A stretch of 64,000 bases of DNA from Streptomycetaceae bacterium (GTDB taxonomy: Bacteria; Actinomycetota; Actinomycetes; Nanopelagicales; Nanopelagicaceae): NCBI GenBank assembly GCA_027483765.1, contig JAIXTW010000011.1, positions 1 through 64,000 on the forward strand, written 5' to 3'. The position numbers and the translations under genes were made by a program. The notes beneath the pieces were generated by a model. It had not been told where the DNA came from. It saw only the letters and a program-made list of their open reading frames with translations, and ran no database searches. Each line of letters begins with the position of its first letter. Positions within the stretch are counted from its first letter, which is position 1. This document shows, one piece after another, positions 1 to 64,000 of the stretch.

Positions 1-33
1 AACCACGTCGAGTTTAAGGAAGGAAGAGAATAA

Positions 34-660
34 ATGGCTCGTTATACCGGAGCAGACTGCAAGCGTTGCCGTCGCGAAAAAGTAAAGCTCTTCCTTAAGG
101 GCTCAAAGTGCGATGGACCGAAGTGTCCGATCGAATCACGTCCTTATCCACCAGGACAGCACGGCCGCGGCCGTTCAAAGGAATCTGAATACCTATTGCA
201 GATGCGCGAAAAGCAGAAGTGCGCACGTATTTATGGTGTTCTCGAAAAGCAGTTCCGTGGTTACTACGAAGAAGCGAACCGCAAGCAGGGCAAGACTGGT
301 GAAAACCTTCTTATCCTTCTTGAGACTCGTCTCGATAACGTTGTATTCCGCGCAGGATTTGCAAAGTCACGTGACATGGCGCGCCAGTTGGTTCGCCACG
401 GTCACTTCATCGTAAATGGCAAGAAGGTAAACATTCCTTCATATCGTGTATCTCCAATGGACATCATCGATGTTCTTCCAAAGTCACACGACCTCACACC
501 ATTTATCGTCGCAAGCGCAGAGTTTGGTGAGAAGTCTGTTCCAGCCTGGATGGAAGTTGTTGCATCACAAATGCGCATCATCATTCACGGCGTACCTGCT
601 CGATCAGTAATCGATACCCAGGTTCAAGAACAGCTCATCGTTGAGCTCTACAGCAAGTAA
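34..660 (+). CDS. rpsD: 30S ribosomal protein S4
   Basis: Primary 16S rRNA-binding protein that nucleates assembly of the 30S body; in many bacteria it also represses its own operon. The 208-residue product has the usual length. C9, C12, C26 and C31 form the zinc-binding N-terminus of the C+ type of S4, and the S4 RNA-binding domain lies at about residues 97-160. The ATG follows a purine-rich ribosome site (GGAAGGAAGAG). It is followed by rpoA and rplQ, the distal end of the ribosomal alpha operon; the upstream partners lie outside the window. Identity is certain. Confidence 0.98.
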
Positions 661-678
661 TTTTTTCGACCCCCTAGA

Positions 679-700
679 GGAAATCAAATAGAGGATTTCC
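679..700 (+). other. small inverted repeat between rpsD and rpoA
   Basis: GGAAATC and GATTTCC (7 bp) are separated by 8 bases just before the rpoA ribosome site. There is no T-tract, so it is not a terminator. It could slow ribosome access or mark an RNA processing site, but nothing here proves a role. Confidence 0.25.
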
Positions 701-722
701 ACGAGAAGAAAGAGGAGCACAA

Positions 723-1733
723 GTGCTAATTGCACAACGCCCAACGCTTAGCGAAGAAGTAATTTCCGAGAACCGCTCACGTTTCATCATCGAACCGCTC
801 GAGCCAGGTTTCGGCTACACACTCGGCAACTCAATGCGCCGTACTCTGCTTTCATCTATTCCAGGTGCAGCAGTGACAAGCATCCGCGTTGCTGGAGCTC
901 TCCACGAGTTCACAACTCTTGAGGGTGTAAAGGAAGATCTCACAGATATCGTCTTGAACATCAAGAACCTTGTTCTTTCAAGTGATAACGATGAACCTTC
1001 AGTAATTTACATCCGTAAGTCAGGTACTGGCGCTGTTACAGGTGCTGATATCGCTGTTCCAAGTGGAGTAGAAGTTCACAACCCTGAGCTTCACATCGCA
1101 ACACTTAACGGCAAGGCAAACCTTGAAATCGAGCTTACAGTCGAGCGCGGTCGCGGTTACGTGACTGCAGTTCAGAACAAGCAGGCAGGGGCTGAAATTG
1201 GTCGCATTCCTGTTGACTCAATTTATTCGCCAGTTCTAAAGGTGACTTACAAGGTAGAAGCTACTCGCGTTGAACAGCGCACAGACTTCGACCGTCTCGT
1301 TGTAGATGTTGAGACAAAGCCATCAATGAAGCCACGCGATGCTGTTGCATCAGCTGGAAAGACACTTGTTGAGCTCTTCGGACTTGCTCGTGAGCTTAAT
1401 CTTGATGCTGAAGGTATCGAGATGGGGCCATCTGTTATGGATGCCGCTCTTGCTGCTGATCTTGCTCTTCCAATCGAAGATCTCGATCTCACAGTACGTT
1501 CATACAACTGCTTGAAGCGCGAAGGCATTCACACAGTTGGTGAACTCATCAACCGTTCAGAGGCTGACCTACTTGATATCCGTAACTTCGGATCAAAGTC
1601 AATCGATGAGATTAAGGCAAAGCTTGTATCAATGGGAATGTCACTTAAGGACAGCCCAGCAGGATTTGATCCTTCACAACACCAGAACTACAACGTGTCA
1701 GATGAAGACTTCGCTGACGCAGATCAGGCATAA
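723..1733 (+). CDS. rpoA: RNA polymerase alpha subunit
   Basis: Alpha subunit of RNA polymerase; its dimer starts enzyme assembly and the C-terminal domain contacts upstream DNA and activators. The 336 residues contain the N-terminal dimerisation/assembly domain (about 1-235), a linker, and the helix-hairpin-helix C-terminal domain (about 250-312, with the [13 protein letters not shown] and RNFGSKS segments). The start is GTG, placed 6-8 bases after AAAGAGGAG. The C-terminal tail is acidic ([10 protein letters not shown]), as often in Actinobacteria. It sits between rpsD and rplQ, the standard position. Identity is certain. Confidence 0.98.
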
Positions 1734-1744
1734 AGGAGAAAACA

Positions 1745-2104
1745 ATGCCAAAGCCAACTAAAGGCCCACGTCTGGGTTCAGGCCCATCACACGAGCGCTT
1801 GATTCTTCGTACTCTTGCCGAGCAGTTGTTCGAGCATGGAAAGATCACAACTACCGAAGCAAAGGCGAAGCGTCTTCGTCCACTTGCTGAGAAGTTGATT
1901 ACCTTCGGTAAGAAGGGTGACCTCTCTGCTCGTCGCGAAGTAATGGCGCGCATTGCTAACAAGAGCGTTGTTCATACACTCTTCACAGTAATCGCTCCAA
2001 CTTTTGCTAACCGTGAAGGTGGATACACACGCATTACAAAGATTGGTCCACGTAAGGGCGATAACGCTCCTATGGCAGTGATCGAACTCGTAACAGATAA
2101 GTAA
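1745..2104 (+). CDS. rplQ: 50S ribosomal protein L17
   Basis: Structural protein of the large ribosomal subunit near the exit tunnel. The 119-residue product matches the short bacterial L17 and carries the family N-terminus ([20 protein letters not shown]) and a C-terminal [15 protein letters not shown] segment. The ATG lies after AAAGGAGAA, 11 bp behind rpoA, so it is cotranscribed with it. It is the last gene of the ribosomal operon; a strong hairpin just downstream, inside the first codons of truA, looks like the operon terminator. Identity is certain. Confidence 0.97.
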
Positions 2105-2121
2105 AAAAACTTACCTTTACC

Positions 2122-2961
2122 ATGGCGCAGCCCACTCTCTTCCCTGAGAGTGGGTTTCGTCGTTTACGGCTAGATATTGCATATGACGGCACACATTTCT
2201 TTGGCTGGGCCACTCAACCAGGACACAGAACGCTGCAAGATCTTGTTGAAGAAGCGATCTCTCGAATCTCACAAACCGATATTGCATCCATCGTCGCAGG
2301 ACGTACAGATGCCGGAGTTCACGCAACGGGACAAGTAATTCACGTTGATGTGCCCGATGCGATGTTCGAGCGCGAATTAACATATCTAGATCTGCGTTAT
2401 AAGCTCAACCGAATTCTTGATGATGATGTTCGAATCATGAAAATCACCGATGCACCTCAGGGCTTTCATGCTCGATTCTCTGCGCTACGTCGCCACTACA
2501 CATATAAAATTCTCGATAATAATGAAGTGATCGCACCACTTTCTCGCCAAGATGTGGCTTCGTGGTATCGCCCCTTGGAAGCCGATCGCATGAATGAAGC
2601 GAGTAGATTGCTTTTAGGTCACCATGATTTTGCGGCATTCTGTAAATTCAAAGTCGGTGGAACCACAATTAGGACTTTAGAAAAATACGAGTGGCACCGC
2701 AGCGATGAGGGCTTGCTCGTTGCAGATGTCGTCGCTGATGCCTTCTGTTACTCAATGGTGCGCAATCTTGTCGGCGCCGTAGTCTGCGTGGCAGATGGCC
2801 GACAAGACCCGGCTTGGATCTCGCAGCTGCTGGCCAATAAGGAGCGAGTCTCAGATTCCTTGGTTTTTCCAGCCCGTGGATTGACCCTGTACCAGGTTGA
2901 TTACCCGAGTAATGATCAGCTTCTAGAGCGGGCAAAAATCACTGTCTCCAAGCGTGAATAG
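2122..2961 (+). CDS. truA: tRNA pseudouridine(38-40) synthase TruA
   Basis: Converts U38-U40 of tRNA anticodon arms to pseudouridine. The 279-residue product has the catalytic aspartate in GRTDAGVHA and the family N-terminal LDIAYDGTHFFGWA. Conserved sequence begins about residue 14 (RLRLDIAYDG). The only ATG, GTG or TTG start in frame is the ATG used here, so the first dozen codons are written across a terminator-like hairpin. No clear ribosome site precedes the ATG. Following rplQ is the normal gene order. Expression probably depends on read-through from the ribosomal operon or on an unseen promoter. Function is sure; the exact start is less so. Confidence 0.93.
   Translation: MAQPTLFPESGFRRLRLDIAYDGTHFFGWATQPGHRTLQDLVEEAISRISQTDIASIVAGRTDAGVHATGQVIHVDVPDAMFERELTYLDLRYKLNRILDDDVRIMKITDAPQGFHARFSALRRHYTYKILDNNEVIAPLSRQDVASWYRPLEADRMNEASRLLLGHHDFAAFCKFKVGGTTIRTLEKYEWHRSDEGLLVADVVADAFCYSMVRNLVGAVVCVADGRQDPAWISQLLANKERVSDSLVFPARGLTLYQVDYPSNDQLLERAKITVSKRE
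2131..2157 (+). terminator. intrinsic-terminator-like hairpin after rplQ, inside the truA reading frame
   Basis: CCCACTCTC pairs perfectly with GAGAGTGGG (9 bp, loop TTCCCT) and is followed by TTTCGTCGTTT. Position and shape fit the terminator of the ribosomal operon, but the hairpin lies 9 bases after the only usable ATG of truA. The U-rich tail is interrupted, so termination may be partial. Confidence 0.65.
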
Positions 2962-2987
2962 AGCAGTTTTTACGCTCAAAGGCCGAT

Positions 2988-3017
2988 TTGGCCTAGGCAC
3001 ACCGGGGCGGGTAAAGT
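2988..3017 (+). promoter_or_regulatory. candidate promoter of rplM-rpsI
   Basis: TTGGCC and TAAAGT are spaced 18 bp, giving a leader of about 60 bases before rplM. A 5-bp inverted repeat (AGGCC/GGCCT, 2980-2994) overlaps the -35 box. It is the best match in the gap, but the -35 element is weak. Confidence 0.42.
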
Positions 3018-3086
3018 TCATCCCCTGCGCCAGATTAGGTGCCGAAGGTAGTCCCCAAGATAAAGAAAAGAAGAAGGTAATAAAGC

Positions 3087-3539
3087 ATGCGTACATATAG
3101 CCCCAAGGCAGGCGACGCCGACCGTAAGTGGCACGTAATTGATGCACAGGATGTTGTGCTCGGTCGTCTTGCAACACATGCAGCCGTTCTTCTTCGCGGA
3201 AAGCACAAAGCAACATTCGCACCGCACATGGATATGGGCGACTTCGTCATCATCATCAATGCCGAAAAGATCGCACTTTCTGGCAACAAGGCCCTAACAA
3301 AGTTTGCACACCACCACTCTGGTTTCCCAGGTGGTCTTACATCTACCGTGTACGGCGAGCTCATTGAGAAGCACCCAACACGCGCTGTTGAAAAAGCAAT
3401 CAAGGGAATGCTCCCAAAGAATCGCTTAGGTGCGCAGGTTGCATCAAAGCTCAAGGTCTATGCAGGTCCAGAGCATCCACATGCAGCACAGTCACCAGTT
3501 CCATATGTATTCACTCAAGTTTCTCAAGTAGCGAAGTAA
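3087..3539 (+). CDS. rplM: 50S ribosomal protein L13
   Basis: Early-assembly protein of the large subunit. The 150-residue product has the family features: an N-terminal [15 protein letters not shown] segment, then [19 protein letters not shown] and a C-terminal [13 protein letters not shown]. The ATG follows an AGAAGAAGG ribosome site. It is paired with rpsI 17 bp downstream, as almost universal in bacteria. The 125-bp gap before it carries a plausible promoter and short leader where L13 autoregulation could act, though no specific site is identifiable. Identity is certain. Confidence 0.97.
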
Positions 3540-3556
3540 GGGATAAGTAAATAAAC

Positions 3557-4042
3557 ATGTCAGATACAACTTTCAACGTGATCGACGAGACTGAGTCACT
3601 TACTTCTTACTCTTCTTCAACTCCAGCAGCTGCAACTAACCGCAAGGCAATCACAGCACCAGGTGCTGGCACAGGTCGCCGCAAGGAAGCAATTGCTCGT
3701 GTTCGCCTAGTTCCTGGTACAGGTCGCTGGGTTGTTAACGGCAAGACTCTCGAAGCTTATTTCCCAAATAAAGTTCACCAGCAACTCGTTTCAGAACCAT
3801 TCCGCACAGTTGGTGCAGAAGGTCTCTACGATGTATTTGCTCGCATCAATGGTGGTGGAGTTTCAGGTCAAGCTGGTGCACTTCGTCTTGGCGTTGCACG
3901 TTCACTTAATGAAATTGATACAGAGGCAAATCGTCCAGCACTTAAAAAGGCTGGCTTCCTCAAGCGCGATGCTCGCGTTATCGAACGTAAGAAGTACGGC
4001 CTGAAGAAGGCGCGTAAGCGTTCACAGTACTCAAAGCGTTAA
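3557..4042 (+). CDS. rpsI: 30S ribosomal protein S9
   Basis: Small-subunit protein whose C-terminal tail reaches the P-site tRNA. The 161 residues comprise a non-conserved N-terminal extension of about 38 residues, rich in Ser, Thr and Ala (common in actinobacterial S9), then the core starting [16 protein letters not shown], and the basic tail ending RSQYSKR. It follows rplM in the same transcript and is followed by glmM after a 42-bp gap without a visible terminator, so read-through into the wall-precursor genes is likely. Confidence 0.97.
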
Positions 4043-4084
4043 TTCTTTTTATTCTCGATATCCCGTTTGTTGCAAAGGAGTTTT

Positions 4085-5449
4085 ATGGCTCTCTTTGGAA
4101 CAGACGGGATTCGTGGTTTAGCCAACAGTGAAACACTTACCGCTGAAATAGCTGTCGATGTTGCAGTAGCTGCAGCTCATATTCTCGTTGAATCCCAATC
4201 TCTATCTACAGATTTGGGTAACAAAGGCAAGCGTCCCCGTGCAATAGTGGGCCAAGATTCACGTGCCTCAGGAGAATTTCTAGAAGCTGCAGTAGCTGCA
4301 GGCCTGGCAAGTGCGGGTATCGATGTTTATCGAGTCGGTGTATTACCTACTCCTGCCATTGCTTATCTTGTTGGCGAGTCAGGTGCAGATCTTGGAGTAA
4401 TGATTTCGGCATCGCATAATCCGATGCCAGATAATGGAATCAAACTTTTTTCACGCGGCGGCGGAAAGCTCGATGATTCCATTGAAGCGGCAATTGAAAA
4501 ACGTATGGGCGAACCTTGGACACGTCCAACGGGTCGTGACGTAGGACGAATTACCTTTGATGAAACAGCGATGGCTCGCTACCTCAGCCACTTAGCTGCT
4601 TCGGTCACTACACCACTTAAAGGGCTAAAAATTGTGGTCGACTGTGCCAACGGAGCAGCATCAGTCGTGGCACCGATTGCATATAAAGAAGCTGGTGCAA
4701 CTGTGGTTGCAATTCACCACTCTCCAGATGGCTGGAATATCAATGAGAACTGCGGATCGACTCACCTAGAAGATTTACAGGCTGCCGTCAAAAGGGAAGG
4801 CGCTGACTTTGGCATCGCACACGATGGCGATGCAGATCGCTGTTTGGCAGTCGATGGCCAAGGCAATGTAGTTGATGGCGATGTCATTATGACAATTCTC
4901 GCAATGGGATTTAAAAACCGTGGTGCGCTCAAGTCAGAGACAATTGTCGGAACCGTGATGAGCAACTTAGGTTTTATGCACGCTATGAAAGCAGCTGGAA
5001 TTAAAGTCATCAGTACTGCAGTTGGTGATCGTTATGTTCTTGAAAAGATGATCGAGGGTGATTTCTCGCTCGGTGGTGAACAATCCGGTCACTTAATTAT
5101 GCGCGAGTTTGCCAATACCGGCGATGGAATTCTTACCGCGCTCCAATTGGGACAAGAAGTTGTTCGTAGCGGGAAGTCGCTGGCAGAGCTTGCTTCACAG
5201 ATGCAACGATTCCCACAAGTGCTCATCAATGTCTCGAATGTAAGGAAAGAAAAGTTGGAAGAATCAACTGTGATTGCGGCGGCGGTGGCATCTGCTGAAT
5301 CAACTCTTGGCGATGATGGCCGCGTGTTACTACGCGCTTCCGGTACCGAACCGCTCGTCAGAGTGATGGTTGAAGCCTCGAGTGATAACCTTGCGCAAGA
5401 AATCGCAACATCGCTTGCAGCGGTTGTGAAAGCAGAACTGGGGAACTAA
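4085..5449 (+). CDS. glmM: phosphoglucosamine mutase
   Basis: Interconverts glucosamine-6-phosphate and glucosamine-1-phosphate on the way to UDP-GlcNAc for peptidoglycan. The 454-residue product has all four mutase signatures: N-terminal ALFGTDGIRG, the phosphoserine loop ISASHNP (Ser110), the metal loop DGDADRC, and the C-terminal phosphate-binding RASGTEPLVRVMVE. A frame extends upstream to TTG, but the ATG here has a strong AAAGGAG site 4 bases before it and gives the canonical N-terminus. It is followed by glmS, which makes its substrate; rpsI-glmM-glmS order is typical of the phylum. Confidence 0.96.
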   Translation: MALFGTDGIRGLANSETLTAEIAVDVAVAAAHILVESQSLSTDLGNKGKRPRAIVGQDSRASGEFLEAAVAAGLASAGIDVYRVGVLPTPAIAYLVGESGADLGVMISASHNPMPDNGIKLFSRGGGKLDDSIEAAIEKRMGEPWTRPTGRDVGRITFDETAMARYLSHLAASVTTPLKGLKIVVDCANGAASVVAPIAYKEAGATVVAIHHSPDGWNINENCGSTHLEDLQAAVKREGADFGIAHDGDADRCLAVDGQGNVVDGDVIMTILAMGFKNRGALKSETIVGTVMSNLGFMHAMKAAGIKVISTAVGDRYVLEKMIEGDFSLGGEQSGHLIMREFANTGDGILTALQLGQEVVRSGKSLAELASQMQRFPQVLINVSNVRKEKLEESTVIAAAVASAESTLGDDGRVLLRASGTEPLVRVMVEASSDNLAQEIATSLAAVVKAELGN

Positions 5450-5452
5450 TTC

Positions 5453-7291
5453 GTGTGCGGAATCGTGGGTTACACCGGACCACAATCTGCATTTACCCCA
5501 ATTGTCGAAGGACTACGTCGACTCGAATATCGCGGTTATGACTCCGCTGGAATCGCGCTAGGTACAAATAATTCTCTCTTCGTTGAAAAACGCGCTGGCA
5601 AACTCGCCAATCTTGAAGCAGCCCTTCCTGCCAATTTACCTACTGTGCATTCAGGAATTGGACACACTCGCTGGGCAACACATGGTGGACCTACCGATCG
5701 AAATGCACATCCTCATTTAGATAACGAAGGCAAGTTGGCTGTTATCCATAATGGAATCATTGAGAATTACTCTGAACTTCGCAAAGAACTCGAAGCTCGA
5801 GGTCATGCCTTCTCATCCGAGACAGATACTGAATCTGTGGCGCACTTACTTTCTGACCTTCGCAAAGAACATGGTGGCGATCTCACAGCTGCTATGCGTG
5901 CAGCGGTAAAGCGACTTCGTGGCTCATTCACGCTCCTTGCAATTCACGCCGATGCACCAAAAACAATTGTCGGTGTGCGCCGTAATTCTCCATTGGTTGC
6001 TGGCCTGGGTGATGGTGAAAATTTCTTAGCATCCGATGTTGCGGCATTTATCGATTACACAAAGCGCGCAGTTGAACTTGGACAGGATGAAGTTGTCACA
6101 ATTAACCCAGAAGGAATCACAATCTGCGATCTGGAAGGACGCAACGTCGCGCTACGGGAATATGAAATTACCTGGGATGCGGCGGCAGCGCAAAAGGGCG
6201 GCTTTGCCCATTTCATGTTGAAAGAAATTTTTGATCAACCTAAAGCTATCGCCGACACGCTCATTGGCAGACTCAGTGATAACAATCAAATTCAGCTCGA
6301 CGAACTTCATATGAGCGATGAAGAAATCAGAGGCATTAAGCGAATCTCCGTTATTGCTTGTGGTACCGCCTATCACGCAGGAATGGTTGCAAAGTATGCA
6401 ATTGAAAAGTGGGCAAAGATTCCGGTAGATGTCGAGATTGCCTCTGAATATCGTTACCGCGATCCCATCATTGATAAAGATTCACTCGTAATTGCAATTT
6501 CGCAATCGGGTGAAACCATGGATTTACTTATGGCAGTTCGTCACGCCAAGGCTGCCGGCGCTCGAGTTTTGGCTGTCTGTAATACGAACTCATCAACGAT
6601 TCCACGCGAATCAGATGCGGTTCTCTATACGCATGCAGGACCCGAAATTGCGGTCGCATCAACAAAGGCATTTCTGACACAGATCGTTGCTATCTACCTC
6701 ATTGGTCTCAAGCTTGCACAAGTGCGGGGCAAGTTAAGTGATACCGAGGTTCGCTCTTTATATAACGAGATGCTTGAGCTCCCAGGTAAAGTTGAACAAA
6801 TTTTGGAAACGATTGAACCTTTACGTGAACTGACTCGTAAATTTGTAAAGAACAACACGGTTCTCTTCTTGGGGCGCGGAATCGAATATCCGGTGGCATT
6901 GGAAGGCGCTCTTAAACTCAAGGAACTTGCATATATTCACGCTGAAGGATTTGCAGGCGGCGAACTCAAGCATGGCCCCATCGCACTCATCGAAGAAGGA
7001 ACTGCCGTGATTGCAATTCTTCCTCCCGCTGACGAGCATGGTCTTGACGAGAAGATGTTGAGCAATATCCAAGAAGTAAAAGCTCGTGGCGCACGTGTGG
7101 TTGTCATCGCCCCTGAAGGTGCCGAAGTTATTGGCGCCGAACACATTATTCGCATTCCCGTAACATCTTCACTTTTTCAGCCGGTACTAGCAACTGTTCC
7201 ATTGCAAGTCTTTGCCTATGAAATTGCGGTTGCGCGTGGTACGGATGTCGATCAACCAAGAAACCTCGCTAAATCAGTAACAGTGGAATAA
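5453..7291 (+). CDS. glmS: glutamine-fructose-6-phosphate aminotransferase (isomerising)
   Basis: Makes glucosamine-6-phosphate from fructose-6-phosphate and glutamine, the committed step to amino sugars. Of 612 residues, about 1-220 form the class II glutaminase whose nucleophile is the Cys after the initiator Met (GTG-TGC), with GHTRWATHG and HNGIIENY. Two SIS isomerase domains follow (about 290-430 and 460-600; SQSGET, STKAF), ending DQPRNLAKSVTVE, the usual C-terminus. The start GTG lies 3 bp after glmM. No glmS ribozyme leader is possible in so short a gap. Identity is certain. Confidence 0.97.
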   Translation: MCGIVGYTGPQSAFTPIVEGLRRLEYRGYDSAGIALGTNNSLFVEKRAGKLANLEAALPANLPTVHSGIGHTRWATHGGPTDRNAHPHLDNEGKLAVIHNGIIENYSELRKELEARGHAFSSETDTESVAHLLSDLRKEHGGDLTAAMRAAVKRLRGSFTLLAIHADAPKTIVGVRRNSPLVAGLGDGENFLASDVAAFIDYTKRAVELGQDEVVTINPEGITICDLEGRNVALREYEITWDAAAAQKGGFAHFMLKEIFDQPKAIADTLIGRLSDNNQIQLDELHMSDEEIRGIKRISVIACGTAYHAGMVAKYAIEKWAKIPVDVEIASEYRYRDPIIDKDSLVIAISQSGETMDLLMAVRHAKAAGARVLAVCNTNSSTIPRESDAVLYTHAGPEIAVASTKAFLTQIVAIYLIGLKLAQVRGKLSDTEVRSLYNEMLELPGKVEQILETIEPLRELTRKFVKNNTVLFLGRGIEYPVALEGALKLKELAYIHAEGFAGGELKHGPIALIEEGTAVIAILPPADEHGLDEKMLSNIQEVKARGARVVVIAPEGAEVIGAEHIIRIPVTSSLFQPVLATVPLQVFAYEIAVARGTDVDQPRNLAKSVTVE

Positions 7292-7293
7292 AA

Positions 7294-7962
7294 ATGCCAA
7301 CAGTCCTTGACCAACGCCAGCGACAGATGCGTCGCGCCTTAAAGTGGTCGGCTGGTCTATTTGCTGGATATCTCTTTATTACATTTCAAGTACTCACTAG
7401 CGGTTTTATCGTCGATATTGATAAGTGGTTTAACGATCTCAACCACCCACGTCTTACTGGTCTCACTCATTTTGTAGTGCGTCGACTCGATGATCTGGGA
7501 CTTCGTGGAGTTTCAGGAATCTCATTGCTGATAGTTGCCACCTATATATCTCGAAGATTTAAGACGTGGCGTCCACTTAATCTTGGCGTGCTCGCATTCG
7601 TGGCCCTGAATGTAGTTGTGGGCGGATTTAAATATGGACTTGGTCGCACAAAACCACGAGATGGTTTCGATGTTCTACACGCTGGTGGCATGTCCTATCC
7701 CAGTGGCCATGCATCTAATGCCATTCTCATTTGGGGTGTTGTTGCTTATTTGATTTATAGATACGCCCATGTCAATCGCTATAAAGGCAGACTCGCTAGT
7801 GCTGGCGTTGGCGTACTTGCACTTACCGTTTGTGTTGTCTCCTTGATTCGCAACACCCACTGGTTCTCAGACTTGTTTGGCGGATTGCTCTTGGGTGGCG
7901 CATTGCTGGTTCTCATCATCGCAATCGATAGATTCTTTCCATCCGATAGCCAACTTCACTAA
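7294..7962 (+). CDS. PAP2-family membrane phosphatase
   Basis: Integral membrane protein of 222 residues with about six hydrophobic segments and the PAP2 (type 2 phosphatidic acid phosphatase) motifs. Motif 2 is intact (YPSGHAS) and the catalytic HxxxD of motif 3 is present (HWFSD). Motif 1 reads K-x6-KP instead of K-x6-RP, and the arginine normally six residues before the motif-3 histidine is serine. The family removes phosphate from lipid carriers such as undecaprenyl diphosphate or phosphatidate at the outer face. Its place among glmS, acpS and alr suggests a role in wall or lipid recycling (inference). It starts 2 bp after glmS; the true substrate is unknown. Confidence 0.82.
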   Translation: MPTVLDQRQRQMRRALKWSAGLFAGYLFITFQVLTSGFIVDIDKWFNDLNHPRLTGLTHFVVRRLDDLGLRGVSGISLLIVATYISRRFKTWRPLNLGVLAFVALNVVVGGFKYGLGRTKPRDGFDVLHAGGMSYPSGHASNAILIWGVVAYLIYRYAHVNRYKGRLASAGVGVLALTVCVVSLIRNTHWFSDLFGGLLLGGALLVLIIAIDRFFPSDSQLH

Positions 7963-7969
7963 CCACTAA

Positions 7970-7975
7970 TAGACT
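7970..7975 (+). promoter_or_regulatory. -10 box TAGACT for leaderless acpS
   Basis: TAGACT fits the actinobacterial TANNNT -10 and ends 7 bases before the acpS ATG, so transcription should start at the ATG itself. No ribosome site is present. The same arrangement recurs at about ten genes in the window. Confidence 0.6.
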
Positions 7976-7982
7976 CATTGTC

Positions 7983-8324
7983 ATGATTGATGGGATTGGC
8001 GTCGACGTTGTTGACATCGCGCGATTTAAAGAATCTCTTGAGCGCACCCCGCATTTAGCTGAAAAACTATTTACCGAATCTGAACGGACCAAACCGGTAG
8101 CTTCTCTTGCTGCCCGTTTCGCCGCCAAAGAGGCGCTCTATAAAGCGCTGAGCCCAACACATGGATTGCAGTGGCACGATGCCGAAGTCATTAACCATGA
8201 GAACGGCAAACCAGATTTTCTCTTCCGAGGAGCGATTGCAGAACTCATTGACGGTGCCACCGTGCACCTTTCACTTTCACACGATGCTGGAATGGCATCG
8301 GCGATGGTGGTGATTGAGCGATGA
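7983..8324 (+). CDS. acpS: holo-[acyl-carrier-protein] synthase
   Basis: Transfers 4-phosphopantetheine from CoA to the serine of acyl carrier protein, activating fatty acid synthesis. The 113-residue length is typical. The metal-binding GVDVVDI (Asp8) at the N-terminus and FAAKEALYKAL in the middle are the family signatures; a C-terminal HLSLSHD follows. There is no ribosome site, and a TAGACT box 7 bp upstream suggests a leaderless message. It overlaps alr by 4 bp (ATGA). In relatives an nnrD gene often lies near acpS and alr; it is absent here. Confidence 0.95.
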   Translation: MIDGIGVDVVDIARFKESLERTPHLAEKLFTESERTKPVASLAARFAAKEALYKALSPTHGLQWHDAEVINHENGKPDFLFRGAIAELIDGATVHLSLSHDAGMASAMVVIER

Positions 8325-9424
8325 GAGCAGAAGCACTAGTTGATCTCAGCGCAATTAAGCACAACGTTGAGTTACTTAAGCAACGCTCAGGAACCAATCT
8401 CTTGGCGGTTGTTAAAGCAGATGCCTACGGTCATGGACTGATTCCAGTTGCTAAAGCAGCGCTCTCAGCGGGTGCTACATATCTTGGCGTCGCACTCCTG
8501 GAAGAAGCGGTGACGTTGCGCGAGGCAGGAATCACCGCACCCATACTCGCTTGGCTGGTGCAGCCCGGTTCAGATTTCGCACAAGCTATTGATTTAGATA
8601 TTGAAATCGCTGTCGCGTCACTTGCAGCGCTGCAAGAAATTTCAGCGATATCTGGTTCTAAGAAAGCTCGCGTACATCTTGAAGTTGATACCGGCATGAG
8701 CCGCGGTGGATTCCTTAGTGAATGGAATCAACTAACTGCAGAGCATCTAAGTGCTGTAGATGTAGTTGGAATTTTCTCTCATTTCGCACGGGCAGATGAA
8801 CCAGATGAGAAACAGAACAGTGACCAACTTGCACGATTTAACGAGGCAGTTGCGCGCTTAAATTCACTTGGGCATGCCAACATCATTAAACACCTGTCCA
8901 ACTCAGCTGCGACTCTTAAAAATAGCGCTGCCGCTTTTGACATGGTGCGCGCAGGTATCGCCATGTATGGGCTTTCACCCGATGTAACAACCCTCGGTGC
9001 GTCTAAGTCATTGGGGTTGCGTCCTGCCATGCAACTACGGGCCGCCCTGTATTTAGTAAAAGATGTTGCAGCGAATACACCGGTTGGATACGGTGCAACA
9101 CAGAGCACCAGTTCGGATACTAAATTGGGAGTCGTCGCGATGGGATATGCCGATGGCATTCCGCGTATTGCGCACGCCGCCGGCATCTGGGTTAACGGAA
9201 AGCGCGCACCGATTATCGGGCGAGTATCAATGGATCAATTTGTTGTAGATCTAGGCGCTGACTCCAAGGCCAGATCAGGGGATTGGGTGACGGTTTTCGG
9301 TAATGGCTCACACGGTGAATACACCGCCGATGACTGGGGAGCGGCTTCACAGTCAATTAATTACGAGATAGTGACGCGAATTGGTCCGCGTGTGCCTAGA
9401 ATCTACGCGCCCCATGTGTACTAG
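8321..9424 (+). CDS. alr: alanine racemase
   Basis: PLP enzyme that makes D-alanine for peptidoglycan. The 367 residues form the N-terminal TIM barrel with the PLP lysine in AVVKADAYGHG and a C-terminal beta domain with the catalytic tyrosine in MGYADGIPR, then GRVSMDQ. The start overlaps the acpS stop (ATGA). Downstream, where relatives run into tsaE directly or nearly so, this genome carries a 6.6-kb importer/hydrolase block first. Identity is certain. Confidence 0.96.
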   Translation: MRAEALVDLSAIKHNVELLKQRSGTNLLAVVKADAYGHGLIPVAKAALSAGATYLGVALLEEAVTLREAGITAPILAWLVQPGSDFAQAIDLDIEIAVASLAALQEISAISGSKKARVHLEVDTGMSRGGFLSEWNQLTAEHLSAVDVVGIFSHFARADEPDEKQNSDQLARFNEAVARLNSLGHANIIKHLSNSAATLKNSAAAFDMVRAGIAMYGLSPDVTTLGASKSLGLRPAMQLRAALYLVKDVAANTPVGYGATQSTSSDTKLGVVAMGYADGIPRIAHAAGIWVNGKRAPIIGRVSMDQFVVDLGADSKARSGDWVTVFGNGSHGEYTADDWGAASQSINYEIVTRIGPRVPRIYAPHVY

Positions 9425-9466
9425 CGGAAACGAAAAAGATTTAACGAGGTCGAAGGTGAGGTTGGC

Positions 9467-10264
9467 ATGACTGCAGGCGCAGCTCTTTCGATTTCCAATC
9501 TGACTGTTAAATTTGGTGGTCTGACCGCACTTGATGACGTATTCATTGATATCGCACCCAACACAATTGTGGGTTTGATTGGTCCTAACGGTGCCGGAAA
9601 GACAACAGTATTTAACGCCATTTCAGGACTTGTCTCACCTGCCTCTGGAAAAATTTCGATACATGGCAGCGAGATGAAATGGCCGGCAAGTCACGAGCTT
9701 GCAGAGCTAGGCATCAGTCGCACCCTGCAAGGGGTCGGACTCTTTAGCGGTCTTAAGGTGATTGAAAATGTCATGATGGGCGCAGATCAATCAAGTGGCT
9801 CAAACTTTTTTAAAGATTTAATTGGAGCATCGGGGCGGGCTGAAGCCAAACTCCGTCAGCGTGCAACTGATGCACTTGCCTGGGCGGGGGCGCTACATCT
9901 GGCCGAGAAGATGCCGGGCGAACTCACATATCCTGAAAGTAAGCGAGTCTCAATTGCTCGCTCTCTTGTTTCATATCCACAGTTACTGCTACTCGATGAA
10001 CCTGCTGCGGGACTTGGCCAAGATGACATCGATAAATTTGCCGCTCTTCTCAAGCAACTTAAAGAACGTTGCGCAATCATTATTGTTGAACATCATGTGG
10101 ACTTTATCGGCGCTATCTCCGATCAAGTCTATGTTCTGAACTTCGGCAAAGTAATTTCAAGTGGCACTTTTGACACGGTAAAGCGTGACCCAGCTGTGCT
10201 TGCGGCATACCTTGGAACTTCAAATCAAACTGGCAGTGAAAAGTTGGGTGGCCAGAATGCTTAA
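9467..10264 (+). CDS. livG: branched-chain-amino-acid-type ABC transporter ATPase (LivG-like)
   Basis: First of two ATPases driving the importer encoded by the next genes. The 265-residue product has Walker A (GPNGAGKT), the Q-loop in SRTLQGVGLF typical of LivG, Walker B (LLLLDEPAAGL) and the switch histidine (VEHHVDF). The ABC signature is odd: LTYPESKR where LivG proteins usually have an LSYGQQRR-like sequence, so the key glycine is proline. The ATG follows AAGGTGAGG. It overlaps livF by 8 bp, giving tight coupling. The substrate may be amino acids or related compounds; LivG membership is clear. Confidence 0.88.
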   Translation: MTAGAALSISNLTVKFGGLTALDDVFIDIAPNTIVGLIGPNGAGKTTVFNAISGLVSPASGKISIHGSEMKWPASHELAELGISRTLQGVGLFSGLKVIENVMMGADQSSGSNFFKDLIGASGRAEAKLRQRATDALAWAGALHLAEKMPGELTYPESKRVSIARSLVSYPQLLLLDEPAAGLGQDDIDKFAALLKQLKERCAIIIVEHHVDFIGAISDQVYVLNFGKVISSGTFDTVKRDPAVLAAYLGTSNQTGSEKLGGQNA

Positions 10265-10970
10265 AGTTGAAAATCTCGTCACACGCTTTGGTTCCGTGGT
10301 GGCACTCGATGACGTATCAATGACAGCGCAAGAATCGAAAATTACAACGGTGATTGGTGCCAATGGTGCCGGCAAAAGCACGCTGTTGCGCACAATTTCA
10401 GGACTTGAGCACCCTGCTGCTGGCTCAATTACCTGGAAAGGGCAATCAATTCTAGGTAAGCGCCCGGAAGAGATTGTTCGATTGGGAATCGCGCACGTGC
10501 CAGAGGGGCACGCGGTAATTTCAGAGTTGAGCGTTGAAGAAAACATCTCGATGGGATCGCTCTTTCGCCGCAAGAAATATAAGTCAGATGTAACAGCAGC
10601 TATGGATGAGATGTACGCGCTCTTTCCACGACTGAAAGAACGCCGCAAACAATTGGCGGGCACACTCTCGGGCGGAGAACGTCAGATGTTGGCCATTAGT
10701 CGAGCACTGGTATCGCGTCCACAGCTACTGCTTCTTGATGAACCTTCGCTCGGTCTGGCACCCCTTGTCGTTGAACAAATTATCGATTCTGTAAATACTC
10801 TCTGTCGAACAACTGGACTTTCAGTCCTACTTGTTGAGCAAAATGCCAACACCGCACTTGGCGTTGCCGATCACGGCGTTCTTCTCGCACTTGGAAAAGT
10901 TGTGGCAGATCGCCCAGCATCAGAGCTCAAAGCTGATGCCACCCTTCGAGCTGCATACTTGGGGTATTAA
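10257..10970 (+). CDS. livF: branched-chain-amino-acid-type ABC transporter ATPase (LivF-like)
   Basis: Second ATPase of the importer, 237 residues. It carries canonical Walker A (GANGAGKS), signature (LSGGERQ), Walker B (LLLLDEPSLGL) and switch region (LVEQN), with the LivF-type middle HVPEGHAVISELSVEENI. An upstream in-frame extension exists, but the ATG chosen gives the usual N-terminus (MLKVENLVTRFG) and an 8-bp overlap with livG (ATGCTTAA). With its intact signature it may pair with the degenerate signature of LivG, making one of the two ATP sites asymmetric (inference). Confidence 0.92.
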   Translation: MLKVENLVTRFGSVVALDDVSMTAQESKITTVIGANGAGKSTLLRTISGLEHPAAGSITWKGQSILGKRPEEIVRLGIAHVPEGHAVISELSVEENISMGSLFRRKKYKSDVTAAMDEMYALFPRLKERRKQLAGTLSGGERQMLAISRALVSRPQLLLLDEPSLGLAPLVVEQIIDSVNTLCRTTGLSVLLVEQNANTALGVADHGVLLALGKVVADRPASELKADATLRAAYLGY

Positions 10971-10973
10971 CAA

Positions 10974-11885
10974 ATGAATACATTCTTAGCTGCCCTATCT
11001 TCAGGTACGTCGCGCGGAGCGATCTTTGCTCTTGTGGCACTTGGTCTCGTCATTGTCTGGCGCGGAGCTGGCATCGTGAACTTTGCCCAGATGGGTCAGG
11101 CGATGTTTAGTACCTATATCGCATCGACTCTCATCACTAACGGAAACTCTTATTGGATTGCTTTCTTTGTGGCACTCATATCTGGCGCGGTACTCGGCGC
11201 GCTCCTTGATATTTTGGTGATGCGACCACTGTCAAATAAGAAACAGAGCGAACTGTTAAGTAGCGAATCAATGCGGGCAGCAGTCCCAGTAATTGCATCG
11301 CTTGGAATTCTTGGCGTACTGCAAGCGCTAGCTGGAATTATCTGGGCTGCCGAAGAGCGTGGTTTTCCAGCACCTGCAAAACAAGAAGGATTTACGGTCG
11401 CCGGCAATGTGCTGCCCTTCACCTCCTTCGATCTATTTGTAGTCTCGATTGTGACGGTAACGCTAATCATCACAACGCTCTTCTTTACCAAAACTGGAAT
11501 CGGACTTGCCATGCGGGCAACCGCACTCAATCAAGAAGTGGCAAAGCTCAGTGGAATCCGCACCAACCGCACTCGCACAATTAGCTGGGCAATTTCTGGT
11601 GCGGCATCGTCACTTGCTGGCTTACTCATTACGCCAACCTCTAATTTATCTCCAAACTCACTTGACCTCGTTCTCATCGTGGGCTTCACCGCCGCGGTAG
11701 TTGGCGGACTAGATAGCCCGGCAGGTGCGGTACTCGGAGGATTCATTCTCGGAATGGTTATTTCATTCGTGACTTTTTATAGCACCCCAGAGGATGTCTT
11801 CCTCGCTATCTTGGCAGTGCTACTCATTGTCTTAATCATTCGACCTCGTGGAATTCTCGGATCAAAGGATGCGCGCCGTGTCTAA
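10974..11885 (+). CDS. livH: branched-chain-amino-acid-type ABC transporter permease (LivH-like)
   Basis: Inner-membrane channel subunit of 303 residues with about eight hydrophobic stretches. It has the LivH hallmark near the N-terminus (GTSRGAIFALVALGLVIVWR followed by GIVNFAQMGQAM) and near the C-terminus (GGLDSPAGAVLGG). It starts 3 bp after livF and overlaps livM by 8 bp. It forms a heterodimer with LivM and receives substrate from the periplasmic-type binding protein encoded next. The family is sure; the transported compound is not proven. Confidence 0.92.
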   Translation: MNTFLAALSSGTSRGAIFALVALGLVIVWRGAGIVNFAQMGQAMFSTYIASTLITNGNSYWIAFFVALISGAVLGALLDILVMRPLSNKKQSELLSSESMRAAVPVIASLGILGVLQALAGIIWAAEERGFPAPAKQEGFTVAGNVLPFTSFDLFVVSIVTVTLIITTLFFTKTGIGLAMRATALNQEVAKLSGIRTNRTRTISWAISGAASSLAGLLITPTSNLSPNSLDLVLIVGFTAAVVGGLDSPAGAVLGGFILGMVISFVTFYSTPEDVFLAILAVLLIVLIIRPRGILGSKDARRV

Positions 11886-12870
11886 CCACAATAAAAAATC
11901 AATTGCTCGTACCAGCCTTATTCGCACCCTGCTATTTGTTGCCGCAATTCTGCTGGTGGGTGCTCAATTCGATGCCTACAACCAGGGGCAACTTGCCGTG
12001 GTACTCATTCTCTTCATCGGAGTTCTATCAGTAACTCTGCTTACTGGAATTTCAGGACAGTTATCACTGGGACAAGGCGCTCTCATGGCAGTTGGTGGTT
12101 ATTCCACTGCGCTGCTGATGATCAATTACAAACTTTCACTTTGGGTGGCAGTTCCACTCTCAGTTATCTCATCTGCAATCGCAGGTCTCCTGCTAGGTAT
12201 CGCGGCAGCGCGTCTGCGTGGACCTTACTTAGCTGGAACAACTCTCGTCATTGCCTTAGCAATTCCAACAATTGCAAACCGATTTATGTCAGTCTTCAAA
12301 GGCGATGAAGGTTTACCGGTAGATGTGGGGTATCCACCGCAGTGGTTCTCCAATCTATTCGGTGAGCCTGGCTATGAACAGTGGCAGCTCTATGTTGCAC
12401 TTCCCTTTGCCGCCATCGCGCTCTTCTTTGCATCAAATATTCTTAAGTCACGCACTGGTCGCATGTGGAGATCCATTCGAGATAATGAAACTGCAACTTC
12501 GCTCAGCGGAGTTAACTTCTCTCGACAGAAGATCTATGTCTTTGTCATCTCATCTTCCTTCGCGGGGCTATCAGGTGCACTCTACGGACTTCGTGGATTA
12601 GTTGGTCCGAGCGTCTATCCAGTCTCGCTCTCGCTCTTGCTTTTGACAGCCGCAGTCCTTGGTGGAATTCGCAGTATTACCGGCGCATTTATCGGCACGG
12701 TCATCGTCGTTTTCTTGCCTGATTGGATTGACCTCGTTCTCGTAAACTTTGAACTCAGCGAGCAGGTATCAAATTACCTGCCGGCTCTGATCTCAAGCCT
12801 CTTGCTAATCCTGACAGTGGTAATTAACCCTGCAGGGGTAGCAGGTACTCGACTTCACAAACATAAGTAA
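11878..12870 (+). CDS. livM: branched-chain-amino-acid-type ABC transporter permease (LivM-like)
   Basis: Partner permease, 330 residues from the start chosen. Hydrophobic segments cover nearly the whole chain; the LivM signatures are GISGQLSLGQGALMAVGGY and RDNETATSLSGVNF. Several in-frame starts exist (GTG 11848, ATG 11869, GTG 11878). The last has AAAGGA 8 bases upstream and an 8-bp overlap with livH (GTGTCTAA), matching the livG/livF junction, so it is preferred. The next gene, the binding protein, has its own promoter region. Confidence 0.9.
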   Translation: MSNHNKKSIARTSLIRTLLFVAAILLVGAQFDAYNQGQLAVVLILFIGVLSVTLLTGISGQLSLGQGALMAVGGYSTALLMINYKLSLWVAVPLSVISSAIAGLLLGIAAARLRGPYLAGTTLVIALAIPTIANRFMSVFKGDEGLPVDVGYPPQWFSNLFGEPGYEQWQLYVALPFAAIALFFASNILKSRTGRMWRSIRDNETATSLSGVNFSRQKIYVFVISSSFAGLSGALYGLRGLVGPSVYPVSLSLLLLTAAVLGGIRSITGAFIGTVIVVFLPDWIDLVLVNFELSEQVSNYLPALISSLLLILTVVINPAGVAGTRLHKHK

Positions 12871-12947
12871 GCCCGATAAAAATTCGTTATAAATCCTTTC
12901 CAGCCAGAATAAAGGCATGGATTTTCCTGCGAGTTGGACACTTTCCG

Positions 12948-12976
12948 TTCACTTACCCTTCAGTATCTGTTAACGT
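12948..12976 (+). promoter_or_regulatory. candidate promoter of the binding-protein gene
   Basis: TTCACT and TAACGT are separated by 17 bp, a good sigma-A-type match. It would give the binding-protein gene extra transcription over the permease genes, as expected since binding proteins are needed in excess. The leader would be about 80 bases. Confidence 0.5.
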
Positions 12977-13019
12977 GAGGCCGTTCTAGCCCACCTCGGG
13001 GCTGGTGGCAGTGAGGCCG
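12975..13019 (+). repeat. direct repeat GTGAGGCCG flanking nested inverted repeats
   Basis: GTGAGGCCG occurs at 12975-12983 and again at 13011-13019. Between them lie nested short inverted repeats (AGCCC/GGGCT and CCACC/GGTGG). The first copy overlaps the predicted -10 and start site, so this could be an operator or a structured leader for the binding-protein gene. Function is unproven. Confidence 0.4.
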
Positions 13020-13066
13020 CAGACGTGACCTCGTTGCACAAAAGGCAAAGAGAAAGAGTGAATGCA

Positions 13067-14419
13067 GTGAAAAATCGTGCATCTCTGTCCCGATCACCTC
13101 GTAAATCCATCGCAGTTATCTCTGCGGCTCTCGTTGGCGCGCTCGCGCTCTCAGCGATGCCAGCCCAGGGTGCGAGCACACCAGGTGTAAGCGACACTGA
13201 AATTGTTCTAGGAATGCAGTTGCCACAGACAGGCCTAGCTAGCCCTGGCTATAACAAGGTAGATGACGCAATGCGCGCCTACTTTGATTACGTCAATTCA
13301 AAAGGTGGCGTTAATGGCCGCAAAATCACTTTAGTCGCATATGACGATGAATATAAGGCGGGTAAGACAGTTACTACCGCTTCTAGACTGATCAACAAGG
13401 ATAAGGTCTTTGCAATGGTCGGTTCCGTTGGAACCCAGACCCACATATCTGTCATCAAAGACATTAACCGTCGTGGAATTCCTGACCTCTTCGTCCTTAG
13501 TGGATATAGCGGTTTCTACACAGATCCTAAGAAGTACCCAACAACCTTCGGCAGCCTAGGTACTTATGTGACCGAAGCAAAGATCCTTGGAAAGTACATC
13601 AAGGAGAATATGGCTACCAAGAACGTCGGAATCCTTTATCAGACTGATGACTTCGGTCGTAACACAGTTGAAGGCCTAGGAATTGCTGGCCTTACTTTCA
13701 CAGCGAAGAAGAATGCAGCTTCATTCGTTGCCGGAACTCAAGGCAGCGGACTTGATGCGCAGATGCAGCAACTCAAAGATAACAACGTTGAAGTTGTGAT
13801 TGTTGGCGCTGTTGCTTCAGCATTTGCATCAGCGGTTGCATCTTCAAACAAGATTGGCTACAAGCCACAATATGTCGTTATCTCAGTTGGATCTGATGCA
13901 ACTACATTCCAGACAATTCTGGGAGCACGAGGAATTCCAGCAGCATCTTCAGCAGGCCTCTTGGCTGGAACAATTTCAGCATCACATGCTCCATCACCAG
14001 GTGAAGCAGATGACGAATTCGTCAAGGCATTTAAGAAGATTAATGATGAATTCAATAAGGGTCCAGCAACAGGTAAGGCATGGGATAACAATGTGCTGCA
14101 AGGAATGAACATTGGTTACATGATGACTGCAGCTCTGATGGGTGCAGGTAAGAATCTCACACGTCCAGGAATCATCAACTACATCAAGAACAATCCATCG
14201 AAGCTATCAAGTGCAGCTCTTGCTCCACTTGGATACTCAGCAACGACTCACGAAGCATATACCGGCTTCTGGATCGGAAAATATGATGCAACGGCAGTGC
14301 TTAAGCCAATCGATGGCACACGCAAAATGTGGACAACCGATTCAGCTAAAGGCCCTGTAACCGAACTCAAATACACACGTCCTGCTATTGCAGCCGATGC
14401 TCTACCAAAGGTTGGTTAA
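13067..14419 (+). CDS. livK: secreted ABC transporter substrate-binding protein (LivK-like, type 1 periplasmic-binding fold)
   Basis: Captures the substrate outside the cell for the LivFGHM importer. The 450-residue product starts with a signal peptide (basic RSPRKS, hydrophobic core to about residue 32, probable cut after AQG or QGAS) without a lipobox cysteine. The mature part has the family start (DTEIVLGMQLPQTG) and the two-lobe fold with GGVNGRKITLVAYDDEYK. Three GTG codons are possible starts; the one used has AAAGAG 8 bases upstream. A secreted hydrolase gene follows 4 bp later, which ties the two products together. The ligand is unknown; this binding-protein family also takes amides, aromatic acids and peptides. 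Confidence 0.88.
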   Translation: MKNRASLSRSPRKSIAVISAALVGALALSAMPAQGASTPGVSDTEIVLGMQLPQTGLASPGYNKVDDAMRAYFDYVNSKGGVNGRKITLVAYDDEYKAGKTVTTASRLINKDKVFAMVGSVGTQTHISVIKDINRRGIPDLFVLSGYSGFYTDPKKYPTTFGSLGTYVTEAKILGKYIKENMATKNVGILYQTDDFGRNTVEGLGIAGLTFTAKKNAASFVAGTQGSGLDAQMQQLKDNNVEVVIVGAVASAFASAVASSNKIGYKPQYVVISVGSDATTFQTILGARGIPAASSAGLLAGTISASHAPSPGEADDEFVKAFKKINDEFNKGPATGKAWDNNVLQGMNIGYMMTAALMGAGKNLTRPGIINYIKNNPSKLSSAALAPLGYSATTHEAYTGFWIGKYDATAVLKPIDGTRKMWTTDSAKGPVTELKYTRPAIAADALPKVG

Positions 14420-14423
14420 TCAG

Positions 14424-16031
14424 ATGAAACTATCAATCCGCAAATCAATCGCGACAGTTGGAGCAGCAGCGCTAGTTGCAGCCGGTGTTCTCGTATCTGT
14501 TCCTGCAGCGAACGCTGCGGCACCAACTTGTGCAACTGACAAAACAGGCATCGAAACCTGTACTGGCAAGCTTGAAAATGGTGCTGGATATGTTTTCAAG
14601 GTGCCAGCTAACTTCAAGGGAACAATGTTCTTCTGGGAGCATGGTTTCCGTCCGACATATCCAGGAGTTTCAGCTGTTCCTACCGGAGTAGAAGAGATCA
14701 CCCCATATAGCAACTCAACTAGGAAAGACATTTCAAAACAGATGATGCTTGCTGGTTATGGCGTTGCTGCATATGACGGAACAGTGAAAGGTGCACGTGG
14801 TTGGAATAACACCTTCCGAGTAGAGATGCTCAAGGAAGTTATTGATACTGCGATGGCTAAGTACGGCGCAAAGATTCAAAAGAAGGTTGTCTATGGTTCT
14901 TCACAGGCCGGTTCAATCATCACACCATTTGTGGAGAAGTACCCAACATATGCTGACTCTGTCGGCATCTTGGCCGGTACAACACCATCTATTGCAGATT
15001 CACTTCAATCTGCTTGCGACATCTTCTATATCCTCAGCGTTTTTGCTGACCCAAATATTAAGGGTTGCGCAGCGCTAGGAGTTAAGGGACAAGCCGGTCA
15101 CATGGCATCGGTTGGTGAACTACTTAAGGTAGTCGCACTTCTAAAGGGATGGCAAGTGAACTACGGCGCTCCAGGACTTGAATATCCGGCAGCACTAAAG
15201 GGATCAGGTATTCCACAACGTTCAGCACTGCTACTTACCGGCCTTCTCACTGGCGTACCAACAAAGAGTGCGCACATGGATGGAATCTCAACAAGTGCAC
15301 TAGTTCCTGAAGGCAGCATCAACGCAACTGTTGCAATTCTAGAAAACATGGCAGATGCGGTTGCCACTGGCATGCTCGCGGGTCAGTCACTCTCTGAAAT
15401 TACAGGCCCAGGTTTCTACGACAATACAAAGACAAATTGGGCAGCGATGCTCGATGAAGGCGATGCTGGTCGTTACAACCTAGGACTTTCTGGTGATGAC
15501 GGCATTAACAATATGCTTGCAGTTCTCTCCATGGCTCCTCGTGTAACAGGAGATGCCGCCGCAATTGCTAAGTTCAAGGCGCTCGATAAATCTTCATTTA
15601 CCTCAAAGCATCCAACAATCTTGCTTTCAAATGAAGCAGATCGCCTGGTCTTTCCTGGTAACTCATCACGCTATGTAGATCGCAAGCGTGAGGTTTATGA
15701 GAAGAGTCTCGCTGCATGGGAGAAGACCATGAATGGCCGAAAGCCAATCTGGAACACTCTCGCACTCTATGCAATTACTCCTGAGACCTACACAAAGTTC
15801 ACCGCAACTGGTGCACCAGATCTGACAGCTGCTCCGGCGGTTTCAGGTGTTGGGCACCAAGATTTCACAACAAAGCAGATGAAGACATGGGTAGATATGC
15901 TCGCAATCGCTGCTAAAACTGGAAAGGTTCCAACAAGTGCATATGTTGAATACATTGCAACAAAGGTGCCTTACCTCAGTGGCGATGTTGATTATCGCCC
16001 AGCCGATCTGAAGTACAACTTCGGCTATTAA
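14424..16031 (+). CDS. secreted alpha/beta-hydrolase, substrate unknown
   Basis: Extracellular hydrolase of 535 residues. The ATG gives a clean signal peptide (MKLSIRKS, then a hydrophobic stretch ending VPAANA). The nucleophile elbow is VVYGSSQAGS (Ser160, G-x-S-x-A-G form); a plausible acid is Asp406 in NEADRLVF and the base His478 in GVGHQDF. A long insert (about 200-370) would form a lid over the active site. It lies 4 bp behind the binding-protein gene and before a strong terminator, so it is the last gene of the importer unit; it may release the compound that is imported (inference). I do not recognise a named family; esterase, amidase or peptidase activity are all possible. Confidence 0.75.
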   Translation: MKLSIRKSIATVGAAALVAAGVLVSVPAANAAAPTCATDKTGIETCTGKLENGAGYVFKVPANFKGTMFFWEHGFRPTYPGVSAVPTGVEEITPYSNSTRKDISKQMMLAGYGVAAYDGTVKGARGWNNTFRVEMLKEVIDTAMAKYGAKIQKKVVYGSSQAGSIITPFVEKYPTYADSVGILAGTTPSIADSLQSACDIFYILSVFADPNIKGCAALGVKGQAGHMASVGELLKVVALLKGWQVNYGAPGLEYPAALKGSGIPQRSALLLTGLLTGVPTKSAHMDGISTSALVPEGSINATVAILENMADAVATGMLAGQSLSEITGPGFYDNTKTNWAAMLDEGDAGRYNLGLSGDDGINNMLAVLSMAPRVTGDAAAIAKFKALDKSSFTSKHPTILLSNEADRLVFPGNSSRYVDRKREVYEKSLAAWEKTMNGRKPIWNTLALYAITPETYTKFTATGAPDLTAAPAVSGVGHQDFTTKQMKTWVDMLAIAAKTGKVPTSAYVEYIATKVPYLSGDVDYRPADLKYNFGY

Positions 16032-16047
16032 TTCAGTAATCAAATAG

Positions 16048-16088
16048 GAAGAAGGGCCTCGGGAGACCGGGGCCCTTCTTCTTTTTAT
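16048..16088 (+). terminator. strong intrinsic terminator after the importer/hydrolase operon
   Basis: A 15-bp stem (11 perfect pairs from GAAGAAGGGCC with GGCCCTTCTTC, then one G-T and three G-C type pairs) closes a GAGA loop and is followed by five T. This is the strongest kind of intrinsic terminator and isolates the island from tsaE. Confidence 0.93.
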
Positions 16089-16096
16089 CTATCAAC

Positions 16097-16102
16097 TATC
16101 CT
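16097..16102 (+). promoter_or_regulatory. -10 box TATCCT for leaderless tsaE
   Basis: TATCCT (TANNNT) ends 6 bases before the GTG of tsaE, directly after the preceding terminator. No ribosome site exists, so the tsaE-tsaB-rimI-tsaD message probably begins at the GTG. Confidence 0.6.
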
Positions 16103-16108
16103 TTACAA

Positions 16109-16546
16109 GTGAGAATCCAATCGGCGCCCGATATGCACGCACTCGGTCTGCGCATCGGCCAGCAATGTCGCGCTGGAGATCTCATCTTGCTCAATGGCCC
16201 GTTGGGCGCTGGCAAAACTGTGCTGGTGCAGGGCATTGGTCAGGCGCTAGGAATTACCGATGTCACATCGCCTACCTTCGTTATCTCGCGCATTCATAGC
16301 GCGCCGTTATCTCTAATTCACGTTGATGCATACCGCCTACTAGAAGGCGGAAATGCAGCAGCGTACTTAGATGATCTCGATCTTGATACTGCTGGCGAAA
16401 ACGCAGTCACAGTGATCGAATGGGGTGGGGCTGAATCTGCCCGCTTAAGTGATGAACGCCTTGAAATCACAATAGATCGCACTGAAGAAGTTCGCGAAGT
16501 AACAATCAATAAAATTGGCGCCCGTTGGCAGGCTGTAGACCTATGA
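16109..16546 (+). CDS. tsaE: tRNA threonylcarbamoyladenosine biosynthesis ATPase TsaE
   Basis: P-loop ATPase that cycles the TsaB-TsaD complex making t6A37 in ANN-decoding tRNAs. The 145-residue product has Walker A (GPLGAGKT), the SPTFVISR segment and a Walker-B-like VTVIEWGG. The start is GTG with no ribosome site but a -10 box 6 bases upstream, pointing to a leaderless mRNA. It overlaps tsaB by 4 bp. tsaE-tsaB-rimI-tsaD is the standard actinobacterial order. Confidence 0.94.
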   Translation: MRIQSAPDMHALGLRIGQQCRAGDLILLNGPLGAGKTVLVQGIGQALGITDVTSPTFVISRIHSAPLSLIHVDAYRLLEGGNAAAYLDDLDLDTAGENAVTVIEWGGAESARLSDERLEITIDRTEEVREVTINKIGARWQAVDL

Positions 16547-17076
16547 CAATTTCACTTGCAATCGATACATCGACTTCAAAAACAATTGTTGGGGTTATTG
16601 AAGATGGCGTGGTTCTTTTTGAAAAAGCACATGAAGGTGCAACTGATCATGGGTGTGCACTTTCCGAACTTGTCGCCGAAGCACTTAAAGTGGCCAAGCC
16701 TCCACACCAAGTAGTTGTAGGAATGGGCCCAGGACCATTTACCGGACTTCGTGTGGGTATCGCATTTGCTCAGACTTTTGCACTTGCCCGTCAGATTCCA
16801 GTAATTGGCATCTGCTCGCTCGATGCGATTGCAATTGATAAAGATCAATACACAGTTGCGATAGATGCCCGCCGAAAAGAGATTTATTGGGCCACATACA
16901 AAGCCGGCATCCGCATTGCTGGACCTGCGGTTAATAAACCAGCCGAAGTTCCTGATTTCATCATCGATGTCTATCCAGATATGCAAAAGCTCGTTGCGCT
17001 GGCGCAGACTCAGAACGTCACTGAACCTATGTACTTACGTCGCCCCGATGCTGTACCTACGGCGGAGCGCGCATGA
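16543..17076 (+). CDS. tsaB: tRNA threonylcarbamoyladenosine biosynthesis protein TsaB (short form)
   Basis: Scaffold partner of TsaD in t6A synthesis. The protein begins LAIDTSTSKTIVG and has GMGPGPFTGLRVG, DARRKEIYWATY and a C-terminal P-x-YLRRPDAV, all TsaB landmarks. At 177 residues it is some 40 shorter than most TsaB proteins; the missing part lies between the DARR region and the C-terminus, consistent with genome streamlining. The ATG overlaps the tsaE stop (ATGA) and the gene overlaps rimI in the same way. Confidence 0.92.
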   Translation: MTISLAIDTSTSKTIVGVIEDGVVLFEKAHEGATDHGCALSELVAEALKVAKPPHQVVVGMGPGPFTGLRVGIAFAQTFALARQIPVIGICSLDAIAIDKDQYTVAIDARRKEIYWATYKAGIRIAGPAVNKPAEVPDFIIDVYPDMQKLVALAQTQNVTEPMYLRRPDAVPTAERA

Positions 17077-17525
17077 TTACTTATCGCCAGCCCATCGCAC
17101 TGGATATCCCGGTACTTGTCGGATTTGAAAAAGAGTTATTTCCTTATTCGCCGTGGAGCGCTTCCCAATTTAAAGAAGAGTTTGCCGGAATGCCGCGAAC
17201 ACGATTTATGTCAGTTGCTGAAAGTGATAACCGGATCATTGGTTATTGCGGAGTCTTTCTGCCAGCTCCTGGTGTTGAGGCAGATATTCTCACGGTGGCG
17301 GTACTTCCAGAATTTCGCCGGCAGGGAATCGCACGTGAATTTATGCGCCAGATAGAGCAATGGTCGCAAGATCGTGGCGCCAGCGCCATGATGTTAGAAG
17401 TCGAGCACAGTAACGAATCGGCAATCGAGCTTTACAAAGCCCTTGGTTATATGAAGATTTCGGTGCGGATGGATTATTACGGGCCCGGAAAAGATGCCTT
17501 TGTGATGCGAAAGGATTTCGCATAA
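17073..17525 (+). CDS. rimI: ribosomal-protein-alanine N-acetyltransferase RimI (GNAT)
   Basis: GNAT-fold acetyltransferase of 150 residues; the family member in this position is known to acetylate N-termini such as that of S18, with broader targets in mycobacteria. The acetyl-CoA loop is RRQGIA, after the VAVLPEF strand, and the C-terminal YKALGYMKI segment is typical. ATGA overlap with tsaB and one-base overlap (TAATG) with tsaD show tight coupling. The assignment to RimI rests on position and similarity; the real substrate may differ. Confidence 0.9.
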
Positions 17526-18553
17526 TGCAACCAATCGTTCTTGGAATTGAAACTTCGTGTGATGAAACGGCAATCGGAATCGTGCGCGGTCGTACCTTAC
17601 TTGCCAATGTCATCGCTTCCAGTGTTGATGAACATGCGCGTTTCGGGGGAGTCGTTCCGGAAATAGCTTCACGTGCGCACCTAGAAGCAATCTTGCCTAG
17701 TATCGAACGTGCGGTGGCTGATGCGCAGATCTCGTTAAAAGATATTGATGCAATTGCTGTCACAGCTGGCCCTGGATTAGTTGGCGCCCTACTTGTTGGT
17801 GTTGCATCGGCAAGCGGATTGGCACAAGGTCTTGGCCGCCCGCTCTACGGTGTCAATCATTTAGCCGCCCACGTCTCGGTAGATTACTTAACCCACGAAA
17901 AACCAACGGCTCCCACAATTGCGTTACTAGTAAGCGGCGGCCACTCTTCGTTATTGCAAGTTGATGACATCACCGGATCGATTACCAAATTGGGTGCAAC
18001 GATGGATGATGCCGCAGGTGAAGCCTTCGATAAAATTGCGCGGCTATTGGCGTTAGGTTTTCCTGGCGGTCCCGCAATTGATCGGGAAGCAGTGGGTGGA
18101 TCCGCCACCGCTATTGATTTCCCACGAGGGCTTACAACATCTCAGGATTGGGAAACTCGTCCATATGAATTTTCTTTCTCAGGGCTGAAAACAGCGGTAG
18201 CTCGTTACATCGAAAACACCCCGGCATTTATTCGCGCCGATGTGGCCGCCTCATTTCAAGAGTCGATTGTCGATGTTCTGCTTTTGAAGGCGCTGGCGGC
18301 TTGTAAATCAACCGGCATCGACTCACTCGTTATCGCCGGAGGAGTAGCTGCCAATTCACGACTTCGCGCCGTTGCCGCAGAGCGTTGCGCCAAGGCGGGA
18401 ATCGAACTGCGAATCCCGGCCGCCGGCCTCTGTACCGATAACGGGGCGATGGTCGCAGCCCTAGGGTCCTTGATGCTCAGCGCCGGCAGGCCAGCCACCC
18501 ATGGCGCCTTCGACGCTGATTCCAGCCTGAAGGTGGAGCAGGTAAGCCTCTAG
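17525..18553 (+). CDS. tsaD: tRNA N6-adenosine threonylcarbamoyltransferase TsaD
   Basis: Transfers the threonylcarbamoyl group to A37 of tRNA. The 342-residue ASKHA-fold product has [12 protein letters not shown] at the N-terminus, the metal-binding histidines of [15 protein letters not shown], and [10 protein letters not shown] near the C-terminus. It shares one base with the rimI stop (TAATG). It ends the t6A operon; the chaperonin genes after it have their own promoter and operator. Identity is certain. Confidence 0.96.
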
Positions 18554-18562
18554 CTCTTGGAT

Positions 18563-18591
18563 TTGCCGGGTGGAATAAGCGCCCCTAGGCT
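18563..18591 (+). promoter_or_regulatory. groS-groL promoter
   Basis: TTGCCG and TAGGCT are separated by exactly 17 bp. The predicted start site (about 18598) falls on the first base pairs of the CIRCE operator, the arrangement expected for HrcA repression. Confidence 0.68.
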
Positions 18592-18596
18592 TGGCG

Positions 18597-18623
18597 TTAG
18601 CACTCTCGGGTCCACACTGCTAA
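18597..18623 (+). promoter_or_regulatory. CIRCE operator (HrcA site)
   Basis: TTAGCACTC, nine spacer bases, then CACTGCTAA; against the CIRCE consensus TTAGCACTC-N9-GAGTGCTAA the left arm is perfect and the right arm has two mismatches. It lies at the predicted transcription start of groS-groL, so HrcA repression relieved by heat is expected (established for CIRCE; inferred here). Confidence 0.82.
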
Positions 18624-18690
18624 TCGCGGTGGGCACCCGACACAGTGGATAACCATCGAAATTAACACTCGAAAATGAAGGAGTATCACC

Positions 18691-18984
18691 ATGGCAGTAG
18701 CCATTAAGCCGCTTGAAGATCGCATCGTTGTGAAGGCAAATGAAGCTGAGACCACAACTGCATCAGGTCTTGTTATTCCAGATACCGCCAAAGAGAAGCC
18801 ACAGGAAGGCACAGTTGTTGCAGTCGGCCCAGGCCGCTTCGATGATGGCGCTCGCGTACCAATGGATGTCAAAGTTGGAGACGTCGTTCTTTACAGCAAG
18901 TACGGCGGAACTGAAGTGAAGTACAACAACGAGGAGTACCTCGTTCTCTCTGCCCGCGACATTCTCGCGATTATCGAGAAGTAA
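18691..18984 (+). CDS. groS: co-chaperonin GroES
   Basis: Ten-kilodalton lid of the chaperonin. The 97-residue product has the family core [11 protein letters not shown], the mobile loop around TTASGLVIP, and the C-terminal [12 protein letters not shown]. The ATG follows AAGGAG with 7 bases spacing. The leader of about 90 bases contains a CIRCE operator. It is followed 3 bp later by groL. Identity is certain. Confidence 0.97.
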
Positions 18985-20656
<1,672 letters not shown>

Positions 20657-20659
20657 ATT

Positions 20660-20696
20660 AAAAACCCCCGTACTCGCAATGAGTACGGGGGTTTTT
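20660..20696. terminator. bidirectional terminator between groL and whiB
   Basis: A perfect stem (AAAACCCCCGTACTC with GAGTACGGGGGTTTT, 15-16 bp, loop GCAAT) is flanked by A-tract and T-tract, so it can stop transcription of groL on the plus strand and of whiB on the minus strand. Confidence 0.93.
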
Positions 20697-20708
20697 ACTT
20701 TTCAATTC

Positions 20709-21011
20709 TTATGACGCGTGCGAAATAACTGGAATACCGCGTTGAATCAAAATTGCAGTGCGATCATCTTCTGAGAGACCACCCCAAATACCGTAAGGCT
20801 CTTGCACTGCGAGCGCATGTGTGCGGCAGGCATTGATAACTGGGCATGAAGCACAAATTGCCTTGGCGGCATTCTCGCGATTGCGGCGACGGGGTCCACG
20901 TTCTCCATCAGGATGGAAAAACATCTCTGAATCCATCGAACGGCATGCGCCTTCGTACTGCCACTCCCATTGCTCAGCAATTGGTTTTGGAAGTCGTGAT
21001 AGTTCAGCCAT
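20709..21011 (-). CDS. whiB: WhiB-family iron-sulfur transcription regulator
   Basis: Wbl proteins bind a [4Fe-4S] cluster and act with the primary sigma factor; they occur in Actinobacteria and their phages. The 100-residue product has the four cluster cysteines C23, C53, C56, C62 (C-x29-CxxC-x5-C) and the GIWGG turn. A longer frame exists, but this ATG has GGAGA 7-8 bases upstream. Its place beside groES-groEL matches the WhiB3 (mycobacterial) and WhiD (Streptomyces) genes, so it is the likely counterpart; those control redox balance and development respectively. Convergent with groL, divergent from the MerR gene. Confidence 0.95.
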   Translation of the reverse strand: MAELSRLPKPIAEQWEWQYEGACRSMDSEMFFHPDGERGPRRRNRENAAKAICASCPVINACRTHALAVQEPYGIWGGLSEDDRTAILIQRGIPVISHAS

Positions 21012-21041
21012 GATATGTCTCCGTTTCCCTAGGGATATGAG

Positions 21042-21070
21042 AGCGTACAACCGTTTCATAGGTTGTTCAA
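21042..21070 (-). promoter_or_regulatory. whiB promoter with inverted repeat in its spacer
   Basis: On the minus strand TTGAAC and TACGCT are separated by 17 bp. An inverted repeat (ACAACC/GGTTGT, 8-bp gap, 21047-21066) lies within the spacer, where a bound repressor or activator could control whiB. The leader is about 25 bases and includes GGAGA. Confidence 0.65.
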
Positions 21071-21156
21071 GGTCCAATCCTTGCGAGTCTAATTCTCGGT
21101 CCAAAATGTCCGTTTTTCAGGTGGTGAGGTGAGCCACTTTCCGCCACGCTTACCCC

Positions 21157-22044
21157 ATGGTGGCCATGGATGACGAGAAATTCACCGTGGCAGCGGTGGC
21201 TCGCCGAGTCGGAGTAGCTCCCGCCACTTTGCGCACCTGGGCCCGCCGCTACGGCCTTGGTCCATCTGGCCACGAAGCTGGTGAGCATCGCAAGTATCGC
21301 TCGGAAGATTTAGCAAAATTGATAATGATGCGACGGTTAATTGTAGCTGGGGTGAGCCCGGCAGAAGCGGCAGCACAAGCCCTTGCCCATAAGGGCAATC
21401 TCAACCTTGAGCAGATTGTTAAGAGCGTTAACGATCGCTCTGATGTGGTGGATGCAGTTGTAAGAGCTGCGCAATCCCTGGACCGTAATTTTGTCGAGGC
21501 GCTATTTCGACAGGAAATATCTCAGTTCGGCGTGATTGATAGCTGGCATGAGGTGATGGTTCCGGTCTTGATAATCGTTGGCGATATCTGGGCGCAGACT
21601 GGTGAAGGAATTGAAGTAGAGCACTTACTTTCCGAATCCATTACAAATGTTTTCCGTGATTTCTCCAAAGATATTGAGCAACCCATCAATCCTCGCCCAG
21701 TACTGCTGGCATCTGTCGGGGAAGAACTGCATTGCCTGGCTCTGTATGCCCTTCACGCTGCGCTCGCTGAACTAAACATTGAATGTCATGTGATGGGTGC
21801 CCGAACTCCACTCGAAGCAATTTCTACAGTAGTAACTCGAAGCGCCCCACCCGCTGTATTTCTGTGGGCACAGCTAGCAAAAAATGGTGACCCGATTTTC
21901 TTTGAAAACATCCCGAAGGTTCGGCCAGCTCCGCGAGTTGTCCTTGGCGGCCCTGGCTGGAACCGAGATCAATGCACAGAAGTTGCCTTCGCCGAGGATT
22001 TGGCGCTCGCCTGTTCTGAAATCAAGCAGGCAATCGGCGCTTGA
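21157..22044 (+). CDS. MerR-family regulator with cobalamin-binding-type C-terminal domain (CarH/LitR-like)
   Basis: Transcription regulator of 295 residues. An N-terminal MerR helix-turn-helix (about 8-75; ARRVGVAPATLRTWARRYG) is followed by a helical bundle (about 90-170) and a Rossmann-type domain (about 180-290). The bundle carries W145-x9-E155-H156, the motif that caps adenosylcobalamin in CarH photoreceptors. The lower-ligand motif reads E190-L-H192-C-L-A195, with alanine for the final glycine. The residue after W145 is alanine, where Thermus CarH has the histidine that binds cobalt after light. The gene is divergent from whiB and upstream of guaB. A second ATG three codons in is possible. 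Cobalamin binding is inferred. Confidence 0.82.
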   Translation: MVAMDDEKFTVAAVARRVGVAPATLRTWARRYGLGPSGHEAGEHRKYRSEDLAKLIMMRRLIVAGVSPAEAAAQALAHKGNLNLEQIVKSVNDRSDVVDAVVRAAQSLDRNFVEALFRQEISQFGVIDSWHEVMVPVLIIVGDIWAQTGEGIEVEHLLSESITNVFRDFSKDIEQPINPRPVLLASVGEELHCLALYALHAALAELNIECHVMGARTPLEAISTVVTRSAPPAVFLWAQLAKNGDPIFFENIPKVRPAPRVVLGGPGWNRDQCTEVAFAEDLALACSEIKQAIGA

Positions 22045-22053
22045 TTCTCAAGT

Positions 22054-22059
22054 TAGACT
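22054..22059 (+). promoter_or_regulatory. candidate -10 box of guaB
   Basis: TAGACT lies 29 bases before the guaB ATG, followed by a GGAGGG ribosome site. No good -35 box is seen, which is common in this genome. It would start the guaB-guaB3-guaA transcript. Confidence 0.45.
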
Positions 22060-22061
22060 AG

Positions 22062-23204
<1,143 letters not shown>

Positions 23205-23206
23205 CT

Positions 23207-24319
23207 ATGGATTACGAACTCGCACCCGGAAAAAGAGCACGCCAAGCATATTCATTTGAAGATATCGCAATTGTGCCAAGTCGCCGTACTCGTACAGCTG
23301 AAGATGTCTCTACTGCTTGGCAAATTGATGCATACAAGTTTGAGCTGCCACTTATTGCAGCGCCGATGGATTCAGTTGTTTCACCCGATACTGCGATTGC
23401 AATTGGAAAGTTAGGTGGCCTCGGAGTTCTCAATCTGGAAGGCCTGTGGACTCGCTATGAAGATCCACGTATTCCGCTAGGCGAGATTGCATCGATGCCC
23501 GATAAGCATGCCACCCGACGCATGCAAGAGATTTATGCCGCACCCATCCGCCCAGAATTAATCAAAGAGCGCATCAAACAAATTCGCGATTCAGGCGTCA
23601 CAGTTGCGGCATCTCTTTCACCGCAACGAACAGCGCAGCTGCATAAGGCGGTAATCGATGCCGGCGTAGATATCTTTGTTATTCGCGGAACAACTGTTTC
23701 AGCTGAACATGTCGCTGCCGAAAATGAGGCGCTAAATCTTAAGAAATTTATTTATGAACTTGATGTGCCGGTCATTGTTGGCGGAGTTGCAACTACCACA
23801 GGCGCACTTCACCTCATGCGCGCAGGAGCAGCTGGCGTTCTCGTTGGCTTTGGCGGCGGCGCAGCGCACACAACGCAGACAGTTCTTGGAATTGAAGTTC
23901 CGATGGCAACGGCAGTTGCAGATGTTGCAGCAGCGCGACGTGAATATCTCGATGAGTCTGGCGGGCGCTACGTGCACGTTATTGCCGACGGCGCAGTTGG
24001 AAAATCAGGAAATATTGCAAAGGCAATTGCATGTGGAGCAGATGCAGTCATGATGGGGGCAGCCCTGGCAAAAGCGGTCGAATCACCGGGCCTTGGTTGG
24101 CACTGGGGATCTGAGGCTTACCACCCAGAAGTTCCGCGTGGTCAGCGCGTCAATGTTGGAACTGTTGGAACGCTAGCGGAAATTTTAACTGGGCCATCGC
24201 ATGCATCTGATGGCTCAATGAATCTATTTGGTGCACTACGCCGAGCAATGGCCACCTGCGGATACTCTGATGTGAAGTCATTCCAGCGTGTAGAAATCGT
24301 TATGCAGCATGGCAGATAA
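23207..24319 (+). CDS. guaB3: GuaB3 family IMP dehydrogenase-related protein
   Basis: Barrel protein of 370 residues related to IMP dehydrogenase and also without CBS domains, as usual for GuaB3. It starts [20 protein letters not shown] and has [20 protein letters not shown] and [20 protein letters not shown]. The loop that holds the catalytic cysteine in IMP dehydrogenase reads GGGAAHTTQ, with histidine (H221) in its place. Some GuaB3 proteins, as in cyanobacteria, are reported to be active IMP dehydrogenases; here the role is open. It lies between guaB (2-bp gap) and guaA (11-bp overlap), a pattern shared with Mycobacterium and Streptomyces. Confidence 0.9.
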
Positions 24320-25859
24320 GCACGGAGTACTGGTTGTCGACTTCGGTGCACAGTATGCACAGCTCATTGCTCGTCGCGTGCGCGAAGCAAAGGTGTATTC
24401 AGAGATTGTTCCATCATCAATAACGGCTGCTGAAGTAAGTGCCAAGAACCCAGAAGCAATCATTCTTTCTGGTGGACCCTCTTCTGTTTACGCAGATCGC
24501 GCACCAAAAGTTGACCCAGCAATTTTTGCTTTAGGTATTCCAATCTTTGGTATTTGCTACGGTTTCCAAACAATGGCTGCAGCACTCGCTGGTGTGGTTG
24601 CACAGACTGGCAAATCAGAGTTTGGCCGCACCGCTCTTGAAGTAAAGAGTGGATCGAAGATCTTTGCCGGACTTCCCACATCGCAATCGGTCTGGATGTC
24701 ACATGGTGATGCGGTCGCAGAGGTTCCCTGCGGCTTTAGCATTTCAGCATCAACTGCAGATACTGCGATTGCCGCATTTGAAGATGCATCTGGAAAATTA
24801 GCAGGAGTGCAATTTCATCCTGAGGTACTGCACTCAGAATACGGTCAAGCAATCCTGCAGAATTGGCTCATTAACATCGCAGGTTGTAATCCAAACTGGA
24901 CGACTCAGAACATTGCCGAAGATGAAGTGGCTAAAGCAAAAGCGGTCATTGGGGATAAGCGGGTGATTTGTGGACTCTCTGGCGGCGTTGATTCTGCCGT
25001 CGCAGCGGCCATCGTCCAGAAAGCAGTAGGCCATCAACTTACCTGTGTCTTTGTCGATCACGGTCTACTTCGTAGTGGCGAATCTGAACAAGTACAACGC
25101 GATTTCGTTGCCGCCACTGGAATTGAATTAGTCGTAGTCGATGCGCGCGCACAGTTCCTTTCCGCACTGGCCGGCGTAACAGATCCAGAGACAAAGCGAA
25201 AAGTTATTGGTCGCGAATTCATTCGCTCATTTGAATCAGCCGCGCGAGATATTGCAGCCGGGGGAGATGTTGAATTCTTAGTGCAGGGCACCTTGTACCC
25301 CGATGTTGTTGAGTCTGGTGGCGGCACCGGAACTGCCAATATTAAGTCGCACCACAATGTGGGCGGGTTACCTGATGATTTGAAGTTTGCACTGATTGAA
25401 CCTCTGCGAACACTTTTTAAAGATGAGGTACGTCAGGTGGGCCTTGAACTCGGATTGCCAGAAGAGATTATTTGGCGCCAGCCATTTCCAGGGCCAGGAC
25501 TTGGCATCCGCATTATCGGTGAAGTTACACAAGAGCGCTTAGATATCTTGCGCGAAGCAGATCTGATAGCCCGCGAAGAGTTGAAATCCGCTGGCCTTGA
25601 TCGAGAAATTTGGCAGTGTCCGGTAGTACTCCTTGCCGATGTCCGAAGCGTTGGAGTTCAAGGTGATGGGCGTACCTACGGCCACCCCATCGTCTTACGT
25701 CCAGTGTCGAGTGAAGATGCAATGACAGCTGATTGGTCGCGCGTTCCCTATGATGTGCTTGAAAAAATTTCTACCCGCATTACCAACGAAGTCCGGGAAG
25801 TAAATCGGGTGGTTCTAGATGTCACAAGTAAGCCGCCCGGCACCATTGAGTGGGAATAG
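24309..25859 (+). CDS. guaA: GMP synthase (glutamine-hydrolysing)
   Basis: Converts XMP to GMP using ATP and glutamine. The 516 residues comprise a class I glutaminase (about 1-195; nucleophile Cys in [10 protein letters not shown], partner His-Glu in FHPEV), an ATP pyrophosphatase with [12 protein letters not shown] (about 205-390), and the dimerisation domain ending PPGTIEWE. The start overlaps guaB3 by 11 bp. Together with guaB it completes the GMP branch. Identity is certain. Confidence 0.97.
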
Positions 25860-25868
25860 GAAAGTACG

Positions 25869-26519
25869 ATGAAGAAAGTCAGCGCGATTGCCGTATCTGT
25901 AGTAGTTCTAGCAGGAGCACTTATCTACGCGCCCCAAGCTAGCGCTGCAGCGATTGTCTGTAAGCCAACAACGGCTAAACCTCGCACGCCGCTCAAGACT
26001 AATCCTCCACAGAAGGTCGCCAAAGTTCTTCCTAAGACCATGACTCTAAAAACTAATTGTGGAGATATTGTCATCGCGCTAGATCCAATGGCTCCATTTA
26101 CGGTTACGCAATTAACTGCACTGGCAAGAGCTGGTTACTACAACAAGACGCTCTGTCACCGCGAAGCTGTGGCAGGTTTTGCCATGTTGCAGTGCGGAGA
26201 TCCAACTGCTGAAGGCGGCGGAGGTCCAGGTTTCACGTACGGCGATGAGAATTTACCTATTGGAAAAGTACTTACCTACCCAGCCGGCACAGCTGCCATG
26301 GCGAATTCAGGCCCAAACTCTAATGGCAGCCAATTCTTCTTAGTCTACGGAGATTCACCTGCACTGGGTCCCTCTTACACAATCTGGGGGAAAATCACTA
26401 AAGGAATCGATGTGCTCAGATTTATTGGTTCTAAAGGTGTTACATCAGGTCCAAATGACCCACCTGGAATCGGTAAGCCAAATGTTAAGGTAGCAATCGA
26501 ATCTGTCGTCGTTAAGTAA
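25869..26519 (+). CDS. secreted peptidyl-prolyl isomerase (cyclophilin)
   Basis: Folding helper outside the membrane, 216 residues. An N-terminal signal sequence (MKKVSAIAVS, hydrophobic core to about 26, likely cut near ASA) precedes a proline- and lysine-rich linker and the cyclophilin domain (about 55-215). The core motifs are LCHREAVAGFAMLQCGDP, holding the catalytic arginine of the usual FHR, and MANSGPNSNGSQFF. No lipobox is clear. It lies 9 bp after guaA with a GGAAAG ribosome site, and ends 8 bp from a convergent gene without a terminator. Confidence 0.9.
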   Translation: MKKVSAIAVSVVVLAGALIYAPQASAAAIVCKPTTAKPRTPLKTNPPQKVAKVLPKTMTLKTNCGDIVIALDPMAPFTVTQLTALARAGYYNKTLCHREAVAGFAMLQCGDPTAEGGGGPGFTYGDENLPIGKVLTYPAGTAAMANSGPNSNGSQFFLVYGDSPALGPSYTIWGKITKGIDVLRFIGSKGVTSGPNDPPGIGKPNVKVAIESVVVK

Positions 26520-26527
26520 TTTAATTA

Positions 26528-27253
26528 CTAATTTGTATTGACGATTTTAAAAGCTTCTGCAATTCGACCTTCAGGAAGTTCACCAAGACCTGCGTTCCGT
26601 TGACCCCATTCACGCAGCATCTCTTCAAGGTTTTCCATATGAGATGTCTGCGAAGCATGTTCTTTCAGCGCCGCTAATTTGAAATGGAAAGTATCGGTGA
26701 TGTCTACGAAGTGATCTGGTTCTGAATGCCCTTGCATCCATACTTCCTTCACTTTCCATGGTTGCAAATTCTCTACTTCCAGTAAATCAGTAAATGCAAA
26801 TGGGTTACGCGCATCTGGATAGACCGCTTGGATAGTTGCTTCACCGGCTGCTAAGTGATCTGGGTGGCTAGCGCCAATGCGATCCCAATTGCGCTCTGGT
26901 GATTGGCAGATCATGCGATCTGGCTTTACTCGGCGTATTTGTCTAACAATATCTTTGCGCAGTTCGATAGTCGGCTCGAGATGACCATCTACATAGTTAA
27001 GAAATGTAACATCGCTGATTCCGAGTGCAGCACACGCAGCTCGTTGCTCACGCTGACGCACAGCCGGCATCTCTTCTTTCGTAAATCCGGATTCTTCGCC
27101 ACCTTGGTCGCCATTTGTGCAGAGCACATAAGAGACCTCGATGCCCTGCGCCACCCATTGGGCAATAGTTCCGGAAGCACCAAAATCAGAATCATCTGGA
27201 TGGGCGTTGATAACTAGAACGCGCTTGATCTCTGAATCTGCAATGGGCTCCAT
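26528..27253 (-). CDS. PIG-L family zinc-dependent deacetylase
   Basis: Family members remove acetyl groups from N-acetylglucosamine conjugates (for example MshB and Mca in mycothiol metabolism). The 241-residue product has the metal-binding AHPDD near the N-terminus (H18, D20, D21) and HPDH in the middle. The ATG chosen starts MEPIADSEIK; an upstream ATG adds ten unlikely residues and would overlap the divergent pcrA. A -10 box lies 8 bases before it. Mycothiol conjugate amidase, GlcNAc-linked or bacillithiol-like substrates are all possible; context gives no decision. Confidence 0.85.
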   Translation of the reverse strand: MEPIADSEIKRVLVINAHPDDSDFGASGTIAQWVAQGIEVSYVLCTNGDQGGEESGFTKEEMPAVRQREQRAACAALGISDVTFLNYVDGHLEPTIELRKDIVRQIRRVKPDRMICQSPERNWDRIGASHPDHLAAGEATIQAVYPDARNPFAFTDLLEVENLQPWKVKEVWMQGHSEPDHFVDITDTFHFKLAALKEHASQTSHMENLEEMLREWGQRNAGLGELPEGRIAEAFKIVNTN

Positions 27254-27261
27254 GACACACA

Positions 27262-27274
27262 AGCCTAATAGACT
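27262..27274. promoter_or_regulatory. back-to-back -10 boxes of the PIG-L gene and pcrA
   Basis: TAGGCT on the minus strand (27267-27262) ends 8 bases from the PIG-L gene ATG, and TAGACT on the plus strand (27269-27274) ends 7 bases from the pcrA ATG; one base separates them. Both mRNAs would have almost no leader. Confidence 0.6.
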
Positions 27275-27281
27275 CCGCCGC

Positions 27282-29525
27282 ATGAGCGCGACCGACCCTT
27301 TGCTAGACGGACTTAATCCGCAGCAACAGAAGGCGGTTTCACATGCCGGATCACCGCTATTAGTTGTCGCTGGCGCCGGTTCTGGAAAGACGAGGGTCCT
27401 TACTCGTCGAATTGCTTACATTATGGCTAGACGTGATGTGCGCCCCTATGAAATTTTGGCAATTACATTTACCAATAAGGCCGCCGGCGAGATGAAAGAA
27501 CGCGTCACCGAGCTCGTTGGGCCAGTGGCTAAGTCAATGTGGGTCTCTACATTCCACTCATCGTGTGTGCGCATGCTGCGGCAAGAGGTCGAGCGCTTGG
27601 GGTACAGCAGCACGTTTAGTATTTATGACTCGGCCGATTCACAGAAGCTTATTTCGCGCGTCATGGAGATCCTCAATCTTGATCCGAAGCGATATCCGGC
27701 ACGTCAATTTCAAAATCTCATTTCAAACGCTAAGAATGAATTGCAAACACCCTATGAATACTTGAGTCAGGCCAGCAATCAATTTGAAACGATTGTCGCC
27801 GACGTTTACACCCTGTATGAGAAGCGGTTACAGCAGGCGAATGCAATGGACTTTGACGATTTAATTATGAAGACAGTTCAGGTGCTGCAGAAGTTTCCAG
27901 AAGCAAAAGCCCGTTTCCGCTCTCGCTTCCGCCACATTCTGATTGATGAGTACCAAGATACAAATCATGCTCAATATCAACTGGTTAAGGAACTTACTGG
28001 GGTCGAAGGAGATGGTTTCCCGCTGGCCGAACTCTGCGTGGTGGGCGATGCTGACCAATCAATCTACGGTTTTCGTGGGGCAACAATTCGTAATATTTTG
28101 CAATTCGAAGTTGATTACCCAAATGCAACCACAGTCTTACTCGAACAGAACTATCGCTCGACCCAAAATATTCTTAGCGCAGCAAATGCTGTCATCACTA
28201 AAAATGAATCGCGGAAAGAGAAGAATCTGTGGTCCGATGCGGGTTCGGGTGCACCACTTACTGGTTATGTCGCAGAGTCAGAATATGACGAGGCTGAATT
28301 TATTAAAGGCGAGATTCGTTCTCTGCAAGATCTGGGCCAATCAAATCCCGGAGATACCGCAGTTTTCTATCGCACAAATGCTCAATCTCGTATCTTTGAA
28401 GAAATCTTTATGCGTGCGGCTATCCCCTATAAAGTCGTTGGTGGACTGCGCTTCTATGAGCGTAAAGAGGTAAAGGATTTACTGGCATACCTTCGCGTAC
28501 TTGCTAATCCAAATGATGAAGTTTCACTGCGCCGAGTTATCAATTTTCCCAAGCGCGGTATTGGTGACCGCGCGCTAGAAGAAGTTGAGAATTTTGCGCA
28601 GCTAAACGGAATCTCTTTCTGGAATGCGCTCTTGCGAGTGACAGAGGCGACTGCCGTGCCTAATAAAGCAGCGCACTCAATTGGCTCATTTACATCAATG
28701 TTGACCGCGCTTCAGACGCTGGTTGAAGCCAAGACAAAGCCATCAGTGATTATCGAAGCGGTATTAGAACAATCAGGGCTCCTCACTGAACTCGAGGCGA
28801 GTACGGATCCGCAAGATGAAGTTCGAGTGGAGAACTTGAAGGAGTTGGTTTCAGCATCAATGGATTATGAAGAGCGTCCATTTGAGGAGCTGGTAGAAGA
28901 TGAAGAGATTTCACTCTCAGGATTTCTAGAGAAAGTATCGCTAGTAGCCGATGCTGATGAAATTCCAGATGGGCAAGACCACGGGGGAGTTGTGACTCTG
29001 ATGACTCTGCATACCGCTAAAGGTTTGGAATTTCCCACGGTATTTCTTACCGGCATGGAGGATGGAATCTTTCCGCATGCGCGCACACTCGATGATCCAA
29101 AGGAAGTTGAAGAGGAACGCAGACTTGCATACGTGGGACTCACTCGCGCAGAAAAGCGCCTGTACATTTCGCGAGCTGAGTATCGATTGACTTTCGGAAC
29201 GCCGAAATACAATCCAGCTTCACGATTCCTCGATGAGATTCCAGCTGAACTGATTGAATGGAAAAATGAAGGACGTTCATCTACTTCCTTCTCTTCCGGT
29301 GTGAAGAAATCTCGGTTGCCATCTGGTCCACCACCGCGCGCGACCGGAAAGAAATCAACAGCGATGGCTCTTGAAGTTGGTCAGCGTGTGTCTCATGACA
29401 CATTTGGACTTGGCACGGTCGTGGCAGTTGCGGGTGAGGGCGATAAATCGGAGGCGACCATTAATTTCGGGGCTTACGGAGATAAACGCTTACTGCTTCG
29501 CTATGCCCCTGTCACTGCACTGTAA
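27282..29525 (+). CDS. pcrA: ATP-dependent DNA helicase PcrA/UvrD
   Basis: Superfamily 1A 3'-5' helicase for nucleotide excision repair and clearing of DNA-bound obstacles. The 747-residue product has motif I (AGAGSGKT), Ia (ITFTNKAAGEM), II (DEYQDTN), III (GDADQSIYGFRGA), IV (QNYRST), V (TLHTAKGLEFP) and VI (VGLTRAEKRLY). The C-terminal 50 residues (GQRVSHDTFGLGTVV) form the Tudor-like RNA polymerase-binding tail of PcrA. An in-frame extension upstream overlaps the divergent gene; the ATG used has a TAGACT box 7 bases upstream and no ribosome site. Confidence 0.96.
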   Translation: MSATDPLLDGLNPQQQKAVSHAGSPLLVVAGAGSGKTRVLTRRIAYIMARRDVRPYEILAITFTNKAAGEMKERVTELVGPVAKSMWVSTFHSSCVRMLRQEVERLGYSSTFSIYDSADSQKLISRVMEILNLDPKRYPARQFQNLISNAKNELQTPYEYLSQASNQFETIVADVYTLYEKRLQQANAMDFDDLIMKTVQVLQKFPEAKARFRSRFRHILIDEYQDTNHAQYQLVKELTGVEGDGFPLAELCVVGDADQSIYGFRGATIRNILQFEVDYPNATTVLLEQNYRSTQNILSAANAVITKNESRKEKNLWSDAGSGAPLTGYVAESEYDEAEFIKGEIRSLQDLGQSNPGDTAVFYRTNAQSRIFEEIFMRAAIPYKVVGGLRFYERKEVKDLLAYLRVLANPNDEVSLRRVINFPKRGIGDRALEEVENFAQLNGISFWNALLRVTEATAVPNKAAHSIGSFTSMLTALQTLVEAKTKPSVIIEAVLEQSGLLTELEASTDPQDEVRVENLKELVSASMDYEERPFEELVEDEEISLSGFLEKVSLVADADEIPDGQDHGGVVTLMTLHTAKGLEFPTVFLTGMEDGIFPHARTLDDPKEVEEERRLAYVGLTRAEKRLYISRAEYRLTFGTPKYNPASRFLDEIPAELIEWKNEGRSSTSFSSGVKKSRLPSGPPPRATGKKSTAMALEVGQRVSHDTFGLGTVVAVAGEGDKSEATINFGAYGDKRLLLRYAPVTAL

Positions 29526-29534
29526 ATAAGCCTT

Positions 29535-29540
29535 TAGGAT
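29535..29540 (+). promoter_or_regulatory. candidate -10 box of sucCD
   Basis: TAGGAT lies just after the pcrA stop and gives a leader of about 48 bases that ends in AAGGAG. The -35 region is poor, so this is only a candidate. Confidence 0.42.
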
Positions 29541-29593
29541 TGGCCCGTAAGTGCCTCGTGCATCACATTGACCACACCTGAAGGAGCCCTTAA

Positions 29594-30760
29594 TTGGATC
29601 TCTACGAATACCAAGCCCGTGATCTCTTTGAAAAACACAATGTTCCTGTTTTACAGGGAGCGGTTGCAACAACTGCGGATCAAGCGCACGCTGCGGCAGC
29701 AAAGATGGGTGGCAAAGTTGTTGTTAAAGCCCAAGTAAAAGTTGGTGGACGCGGAAAAGCGGGCGGCGTAAAACTTGCCGTTGACGCTAACGATGCAAAA
29801 GAAAAAGCTGGCGCAATTCTTGGAATGGATATTAAAGGTCACACAGTTCATAAAGTGATGATTGCTCAGGCAGCACCTATCGTTGACGAGTATTACGTTT
29901 CAATTCTGCTAGATCGCTCTAACCGCACATTTCTCGTGATGGCATCTGTTGCCGGCGGTATGGATATTGAAGAAGTTGCACACACTGCCCCGGAAAAGTT
30001 AGCAAAGGTTCCAGTGAGCGCAGTTGATGGAATTTCAGCAGCAAAGGCGAAAGAGATCGTGGCCCAGGCAAAGTTCCCAGCTGATGTGGCAGATCAAGTT
30101 GCAGATGTATTGGTTAAGCTCTGGGAAACTTTCCAATCAGAAGATGCAACTCTCGTTGAAGTTAACCCACTTGTTAAAACAGAAGATGGACGGGTTGTTG
30201 CTCTTGATGGCAAAGTCACTCTCGATGAGAACGCCGAATTCCGCCAACCAGATCACGAAGCGCTCGTTGATCATGACACCGCAAATGCCCTTGAAGCAGC
30301 AGCGAAAGCTAAAGGCTTGAATTACGTCAAGCTCGATAACGGCCAGGTTGGAATCATCGGCAATGGCGCCGGTCTAGTGATGTCAACACTCGATGTTGTT
30401 GCATATGCCGGAGAAAAATTTGGCGGAATGCGCCCAGCAAACTTCCTTGATATTGGTGGCGGCGCATCTGCACAAGTAATGGCTGATGGACTCTCAATCA
30501 TTCTTGGTGATCCAGATGTAAAGAGCGTATTCGTCAATGTATTTGGTGGAATCACTGCATGTGATGCGGTGGCTAACGGAATCGTGCAAGCCCTTGAACT
30601 CCTTGGTTCACAGGCAACCAAGCCAATCGTGGTTCGACTCGATGGCAATAACGTCCTAGAAGGACGTGCAATTCTTACTGCGGCCAACCATCCGCTGGTA
30701 GAACAAGCAGAGACCATGGATGGAGCAGCATCTCGCGCTGCAGAATTGGCGGCAAAGTAA
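29594..30760 (+). CDS. sucC: succinyl-CoA synthetase beta subunit
   Basis: Beta subunit of the citric-cycle enzyme that links succinyl-CoA cleavage to ATP or GTP synthesis. The 388-residue product begins [18 protein letters not shown], has an ATP-grasp domain ([17 protein letters not shown]) and the CoA-ligase domain ([19 protein letters not shown]). The start codon is TTG, fixed by AAGGAG 7 bases upstream and by the family N-terminus. It shares one base with sucD (TAATG). Confidence 0.96.
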
Positions 30761-31641
30761 TGTCAATCTTTATCAACGCTTCAAGCAAAATAATTGTTCA
30801 GGGCATGACCGGTTCGGAAGGAACAAAACACACTCGCCGTATGTTGGCATCAGGTTCAAAAGTTGTTGGTGGAGTAACACCCGGTAAGGGCGGCCAGGTC
30901 GTTGATATCGATGGAACTTCACTTCCAGTTTTCAATACCGTGGCAGAAGCAATGGCTGCAACCGGCGCAAACGTCTCGGTTGTCTTCGTACCTCCTAAAT
31001 TCGCCAAGGCAGCGGTTATTGATGCAATTGATGCAACGATGCCATTGGTTGTAGTTATCACTGAAGGTATTCCGGTGCATGACTCGGCTTACTTCTATTC
31101 ATACTCGGTAGAAAAGGGCACTACCCAAATCATTGGGCCAAACTGCCCTGGACTCATCAGTCCCAATCAATCAAATGTCGGAATTATTCCGGCAGATATT
31201 ACAAAGCGTGGACCTATCGGTCTTGTTTCAAAATCAGGAACTCTTACTTATCAGATGATGTATGAACTGCGCGATATCGGATTCTCTACCGCAGTTGGTA
31301 TTGGTGGAGATCCGGTTATCGGAACAACGCACATCGACTGCTTACGTGCATTCCAAGATGATCCCGAGACAACAGCAATTGTCATGATTGGTGAAATCGG
31401 TGGCGATGCGGAAGAACGCGCAGCTGCTTTTATCTCTGAATATGTCACAAAGCCGGTCGTGGGTTATGTTGCAGGATTTACAGCACCTGAAGGAAAGACG
31501 ATGGGACATGCTGGTGCCATCGTTTCTGGTTCTTCCGGTACTGCGCAAGCAAAGAAGGATGCACTTGAAGCCGCGGGCGTGCGAGTAGGGCAGACACCGA
31601 GTGAAACTGCGCAATTAATGCGCGACATCTTAGGTCGTTAA
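30760..31641 (+). CDS. sucD: succinyl-CoA synthetase alpha subunit
   Basis: Alpha subunit that carries the phosphohistidine intermediate. The 293-residue product has the CoA-binding Rossmann domain ([17 protein letters not shown]), [10 protein letters not shown], and the active-site histidine His250 in TMGHAGAI. The start overlaps the sucC stop. A PerM-like membrane gene follows 7 bp later, as in mycobacteria. Identity is certain. Confidence 0.96.
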
Positions 31642-31648
31642 TTAAACG

Positions 31649-32734
31649 ATGCAACGCGTCCTTCTGGTCTCGTTGTCTCATGCACTACGTAGCGCTGCTT
31701 ATTTACTTCTGCCGTTCTCATTTATTGCACTGATTGCTTGGTCGACCGCCGGGAGCGTCAGTGGATCAACCACCGATCCCATTCGTGGTGCAATCTGGAT
31801 TTGGTTGGGCGCCCATCACATTCCTTTTCAATTAGCGCTGCCTCCCACCGGTATCGCTGGGTATCTCACCTACCTACCTTTAGGTGGATTAGTTCTTCCA
31901 CTACTTGTTATCCGCTCATCATTTACACGAGCACTGGAAAAACTTAAGGGTGACTACCACGACCTAAACACAGTCAGGGTTAATTTCTCAGTTGTGTACG
32001 CGCTGATTGTTACCACGCTAGCTTTCATGAGCAGATCTAACCCAGTTGCGGCGCAGTGGTATCTCGCTCCAGTCTTCGCCTTTTTGATTGCCCTTGTCTC
32101 CACCATGACAGTAGGTAATCGTGTTGTGCCATCGCGCTCGTTACGAATAAGTTTACGAGTGCTATCGATTCTGCTTGGGGTTTCGCTGATCCTGATTTCG
32201 ATGCTGATTTTTATCAATCTCTCACAAGTCAGAGATATTACGACCTCGCTGCAACCAGGAATTTTTGGTGGATTACTCCTGCTCTTTCTTAATATTCTTT
32301 ATCTACCAAACGCAGCGGTTGCAGCTGCGGCCTACTTTTCCGGAACTGGTTTAGCAGTCGGCAGTGGAACTCTGATTTCACCGTATTGGTATAACTTGGA
32401 TCAGATTCCGGCATTGCCGCTACTGGGAATTCTTCCCGTGGGCAGAGAACCACTTGCCTTACTTGGCATCATTTTCTTTATTGGCCTAGGAGTTCTCTTG
32501 GCATACCTCACCTCTAATTTAGATCTGCGCGCTATCGCTCAATCGTATTTATTTACAGTTATTGGTCTGGTAGTACTTGGTTATCTCGGCAGCGGATCTC
32601 TCATCACCGCAGAGATGGGCGCAATGGGAGTTTCTATCTGGAAGTTTGCGCTTTCTGCCGCGATTGAAATAGCAGTGGGAGCGCTACTTACGATTCTCGT
32701 GATTACCAAGATAGTAAATAAGGGCGTTCGATGA
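31649..32734 (+). CDS. PerM-like polytopic membrane protein (DUF6350 type)
   Basis: A 361-residue integral membrane protein with about eight or nine hydrophobic segments and almost no soluble domain. The segment SGTGLAVGSGTLISP resembles the conserved GxG-rich loop of the actinobacterial family that includes mycobacterial PerM, whose gene also lies between sucD and purN. PerM is linked to cell division and persistence in M. tuberculosis. The assignment rests mainly on position and topology. It overlaps purN by 4 bp (ATGA) and has no ribosome site. Confidence 0.72.
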   Translation: MQRVLLVSLSHALRSAAYLLLPFSFIALIAWSTAGSVSGSTTDPIRGAIWIWLGAHHIPFQLALPPTGIAGYLTYLPLGGLVLPLLVIRSSFTRALEKLKGDYHDLNTVRVNFSVVYALIVTTLAFMSRSNPVAAQWYLAPVFAFLIALVSTMTVGNRVVPSRSLRISLRVLSILLGVSLILISMLIFINLSQVRDITTSLQPGIFGGLLLLFLNILYLPNAAVAAAAYFSGTGLAVGSGTLISPYWYNLDQIPALPLLGILPVGREPLALLGIIFFIGLGVLLAYLTSNLDLRAIAQSYLFTVIGLVVLGYLGSGSLITAEMGAMGVSIWKFALSAAIEIAVGALLTILVITKIVNKGVR

Positions 32735-33303
32735 AGCGAATAGTCATCTTGGCATCGGGCAGTGGAACTCTGGCGCAGGCAATATTCGATGCTCGTACAA
32801 CTTCTCTTACTAACGCCGATATCGTTGCGCTGATTTCGGATAAGAGTGATGCGCAAGTTATTGACAGAGCAGCAGCTGCCCAGATTGAGTCCTACGTAAT
32901 TCCTATGCTGGCAGATCGCGGCGAATGGGACCGAGAGTTAGAGACCTTACTTGCTGCGCTCAAACCAGATTTGGTAGTGAGCGCTGGATTTATGCGTTTA
33001 CTTTCGGCAAAGACCGTTTCCCGATTTAAAATTATCAATAGCCACCCTTCCTTGCTGCCGCTATTTCCTGGAGCGCACGCAGTTCACGATGCGCTCAACG
33101 CTGGAGTCAGCCATACCGGAACAACTATTCACTGGGTTGACGCCGGTCTCGATACCGGTGAAATCATCGCGCAAGCGCAGCTCGACATACACAGTGACGA
33201 TACTGAGGAGTCGCTGCACGAGCGCATTAAGATTCTGGAACGGGGTCTCATAGTTGCGACCATTGCTTCGATACTGGCAACGCAGGAGAAAATCAATGGC
33301 TAA
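32731..33303 (+). CDS. purN: phosphoribosylglycinamide formyltransferase
   Basis: Transfers formyl from 10-formyl-tetrahydrofolate to GAR, third step of purine synthesis. The 190-residue product has [10 protein letters not shown], the catalytic Asn-His segment [12 protein letters not shown], and the aspartate loop [16 protein letters not shown]. The ATGA overlap upstream and an 8-bp overlap with purH (ATGGCTAA) show one transcript with sucCD. With folD nearby the folate C1 supply is close by. Identity is certain. Confidence 0.96.
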
Positions 33304-34843
33304 TCGCAAACCAATCCGTAGAGCGCTAGTCAGCGTCTATGACAAAGATAGATTGTTGGAGCTAGGTAAAGTTCTCAAGGATGCAGGCGTTGAAATTCTT
33401 TCAACTGGTTCTACCGCTAAGACGCTGCACGATGCTGGAATACCAGTGACTGAAGTAAGTAGCTATACCGGATTTCCTGAAATTATGGGCGGTCGAGTCA
33501 AGACCTTGCATCCAAAAATTCATTCCGGAATTTTGGCCGATCAGAACAACCCTGAGCACCTTAAAGCTATTGAAGAGCTCGATATCGCTCCCTTTGATCT
33601 TGTAGTCATTAATCTGTATCCCTTTGCATCAACGCTAGCTTCCGGCGCTGATTTCGCTGAATGCATTGAACAGATAGATATCGGCGGCCCATCTATGTTG
33701 CGCGGCGCTGCAAAGAATCACGGCTCAGTAGCCGTTGCCTGTAACACATCGCAATATGACGAGGTATTTACTGCAATTAAAGCTGGCGGGTTTACCGATG
33801 AAGAGCGAAAACGTCTTGCGTTGGAGGTATTTCGAACAACGGCTGAATACGATCTCACTATCGCGAGTTGGCTTGGTTCAACGATTAGTCACGAGATGCA
33901 AGATTTGGATTGGCTAGGTCTGATTTGGAAGCGCGAGAATTCACTGCGCTATGGAGAAAACCCACATCAGAAAGCTGCCATTTATCGCGGTGGCCCAAGC
34001 GGAATCGTCAGCGCAGTACAAAGTCATGGCAAAGAGATGTCATTTAATAATTACACCGATGCCGATGCAGCATGGCGCGCAGCCCTTGATCATTCAGAAC
34101 CGTGTGTGGCAATCATTAAGCATGCCAATCCATGCGGTATCGCAATCGGTGCAGATATTGCCGACGCTTATGCAAAGGCGCATCTATGTGATCCAGTATC
34201 GGCATTTGGTGGGGTCGTCGCAGCAAATCGCACTGTCACTGCAGCGATGGCAGAACCACTTTCGCAAGTTTTTACTGAAGTTATCATCGCTCCAGCTTAC
34301 GAACCCGCCGCACTAGAAATTTTGATGAAGAAACCATCAATCCGAATTCTGACTTGTACTCATACTCGAATTTCTCCATTGGAAATTCGCCCGGTCTCCG
34401 GCGGGGTATTGGTGCAGGAGACAGATTTGATTACCGGTGATGGAGATGACCCTAAGAACTGGAAGCAAGTAACAGGTGCCCCAGTCTCTGCAGATGTCAT
34501 GAAGGATCTCATATTTGCTTGGCGTGCAGTTCGCGCAGTGAAGAGCAATGCGATTCTGCTTGCTAAAGATGGAGCGGCAATCGGTATTGGAATGGGTCAA
34601 GTAAATCGCGTTGATTCCGCAAAGCTCGCTGTAGATCGCGCCGGGTTACGTGTGGCAGGAACCGTTGGGGCATCAGATGCCTTCTTCCCATTTGCTGATG
34701 GGTTAGAGATTTTGACCGCAGCCGGGGTGGTTGCAATCGTGCAACCAGGTGGAAGCGTGCGCGATGAGGAAGTTATTGCCGCTGCAAATAAGTCCGGCAT
34801 CGCAATGTTCTTCACTGGGACTCGACATTTCTCGCACGCCTAG
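33296..34843 (+). CDS. purH: bifunctional AICAR formyltransferase/IMP cyclohydrolase
   Basis: Performs the last two steps to IMP. The 515-residue product has the N-terminal cyclohydrolase ([34 protein letters not shown]) and the C-terminal transformylase ([23 protein letters not shown], ending [10 protein letters not shown]). A frame reaches further up inside purN, but this ATG with AGGAG upstream gives the standard start. It overlaps purN by 8 bp. Confidence 0.96.
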
Positions 34844-34852
34844 TGCAGCGAT

Positions 34853-34858
34853 TAAGAT
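34853..34858 (+). promoter_or_regulatory. -10 box TAAGAT for leaderless folD
   Basis: TAAGAT ends 6 bases before the folD ATG. There is no ribosome site in the 21-bp gap after purH. Confidence 0.58.
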
Positions 34859-34864
34859 AGGACT

Positions 34865-35707
34865 ATGAGCGCGCAGATACTTGATGGAAGAGCACTTGCA
34901 GCCTCCATTAAGAAAGACCTTGCGCTTCGAACCGCCAAACTTACGGCGACTGGAATTACTCCGGGACTCGGCACCGTTTTAGTCGGAGATGATCCAGGGT
35001 CGCATTCCTACGTGGGTGGCAAACACAGAGATTGCCAAGAAGTTGGAATCAATTCAATCCGGATAGATTTACCGGCTTCTGCAACGCAAGCTGATGTACT
35101 TGCCGCAATTAAAGATCTCAATGCTGCGAAGGAATGCACCGGATATATCGTGCAGCTCCCACTTCCCGCATCGATTAATACCCAAGTAATTCTCGAGGCT
35201 ATTGATCCAGTAAAAGATGCTGATGGATTACACCCGCTTAATTTAGGAAGGCTCGTCGCGGGTTATCAAGCGCCGCTGCCTTGCACACCACGCGGAATTG
35301 TTGAACTCTTAAATCATTACAAAATTCCACTTGCAGGTGCGCAAGTTGTAGTAATCGGACGAGGCCTGACGGTTGGACGTCCATTGGGGTTGTTGCTCAC
35401 TCGCAAAAAAGAGAATGCAACGGTTACGTTGACTCACACAGGTACCAAAGATTTAATCGCGCACACACAACGCGCAGATATTGTGATTGCCGCAATCGGG
35501 CAGCCACATTTCTTAAAGGCCAAGATGATTAAAGCTGGCGCCGCAGTTCTCGATGTCGGGATTTCTCGCACTGATGCCGGATTAGTGGGCGATGTTGATC
35601 CAACTGTCTTTGACGTCGCATCTTTCGTTGCTCCGATGCCAGGTGGCGTTGGTCCCATGACACGTGCGATGCTGCTGATGAATGTGGTTGAGGCATGCGA
35701 GCGATAA
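34865..35707 (+). CDS. folD: methylenetetrahydrofolate dehydrogenase/cyclohydrolase
   Basis: Interconverts methylene-, methenyl- and 10-formyl-tetrahydrofolate, feeding PurN and PurH. The 280-residue product has the active-site tyrosine-lysine pair in [45 protein letters not shown] and the NADP fold [11 protein letters not shown], ending with [14 protein letters not shown]. The ATG lacks a ribosome site and lies 6 bases after a TAAGAT box. It overlaps the next gene by 13 bp. Confidence 0.96.
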
Positions 35708-35922
35708 CCCCGCTACAACTTCGCATTGCGTACATTGTCATTGCACTTGGCGTGCTCATTGGCATTGTCGGATTTGTACGTTCTGGGGCGCTACTGATTT
35801 CCGCGGGCACTGGTGTGATTGCCCTCTCGCAGTGGAAGTCGCGCTCCTTCGAGCGCTATCTCCCGCTAGCAATAGCCGTGGTGCTCTTTGGGTTGGCAAT
35901 CGCACTACCTAATGGGTTGTAG
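35695..35922 (+). CDS. small membrane protein of DUF3017 type
   Basis: A 75-residue protein with three hydrophobic helices (about 8-28, 31-46, 55-72) separated by short basic turns. Actinobacteria often have a small protein of this form directly after folD, annotated as DUF3017; no function is known. The ATG lies within the folD end and overlaps it by 13 bp, so it is translated from the same message. Confidence 0.75.
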
Positions 35923-35971
35923 AGTTCTCTCGACGTCAAGATAAAACCAGATCGACTAAAAGGACAGCGCT

Positions 35972-36922
35972 ATGGCAAAGAAAGTCACCGTTGTAGGTGC
36001 AGGTTTCTACGGATCAACTACAGCCCTTCGTTTAGCTGAATACAACATCTTCGATGAAGTTGTTCTCACCGATATCGTTGAGGGAAAGCCAGAAGGATTG
36101 GCGTTGGATATGAACCAATCCCGCTCCATCGAAGGTTTTGAGACACGAATTACTGGCGCAACAACGACAGCTGAGGGCGCTGGATACGACAAGACCGCCA
36201 ACTCTGATGTTGTTGTTATTACCGCTGGTCTTCCACGTAAGCCAGGCATGAGCCGAATGGATTTGATCGGTGTTAACGCCGGAATCGTTCGTGGAGTCGC
36301 AGAAAACATTGCAAAGCACTCACCAAATGCTGTCATCATCGTGGTCTCTAATCCACTTGATGAGATGACAGCACTTGCACAAATCGCGACCAACTTTCCA
36401 AAGAATCGCGTGATGGGCCAAGCAGGAATGCTCGACACTGCCCGTTTTACAAACTTTGTTGCTGAAAAACTTGGCGTTCCAGTTGCATCTGTTAAGACCC
36501 TCACCTTGGGTTCACACGGAGACACCATGGTTCCAGTGCCAAGTCGCTGCACAGTAAACGGTGTTGCACTCTCAGAGAAGTTATCTCAGGCTGAAATTGA
36601 TGAACTAGTCGACCGCACACGTAATGGTGGCGCTGAAGTTGTTGCTCTACTGAAAACTGGATCTGCTTATTACGCGCCATCTGCGGCAGCTGCTCGCATG
36701 GCAAAAGCTGTGATTGAAGATTCAGGTGAAGTTATGCCGGTCTGCGCCTGGGTAGATGGCGAATACGGAATCTCTGGCGTCTATCTCGGTGTTGAAGCCG
36801 AGATTGGCAAGGTTGGAATCCGTAAAGTTGTAGAGAGCGCTCTGACAGATTCTGAAGTTGCTTCTCTTAAGGAAGCTGCAGAAGCAGTTCGTGCAAAACA
36901 AGCAGATGTTCAAACACTGTAA
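35972..36922 (+). CDS. mdh: malate dehydrogenase (LDH-like type)
   Basis: NAD-dependent oxidation of malate to oxaloacetate. The 316-residue product has the dinucleotide fold VTVVGAGFYGSTTA and an aspartate after the second strand (LTDIVEG) that favours NAD. The substrate loop is GLPRKPGMSR with arginine at the selectivity site, fitting malate rather than lactate. The catalytic histidine is in LGSHGDTMVP. It belongs to the lactate-dehydrogenase-like tetrameric group. The ATG has AAAGGACAG upstream. icd follows, so two citric-cycle genes are paired. Confidence 0.94.
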   Translation: MAKKVTVVGAGFYGSTTALRLAEYNIFDEVVLTDIVEGKPEGLALDMNQSRSIEGFETRITGATTTAEGAGYDKTANSDVVVITAGLPRKPGMSRMDLIGVNAGIVRGVAENIAKHSPNAVIIVVSNPLDEMTALAQIATNFPKNRVMGQAGMLDTARFTNFVAEKLGVPVASVKTLTLGSHGDTMVPVPSRCTVNGVALSEKLSQAEIDELVDRTRNGGAEVVALLKTGSAYYAPSAAAARMAKAVIEDSGEVMPVCAWVDGEYGISGVYLGVEAEIGKVGIRKVVESALTDSEVASLKEAAEAVRAKQADVQTL

Positions 36923-36960
36923 ATAAATGACTTATAGAAGAAGCTAATCGGGAGAAGAAG

Positions 36961-38175
36961 ATGTCAAAGATCAAAGTAGAAGGCACTGTTGTTGAGCTAG
37001 ATGGCGATGAGATGACTCGCATTATGTGGCAGTTCATCAAAGATAAGTTGATCTTGCCCTACCTCGATGTAAACCTTGAGTACTACGACCTCGGCATGGA
37101 ACATCGCGATGCAACTGATGACCAAGTCACCATCGATTCAGCTCGTGCAATTCAGAAGCATGGTGTGGGAATCAAGTGCGCAACGATTACTCCGGATGAA
37201 GCCCGTGTTGAAGAGTTCGGACTTAAGAAGATGTGGAAGTCACCTAACGGAACTATCCGCAATATTCTTGGCGGCGTAATCTTCCGCGAACCAATTATTA
37301 TCAGCAACGTTCCGCGACTTGTTCCACACTGGACCAAGCCGATTGTGATTGGCCGCCATGCATTTGGTGATCAGTACCGCGCCACAGATTTCAAAGTTCC
37401 TGGCCCTGGAAAGCTCACTCTCTCGTACGTTCCAGAAGATGGATCGGCGCCACAAGAGTTTGAAGTATTTGATTTCAAATCTTCAGGTGTTGCCATGGCT
37501 ATGTATAACGTCGATGATTCAATCCGTGACTTTGCTCGTGCATCATTGAACTACGGACTTCTTCGTAAGTTCCCGGTCTATCTTTCAACGAAGAACACGA
37601 TTCTGAAAGCTTACGATGGCCGCTTTAAAGATATCTTTGAAGAGATTTATCAGGCTGAGTTTAAAACTCAATTTGAAGCCGCAGGGATTTGGTATGAGCA
37701 TCGACTCATCGATGACATGGTCGCTATGTCACTTCGCATGGAAGGCGGATACGTCTGGGCATGTAAGAACTACGACGGTGATGTGCAGTCCGATACCGTC
37801 GCGCAGGGTTACGGCTCATTAGGGCTCATGACATCAGTGCTCATGACTCCAGATGGAGAGATTTGCGAATCAGAGGCAGCTCACGGAACCGTCACTCGTC
37901 ATTACCGTGATCACCAGGCGGGTAAAGAGACTTCAACTAATCCAATCGCCTCTATTTTCGCTTGGACCCAAGGCCTAGCGCACCGCGCAAAGCTCGATAA
38001 CAACGCTGATCTTGCGAAGTTCACTAAGACGCTAGAGCGCGTATGTATTGAAACAGTTGAACAAGGAAAGATGACGAAGGATTTGGCGCTACTTATCTCT
38101 AAAGATGCGCCGTACCAAACTACTCAGCAATTCCTTGATTCGATTGACGAAAATCTCAAGAAAGCAATGGCTTAA
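36961..38175 (+). CDS. icd: isocitrate dehydrogenase (NADP), homodimeric eukaryotic-like type
   Basis: Oxidative decarboxylation of isocitrate to 2-oxoglutarate with NADP. The 404-residue product starts [16 protein letters not shown] and has [32 protein letters not shown], the metal/substrate region [18 protein letters not shown], and [11 protein letters not shown] for NADP binding, all typical of the type II NADP enzyme rather than the E. coli type. The ATG follows GGGAGAAGAAG. An S51 peptidase gene follows 8 bp later. Confidence 0.95.
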
Positions 38176-38183
38176 AAGATTTT

Positions 38184-38870
38184 ATGAATCAGAACCTCGG
38201 GGCAATCGCACTCGTTGGTTCTGGCGAATATTCAGTGCAAATGCAGGAGCTGGAAACGCAGCTCCTGCATTTAGCAATTTCACGGGGTAAGAAAAATACC
38301 TTCGTACAAATTCCAACGGCATCCTCACACGAGGGGCAATCGCGACGCGATCACTGGAAAGAGTTGGGGCAAGCACAATCAGATCGCATTGGAAGTCAAT
38401 GTATCTATCTGCCAATTCATGAACGCGAAGATGCCTTTAATCCTGATTATGTAAGTCTCATTGCAGATGCCGGATTGATTTATTTCTCCGGGGGAGACCC
38501 ACATCGTGTTGCTGAAATTTATACCGAATCACCACTGTGGGAGGAAATTGTGAAACAGTGGCGATCAGGTACATCTTTGGCTGGATGTTCTGCAGGTGCA
38601 ATGGCATTTGGCGGCACCATCATGGGGTTGCGGCGCTCAGTTCATAGTCCAGGGCTCTCGCTGCTGCCAAATATCGAAGTGATTCCGCACTACGACAAGA
38701 TGCTGGGCTGGCTACCAGATCGGGTTGCCTCATTTGTTCTGCGTTCGGAAAATGATTCAGTACTTCTAGGAATCGATGAATACACCGCACTAGTGCGGAC
38801 CGATACCTGGCGTCGGGTAGGACGCGGCAAAGTACATCTTCTTCGTGGAACTCTAGACTTTGAACAGTAA
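38184..38870 (+). CDS. peptidase S51-family protein (cyanophycinase/dipeptidase E-like)
   Basis: A 228-residue class I glutaminase-like hydrolase of family S51, whose members cleave aspartyl dipeptides or cyanophycin. The N-terminus GAIALVGSGEY, the loop FSGGDPHRV, and the nucleophile elbow GCSAGAMAFG (Ser136) are characteristic. A 14-bp hairpin lies within codons 19-30; since conserved sequence begins before it, those codons are truly translated. It follows icd and faces msmK with 5 bp between. The natural substrate is not evident. Confidence 0.84.
   Translation: MNQNLGAIALVGSGEYSVQMQELETQLLHLAISRGKKNTFVQIPTASSHEGQSRRDHWKELGQAQSDRIGSQCIYLPIHEREDAFNPDYVSLIADAGLIYFSGGDPHRVAEIYTESPLWEEIVKQWRSGTSLAGCSAGAMAFGGTIMGLRRSVHSPGLSLLPNIEVIPHYDKMLGWLPDRVASFVLRSENDSVLLGIDEYTALVRTDTWRRVGRGKVHLLRGTLDFEQ
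38239..38272 (+). terminator. terminator-like hairpin inside the S51 gene
   Basis: AAATGCAGGAGCTG pairs perfectly with CAGCTCCTGCATTT (14 bp, loop GAAACG) and runs into TTTA. It lies 55 bases after the start codon of the S51 gene and 64 bases after icd, so it may act as an attenuating terminator of the mdh-icd unit. The T-tract is short. Confidence 0.45.
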
Positions 38871-38888
38871 GCGAATTAATTAATTCGC
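38871..38888. repeat. 18-bp perfect palindrome between convergent genes
   Basis: GCGAATTAATTAATTCGC is its own reverse complement. It starts immediately after the S51 stop and contains the msmK stop. It is the only structure in the 5-bp gap and could serve as a weak two-way terminator or binding site. Confidence 0.5.
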
Positions 38889-39958
38889 ACACCTGTTGCA
38901 GAATCAAAGAGATGAACGGCGCCCGGCACATTTGCGACAGTAATTGTCTGTCCAGCCTTCGGTGGATTCTTTGGATCCCAGCGCACAATCACTTGCGCAC
39001 CTTCATCGACGCTATTGGCAAAGACGATACTTGCATCAGCCGGCTTTCCGTAGACAAATGCATCTGAACCGAGTTCTTCCACAACCTCGACATGCACTTG
39101 GAAGCCCTTATCGGCAGCAACCCAACCCTCTGGGCGAATACCAACTGTGACAGTTGAACCAGCAGATGACGGAATGTCGATATCTAGATCGCCAAGGTGG
39201 GCCTTTCCGCCCGAGACTGGTGCAACAAGTAAGTTCATTGCAGGTGAACCAATAAATCCAGCAACGAATGCATTCACTGGCTTGTCATAAAGATTACGTG
39301 GTGTATCAACTTGCTGCAGGAGGCCATCTTTAAGAACAGCAACACGATCTCCCATAGTCATCGCTTCTACTTGATCATGGGTGACATAAACAGTGGTGAT
39401 GCCAAGACGACGCTGTAGCGCAGCGATTTGGGTACGTGTTGCAACGCGCAACTTCGCATCAAGGTTTGAAAGTGGTTCGTCCATAAGAAAGACCTGCGGT
39501 TCGCGCACAATTGCGCGACCCATTGCTACACGTTGACGTTGTCCACCAGAAAGAGCTTTCGGCTTACGCTCTAGGTATGGTTCAAGGTCAAGTAACTTCG
39601 CAGCTTCACGAACGCGCTTATCGCGTTCAGCCTTATCGATACCAGCAATTTTTAGAGCGAAGCCCATATTTTCGGCGACGGTCATGTGTGGGTAGAGCGC
39701 ATAGGACTGGAAGACCATTGCGATATCGCGATCTTTTGGTGCGACATTTGTGACATCGCGATCACCGATAAGAATTCGACCACCGTCGATCTCTTCCAAA
39801 CCGGCAAGCATGCGAAGTGATGTTGACTTGCCGCAGCCTGATGGGCCAACGAGAACTAGGAACTCACCATCTGCGACGGTGAGGTTGAGCTTATCTACTG
39901 CGGGAGTTGTGGTCCCGGGATAAATGCGTGACGCATTTTCAAATACGACTGATGCCAT
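38876..39958 (-). CDS. msmK: sugar ABC transporter ATPase (MsmK/MsiK/UgpC type)
   Basis: ATPase of the CUT1 carbohydrate importers, 360 residues. The N-terminal ATPase domain (about 1-235) has Walker A (GPSGCGKS), signature (LSGGQRQR), Walker B (VFLMDEPLSNLDA) and switch (THDQVEA). The C-terminal MOBE/TOBE-type domain (about 240-360) holds VGIRPEGW. No permease or binding-protein gene lies nearby, so it may be a shared ATPase serving several importers, as MsiK does in Streptomyces. A longer frame upstream lacks a ribosome site; this ATG has AAGGAA. The leader has two hairpins. Confidence 0.92.
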   Translation of the reverse strand: MASVVFENASRIYPGTTTPAVDKLNLTVADGEFLVLVGPSGCGKSTSLRMLAGLEEIDGGRILIGDRDVTNVAPKDRDIAMVFQSYALYPHMTVAENMGFALKIAGIDKAERDKRVREAAKLLDLEPYLERKPKALSGGQRQRVAMGRAIVREPQVFLMDEPLSNLDAKLRVATRTQIAALQRRLGITTVYVTHDQVEAMTMGDRVAVLKDGLLQQVDTPRNLYDKPVNAFVAGFIGSPAMNLLVAPVSGGKAHLGDLDIDIPSSAGSTVTVGIRPEGWVAADKGFQVHVEVVEELGSDAFVYGKPADASIVFANSVDEGAQVIVRWDPKNPPKAGQTITVANVPGAVHLFDSATGVRIN

Positions 39959-39976
39959 TTTTTTACATTCCTTAAC

Positions 39977-40032
39977 CGGGCAGGTACGTGCCCGACGATC
40001 CGTGGAGTAAGGCGCTGGTCGGTTGACCAGCG
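39977..40032 (-). promoter_or_regulatory. two hairpins in the msmK leader
   Basis: CGCTGGTC/GACCAGCG (8 bp, loop of 4, 40013-40032) and CGGGCA/TGCCCG (6 bp, loop of 6, 39977-39994) are perfect inverted repeats in the short leader. They could be operators for a sugar repressor or RNA structures. The outer one begins near the predicted start site. Confidence 0.5.
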
Positions 40033-40038
40033 TGGCTA

Positions 40039-40067
40039 AGGGTATGTCAGTGGGGTGCAAGAGGGAA
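40039..40067 (-). promoter_or_regulatory. candidate msmK promoter
   Basis: On the minus strand TACCCT (TANNNT) is preceded by TTCCCT at 17 bp. The -35 box is weak. The leader would be about 70 bases and include both hairpins. Confidence 0.4.
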
Positions 40068-40077
40068 ACACGCTCGC

Positions 40078-40083
40078 TAGACT
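40078..40083 (+). promoter_or_regulatory. -10 box TAGACT of the CNNM/CBS gene
   Basis: TAGACT ends 9 bases before the ATG, giving a leader of at most 2-3 bases. No ribosome site is present. Confidence 0.5.
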
Positions 40084-40092
40084 TCTCACATC

Positions 40093-41388
40093 ATGGAAAG
40101 TAACCCGAGTACCCCCCTTTTTAGCTCGATCCTGATTGTTGTAGGCCTGATTGTCACCGGCGGCCTCTTTGTAGCTGCCGAGATTGCCCTTATCTCCTTG
40201 CGCGAAAGTCAGGTTAAACAATTAGCGCTACGCGGAAAGCGTGGAGCAATCGTTGCCAAATTAGCAGCTAATCCCAATCGATTACTTGGCGCACTTCAGG
40301 TTGGTGTCACCCTCACTGGTTTCCTCTCCGCTGCACTGGGCGCAGAAAAACTTGGCGTCTATGTAATCCCATGGCTAGAAGACCTTGGCGTGCCAGAGAA
40401 ATCTGCACCCACTACTTCACTCGTTGGAGTCACCTTGGTCATCGCGTATTTCTCTCTTGTTTTCGGTGAACTCGTTCCAAAACGGTTAGCTCTATTTCGC
40501 ACAGAACAGATTGCGCTCGCCTCTGCCCTCTTTATTGATTTCGTAGCAAATCTTTTCCGACCAATTATTTGGGTCTTATCTCATTCAACTAACCTGATTG
40601 TCCGCCTCTTTGGAATTGATCCGAAAGAGCAACGAACGGCTATTTCAGAAGAAGAGCTATTGGATCTCGTTGCCGGCCATGCCGCCCTGACCGATGAAGA
40701 GCGCGATATCGTTGAAGAAGTCTTTAACGCATCAGAACGACAAGTGCACGAAGTTATGGTTCCTCGCACAGAGGTAGATTTCATGGATGCATCCCTCACT
40801 GTTGGAAAAGCGATAGCGCTAGCTATTGAAAAGGCGCACTCTCGCTATCCAGTTGTTCGTGGATCATCAGATGAAGTTGTCGGATTTATTCACGTCCGCG
40901 ACTTACTGGATACCAGCCTTGCTACCTCAAATGCGAAGATTCAAGAGTTGGCTCGAAACATTATGTACTTGCCGGGCACCAAGGGAATCTTGCCGGCGCT
41001 CACCGAGATGCGAAAGCAACGTCAACACCTAGCTATCGTTCTTGATGAATACGGTGGCACTGATGGAATCGTTACCCTCGAAGATCTGGTTGAGACCTTA
41101 ATCGGTGATATCCGCGATGAGTATGACTCGGATGAAGTTGAAATCTCGGAAGAATCACGCACGGGTGATTTTGAGATTGATGGCCTCATCTCACTCGAAG
41201 ACTTACAAGAAGAGACTGGCGTTGAGCTACCCGAAGGCCCATATGAAACCGCTAGTGGCTTTGTGATGCATTATTTAGGGCGCATTCCGGTTGAACACGA
41301 CATCGTCGGTGTCAATGGAGTACGAATTACAGTGCTTTCGATGGAAGGCAAACGCGCAGGTCGACTATTGATCTCTCGTAATTACTAA
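40093..41388 (+). CDS. CNNM-CBS-CorC family membrane protein (HlyC/CorC)
   Basis: A 431-residue protein of the family linked to magnesium and cobalt export and tolerance. The N-terminal CNNM membrane domain (about 1-185) has four hydrophobic segments and the [18 protein letters not shown] motif, then GELVPKRLA. Two CBS domains follow (about 205-335; [30 protein letters not shown]) and a C-terminal CorC transporter-associated domain (about 345-430). Downstream trpS is 20 bp away. The ion transported is not decidable from sequence. Confidence 0.92.
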
Positions 41389-41408
41389 GGCATGCGAGAA
41401 TTACGTCC

Positions 41409-42401
41409 ATGAAGCGCGTCTTATCTGGAATTCAACCCACCAGTGATTCTTTCCACCTTGGAAACTATCTCGGAGCGGTAAAGCAGTGGGTTGAACTCCA
41501 AGATGGCCATGATGCTTTCTACTGCATTGTTGATTTACATGCGCTCACAGTTGAAACTGATCCGGCGCTCCTTCGAAAGCGCACACTGGCATCTGCCGCA
41601 CAGTTGCTTGCGCTAGGTATTTCACCAGAGAAATCAACACTCTTCGTTCAATCTCAAGTCCCGCAACATAACCAACTGGGTTGGATTATGGAATGCCTTA
41701 CTGGATTTGGTGAAGCCAGTCGTATGACTCAATTTAAAGATAAATCCTCTAAATCAGGCGCAGACTCTTCACGAGTTGGACTTTTCACCTATCCAATGTT
41801 GCAAGCGGCAGATATTTTGCTCTATCAAACAAATCTAGTTCCAGTCGGCGAAGATCAACGCCAACATATTGAACTCACGCGAGATTTGGCCGGACGATTT
41901 AATTCACGTTACGGCCAGACATTCCAGCTTCCCGAGGCTTATATTTTAAAGACTGCGGCAAAAATTAATGATATTCAAGAACCCACAGCAAAGATGAGTA
42001 AGTCATCAGGTGCCGTTGCCGGTGTCATTGAGATTATGGATACACCAGAGGCAAATTTGAAGAAGATTAAGAGCGCAGTGACTGACGCGGGCCGCGAAGT
42101 TACCTTTGACGCTATCGAAAAGCCAGGCATCAGCAATTTACTGACTATTCACTCAGCCCTTTCAGGTAAGTCAATTTCAGATCTTGAAAATGAATTTTCC
42201 GGTAAGGGTTACGGAGATTTCAAGGGAGCAGTTGCAGAAGTTGTTGTGGAATACCTGCGCCCTATTCGAGCTCGCGCACTTGAACTCCTAGAAGATGAGA
42301 AGCACTTGCTCGACATTTTGCATCAAGGATCGGCTAAAGCTCGTACAGTTGCAGAAGCGACACTTGCAGATACGTATAAGAATCTCGGAGTAGTTCTGTA
42401 A
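41409..42401 (+). CDS. trpS: tryptophanyl-tRNA synthetase
   Basis: Class I synthetase charging tRNA-Trp. The 330-residue product has [18 protein letters not shown] (the HIGH-type motif is HLGN), DLHALTV, the tryptophan pocket segment [16 protein letters not shown], and the KMSKS loop AKMSKSSGA. Length fits the bacterial enzyme. It shares one base with the following BMP-family binding-protein gene (TAATG), an unusual pairing. Confidence 0.96.
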
Positions 42402-43384
42402 TGAAGTTCCGGCTTGCCCTTGTTTTTGCTCTCATCCTTGGTGTAGTCACACCTGCAGTGAGTTCGGCGGAACCGGTCACAATCGGAGTTGCCTACGATA
42501 TTGGTGGCCGCGGTGATAAATCATTTAATGACGCCACGGCAGCTGGCTTAGAGCTGGCTAAGAAATCTCTCGACTTCGAAGTGGAAGCCGTTGTCACCGA
42601 TGGCACGTCGCTAGATCGAGATAAGAGAATCCGAAGCCTGATTACAAAGAAGTGCGCACTGATCATCGCCATTGGCGCGGGATATGGTCCAACACTTCAA
42701 GTTCTTGCCTTTGAATTTCCCAACACCCAATTTGCCATCATCAACGATGCCAGCGTGGCCGCGGTCAATGTCAGCTCTATAGTTTTCGCTGAGACCCAAG
42801 GGGCTTACTTGGCTGGATTTAGCGCTGCTCAAATGTCAAAGACCGGAAAAGTGGCGATGATTGCCAATTCAAACCAGGCAGATTTATTTAAAGATGGTTT
42901 TAGCGCGGGTGTTTTAGCCAATAAGAAGAAAGTCATCCCAGTTGTTAAATATGTTTCAGGATCGTACTCACTGGCAGCAAGCCAAGTAATTGCGGTCGGA
43001 GCTGATGTCATTTACTTAAGCACTCAAGGCTCGACGGCAGAGGTCTTCAAAGTTATTGTTTCAAATAACGCAAAGAAGAGCGCTAAGAAAGTTGCGCTAA
43101 TAAACATTGAGCCAGATCAGTATTTAGCGGTAACAAATGAGACTAAGAGATTTTTAGCGGCTACCGTTGTAAAGAGAGTCGATAAGGCGATTGTGGACAT
43201 CATCTCCAAATCCTTATCTGGAGATCAGTTCTTAGATTACTTAGACTTAGATGCTGGAATATTTGGCAGCCGCTATGGCATCAATGGCGGGGGAGTCGAA
43301 TTCATCGTCCGCTCTAGGGAGTTATTGGCCAAGAGTGATGCAATTAATATTGCCGCCGTCGCAGCGGAGAAAATTGCCGCATAG
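42401..43384 (+). CDS. BMP-family secreted substrate-binding protein, copy 1
   Basis: A 327-residue binding protein of the Bmp/Med family, typical partner of nucleoside ABC importers. A signal peptide ([10 protein letters not shown], hydrophobic to about 19, likely cut after SSA) has no lipobox cysteine. The mature part has YDIGGRGDKSFNDATAAG, the family signature, and ETQGAYLAGFSAAQMSKTGKV. It overlaps trpS by one base and is followed by a second BMP gene with its own promoter. The two proteins are clearly diverged, so they may bind different nucleosides or purines. Confidence 0.88.
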   Translation: MKFRLALVFALILGVVTPAVSSAEPVTIGVAYDIGGRGDKSFNDATAAGLELAKKSLDFEVEAVVTDGTSLDRDKRIRSLITKKCALIIAIGAGYGPTLQVLAFEFPNTQFAIINDASVAAVNVSSIVFAETQGAYLAGFSAAQMSKTGKVAMIANSNQADLFKDGFSAGVLANKKKVIPVVKYVSGSYSLAASQVIAVGADVIYLSTQGSTAEVFKVIVSNNAKKSAKKVALINIEPDQYLAVTNETKRFLAATVVKRVDKAIVDIISKSLSGDQFLDYLDLDAGIFGSRYGINGGGVEFIVRSRELLAKSDAINIAAVAAEKIAA

Positions 43385-43451
43385 CGCTCAACTTCAACTT
43401 GAGACTTTTCCAAACTGTAATAAGCCACACCGCGAGGAAATGCTCAACTTT

Positions 43452-43481
43452 TTGATGATTTTAAGCGTCAACTACTAGGCT
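43452..43481 (+). promoter_or_regulatory. promoter of the second BMP gene
   Basis: TTGATG and TAGGCT are separated by 18 bp; the start site would be near 43488, with a leader of about 33 bases ending in GGAGGAACC. Confidence 0.68.
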
Positions 43482-43520
43482 CGGCCCACAAGCAACACTC
43501 AAACATTCCTTGGAGGAACC

Positions 43521-44561
43521 TTGAAGAAGACACTTAAGTTTGTAGCAGTTTTCGCTGCCGCAACTCTCGCATTTGGCATTTCAGCACCAGCTGCAAATGC
43601 AGCAGCAGTTAAGGCTTGTATCGCATTAGATACCGGCGGCGTGGATGACAAGTCATTTAACGCACTCGCATGGAAGGGCGCTAGCGTAGATGCTCCGAAA
43701 GCCAATTCAGGCGTAACAGCAAAGTACCTATCAGCTACTTCAGATGCTGACTACGCGCCAAACATCAAGAAGTTCATAGATGAGAAGTGCGACATCATCA
43801 TCGGCGTTGGATTCTTGATTAACAACGCAATCGTTGCAGCAGCAAAGGCTAACCCAACCGTGAAGTTCGCAATCGTTGATCAGGATGGACTCTCTGATGG
43901 AAAGCCGCTTCCAAACCTAAAGTCAATTCAGTACGCAACTGATGCACCTTCATTCCAGGCTGGATACCTCGCAGCTGGAGTTTCAAAGACAGGTAAAGTT
44001 GCAACATACGGCGGATTGCCTATTCCAACTGTAACTATCTTCATGGATGCATTCGCTAAGGGCGTTGCCCACTACAACAAGATCAAGGGCAAGAAAGTAG
44101 AAGTTCTTGGCTGGGATGTTGCAAAGAAAGATGGAACATTCGTAGGCGGCTTCTCTGATTCAGCGAAAGCACTTCAGATCTCCAAGAACTTCGAACAACA
44201 GGGTGCAGATATTATCTTCCCAGTTGCCGGTGGACTTGGTGGAGCTACAGCAGGAAACTCACTAACTTCAAAGAAGTCATCAGTTATCTGGGTAGATGCC
44301 GATGGATTTATCTCTGCTCCACAGTACCGAAAGGTTCTTCTCACATCTGTTATCAAGCGAGTTGACCTCGGTGTTAGCACCACAATCGCAGAGGTTGGTG
44401 CAGCAAAGTTCACCAATAAGCCATACGTCGGAACAATGAAGAATGCCGGAGTTGGACTTGCTCCATACCACGACCTAATCCGCATGGTTCCTGGTGCACT
44501 TCGTACCGATGTTTCAAAACTCGGCAACGATCTACGTAGTGGAAAAGTTACAGTTAAGTAA
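43521..44561 (+). CDS. BMP-family secreted substrate-binding protein, copy 2
   Basis: Likely main binding protein of the nucleoside importer downstream, 346 residues. The start is TTG, set by GGAGG 5 bases upstream. The signal peptide (MKKTLKFVAV, hydrophobic to about 22, likely cut at ANA) lacks a proper lipobox; the first cysteine sits in VKAC, where lysine breaks the motif. The mature part has ALDTGGVDDKSFNALAWKGA and DAPSFQAGYLAAGVSKTGKV. It has its own promoter and a perfect terminator, so it is probably made in excess of the ATPase and permeases. Confidence 0.9.
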   Translation: MKKTLKFVAVFAAATLAFGISAPAANAAAVKACIALDTGGVDDKSFNALAWKGASVDAPKANSGVTAKYLSATSDADYAPNIKKFIDEKCDIIIGVGFLINNAIVAAAKANPTVKFAIVDQDGLSDGKPLPNLKSIQYATDAPSFQAGYLAAGVSKTGKVATYGGLPIPTVTIFMDAFAKGVAHYNKIKGKKVEVLGWDVAKKDGTFVGGFSDSAKALQISKNFEQQGADIIFPVAGGLGGATAGNSLTSKKSSVIWVDADGFISAPQYRKVLLTSVIKRVDLGVSTTIAEVGAAKFTNKPYVGTMKNAGVGLAPYHDLIRMVPGALRTDVSKLGNDLRSGKVTVK

Positions 44562-44574
44562 TTAACTCGTAGTT

Positions 44575-44615
44575 ATTAATAAGGCTGGCACTTCGGTGCC
44601 AGCCTTATTAATTTT
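44575..44615 (+). terminator. intrinsic terminator after the second BMP gene
   Basis: A perfect 17-bp stem (arms 44575-44591 and 44596-44612, core AAGGCTGGCAC) closes a TTCG tetraloop and is followed by TTT. The flanking A/T pairs make it effective in either direction. Confidence 0.92.
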
Positions 44616-44659
44616 CGCCATCACCATGTTTTACACTTTCTAAAATTCAATAAAACTAG

Positions 44660-44665
44660 TAGATT
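44660..44665 (+). promoter_or_regulatory. -10 box TAGATT for the leaderless nucleoside-importer ATPase gene
   Basis: TAGATT ends 7 bases before the ATG. A TTG three codons upstream overlaps this box and so cannot be the start if the box is used. It starts a transcript that could run through deoC. Confidence 0.6.
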
Positions 44666-44672
44666 GCCGTAC

Positions 44673-46172
44673 ATGTCACTCGAATTGCGCGGAATAACTA
44701 AGCGCTTCGGTGCGTTAACTGCCAATGACGGGATTGACCTTACTGTCGCAGATGGCGAAATTCACGCAATTCTTGGCGAAAACGGTGCAGGTAAATCGAC
44801 CCTAATGAATATCGTCTATGGGTTGCTTGCACCGGATGAAGGCTCGATCTCCGTTGATGGAAAAGTTATCAGAATTGATTCACCTATTGACGCACTCGCT
44901 GCGGGTATCGGAATGGTTCATCAGCATTTCATGCTTATTCCAGTATTTACTGTTGCTGAAAATATTGTCTTAGGCCACGAAAAGATAAAGGGGCCGGGGA
45001 TGCTGGACCTTGAGAGTGCACGCAGCGAAATCCTGCGCGTGTCAGCCGAATACAACTTTGATATTGACCCCGATGCTCTTATTGAAGATCTACCTGTTGG
45101 TTTGCAACAGCGTGTGGAAATCATCAGGGCACTTATTTACGATGCGAAGGTATTGATTCTTGATGAACCCACTGCTGTGCTTACTCCGCAGGAGACCGAT
45201 GAGCTGCTGAAGAATATGAAGAAACTAAAAGCAAGAGGAACATCAATAGTCTTTATTACTCACAAGTTACGCGAGGTTAAAGAAGCGGCCGACAAAATTA
45301 CAATTATTCGCCGTGGCAAGGTGGTTGGAACTGCATCGCCATCGGCGTCTCAAGAAGAGTTGGCTTCACTTATGGTCGGGCGCCCAGTCTCACTTGATGT
45401 AGATAAGAACGCCGCGAAGCTCGGTAACGTCACTCTTGAAGTGAAGAACCTAAATATCTCTGACCACACGGGTCGATTCTTGGTGAGCAACGTATCCTTT
45501 GAACTACGTGCCGGAGAGATTCTTGCGGTAGCGGGTGTGCAAGGAAATGGGCAGACTGAACTGGCCGAAGCCATTGTTGGTTTACAAGAGCATGTGACTG
45601 GATCAATTCTCCTTGATGGAAAAGATGTTACACACGAAAGTGTCCGAGCCTCCTTACATGCCGGAATCGCATTTGTCCCAGAATCCCGCGAGGAAGATGG
45701 ACTGATTGGCTCCTTTAGTATCGAAGAGAATCTAATTCTCGATCTCCATGATTTACCTCCTTATGCCAAGGGGCCGGTTATTTCGCAGAAGATTGTGCAA
45801 GAGGAAGCCCAAAAGCGAATCGCAGAGTTTGATATTCGTACGCAATCTTCAAAGGATTCCGTATCCTCGCTCTCAGGTGGCAATAAGCAGAAGGTGGTTC
45901 TCGCGCGAGAACTTTCTCGCCCTGTGAAATTGGTAGTCGCCTCGCAACCGACTCGTGGTTTAGATGTTGGTTCCATCGAATTCGTTCATCAGCGAATAAT
46001 CGCAGAGCGAGATTCTGGTCGTGGAGTGCTTCTCTTCAGCACTGAACTTGACGAAGTGATCTCACTAGCGGATCGGATTGCCGTTATGTACCGCGGAGAG
46101 TTCATTGCAATTGTTCCTGCAGATACCTCGCGTTCTGATTTAGGTTTACTTATGGCGGGGGTTAAACCGTGA
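44673..46172 (+). CDS. nucleoside-type ABC transporter ATPase (double-domain)
   Basis: ATPase of 499 residues with two ABC domains, like the Bmp-linked nucleoside importers and RbsA. Domain 1 (about 1-235) has Walker A GENGAGKS, Walker B VLILDEPTAVL and switch VFITHK; its signature region reads LPVGLQQRVEI. Domain 2 (about 255-499) has a divergent Walker A (VQGNGQTEL) and an intact signature (LSGGNKQKV), the usual asymmetric pattern. The start is an ATG with no ribosome site and a -10 box 7 bases upstream. It overlaps the first permease by 4 bp (GTGA). Confidence 0.92.
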   Translation: MSLELRGITKRFGALTANDGIDLTVADGEIHAILGENGAGKSTLMNIVYGLLAPDEGSISVDGKVIRIDSPIDALAAGIGMVHQHFMLIPVFTVAENIVLGHEKIKGPGMLDLESARSEILRVSAEYNFDIDPDALIEDLPVGLQQRVEIIRALIYDAKVLILDEPTAVLTPQETDELLKNMKKLKARGTSIVFITHKLREVKEAADKITIIRRGKVVGTASPSASQEELASLMVGRPVSLDVDKNAAKLGNVTLEVKNLNISDHTGRFLVSNVSFELRAGEILAVAGVQGNGQTELAEAIVGLQEHVTGSILLDGKDVTHESVRASLHAGIAFVPESREEDGLIGSFSIEENLILDLHDLPPYAKGPVISQKIVQEEAQKRIAEFDIRTQSSKDSVSSLSGGNKQKVVLARELSRPVKLVVASQPTRGLDVGSIEFVHQRIIAERDSGRGVLLFSTELDEVISLADRIAVMYRGEFIAIVPADTSRSDLGLLMAGVKP

Positions 46173-47320
46173 AATTCAAAAAGTTACTCCTGCCGGCGCT
46201 CTCCATATTTATGGCATTTTTTGTGGGCGGGATACTCGTTGCTTTCTCTGACGCCCAGGTCTTAGCACTGAAGAGTGATCCGCTTTCAATGCTTTCAAAA
46301 GCTCTCGCCACCGCTGGAAACACATACTGGGCTCTCTTTCGTGGTTCAATCTTTGATCCGCAATTAGCAGAGGGACATTTCTGGCAGGGTTTCTATCCTT
46401 TCTCAGAAACGTTAACGGTGGCAACGCCTCTGATACTTACGGGACTTTCTGTAGCTCTTGCATTCCGCGCAGGTCTTTTCAACATTGGCGCACAAGGTCA
46501 ATTCATTGCAGGTGCAATCGGAGCAAGCTGGGTCGGCTTTACTTTCCAAATGCCTATTGTGATTCACACACTTGCGGCAATATTGGCCGCAATCCTCTTT
46601 TCTGGAATTTATGGAGGACTGGTTGGTTTACTAAAAGCACGCACCGGCGCACACGAAGTTATCGTCACAATTATGCTTAATTACATTGCGGGTTACTTCT
46701 TACTCTGGCTCCTGAGCACTACTGCTTTTCTACGTCCTGGTCGCCAAGATCCCATTGCACCAGAAGTATTGGAGAGTTCTCGACTACCCCGCTTATTTGG
46801 TCCAGATTTACGCGCAAATATTGGATTCGTTATCGCCCTGGTTGTTGCAGGCCTCATCTGGTGGCTACTTAATAGAAGCACCTGGGGATTTAGATTCCGT
46901 GCAGTAGGTGCAAATGCATCGGCATCACGCACTGCTGGCATCTCTGTCGCACGCGTGACAACCTCGGTAATGTTTATTGCGGGAGCTCTTGCCGGGCTAG
47001 GTGGGGCAGTTCAAGTTCTGGGTTCTGAATATGCGATGACATCAGGAATTGGTGGAAGTTTTGGCTTTGATGCAATCACGGTAGCACTTCTGGGACGAGC
47101 AACGCCGGTTGGAACAGTTTTTGCCGCCCTACTTTTCGGAGCACTTCGTGCGGGCGGTCTCACAATGCAATCCAGTACAGATACACCACTTGATTTGGTG
47201 CTTGTCATTCAAGCACTGGTTGTTCTCTTTATTGCAGCACCTGCACTAGTTAAAGCAATCTTTAGATTAAAGAATGTAGAAAGTACACAAACTATTGCTT
47301 CTAAGGGTTGGAACGGTTGA
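46169..47320 (+). CDS. nucleoside-type ABC transporter permease 1
   Basis: Membrane subunit of 383 residues, with about nine hydrophobic segments. The segment FRAGLFNIGAQGQFIAGAIGA is the signature of this BPD_transp_2 permease group (as in YufP/NupP), and a second conserved stretch is FRAVGANASASRTAGISV. The start is GTG overlapping the ATPase stop. It shares one base with the next permease (TGATG). It forms a heterodimer with that protein. Confidence 0.92.
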   Translation: MKFKKLLLPALSIFMAFFVGGILVAFSDAQVLALKSDPLSMLSKALATAGNTYWALFRGSIFDPQLAEGHFWQGFYPFSETLTVATPLILTGLSVALAFRAGLFNIGAQGQFIAGAIGASWVGFTFQMPIVIHTLAAILAAILFSGIYGGLVGLLKARTGAHEVIVTIMLNYIAGYFLLWLLSTTAFLRPGRQDPIAPEVLESSRLPRLFGPDLRANIGFVIALVVAGLIWWLLNRSTWGFRFRAVGANASASRTAGISVARVTTSVMFIAGALAGLGGAVQVLGSEYAMTSGIGGSFGFDAITVALLGRATPVGTVFAALLFGALRAGGLTMQSSTDTPLDLVLVIQALVVLFIAAPALVKAIFRLKNVESTQTIASKGWNG

Positions 47321-48597
47321 TGAGCACTGTAGAACTCAAGTCCCTTTCGGCGCCGGAGCGTCGCCGCAAACGCGGCAACATTTCTATGGGTGTTCTGGGA
47401 GCCTTTGCACTTATTGTTTTTGGCTTTCTGCCAAATGCGGGAGCACCTGTCACATACAGTTTTGTTCTGGGGAACGAATGGATTTTGATTAAAGAGTGGA
47501 TAGTAAACTCAAAGACTGGCTCGCTAGGTTTTGCTCTAGTCTCACTCTTATCAGTTGTTTTGGCAGCTCTTCAATTTAGAGCACGAAAAACAAGTCGCTT
47601 TGCAACAGGCCTATTTGGTGCAACTTTCTTGATGTCATTCCTGTGTTGGGCAGCGGCTGGCAAGTTCATCCCATTCACTGGCTTGCTCCAGGGCGCACTG
47701 CTCCTTTCAGTGCCACTTATCTTCGGTGCAATGTCAGGTGTGATCTCCGAACGTTCCGGTGTTATCAATATTGCAATTGAAGGCCAGCTCCTTGCTGGCG
47801 CTTTCATGTCTGGTGTTGTTGCATCCCTGACCCAAAACACTTGGGTTGGATTGCTGATAGCGCCATTCGCAGGCATGGCGATTTCGTGGCTGCTCGCGGT
47901 CTTTGCCATTAAGTATGGAATTGATCAAGTGGTTCTTGGCTTCGTACTCAACGTTTTAGTTATTGGTCTAACTGGCTTCCTATACAAGAAGTTACTTATT
48001 CCATACCAATCAACATGGAACGCCGGGGGAACATTTGCTCCTATTGAGATTCCAGTCTTGGCCAAGATTCCAGTTATTGGGCCAATCTTCTTCGCTCAGA
48101 GCATCATCGTTTACTTGATGTATGTCGCTGTTATCGTTATTCATATCGCTCTCTTTAAATCCAGATGGGGATTACGTACACGTTCGGTTGGAGAACACCC
48201 AACCGCTGCTGAATCTGTAGGTATTGATGTCAACAAAGTTCGTTTCCGCAACGTGCTCATCGCGGGCGCGGTAGCAGGTCTTGGCGGCGCATTCTTTACA
48301 CTCGGTGCAGTAGGGGCATTTAGTAAAGAGATGACGGCAGGAAAAGGCTTTATCGCTCTAGCTGCACTTATTTTTGGTCGTTGGAGCCCACTAGGAGCAG
48401 TAGCAGCAGCACTCATCTTTGGTTTTGCCGATAATTTACAAGGTGTATTGACCATTACTGGAACACCAATTCCATCAGAATTTATGTTGATGGCTCCTTA
48501 CATTGCAACCATCATTGCTGTCTCTGGATTTGTCGGCAGAGTGAGGGCGCCAGCCGCAGATGGAATTCCATATAAACGTGGCGGTGGTTCTCGTTGA
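47320..48597 (+). CDS. nucleoside-type ABC transporter permease 2
   Basis: Partner permease, 425 residues. A cytoplasmic, basic N-terminus (APERRRKRGN) precedes about ten hydrophobic segments. The core has SERSGVINIAIEGQLLAGAF and RSVGEHPTAAESVGIDV, matching the NupQ/YufQ type. The ATG shares the last base of the previous stop. An upstream TTG in frame is less likely. cdd follows with the same TGATG junction, so import and breakdown are translated together. Confidence 0.92.
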   Translation: MSTVELKSLSAPERRRKRGNISMGVLGAFALIVFGFLPNAGAPVTYSFVLGNEWILIKEWIVNSKTGSLGFALVSLLSVVLAALQFRARKTSRFATGLFGATFLMSFLCWAAAGKFIPFTGLLQGALLLSVPLIFGAMSGVISERSGVINIAIEGQLLAGAFMSGVVASLTQNTWVGLLIAPFAGMAISWLLAVFAIKYGIDQVVLGFVLNVLVIGLTGFLYKKLLIPYQSTWNAGGTFAPIEIPVLAKIPVIGPIFFAQSIIVYLMYVAVIVIHIALFKSRWGLRTRSVGEHPTAAESVGIDVNKVRFRNVLIAGAVAGLGGAFFTLGAVGAFSKEMTAGKGFIALAALIFGRWSPLGAVAAALIFGFADNLQGVLTITGTPIPSEFMLMAPYIATIIAVSGFVGRVRAPAADGIPYKRGGGSR

Positions 48598-48995
48598 TGA
48601 ATATTGATTGGGATGTGCTGCGCAACGAAGCGTTAACGGCAATGAAGAAGGCCTATGTGCCGTATTCGAAGTTTCCTGTGGGCGTGGCAGCACTTGTTGA
48701 TGACGGCCGAATTATTACTGGATGCAATGTTGAAAATGCTAGTTATGGACTTACCTTGTGCGCCGAATGCGGTTTGGTCTCTTCCTTAATTTCATCCGGT
48801 GGGGGGCGCCTAGTGGCATTTGCGTGCGTGGATATTGCAGGAAATCCGCTAATGCCATGTGGGCGCTGTCGCCAATTGCTGCAAGAGCACGGTGGATCAA
48901 AGCTACAGATGATGACTGATCAGGGAGTAAAGACCTTAGCTGACTTACTACCCTGGGCTTTTGGACCAGAGGAAATTGAGAATCGCCTTTCATGA
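48597..48995 (+). CDS. cdd: cytidine deaminase
   Basis: Deaminates cytidine and deoxycytidine to uridine forms. The 132-residue product has the substrate and zinc motif NVENASYGLTLCAE and the second zinc motif PCGRCRQ, the small homotetrameric type. The ATG overlaps the preceding stop by one base; deoA overlaps by 4 bp. Position directly after a nucleoside importer shows it processes incoming nucleosides. Confidence 0.96.
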   Translation: MNIDWDVLRNEALTAMKKAYVPYSKFPVGVAALVDDGRIITGCNVENASYGLTLCAECGLVSSLISSGGGRLVAFACVDIAGNPLMPCGRCRQLLQEHGGSKLQMMTDQGVKTLADLLPWAFGPEEIENRLS

Positions 48996-50281
48996 TTGAA
49001 CCTTTTGCAGCTGTAGAAATCATTACAGCTAAGCGAGACCGTAATGAACTCAGCGATCTGCAAATCGATTGGGTGATTGATGCATATACCCGCGGCGTAG
49101 TTGCTGATGAACAGATGTCAGCGCTATTAATGGCAATTCTCCTTAACGGCATGAACTCTCGTGAGATTTCTCGTTGGACAAATGCGATGATCAATAGCGG
49201 TGAACGCATGGATTGGTCGATGCTAGATCGCAAGACTGCAGATAAGCATTCAACTGGTGGCGTTGGTGACAAGATCACTCTGCCCTTGGCGCCCCTTGTT
49301 GCAGCCTGTGGGGGAGCAGTTCCGCAACTATCTGGTCGTGGACTTGGTCATACTGGTGGAACACTCGACAAACTTGAATCCATTCCAGGATGGCGGGCAG
49401 CGCTTTCCAATGATGAGATGCTCAAAGTATTACAAGATACCGGTGCGGTAATTTGCGCCGCAGGTGCTGGTCTGGCACCGGCTGATAAAAAACTATATGC
49501 CCTACGCGATGTCACGGGCACAGTCGAAGCAATTCCGCTGATTGCTTCATCGATTATGAGTAAGAAGATTGCCGAAGGAACTTCTGCACTCGTGCTAGAT
49601 GTAAAGACCGGCAGCGGTGCATTTATGTCTGATCCGAAGAAAGCTTCAGAACTTGCTCGCACTATGGTGCAACTGGGCACAGATGCTGGAGTAAAGACAG
49701 TTGCACTTGTCACCGCAATGGATGTGCCACTGGGTCTAACTGCGGGCAATGCGCTAGAAGTGCGCGAATCCGTGGAAGTGTTAGCTGGCGGCGGTCCCAG
49801 TGATGTTGTGGAGTTAACAATTTTATTGGCGCGAGAAATGATTGATGCGGCTGGAATTATTGGAAAAGATCCAGAGGTTGCGCTCAAAGATGGCAGCGCC
49901 ATGGATCATTGGCGCAGAATGATTAGCGCCCAAGGTGGTAATCCCGATGCAGCGCTACCAGTGGCGCGCGAAAAACATGTAATCAATGCAGCCAATAGCG
50001 GCACCGTAACCACCATGGATGCCATGAAAGTGGGCGTCAGTGCCTGGCGTTTGGGTGCTGGTCGCTCAAAGCAAGGCGAGAAGGTGCAGGCAGGGGCGGG
50101 AATTGAATTACATGCAAAGCCAGGGGATTACATCGCAGCCGGTGCTCCGCTTATGACCTTGCATACAGATGAACCCGAGCGCTTTGCTCGCGCTTTAGAG
50201 ATTTTAGAAGGTGCTGTCACAATAGTCGAAGGCGGAACCGTAAATCGGCTGCCACTAGTTTTGGAGAGAATCGAAGGATGA
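48992..50281 (+). CDS. deoA: thymidine (pyrimidine-nucleoside) phosphorylase
   Basis: Cleaves thymidine, deoxyuridine or uridine with phosphate to base plus pentose-1-phosphate. The 429-residue product has the family signature SGRGLGHTGGTLDKLE, the phosphate-site DKHSTGGVGDK, and a C-terminal domain with SAWRLGAGRSKQGE and GIELHAKPGDYI. ATGA overlaps on both sides link it with cdd and add. Whether it is specific for thymidine or broad cannot be told by eye. Confidence 0.94.
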   Translation: MIEPFAAVEIITAKRDRNELSDLQIDWVIDAYTRGVVADEQMSALLMAILLNGMNSREISRWTNAMINSGERMDWSMLDRKTADKHSTGGVGDKITLPLAPLVAACGGAVPQLSGRGLGHTGGTLDKLESIPGWRAALSNDEMLKVLQDTGAVICAAGAGLAPADKKLYALRDVTGTVEAIPLIASSIMSKKIAEGTSALVLDVKTGSGAFMSDPKKASELARTMVQLGTDAGVKTVALVTAMDVPLGLTAGNALEVRESVEVLAGGGPSDVVELTILLAREMIDAAGIIGKDPEVALKDGSAMDHWRRMISAQGGNPDAALPVAREKHVINAANSGTVTTMDAMKVGVSAWRLGAGRSKQGEKVQAGAGIELHAKPGDYIAAGAPLMTLHTDEPERFARALEILEGAVTIVEGGTVNRLPLVLERIEG

Positions 50282-51372
50282 GTAACATCACCAAGAAGCC
50301 AACTGCGGAGCAGGTAAAGCGTTTACCGAAAGCGCTTTTGCATGATCACCTCGATGGTGGTCTGCGCCCACAAACAATTATTGAGATTGCGCAGGAGATT
50401 GGTCATGCGCTTCCAACATATGACGCAGCAGAACTTGCCGAATGGTTTAGATCCTCATGTGATTCAGGATCACTCGTTCTTTACTTGGAAACTTTTGCTC
50501 ACACCGTTGCTGTAATGCAGCGCAAAGAAGATATCGTCCGGGTGGCACGCGAATGCGCAGTCGATTTAGCGCGCGATGGTGTTGTTTATGCCGAAGTGCG
50601 TATGGCTCCAGAGCTTCTTACAGAGAAAGGTTTAACCCTGTCTCAAGTTATCGAGGCAATTCTCGAAGGTTTCCGTGAAGGTGAAGCTGAGGCAAAGTCA
50701 GAGGGCAACACGATTCGCGTGACATCACTCCTTTGTGGAATGCGCCAAAATAATTTGTCGCAAGAGGTTGCAGAGCTTGCCGTTAAATACCGTGATCAAG
50801 GAGTAGTCGGCTTTGATATCGCAGGGCCGGAAGATGGATTTCCGCCTAGCGATCAGCTCGACACTTTCGAGTATCTTCGCCGCGAGAATGCACACTTCAC
50901 GATTCACGCCGGTGAGGCCTACGGCCTGCCATCTATTTGGGAAGCAATTCAACTCTGCGGAGCAGAACGATTAGGTCATGGTGTTCGTATCGCAGACGAT
51001 ATCGATTTCAATCACACACCTGCCCGCCTGGGTCGACTTTCTTCATACGTTCGCGATCGCAGAGTGCCACTTGAGATGTGCCCATCATCAAATATTCAGA
51101 CTGGTGTTGCGGATTCATTCGCACACCACCCACTTGCAAAGCTCTCCAAACTTCGCTTTAGAGTGACAATCAATACCGATAATCGTTTGATGTCAGCAAC
51201 ATCCATGAGTCGCGAAATGACCGAGATGGTCAACCAATGCGATTGGACCTTCCAAGACCTGCAGCGAGTAACGATTAATGCGCTCAAAAGCGCCTTTATT
51301 CCCTTTGAGGAACGGCTTGCGATTATTGAGAGCGTTGTAAAGCCCGGCTATGCAAAGATTTCAGAGGAGTAA
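50278..51372 (+). CDS. add: adenosine deaminase
   Basis: Hydrolyses adenosine and deoxyadenosine to inosine forms. The 364-residue TIM-barrel product has zinc-binding HDHLDGG, HAGEAYG, the catalytic ERLGHGVRI, and NTDNRLMS. The last motif has Asn where E. coli and mammals have a second Asp, which is the usual actinobacterial form. ATGA overlap with deoA; deoC follows 3 bp later. The inosine product is a substrate for the nucleoside phosphorylase encoded downstream on the other strand. Confidence 0.95.
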   Translation: MSNITKKPTAEQVKRLPKALLHDHLDGGLRPQTIIEIAQEIGHALPTYDAAELAEWFRSSCDSGSLVLYLETFAHTVAVMQRKEDIVRVARECAVDLARDGVVYAEVRMAPELLTEKGLTLSQVIEAILEGFREGEAEAKSEGNTIRVTSLLCGMRQNNLSQEVAELAVKYRDQGVVGFDIAGPEDGFPPSDQLDTFEYLRRENAHFTIHAGEAYGLPSIWEAIQLCGAERLGHGVRIADDIDFNHTPARLGRLSSYVRDRRVPLEMCPSSNIQTGVADSFAHHPLAKLSKLRFRVTINTDNRLMSATSMSREMTEMVNQCDWTFQDLQRVTINALKSAFIPFEERLAIIESVVKPGYAKISEE

Positions 51373-51375
51373 TTC

Positions 51376-52062
51376 GTGGCCCATCCAAAATACACGCTCG
51401 CACAGGTAGCAAAGACAATCGATCATGCGCTGCTGCGCCCTGATATGACTCGTGATGAGGTGCGTGCGGGTTGCGAAGTTGCAATGAAGTACGACGTTGC
51501 ATCTGTCTGTTGTAAGCCATCTGACGTTGCTTTCTGCGCTGAAATCCTAAGAGGTACCTCTGTTCATGTGGGAACTGTTGTTGGTTTTCCGCATGGTAAC
51601 TCTGCAACATCTACTAAGGTTTTTGAAACCAAGCAAGTAGTGGCTGACGGGGCCACTGAAATTGACGTAGTAATCAATATCGGGTGGATGAAATCCGGCA
51701 TGTATGACCAAGTGCGCGATGAAATTGCAGCTGTAGTTGATGCGGCTGCCGGCAACCAGGTAAAAGTCATTCTGGAGAATGCATATTTAACAAAAGAAGA
51801 GATTGTTAAAGCGTGCCAACTCTGTGAAGCAGCTGGTGCAGATTATGTAAAGACATCAACCGGATTTGCGCCAACAGGTGCCATCCTTGAAGATGTTCAG
51901 CTAATGCGAGCATCTGTTTCTTCCAAGGTAGAGGTAAAGAGCGCTGGTGGCGTGAAATCCCTCGATATGTTGCTCTCCTTTATGGATGCAGGAGTAAAGC
52001 GAAGTGGCGCCAGTGGAACTGCTGCGATGCTTGATGAGTTTGTGGAGCGCTTCGGCGGTTAA
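51376..52062 (+). CDS. deoC: deoxyribose-phosphate aldolase
   Basis: Splits deoxyribose-5-phosphate to acetaldehyde and glyceraldehyde-3-phosphate, ending deoxynucleoside breakdown. The 228-residue product has AKTIDHALLRPDMT, ENAYLTKEEI and the Schiff-base lysine in DYVKTSTGF, then VKSAGGVKS. The start is GTG with GAGGAG upstream. The stop overlaps the stop of the convergent mutase gene in the palindrome GGTTAACC, with no terminator between. Confidence 0.96.
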   Translation: MAHPKYTLAQVAKTIDHALLRPDMTRDEVRAGCEVAMKYDVASVCCKPSDVAFCAEILRGTSVHVGTVVGFPHGNSATSTKVFETKQVVADGATEIDVVINIGWMKSGMYDQVRDEIAAVVDAAAGNQVKVILENAYLTKEEIVKACQLCEAAGADYVKTSTGFAPTGAILEDVQLMRASVSSKVEVKSAGGVKSLDMLLSFMDAGVKRSGASGTAAMLDEFVERFGG

Positions 52063-53678
52063 CCTGCCAAAAAAATCTTCAGCGGTTCGCGAAGTGAATT
52101 TAGTAGCGCCTCCGATTCTTTCGCATCCTTTGTAATTACTTCGATATAGCATTTCAATTTCGCCTCTGTTCCTGAGGGGCGAATAATGATTCGAATCCCG
52201 CCCGCTAACCAAATTCGCAGGCCATCGGTTGGGGGAAGACCATCCTTCGGCGCTGCCAAATCATCAATGGATTGCACAGAGATGCCGGCAATCTCTGAAG
52301 GTGGATTCTGACGTAAACGAGCCAACAGAGCTGTGATTGCATTGATATCACTGACACGAATTGAGATTTGTTCGGTTCCATGAAAACCATGACGCTGCCA
52401 GACTTCATCAAGTAAGTCAGAAAGAGTCAGACCTTCACGCTTGAGATCCATAGCTACTTGCGCCAAGAAAATTGCGGCAGAGATACCATCTTTATCGTTA
52501 ACGTTCTCCGAGTCGACGGCGTATCCGATCGCTTCTTCGTAGCCAAAGGCGAGATTTTCAATCTTTGCCAACCATTTAAACCCGGTGAGGACTTCTTGAA
52601 AGTCGATTCCATAGTGAGCGCTTATCTTGCGTAGTGCAGATGAAGAGACTATTGAATTTCCAAAAACCCCCGTAGGTTTGGTGCGAGCAATCCATTCGCC
52701 CAGAATAATTCCAAGCTCATCTCCGCGCAGCATGCGCCAACCAACTTGAGGATCATTGATTGCAGCTGCACATCGATCAGCATCAGGATCATTGGCAATC
52801 ACAAGTTCTGCACCGAAATCACGAGCTTTCTTTAGTGCCAAATCAATCGCCCCAGGTTCTTCTGGATTGGGAAAAGCAACCGTTGGAAAATCTGGATCTG
52901 GAGTACATTGTTCGTCAACGAGAATAAGTGTGGCAAAACCCGCATGGTTAAAGACGCGTTGCACAGTCTCGGTTCCAACCCCGTGCATTGCGGTGTAAAC
53001 AATCTTGAGATCGCCGGGGCGCGGTGCAAGTTTTGCGGTACGAAGTACATATTCGGTGATTACATCTTCAGTGACGATACTCCAATTATTTCCGCGTGGT
53101 TGACTCTTTAACGAAGTCACCGAAGCAATTTCATCAGCCATAAACTGATCAGTTGGGCTAATAATCTGTGAGGCTGCATATTCGATTCCATCGGCAGTTG
53201 GTCCAACATAGACTTTGTAACCATTATCTTGCGGGGGATTGTGGCTGGCAGTCACCATAATTCCGATATCGCACTTCAGATACTGGGTAGCAAATGCTAA
53301 AACTGGTGTCGGAAGTGGGCGAGGAAGCAGGTAGACATCCATTCCAGCACCACTCATGATTGAGGCGGTCTCATGGGCAAATTCATCTGATCCATGACGG
53401 GCATCTTGTCCCACAACAACTGATTTCATTCCGCGTGATTTCATATATGCAGCAATGCCAGCAGATGTTCGGCCTACAACAGCACGATTCATAGACGATG
53501 GCCCTGGTCCTACTGGGCCACGTAAACCAGCTGTTCCAAATTGTAGAAATCCATTGAAATACTTTTTAAGAGCAGCTTCGTCACCAGCATCAAGTGCACT
53601 CTGAAGTTGTGCAGCAGTGTGTGGATCAGGATCATCGGCGATCCAAGCTGTTACTTCTGCCGTTAACGAAGCATCCAT
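52059..53678 (-). CDS. phosphohexomutase-family protein, probably phosphopentomutase/phosphomannomutase
   Basis: An alpha-D-phosphohexomutase of 539 residues. It has GTAGLRG near the N-terminus, the phosphoserine loop TASHNPPQDNGYK, metal loop NDPDADRC, sugar loop GYEEAIGY and the phosphate-binding RPSGTEAKLK. Related genes beside purine nucleoside phosphorylase (pmmB of mycobacteria) are named phosphomannomutase, but members can act on pentose-1-phosphates; with deoA, deoC and a nucleoside phosphorylase here and no deoB, a phosphopentomutase role is plausible (inference). The ATG is preferred over an adjacent upstream TTG. It lies 18 bp after punA. Confidence 0.88.
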   Translation of the reverse strand: MDASLTAEVTAWIADDPDPHTAAQLQSALDAGDEAALKKYFNGFLQFGTAGLRGPVGPGPSSMNRAVVGRTSAGIAAYMKSRGMKSVVVGQDARHGSDEFAHETASIMSGAGMDVYLLPRPLPTPVLAFATQYLKCDIGIMVTASHNPPQDNGYKVYVGPTADGIEYAASQIISPTDQFMADEIASVTSLKSQPRGNNWSIVTEDVITEYVLRTAKLAPRPGDLKIVYTAMHGVGTETVQRVFNHAGFATLILVDEQCTPDPDFPTVAFPNPEEPGAIDLALKKARDFGAELVIANDPDADRCAAAINDPQVGWRMLRGDELGIILGEWIARTKPTGVFGNSIVSSSALRKISAHYGIDFQEVLTGFKWLAKIENLAFGYEEAIGYAVDSENVNDKDGISAAIFLAQVAMDLKREGLTLSDLLDEVWQRHGFHGTEQISIRVSDINAITALLARLRQNPPSEIAGISVQSIDDLAAPKDGLPPTDGLRIWLAGGIRIIIRPSGTEAKLKCYIEVITKDAKESEALLNSLREPLKIFLAG

Positions 53679-53696
53679 CAAGTGAGAATATCTTTC

Positions 53697-54527
53697 TTAA
53701 ACGAGCTTAGGAATAGTGGTTTTAAGTAGTGACCCCATGCGATCTGCAGCAGCTTTACCGGCTGCAATCACTTCTTCGTGGTTTAACTTCTCGCCCGTGA
53801 CACCTGCAGCAGCGTTTGTCACCAATGAAATACCCAATACCTCGGCACCGAGTGCGTGAGCGGCAATAGCTTCGGGCACAGTCGACATGCCAACTAGATC
53901 AGCACCCATGGTGCGCATCATCAAAATTTCGGCAGGAGTTTCGTAGGTTGGCCCGCGCCAATGTACGTACACACCTTCTTGCAGGGAAGAGTCTTCCTTC
54001 TTAACAATCTCACGAATTCGCTTGCTGTAGAGGTCAGTCAGATCGATAAAGGTTGCACCTGATAGCGGAGACGCTGCGGTGAGTGAAATATGATCTCGAA
54101 TAATTACGGGTTGGCCTACCTTGTATGAAGTATTGATGCCGCCACATGCATTGGTAAGGATGACTACTTTGCATCCGGCTTTCACAGCGGTACGTACGCC
54201 ATGCACAACTGGCTCCATCCCTTTGCCTTCATATAGATGCGTGCGACCTAGAAAGACAAGTGCGCGAATGGTTTTTCCATTTTCGATAATTTCATAAGAG
54301 CGAACTTTCCCAGAGTGACCTTCAACTGCTGGAGCAAAGAAGCCTGTGATTTCATGGGCATCACACTCGTAAGCGGGTGTTCCTAGTGCATCAGCAGCTG
54401 TGACCCAGCCAGAACCCATCACTAGCGCGACATCGTGCGCGGCCACACCTGTTCGTTGGGCGATTTCTGCCGCCGCCTTGGTAGCTGCAGCAAGTGGATC
54501 AGAGTAGAGAAGTTCGGTCGAGGTCAT
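53697..54527 (-). CDS. punA: purine nucleoside phosphorylase (trimeric type)
   Basis: Phosphorolysis of inosine, guanosine and deoxy forms to base and pentose-1-phosphate. The 276-residue product has VALVMGSG, the phosphate and substrate loops EGHSGKV and [35 protein letters not shown] and TNAAAG, which define the trimeric mammalian-like PNP. It overlaps the biotin carboxylase gene by 4 bp and is followed by the mutase, which could convert its sugar phosphate product. Confidence 0.94.
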
Positions 54528-56242
54528 GCCTCAATAATGTCACAGAGAACTGTTCCGCTAGCAACAGTCTCACCGATAACAGCTTTTAAGTTTTTAATCA
54601 CACCGCTGGTATGGGCGTTAAGAGGTTGCTCCATCTTCATCGCTTCCAGAACTATGACAAGGTCGCCCGCTTCAACGCTTTGACCTTCTTCAACGGCAAT
54701 CTTTACCACCGTTCCCTGCATAGGCGATGCCAGCCCGGTTCCAGCTGCTCCGGATACCGAAGATTGCTTCGCCCGGTGACGTTTGACTACAGGTTCTGGT
54801 GCATGAACAAGAATCTCAAAGCGCTTTCCATTAACTTCTGCAACTAACTTCTCAGCAGCGACTTTTGTCTGAATTTCTAAAGCAACAGATTGATAAGCAG
54901 GAATCGTATTGACGAATTCATTTTCGATATAACTTGTGTACACGGCAAAATTTTCGGTGTACGCAGGATCTTCTAAGATTGCACGGTGAAAAGGAAGTGC
55001 AGTCGCTAAACCACCGACTTCAAATTCAGCTAGAGCGCGCCGAGCACGTTGGATTGCTTGCGCTCGAGTGGCTCCAGTAACAATGAGTTTGGCAAGAAGT
55101 GAGTCGAAGTTTCCGCCAATGAGATCGCCGTTGCGAAAACCTGCATCGACACGAACTCCTGGACCAGTTGGAATATTCCATGCGGTAATTCGACCGGGAG
55201 CTGGCAAGAATGAACGGCCAGGATCTTCACCGTTGATACGGAACTCAATGGAGTGGCCACGAACAACCGGATCATCAAAGCCTAAGCTTTCACCCATCGC
55301 GATTCGGAATTGTTCGCGCACTAAGTCGATACCTGTCACTTCTTCTGAGACGGGGTGCTCCACTTGTAGTCGAGTATTTACCTCCAAGAATGAGATGGTT
55401 CCATCTTTGCCGACGAGGAATTCACATGTACCGGCTCCGATGTAACCAGCTTCCTTCATAATTGCTTTACTTGAGCGGTAAAGCTCTTCATTCTGAGCAT
55501 CTGTAAGAAATGGCGCAGGCGCTTCTTCGACAAGTTTCTGGTGGCGACGTTGCAGCGAACAGTCGCGTGTAGAAACAACGACGGCATGGCCATGCTTATC
55601 AACGAGTACTTGAGTTTCAACGTGGCGTGGTTTATCTAGATAACGTTCTACGAAACACTCACCACGCCCAAAGCCGGCGATTGCTTCGCGCACGGCAGAT
55701 GCGTAGAGCTCTGGAATTTCTTCCATGGTACGCGCAACTTTAAGACCACGGCCACCTCCACCAAATGCAGCCTTAATGGCAACTGGTAGCCCATGTTCTT
55801 TTGCGAAAGCTAATACTTCTTCATGACCTGTCACTGGATCTTTTGTACCGGCAACTAGTGGCGCACCGGCTGCTGCGGCAATACGTCGGGCCGAGACCTT
55901 ATCGCCCAGTGCGCTAATTGCAGCTGGGGGAGGACCAATCCAAATTAGGCCTGCATCAACAACTGCTTGTGCAAAATCGGCATTCTCGGAGAGAAATCCA
56001 TAGCCAGGGTGCACAGCATCGGCCTTCGCCTCTTTTGCAAGTGCGATGATCTTAGGAATGTTTAGGTAGGTATCTTTTGCAACAATTCCGTTAAGTGAAT
56101 AAGCAAAGTCTGCACTTTGCGCGTGTAGTGCGTCGCGATCCTCATCAGAGTAGATGGCGACACTTTCTAGGCCATGATCTTTACATGCGCGAATAACTCG
56201 CAATGCAATCTCGCCTCGATTGGCAATTAGAACGCGCTTCAT
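54524..56242 (-). CDS. accA: acyl-CoA carboxylase alpha chain (biotin carboxylase plus biotin carrier)
   Basis: Carboxylates its own biotin for acetyl- or propionyl-CoA carboxylase. Of 572 residues, about 1-445 form the biotin carboxylase ([47 protein letters not shown]) and the last 75 the biotin carrier with the biotinyl lysine in EAMKMEQPL (Lys536). This is the actinobacterial AccA3 type. The ATG has AAAGGAG 5 bases upstream and overlaps the maf stop (ATGA). With accE and accD upstream it completes one carboxylase; birA is just beyond. Confidence 0.94.
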
Positions 56243-56841
56243 GACATCTCCTTTACCTGCGGCCAAGAATATCCAAGTTGCTTCATTGCGTTACGAAGAA
56301 AGGGCATTGAGATACCGACAACATTTGTGTAATCGCCTTCAATAACCGGGATAAATGGCGAGCCGAAGCCATCGAGGGTAAATCCACCTGCGACGTGCAG
56401 TGGCTCACCGGATGCAACATAATCTGAAATCTCTTCATCGCTCATATTAGTAAAAGTGACCTTGGTTGTTACGCGATCCGCTATCTCAGTCCCTTTATCT
56501 GTATCAATGATGCAGTGTCCGGTATGCAGTAACCCAGTGCGTCCACTAATTTTCTTAGCTCGTTCGATTGCGATTTCAGGTGTGCCTGGTTTACCGAATG
56601 AGACTCCATCAACATCAAATGTGGAGTCACAGCCAATAATGATGGCTGGGTAATCAATCATCTCGCGCACCGTATGAGCCTTTGAAATCGCTAAGGCAAT
56701 CACCATATCTGCCGGGGTCATGGCGCTAAAAAAATCGGTCTCTTCATCAACATTGCTCACGATGATTGTCGGATTTAATCCAGCATCTTCCAGGAGTCTG
56801 CGGCGCGAGGTTGATTGAGAAGCGAGAACTATTCGGGGCAT
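56239..56841 (-). CDS. maf: Maf-like nucleotide pyrophosphatase
   Basis: Hydrolyses non-canonical or modified nucleoside triphosphates, such as dTTP/UTP or m5UTP forms. The 200-residue product begins [19 protein letters not shown], with [11 protein letters not shown] and [11 protein letters not shown] loops and the C-terminal [11 protein letters not shown]. The ATG shares a base with the accE stop (TGATG); a TTG one codon up is possible. In mycobacteria maf lies in the same place between the carboxylase subunit genes. Confidence 0.93.
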
Positions 56842-57023
56842 CAATCAAACTTTCTTGCGCCGAAAGTAATCTGGTGTGGCAATGGCTGGCGTAGTTGCGG
56901 TAGACCAAAGACGCTCCGCTTAATTACTGGTGTGAGATCTACAGATTTGTGATTGGCCAATACTGCCCGCAGCGCCAAGAGTTCTTCGGGGGTGGGGTTG
57001 CCAGATCTAACAGTAAATTTCAT
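56841..57023 (-). CDS. accE: acyl-CoA carboxylase epsilon subunit
   Basis: Small actinobacterial subunit that stabilises the alpha-beta complex of acyl-CoA carboxylases. The 60-residue product has the N-terminal VRSGNPTPEELLALRAVLA segment that defines the family; the rest is variable. It starts 2 bp after accD and overlaps maf by one base. Its presence makes the enzyme an AccA3-AccD5-AccE5-like propionyl/acetyl-CoA carboxylase. Confidence 0.88.
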   Translation of the reverse strand: MKFTVRSGNPTPEELLALRAVLANHKSVDLTPVIKRSVFGLPQLRQPLPHQITFGARKFD

Positions 57024-57025
57024 CG

Positions 57026-58597
57026 CTAGAGTGGAATATTTCCGTGCTTACGTGCCGGCAAAGTATCTCGCTTTGTCTTAAGGGTACGAAACGCCTTTGT
57101 TATGTACTGCCTGGAATCTTCTGGTTCAATCACGCTATCGATTGTTCCGCGTTCTGCAGCAAGGTATGGGTTTGAGAACTTCTCCGTGTATTCAGTAATG
57201 AGATCAGCCCTGGTCGCCTCTTGATTTTTAGATTCTGCCAACTCTTTACGATACAAAATATTGACCGCACCTTGCGCACCCATGACCGCAATTTCAGCCG
57301 ATGGCCAGGCAAAGTTGATATCACTACCAAGATATTTAGAACCCATCACAATAAATGCTCCGCCATATGCTTTGCGGGTAATGAGAGTGACTAGCGGGAC
57401 TGAGGCCTCAGCGTAGGCATAGAGTAATTTGGCGCCGCGGCGAATAATTCCGTTCCACTCTTGCTCTGTGCCAGGCATGAATCCGGGAACATCGACCAAC
57501 GTCAGAATCGGAATATTAAATGCATCGCAGAAACGCAGGAATCGCGCTGCTTTCTCGGAAGAATTGATATCAAGCGTTCCGGCTAGTTGAGAAGGCTGAT
57601 TCGCAATTACTCCGATTGACTGTCCTTCAATACGTGCAAAACCGACAACAATATTTGGCGCATAGAGCGCATGGACTTCGAGGAATTCACCCTCATCAAC
57701 CAGTGCCGAGATTAGATTTTTCATGTCGTACGGCTGGTTCGGACTATCAGGAATCAAAGTATTCAGACTTATATCTGCCGTACTTTTATCAAGGCTGGCA
57801 GTGGGAGGCAGAACTGGAGAACCATCCATATTGTTAGAAGGAAGGTAGGAGAGCAACGCCTTCACATAATCAATTGCATCAGCCTCGGAATCTGCCAAGT
57901 AGTGCGCATTTCCTGATTTTGTATTGTGAGTAAAAGCCCCACCAAGTTCTTCCATTCCAACATCTTCACCAGTCACTGTCTTGATTACATCTGGCCCAGT
58001 GATGAACATATGAGAAGTGTCTTTGACCATGACGGTGAAATCTGTGAGCGCAGGTGAGTAAGCAGAACCGCCTGCGCAGGGTCCAAGGATGAGGGATATC
58101 TGTGGAATTACACCTGATGAACGAGTGTTGAGGCGAAAGATCTTTCCATAGCCATTGAGTGAAGCAACGCCCTCTTGAATACGAGCGCCACCTGAATCGT
58201 TAATACCGATAAGTGGAATACCTGCTTTAAGCGCAAACTCGGCAATCTTTACAATCTTCTCTGAGTGAACTTCTCCGAGTGATCCGCCGAAAACAGTGAA
58301 ATCTTGTGAGTACAAAGCAATCGGGCGACCATCGACGGTCGCTGTTCCGATGACGACACCATCGCCATACGGGCGAGATTTATCCATTCCAAAGTTTTGA
58401 GCACGATGGCGGGCAAACTCATCAATTTCAGTAAATGAATCGGCATCAACGAGAAGTTCAATGCGTTCGCGAGCTGTTCCCTTGCCTTTCGGATGCTGTT
58501 TTTCACGCGCTCTCTCGGAACCGGCATCGACGGCCTCGTCGATTCGCTCACGGAGGTCTTCAATTTTTCCCGCAGTTGTGTGCAGATCTGGGCTCAT
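57026..58597 (-). CDS. accD: acyl-CoA (propionyl-CoA) carboxylase beta chain
   Basis: Carboxyltransferase subunit, 523 residues, with N- and C-domains of the crotonase fold. Visible signatures are [42 protein letters not shown] and, in the second domain, [13 protein letters not shown] and [14 protein letters not shown]. The set and the accE neighbour fit AccD5, which uses propionyl- and acetyl-CoA. Two ATGs stand two codons apart; the inner one is chosen because a TACCTT box lies 6 bases before it, a leaderless start sharing promoter DNA with birA. Confidence 0.93.
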
Positions 58598-58602
58598 GAA
58601 CA

Positions 58603-58609
58603 TAAGGTA
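58603..58609. promoter_or_regulatory. overlapping bidirectional -10 element of birA and accD
   Basis: The seven bases TAAGGTA hold TAAGGT for the plus strand (7 bases before the birA GTG) and TACCTT for the minus strand (6 bases before the accD ATG), offset by one base. Both mRNAs would be leaderless and both would compete for one polymerase site. Confidence 0.65.
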
Positions 58610-58615
58610 CTAGTC

Positions 58616-59383
58616 GTGAGCATAGATACGCCAAGACCACCGCTAGAACTTTTGCAGATCTCTGAAAAAATCTCGCGGTACTGGCGAGTAAGCGTGGTCG
58701 AAGTCACCGGGTCTACGCAAGATGATTTACTCAACCGTGCACAGCAATCAGAAGCACAGAACGGCGATGTGCTTGTAACAGATTTTCAAAGTGCTGGACG
58801 CGGAAGAATCGATAGAACTTTTGAAGCACCGGCATCGTCAGCGCTACTTTTTTCTTTTTACATCGAACCAAAACGAGAATTGAGTGAATGGTCGTTTTTG
58901 CCGCTAGTCGTTGGACTCGGCGCGAGTTTTGCACTGTCAGCAATAGATCCTGGAATTACTCCGACATTGAAATGGCCCAACGATATTCAGATAGATGGAC
59001 TAAAAGTTGGAGGAATCATCGCCCATGCAACTGGAAATGGCGTAGTAATCGGTGTGGGGATAAATGTTGCGATGCAAGAGTCGGAACTTCCGGTTGCGCA
59101 AGCTACATCACTTGCACTGCAAAATTTTGGCGAGTTAAATCGCAATATTGTTTTGGCTTCATTCCTCAATGAATTTGAGAATCTGCTCGGTAGGTGGGAA
59201 GCGGGTGAAGATCTTCGCCATCTCTACCTAGAACGCTGCAGCACCATTGGGTTAAAGATAGAAGCCCAACTACCTGGCGGAGTTAACAAGCGCGGAGTTG
59301 CAGCGGGTATCAGCCCTCATGGAGAGTTGATTTTGGATGATGGCTCGCGAGTTACTGTCGGAGACATCGTTCATCTACGATAG
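58616..59383 (+). CDS. birA: biotin-[acetyl-CoA-carboxylase] ligase
   Basis: Attaches biotin to the carrier domain of the carboxylase encoded divergently. The 255-residue product has STQDD, the biotinyl-AMP loop SAGRGRIDRTF, KWPNDIQIDG with the catalytic lysine, and VIGVGINV, followed by a small C-terminal SH3-like domain. It lacks the N-terminal DNA-binding domain of E. coli BirA, so it is the non-regulatory class I type. The GTG start has no ribosome site but a -10 box 7 bases upstream; a longer frame would overlap accD. Confidence 0.94.
   Translation: MSIDTPRPPLELLQISEKISRYWRVSVVEVTGSTQDDLLNRAQQSEAQNGDVLVTDFQSAGRGRIDRTFEAPASSALLFSFYIEPKRELSEWSFLPLVVGLGASFALSAIDPGITPTLKWPNDIQIDGLKVGGIIAHATGNGVVIGVGINVAMQESELPVAQATSLALQNFGELNRNIVLASFLNEFENLLGRWEAGEDLRHLYLERCSTIGLKIEAQLPGGVNKRGVAAGISPHGELILDDGSRVTVGDIVHLR
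59376..59381 (+). promoter_or_regulatory. -10 box TACGAT before purK
   Basis: TACGAT overlaps the birA stop and ends 6 bases before the GTG of purK. The AGGCAG between could also serve as a weak ribosome site, so purK may be leaderless, coupled, or both. Confidence 0.45.
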
Positions 59384-59387
59384 GCAG

Positions 59388-60500
59388 GTGCTCGAGCGAT
59401 TTCCGACAGTTGGCGTCATTGGCGCAGGTCAATTAGCTCGCATGATGGTTGCGCCAGCTTCAGCCCTTGGTGTCAATCTCATTTTATTTGCGCAGAGCAG
59501 CGATGATTCCGGTGCCCAAATTAATCACCACGTGATTGGCGATTACAGTAATTTAGAGAATCTGAAAAAATTCGCCCAAGGATGCGATGTCGTTACCTTT
59601 GAACATGAACTGGTTCCACTCTCAGTAATAAAGGGACTCGAATCGGCCGGTGTTCGTGTGTACCCATCCTCATCGGCATTTATTTATTCGCAAGATAAAG
59701 CCGAGATGCGTAAGAAGTTGGCCCACTACCCAGCACCTGAGTGGAAAGTAATTACATCAACTTCTGAAGTTGACCAGTACCCATTGATTGCTAAGGCCAT
59801 TTCCGGAGGCTATGACGGGCGTGGGGTATGGAAGATTAATTCACAAGATGAGTTAGCAGAAGTGTTACGAACTACCCCCAAACTTTTAATTGAAGAACTC
59901 ATCAGCTTTGATTCTGAAATAGCTGTGATGGTTGCTCGCTCTCCTCATGGTCAGGCCACTTCCTGGGCGCCAACGCAGACTGTGCAAGAAGATGGCATCT
60001 GCACGATCACAATTTCTCCAGCGCAAGAGATCTCTGATGAAATTGCGGAACGGGCACAGAAACTCGCTCTTGAAATAGCAGCTGAAGTTGGGGTCATCGG
60101 CGTGATGGCAGTAGAGATGTTTGTAAAAGGCGAGCAGATATTTATCAATGAACTTGCAATGCGTCCACATAATTCAGGCCATTGGACTATTGATGGATCT
60201 CGCACCAGCCAATTCGAACAACACTTGAGAGCAATTCTTGATCTACCGCTTGGCGACCCATCCATGATGGCCGAATATGCCGTGATGGGTAATATTTTAG
60301 GTGGCGAGAAGACCGATATGTATCGCCCTTATTTGCACCTCATGGCTCGCAATCCTGACCTCAAGTTTCATCAATATAAGAAAGATGTTCGACCAGGCCG
60401 CAAGATTGGTCATGTCACAGCCGTTGGTTCTGACCTTCTACAATTAACCTCAGATGTGCAACATGCGCGTGACTATATGAGCGGAGAAATTGATGAGTAA
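59388..60500 (+). CDS. purK: N5-carboxyaminoimidazole ribonucleotide synthase
   Basis: ATP-grasp enzyme that carboxylates AIR at N5 in purine synthesis. The 370-residue product begins with [14 protein letters not shown], has [10 protein letters not shown], the ATP-binding [11 protein letters not shown] and the metal site [22 protein letters not shown]. The GTG was chosen because it gives the family N-terminus and follows the birA stop by 4 bp; an ATG further up lies inside birA. It overlaps purE by 8 bp, its partner in the next step. Confidence 0.94.
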
Positions 60501-61008
60501 TCCAAAGGATGTTGCAATCATCATGGGCTCAGACTCTGATTGGCCAGTTATGGAAGAGGCAGCAAAAGTTCTCGATTCATTTGGGATTACTTATGAAGTA
60601 GATGTTCTTTCAGCACATCGCATGCCGCTTGAGATGGTTGAATTTTCACAACAAGCCCAAGCAAAAGGATTTAAGGTAATCATTGCTGGAGCTGGTGGAG
60701 CTGCACATTTGCCCGGAATGGTTGCATCGCTAACAACTTTGCCGGTGATAGGAGTGCCTGTTGCACTAAAGAATCTCGACGGAATGGATTCACTTCTCTC
60801 TATTGTGCAGATGCCAGCGGGAATACCGGTAGCAACGGTAGGTGTGGGAAATGCGAAGAACGCCGGCATTCTTGCCGCGCGCATCCTTGGAGTATCTGAT
60901 GCTGCAATCTCTGCGAAAGTTTCAGAGTCACTTAAGTCAATCAATGAAGAAGCAAAAGCAAAGGGCGCCCAATTGAGCGCCCGTCGCAATCAAAAAACTG
61001 GTTTTTAG
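60493..61008 (+). CDS. purE: N5-carboxyaminoimidazole ribonucleotide mutase
   Basis: Moves the carboxyl group from N5 to C4 to give CAIR. The 171-residue class I PurE has [12 protein letters not shown] at the N-terminus, VLSAHRMP with the catalytic histidine, [11 protein letters not shown] and [17 protein letters not shown]. The ATG lies in the purK end (ATGAGTAA overlap). The stop overlaps the stop of the convergent ugd gene by 3 bp; no terminator lies between. Identity is certain. Confidence 0.96.
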
Positions 61009-62315
61009 TCAGTTCTACCTAATGCGTGCACGCGCCATCCAGCTGCACGCCAGAGATTACGGTCGAGCATATTGCGACCATCGATTAAGAATTTTGATTT
61101 AACAAGCTGTCCAATGACAGATGGATCGAGTTCGCGATACTCCTTCCATTCCGTTAGGTGCAATATTGCATCAGCGCCCTTGACTGCATCGACAACTTTT
61201 TCTTGGTAATCAAGGTTAGGAAAACGCTTCCGCGCTGGCTCGATACCTTTTGGATCGTGAACAACCACTGTGGCACCGGCGGCTTGAAGCTGAGCAGCAA
61301 TATCCAGCGCTGGCGAGTCACGCACATCATCGCTATCAGGTTTAAAGGTGGCGCCTAAAACGGCAATTTTGTACTGAGTAAGGTCTTCGGTTAGATCAGC
61401 GCGAACTACATCGATAACGCGCTGACGGGCACGGAGATTAATTGCGTCAATCTCACGTAAGAATTCAAGTGCTTGATCCGCGCCAAGTTCTTGCGCACGT
61501 GCCATAAATGCACGAATATCTTTTGGCAGACAACCGCCGCCAAAACCAATACCTGCCTGTAAGAATTTATTTCCGATTCGCGGGTCATACCCAATCGCCT
61601 TGGCAAGAACCGTGACATCACCACCAGAGGCTTCACAAACTTCGGCCATTGCATTGATAAAGGAGATCTTCGTCGCGAGAAATGAATTGGCAGCAACTTT
61701 GACTAGTTCTGCGGTGGGTAGATCTGCGCGAATCCATGGTGTTCCAAGATCCGTGATTGGCTTATAAACCTCTTTCAAGATTTGTTCGGCGCGATCATTT
61801 GCAACACCCACAACCAGGCGATTCGGAGTTAGCGTATCTTCTACCGCGAATCCTTCCCGTAGAAATTCTGGGTTCCAAGCCAGATCGGCCTGCGGGGCAG
61901 ACTTCGATAACTGATCACGCAATAGCTGCGCAGTTCCTACTGGAACAGTGGATTTACCAACGACCAGTGCGCCTTCTTTTAAGTACGGCGCTATAGCGGC
62001 TACAGATGACTTCACATATGTGAGATCTGCAGCTAACCCATCTTTACTCTGCGGAGTGCCCACGCAGATAAAGTGAACATCAGCATCGGCAACCGCTGAA
62101 AAATCTGTTGTAAATGAAAGTCTGCCGGTCTTCATCTCGGCAGCGAGCAGAATATCTAAACCTGGCTCGTAAAATGGAAGTTCTCCACGCGAGAGCAAAT
62201 CAACTTTGCTCTGATCTGTATCAATTCCTACTACGTCGAAACCGAGCGAAGACATACACGCAGCGTGGGTAGCGCCAAGATAGCCACAACCGATTACTGA
62301 AAGCTTGAGACTCAT
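61005..62315 (-). CDS. ugd: UDP-glucose 6-dehydrogenase family protein
   Basis: NAD-dependent oxidation of UDP-glucose to UDP-glucuronate for surface polysaccharides. The 436-residue product has the N-terminal fold [34 protein letters not shown], the catalytic cysteine in [10 protein letters not shown], and the C-terminal domain [22 protein letters not shown]-ManNAc or GDP-mannose dehydrogenase activities are possible but the length and loops fit Ugd. A TAGACT box 7 bases before the ATG marks a leaderless start. It lies behind an LCP gene and near a glycosyltransferase. Confidence 0.92.
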
Positions 62316-62322
62316 GCGCGAG

Positions 62323-62328
62323 AGTCTA
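62323..62328 (-). promoter_or_regulatory. -10 box TAGACT for leaderless ugd
   Basis: On the minus strand TAGACT ends 7 bases before the ugd ATG, the same hexamer and spacing as at acpS and pcrA. It separates ugd transcription from the LCP gene upstream. Confidence 0.62.
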
Positions 62329-62360
62329 TTGCAGCCTTATTTGAAATGAGCCCATTTGGA

Positions 62361-63461
62361 CTAATTCTTGGGAGCGCAAGGATTCTCTGCCGCCGTCTTT
62401 GTCTTGAATTTATCGATCTTAATTGGCGCAGCCGTTGCACTTGGTGCGGGTTTAACCTCATCAATCAGCGCCTTGTCATCACGGATTCGAGTCCACAAGT
62501 CCGCCGCTAGAACTTCATCCCAAATAACAACCGATCCCACAGTTGGATGTCTGCCATTTGGATTCGAAATGGGTACGGTGAGAGTGCGAACATTTCCGGA
62601 GGAGAGATTGCGCATCTGCTTTGCCAGGGTGAGCAGGTCATTCTTACTGACCCCAGAGTCCATCTTCACCGTTGAAATTGTGGCGTTGTAGAAATTCGCT
62701 AATTTAATTGGGTTAAGTAGGACCCCGCTACTCGTTGCTTTGCGAAGTACAGAGCTAACAAATTTTTGTTGTCGCTCCATCCGGCCGATATCTCCGCGAC
62801 CGTCGTAATCACGGGTGCGCACATACTTAAGCGCCTCAATTCCATCCAGGGTATGAGTTCCGGCGCTTAAAACAAGATGGCTTTTCGGATCATCAATTGC
62901 GACGTTGGTGCAGACTTCAATTCCGCCCAGCGCATCAACGACTCGAGTGAAGCCGGCAAAATTAACTTCCACATAGTGATCAATCTTTAAATTTGTCTTG
63001 GCTTCAATTGTTTGGATCAGCAAAGGTGCGCCGCCAAAGGCAAATGATGCATTGAGCTTTCCGGGACGTTCTGGAATATCGGTTGTTCCATCTTGACTCT
63101 TATGGGGTGGAACTTGGACCAAAGTATCTCGAGGCAGTGAAACAATAAATGCCGCATCCCTGGCCTTGCTTATGTGAATTAAGAACATTGTGTCCGAACG
63201 GCCACCGGCTGCAACAGCTGTGCTACCTACGCGCAGGGCTTGAATCTCTGCTTTGCTCAAACCTTCACGGGAATCTGATCCGACCACCAAGTAATTCAAC
63301 GCTCGAGAAGTTTTTTCCGGACGATCGGTGAGCTTTCCAAATACATCGATTCGAGAAATCTGACCGCTGACTTGACCCAATCCAAGCCATGAGAGCGAGG
63401 CTAGGATTACAACACCTAATGAGAGTGATGTAATTATCCGAATCGCGCGAGTAGATTTCAC
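62361..63461 (-). CDS. LytR-CpsA-Psr (LCP) family wall-polymer ligase
   Basis: LCP proteins attach polysaccharides (arabinogalactan, teichoic acids) to peptidoglycan outside the membrane. The 366-residue product has one N-terminal membrane segment (about 8-28), then an LCP domain (about 55-265) with VGSDSREG, SDTMFLIHI, VSLPRDTLV with the phosphate-binding arginine, and YVRTRDYDGRGDIGRMERQQ. The start is GTG with a TAATCT box 6 bases upstream and no ribosome site. The next gene on the plus strand is a glycosyltransferase, so a wall polysaccharide locus begins here. Confidence 0.93.
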   Translation of the reverse strand: MKSTRAIRIITSLSLGVVILASLSWLGLGQVSGQISRIDVFGKLTDRPEKTSRALNYLVVGSDSREGLSKAEIQALRVGSTAVAAGGRSDTMFLIHISKARDAAFIVSLPRDTLVQVPPHKSQDGTTDIPERPGKLNASFAFGGAPLLIQTIEAKTNLKIDHYVEVNFAGFTRVVDALGGIEVCTNVAIDDPKSHLVLSAGTHTLDGIEALKYVRTRDYDGRGDIGRMERQQKFVSSVLRKATSSGVLLNPIKLANFYNATISTVKMDSGVSKNDLLTLAKQMRNLSSGNVRTLTVPISNPNGRHPTVGSVVIWDEVLAADLWTRIRDDKALIDEVKPAPSATAAPIKIDKFKTKTAAENPCAPKN

Positions 63462-63467
63462 ATACGT

Positions 63468-63488
63468 AGATTACTTGCACGATAGCGT
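63468..63488. promoter_or_regulatory. divergent -10 boxes of the LCP and glycosyltransferase genes
   Basis: Minus strand: TAATCT (63473-63468) ends 6 bases before the LCP GTG. Plus strand: TAGCGT (63483-63488) ends 9 bases before the glycosyltransferase ATG, which also has GGAGGGG in between. Confidence 0.55.
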
Positions 63489-63497
63489 GGAGGGGTT

Positions 63498-64000
63498 ATG
63501 GCGACACCAATGCAGGAGTTAATTGGCTCACCGCACCCATCAATTAGCGTGATTCTGCCAGTATTGAACGAGCAATCTCATATTAAGAACGCAGTGCTCT
63601 CGATACTTGCGCAAGATTACAAAGGACCCATTGAAGTAATTTTGGCGATGGGGCCATCGAAAGATAAGACGTTAGAAATTGCAGAGAGTATCGCCGCATC
63701 TGATTCACGAGTTGTATTAGTTGATAACCCAACTGGCAGGACTGCGTCAGGTCTCAATCTTGCGCTTGCGCTTTCTACCAACCCGGTCGTTGTACGAGTC
63801 GATGCTCATGCCGAGATCCCATCGAACTACCTTTCGCTAGTAGTTGAAGTGCTCAATGAGACTGGCGCAGTAAATGTTGGTGGAGTCATGGCTGCCGTGG
63901 GTACTACCGCATTTGAAAAATCGGTTGCGGGCGCAATGCGTAGCGCACTCGGCGTCGGGGCATCTCGTTTTCATACCGGAGGAAAAGCCGGAGCTGTAGA
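63498..64000 (+). CDS. glycosyltransferase family 2 protein (ExoA-like), 3' end outside the window
   Basis: The first 167 codons of an open frame that runs off the window. SVILPVLNEQSHIKNAVLSI is the GT2 N-terminal strand, ASGLNLALAL follows, and the metal/nucleotide motif reads VRVDAHAEIP (D-x-H rather than D-x-D), as in ExoA-like succinoglycan glucosyltransferases. GGVMAAVGTTAFEKSVAGAM and GVGASRF fit the same group. The ATG follows GGAGGGG. With ugd and the LCP gene it points to exopolysaccharide or wall glycan synthesis. Confidence 0.85.
   Translation, partial: MATPMQELIGSPHPSISVILPVLNEQSHIKNAVLSILAQDYKGPIEVILAMGPSKDKTLEIAESIAASDSRVVLVDNPTGRTASGLNLALALSTNPVVVRVDAHAEIPSNYLSLVVEVLNETGAVNVGGVMAAVGTTAFEKSVAGAMRSALGVGASRFHTGGKAGAV

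Follow-up and report, generated by a model that had tools for sequence, protein, structure and literature searches.

A CarH-like regulator divergent from whiB

What does a MerR regulator with a cobalamin-binding half sense, and what does it control, when its neighbor is a whiB gene? This question is raised by a 64,000-nt stretch of contig JAIXTW010000011.1 (the window), from a host that we take to be an acI actinobacterium. The regulator is the 295-aa product of the ORF at 21157–22044 (+), identified by domain profiles, structure matches and the ligand residues W145, E155, H156 and H192. Its nearest named protein records, at 86 and 87% identity, are from Planktophila. Because conservation of the protein sets in only near residue 6, translation may in truth begin at the second ATG (21166); the findings are unaffected. 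An HTH (residues ~9–72) is followed by a four-helix part (~99–166) and a Rossmann part (~182–267). The Pfam profiles MerR_1 (9.1e-12) and B12-binding_2 (3.7e-5) matched above their cut-offs, and B12-binding matched at 20.1 bits, below its cut-off of 32.1.

The closest solved sequences were those of Thermus CarH/LitR (4.2e-16). A structure model built on 55 proteins (the window protein plus 54 of 102 listed proteins) had a mean pLDDT of 87.4, with residues 1–5 and 82–92 below 50, and its top Foldseek match was again CarH (E 4.8e-16). For the cobalamin half, the leading structure matches were photocobilins (PDB 8J2W, 8J2X, 8J2Y; Z 20.4–21.1 at 15–16% identity), CarH (Z up to 20.0) and CtMerR of Chloracidobacterium thermophilum (PDB 8JBS, 8JBT; Z 19.3 and 19.2 at ~20% identity), followed by the methylamine corrinoid protein, AppA and methionine synthase (Z ~15–18). 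CtMerR is MerR-type, like our regulator; photocobilins, unlike it, lack a MerR DNA-binding domain and carry a part that binds bilin (PMC11796333).

Taken broadly, as a MerR HTH followed by a two-part cobalamin domain of CarH fold, the LitR/CarH kind includes this protein, with the B12-binding Pfam part scoring below cut-off. The NCBIfam CarH equivalog (NF052513) scored 92.7 bits against a curated cut-off of 400. We do not class the regulator as a strict CarH: it was tested for the tandem operator, the complete B12 motif and the equivalog score and fell short on each. It appears instead to combine a sensor architecture of the LitR/CarH kind with another target gene and another type of operator.

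The gene order given in the preliminary description, with whiB divergent from the regulator and guaB downstream, is correct, and groEL lies beyond whiB. Its remark that no carotenoid genes are near holds for the ORFs read across 16–28 kb. The 100-aa whiB product (20709–21011, −) is of the WhiB3/WhiD type: its nearest solved structure is WhiB3 (7e-35, 122.5 bits), ahead of WhiB1 (8.1e-14, 54.8 bits), and it gave no NCBIfam match at 0.01.

Residues of the cobalamin pocket

W145, A146, E155, H156 and H192 all stand where the preliminary description had placed them. The CarH signature Wx9EH, which caps the adenosyl group, matches once in the protein, at 145–156. Loss of W145 or H192 from close orthologs had been named as a result that would count against the preliminary reading; both were kept in all 70 family proteins (the window's included), as were E155, E190, G214, P218, W237, G264 and G265, and H156 was kept in 69. 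Among 54 other actinobacterial proteins, E155 was present in 54, H156 in 53, H192 in 53, W237 in 49 and W145 in 45 (F, Q or H otherwise).

Strict CarH signatures comprise Wx9EH, ExHx2Gx41SxV/Tx22-27GG and tandem 11-bp operator repeats of the form nAnnTnnACAn (PMC8156234). Of the second, the regulator has the ExH, the spacing and the GG, with Ala195 in place of G, Trp237 in place of S and Gln239 in place of V/T. SignatureFinder describes light-responsive cobalamin domains by the motifs GxxW, EH, GxxxP and GxxH (PMC11796333). The first three are present (G142–W145, E155–H156, G214–P218) and, H156 apart, family-invariant. The fourth is absent, position 189 being Glu here and E 58, N 6, D 4, K 1 and Q 1 across the family.

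Trp237 (window 21865–21867) replaces the Ser of the B12-binding SxL/SxV motif in 70/70 family and 49/54 other actinobacterial proteins. The nucleotide-tail pocket may therefore differ, or may accept another lower base.

The preliminary description had singled out the alanine that follows W145, where Thermus CarH has H132. The residue is indeed alanine, and it is nothing special: His occurs at this site in 0/70 family and 0/54 other actinobacterial proteins, and position 146 in the family is E 34, A 21, V 7, Q 6 and K 2. From the residue counts in the two sets we conclude that the pocket is under constraint and that a missing H132 is the rule in the actinobacterial group. B12 photoreceptors that have been tested carry R, Q or Y at the H132 site, and CtMerR, likewise without His there, is reported to be light-responsive (PMC11796333). 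We thus rejected A146 as the mark of a unique photoproduct, the site being variable both across the family and in those tested photoreceptors; A146 could nonetheless point to a light state that differs from the one in Thermus CarH. AdoCbl binding and photolysis persist in the H132A variant of Thermus CarH; after light the variant was mostly tetrameric in one study, while an earlier report says that it falls apart (PMC10442372).

Cofactor supply was considered as a counter-argument and rejected. A PduO-type cobalamin adenosyltransferase was present in 22/22 family genomes tested, so that AdoCbl can be made from imported cobalamin; since these include three regulator-less genomes, it is not specific support either. 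Genomes of acI encode a putative cobalamin ECF transporter with riboswitches, and acI bacteria, unable to make cobalamin, must import it (PMC5301498). In one metatranscriptome the acI-A cobalamin transporter genes were present and their expression was not seen (PMC5574706). We found cobalamin riboswitch matches (E 0.001) in 22/22 family genomes, above the curated cut-off in 11. The strongest match of the window's own genome (98.7 bits; G000:C4:759-972) lies near a contig end, and no clear controlled gene was found among the ORFs beside it. Cobalamin binding by the regulator is likely.

A conserved element across the whiB promoter

Between the two divergent genes lies a proposed 26-bp operator, TACAACCGTTTCATAGGTTGTTCAAG (21046–21071), a conserved block in 46 aligned family intergenic regions. 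At 23 of its 26 positions the base was identical in 83–100% of the regions; the other three, in the spacer, were at 50–59%, and most adjoining columns fell well below the block. The arms of the dyad are ACAACC (21047–21052) and GGTTGT (21061–21066). Read in the whiB direction, the same DNA is a promoter, TTGAAC-N17-TANNNT, found in 65/65 family loci: the −35 box TTGAAC is at 21065–21070 (−) and, 17 bases away, the −10 box TACGCT at 21042–21047 (−). The dyad, ACAACC-N8-GGTTGT, thus spans the spacer and the boxes, and spacer bases of the element are conserved as strongly as the promoter boxes. The promoter is followed by the whiB start codon within ~10 bases in many genomes, which suggests a leaderless transcript.

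The window holds one site for the element, against 0 in 100 shuffles. One site per genome was also found in 19/19 family genomes with the regulator and none in three g26 genomes without regulator and whiB; reversed-pattern controls found none in all 22. In a wider set of 246 class genomes the element occurred in 27, once each and always beside the regulator gene. All 27 were among the 120 genomes with a regulator match and none among the other 126; 93 of the 120 had no element site at 3 mismatches.

CarH-type tandem 11-bp repeats were also sought in the intergenic region and rejected: the best arrangement matched 8/15 positions, equalled by 479/500 shuffles, with a Thermus control at 15/15 and 0/500.

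The suggestion that the repeat in the whiB promoter is the regulator's target is likely to be right, given that the element is unique and that it comes and goes together with the regulator. A second, weaker conserved block (21115–21151, +), with the inverted repeat AAGTGG-N9-CCACTT in relatives, is a candidate for the regulator's own promoter or an autoregulatory site.

Natural losses of the regulator

We looked for family genomes in which regulator and whiB had parted. At thresholds of E 1e-30 for the regulator and E 1e-20 for whiB, 106 of 151 family genomes had the regulator and 117 had whiB, many of the genomes being incomplete; 105 had both, 12 whiB only, one (G397) the regulator only and 33 neither. 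The 12 whiB-only genomes were picked by comparing the regulator and whiB tables, and the DNA upstream of whiB was read in these and in 20 same-genus (g115, g25) genomes with the regulator. The element was absent from 11/11 assessable regulator-less loci (best 7–12 mismatches), the twelfth being cut at 69 bases, and present in 20/20 controls (0–4 mismatches). Altogether 76 family loci were scored, 65 with element and regulator and 11 with neither, an agreement of 76/76. This count omits L164 (69 bases upstream), L173, and also L010 and L034 (no whiB found on the stretch), and L004 and L005 were not entered.

The best tree required five changes, of which well-supported branches force one (the tree has ~100 columns). 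Regulator and element are neighbors, so single deletions could remove both. In 12/12 regulator-less genomes, however, whiB keeps groEL and/or guaB on its stretch, which disfavors mere linkage.

G397, outside the 76-locus count, showed the reverse situation. Its locus (L173) has an intact regulator, an internally deleted or shortened whiB, no element and almost no intergenic DNA, from either decay or misassembly. Three complete g26 genomes (G160, G190, G262) lack the regulator, this whiB and a window-like guaB at the thresholds used, and keep the adenosyltransferase.

A sigma-R-like promoter in regulator-less genomes

Upstream of whiB, the motif GGAAT-N18-GTT was found in 8/11 regulator-less family genomes versus 0/65 with the regulator, a count that is post hoc, the motif having been spotted in the regulator-less sequences before counting. 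Dinucleotide shuffles gave expected means of 0.05 for the 11 and 0.35 for the 65. By genus, the regulator-less genomes had it in 6/6 (g115), 2/2 (g26) and 0/3 (g25); the loci are L161, L162, L165, L166, L167, L170, L171 and L172. This is the sigma-R consensus of Streptomyces coelicolor (PMC2375139), close to that of Corynebacterium SigH (PMC10012870), and a SigH/SigR-type sigma factor scored above the curated cut-off in 27/27 genomes tested. A promoter of this kind points to a role for this whiB in oxidative stress, which light would bring as well. Outside the family the motif shows no tie to regulator loss (2/37 linked rows, 1/8 unlinked).

Breadth in the class

Outside the family, the regulator was divergent to whiB in 34/51 class loci, these 51 being the best matches first of 101 genomes with a regulator match and so a non-random set; three plasmid records and Thermus were added, and linkage was seen in 0/3 of the plasmid records. 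L098, L099 and L107 repeat L058, L119 and L123, leaving 34 distinct linked loci. The element was present at ≤8 mismatches in 30 of these and at ≤5 in 15. Unlinked whiB loci outside the family had at least 11 mismatches in 8/8 cases, among them L101, which belongs to a genome whose other whiB is linked; in one unlinked locus read, no whiB was recognised.

In the regulator tree, which omits L004, L005, L034 and L035 as near-copies or partial, the family formed one starred clade and non-linked proteins formed several branches among whiB-linked ones. The linkage of regulator and whiB therefore looks old, on a tree that is rooted by a single long Thermus branch and has many weak forks. One non-linked clade of nine rows (SH-aLRT 99) includes Streptomyces LitR-like proteins, and 6/9 of its loci have LitS-like ECF-sigma, photolyase or carotenoid-type genes nearby. 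LitS-like sigma matches were also found near the pair L064 and L134 and near one whiB-linked locus, L148. The Streptomyces plasmid LitR-like proteins L063 and L065 resemble our regulator in falling in the same tree, in having no His after W and in having W at 237. They differ from it in keeping GxxH, in belonging to the nine-row clade and in not lying beside whiB; both adjoin an ECF sigma gene, and L065 is also near a lycopene cyclase gene.

In family f9 (L112, L116, L140, L144, L147) the regulator gene is directly behind groEL, and no whiB was recognised in the 5/5 loci read. All five proteins have Arg after W145, and L116 has lost H156 and H192; these loci count against a simple history of the linkage.

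A proposed switch and its alternatives

We consider it on balance probable that the protein is an AdoCbl-binding repressor of the CarH/LitR kind, that it acts mainly, perhaps solely, on the divergent whiB, and that light or AdoCbl loss releases it. In the dark, with AdoCbl intact, the regulator would sit on the dyad from −35 to −10 and so keep the sigma70-type whiB promoter silent. Once the adenosyl group had been removed, by light or by loss of AdoCbl, the regulator would leave the DNA. The freed promoter would then turn on the WhiB3/WhiD-type iron-sulfur regulator. The parts of this proposal differ in strength. The divergent whiB as target is well supported by the comparative data. Light response, AdoCbl binding and repression rather than activation are what we infer from motifs and relatives; as to light, the grounds are the capping motif and the relatives, and the regulator is probably light-released. 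A repressor fits best, because the element covers both boxes, whose 17-base spacing is normal, and promoter occlusion is how CarH proteins repress (PMC8156234). Since the site is a dyad and not a CarH tandem array, DNA recognition should differ, perhaps being that of an ordinary MerR dimer. Against the proposal stand the incomplete B12 motif, the absent tandem operator, the mostly tetrameric Thermus H132A of one study (PMC10442372), the 93/120 genomes without the element at 3 mismatches, f9 without whiB, G397 and the acI-A transporter, whose expression was not seen in one metatranscriptome (PMC5574706).

B12 status or redox is possible as the signal, and sequence does not separate light, cobalamin and redox. 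The same element could control whiB in response to cobalamin supply, light cleavage being slow or ineffective because A146 cannot form the bis-His state. The absence of His after W145 from all 124 actinobacterial proteins, the H132A result just cited and the need of acI to import cobalamin (PMC5301498) favor this; yet 69/70 family proteins retain Wx9EH, which caps the adenosyl group that light cleaves off, CtMerR is reported to be light-responsive with R at that site (PMC11796333), and the sole replacement seen for the whiB promoter is of stress type. We regard a supply sensor as rather unlikely. Control of whiB by a redox or oxygen sensor, through cobalamin chemistry (the oxidation state of Co), would suit a WhiB3/WhiD-type target, the sigma-R-like promoter in 8/11 genomes that lost the regulator and the involvement of O2 in the CarH light response itself (PMC10442372). 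All solved close relatives are light sensors, however, and we judge this very improbable.

A different kind of doubt concerns the target. The element could be a basal whiB promoter, or the site of another factor, that was deleted along with a neighboring regulator whose true targets are elsewhere. It does include promoter boxes and is no more than ~150 bp from the regulator gene, well-supported branches require few of the losses, and f9 retains the regulator without whiB. Simple co-deletion would nonetheless leave unexplained why spacer bases are conserved like the boxes, why whiB stays with groEL and/or guaB in 12/12 regulator-less genomes with the element gone from all 11 assessable, and why ≤8 mismatches are found in 30/34 linked class loci and ≥11 in 8/8 unlinked ones. 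We hold it to be unlikely.

CarA of Myxococcus xanthus is a MerR-type protein with a B12 half that represses by covering a promoter; it acts without B12 and has no Wx9EH, which our regulator has. Thermus thermophilus CarH (LitR; PDB 5C8D, 5C8E, 5C8F) shares with the regulator the MerR HTH, the four-helix/Rossmann cobalamin half, Wx9EH, the lower-ligand His and a site overlapping the promoter. Identity is ~25%, and the regulator has A146 for H132, Ala195 for Gly and Trp237 for Ser. The operator of Thermus CarH is three 11-bp direct repeats, whereas a dyad is proposed here, and its gene is beside carotenoid and photolyase genes rather than whiB.

Evolutionary and ecological context

It is conceivable, and we offer it tentatively, that in Actinomycetes B12 photoreceptors originally light-switched a WhiB3/WhiD-type gene through a single dyad, that the carotenoid-linked LitR system is a later re-targeting, and that whiB may join the sigma-R regulon of oxidative stress once the photoreceptor is lost. 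Pointing this way are whiB linkage in 34/51 loci with nested non-linked clades, the one-site regulon, the altered promoter in two genera out of three and the SigH/SigR-type sigma factor in 27/27 genomes. Our search of the open-access literature returned no paper containing both 'CarH' and 'whiB', a search that most subscription papers fall outside and that is no proof of an unpublished link. No report of this regulator in acI was found in the literature searched, and the available portion of a review of Streptomyces whi genes mentions no B12 regulator beside whiD.

If the proposal is true, a B12 light sensor is joined to a WhiB-family redox regulator in acI, which are among the most abundant lake bacteria, live in light and are unable to make B12. 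Redox control may then have preceded pigment control as the task of B12 photoreceptors in Actinobacteria, and Thermus CarH would not be representative in its bis-His light state. With one named operator and one target, testing the idea takes no more than one protein and a short piece of DNA.

Downstream of the regulator, guaB (22089–23204, +) is given as context with no membership implied; it is not adjacent in L013, L015 and L041. Its product in the window has only 371 aa. IMP dehydrogenases with a CBS module have ~490–500 aa, and the window protein is likely a CBS-less form.
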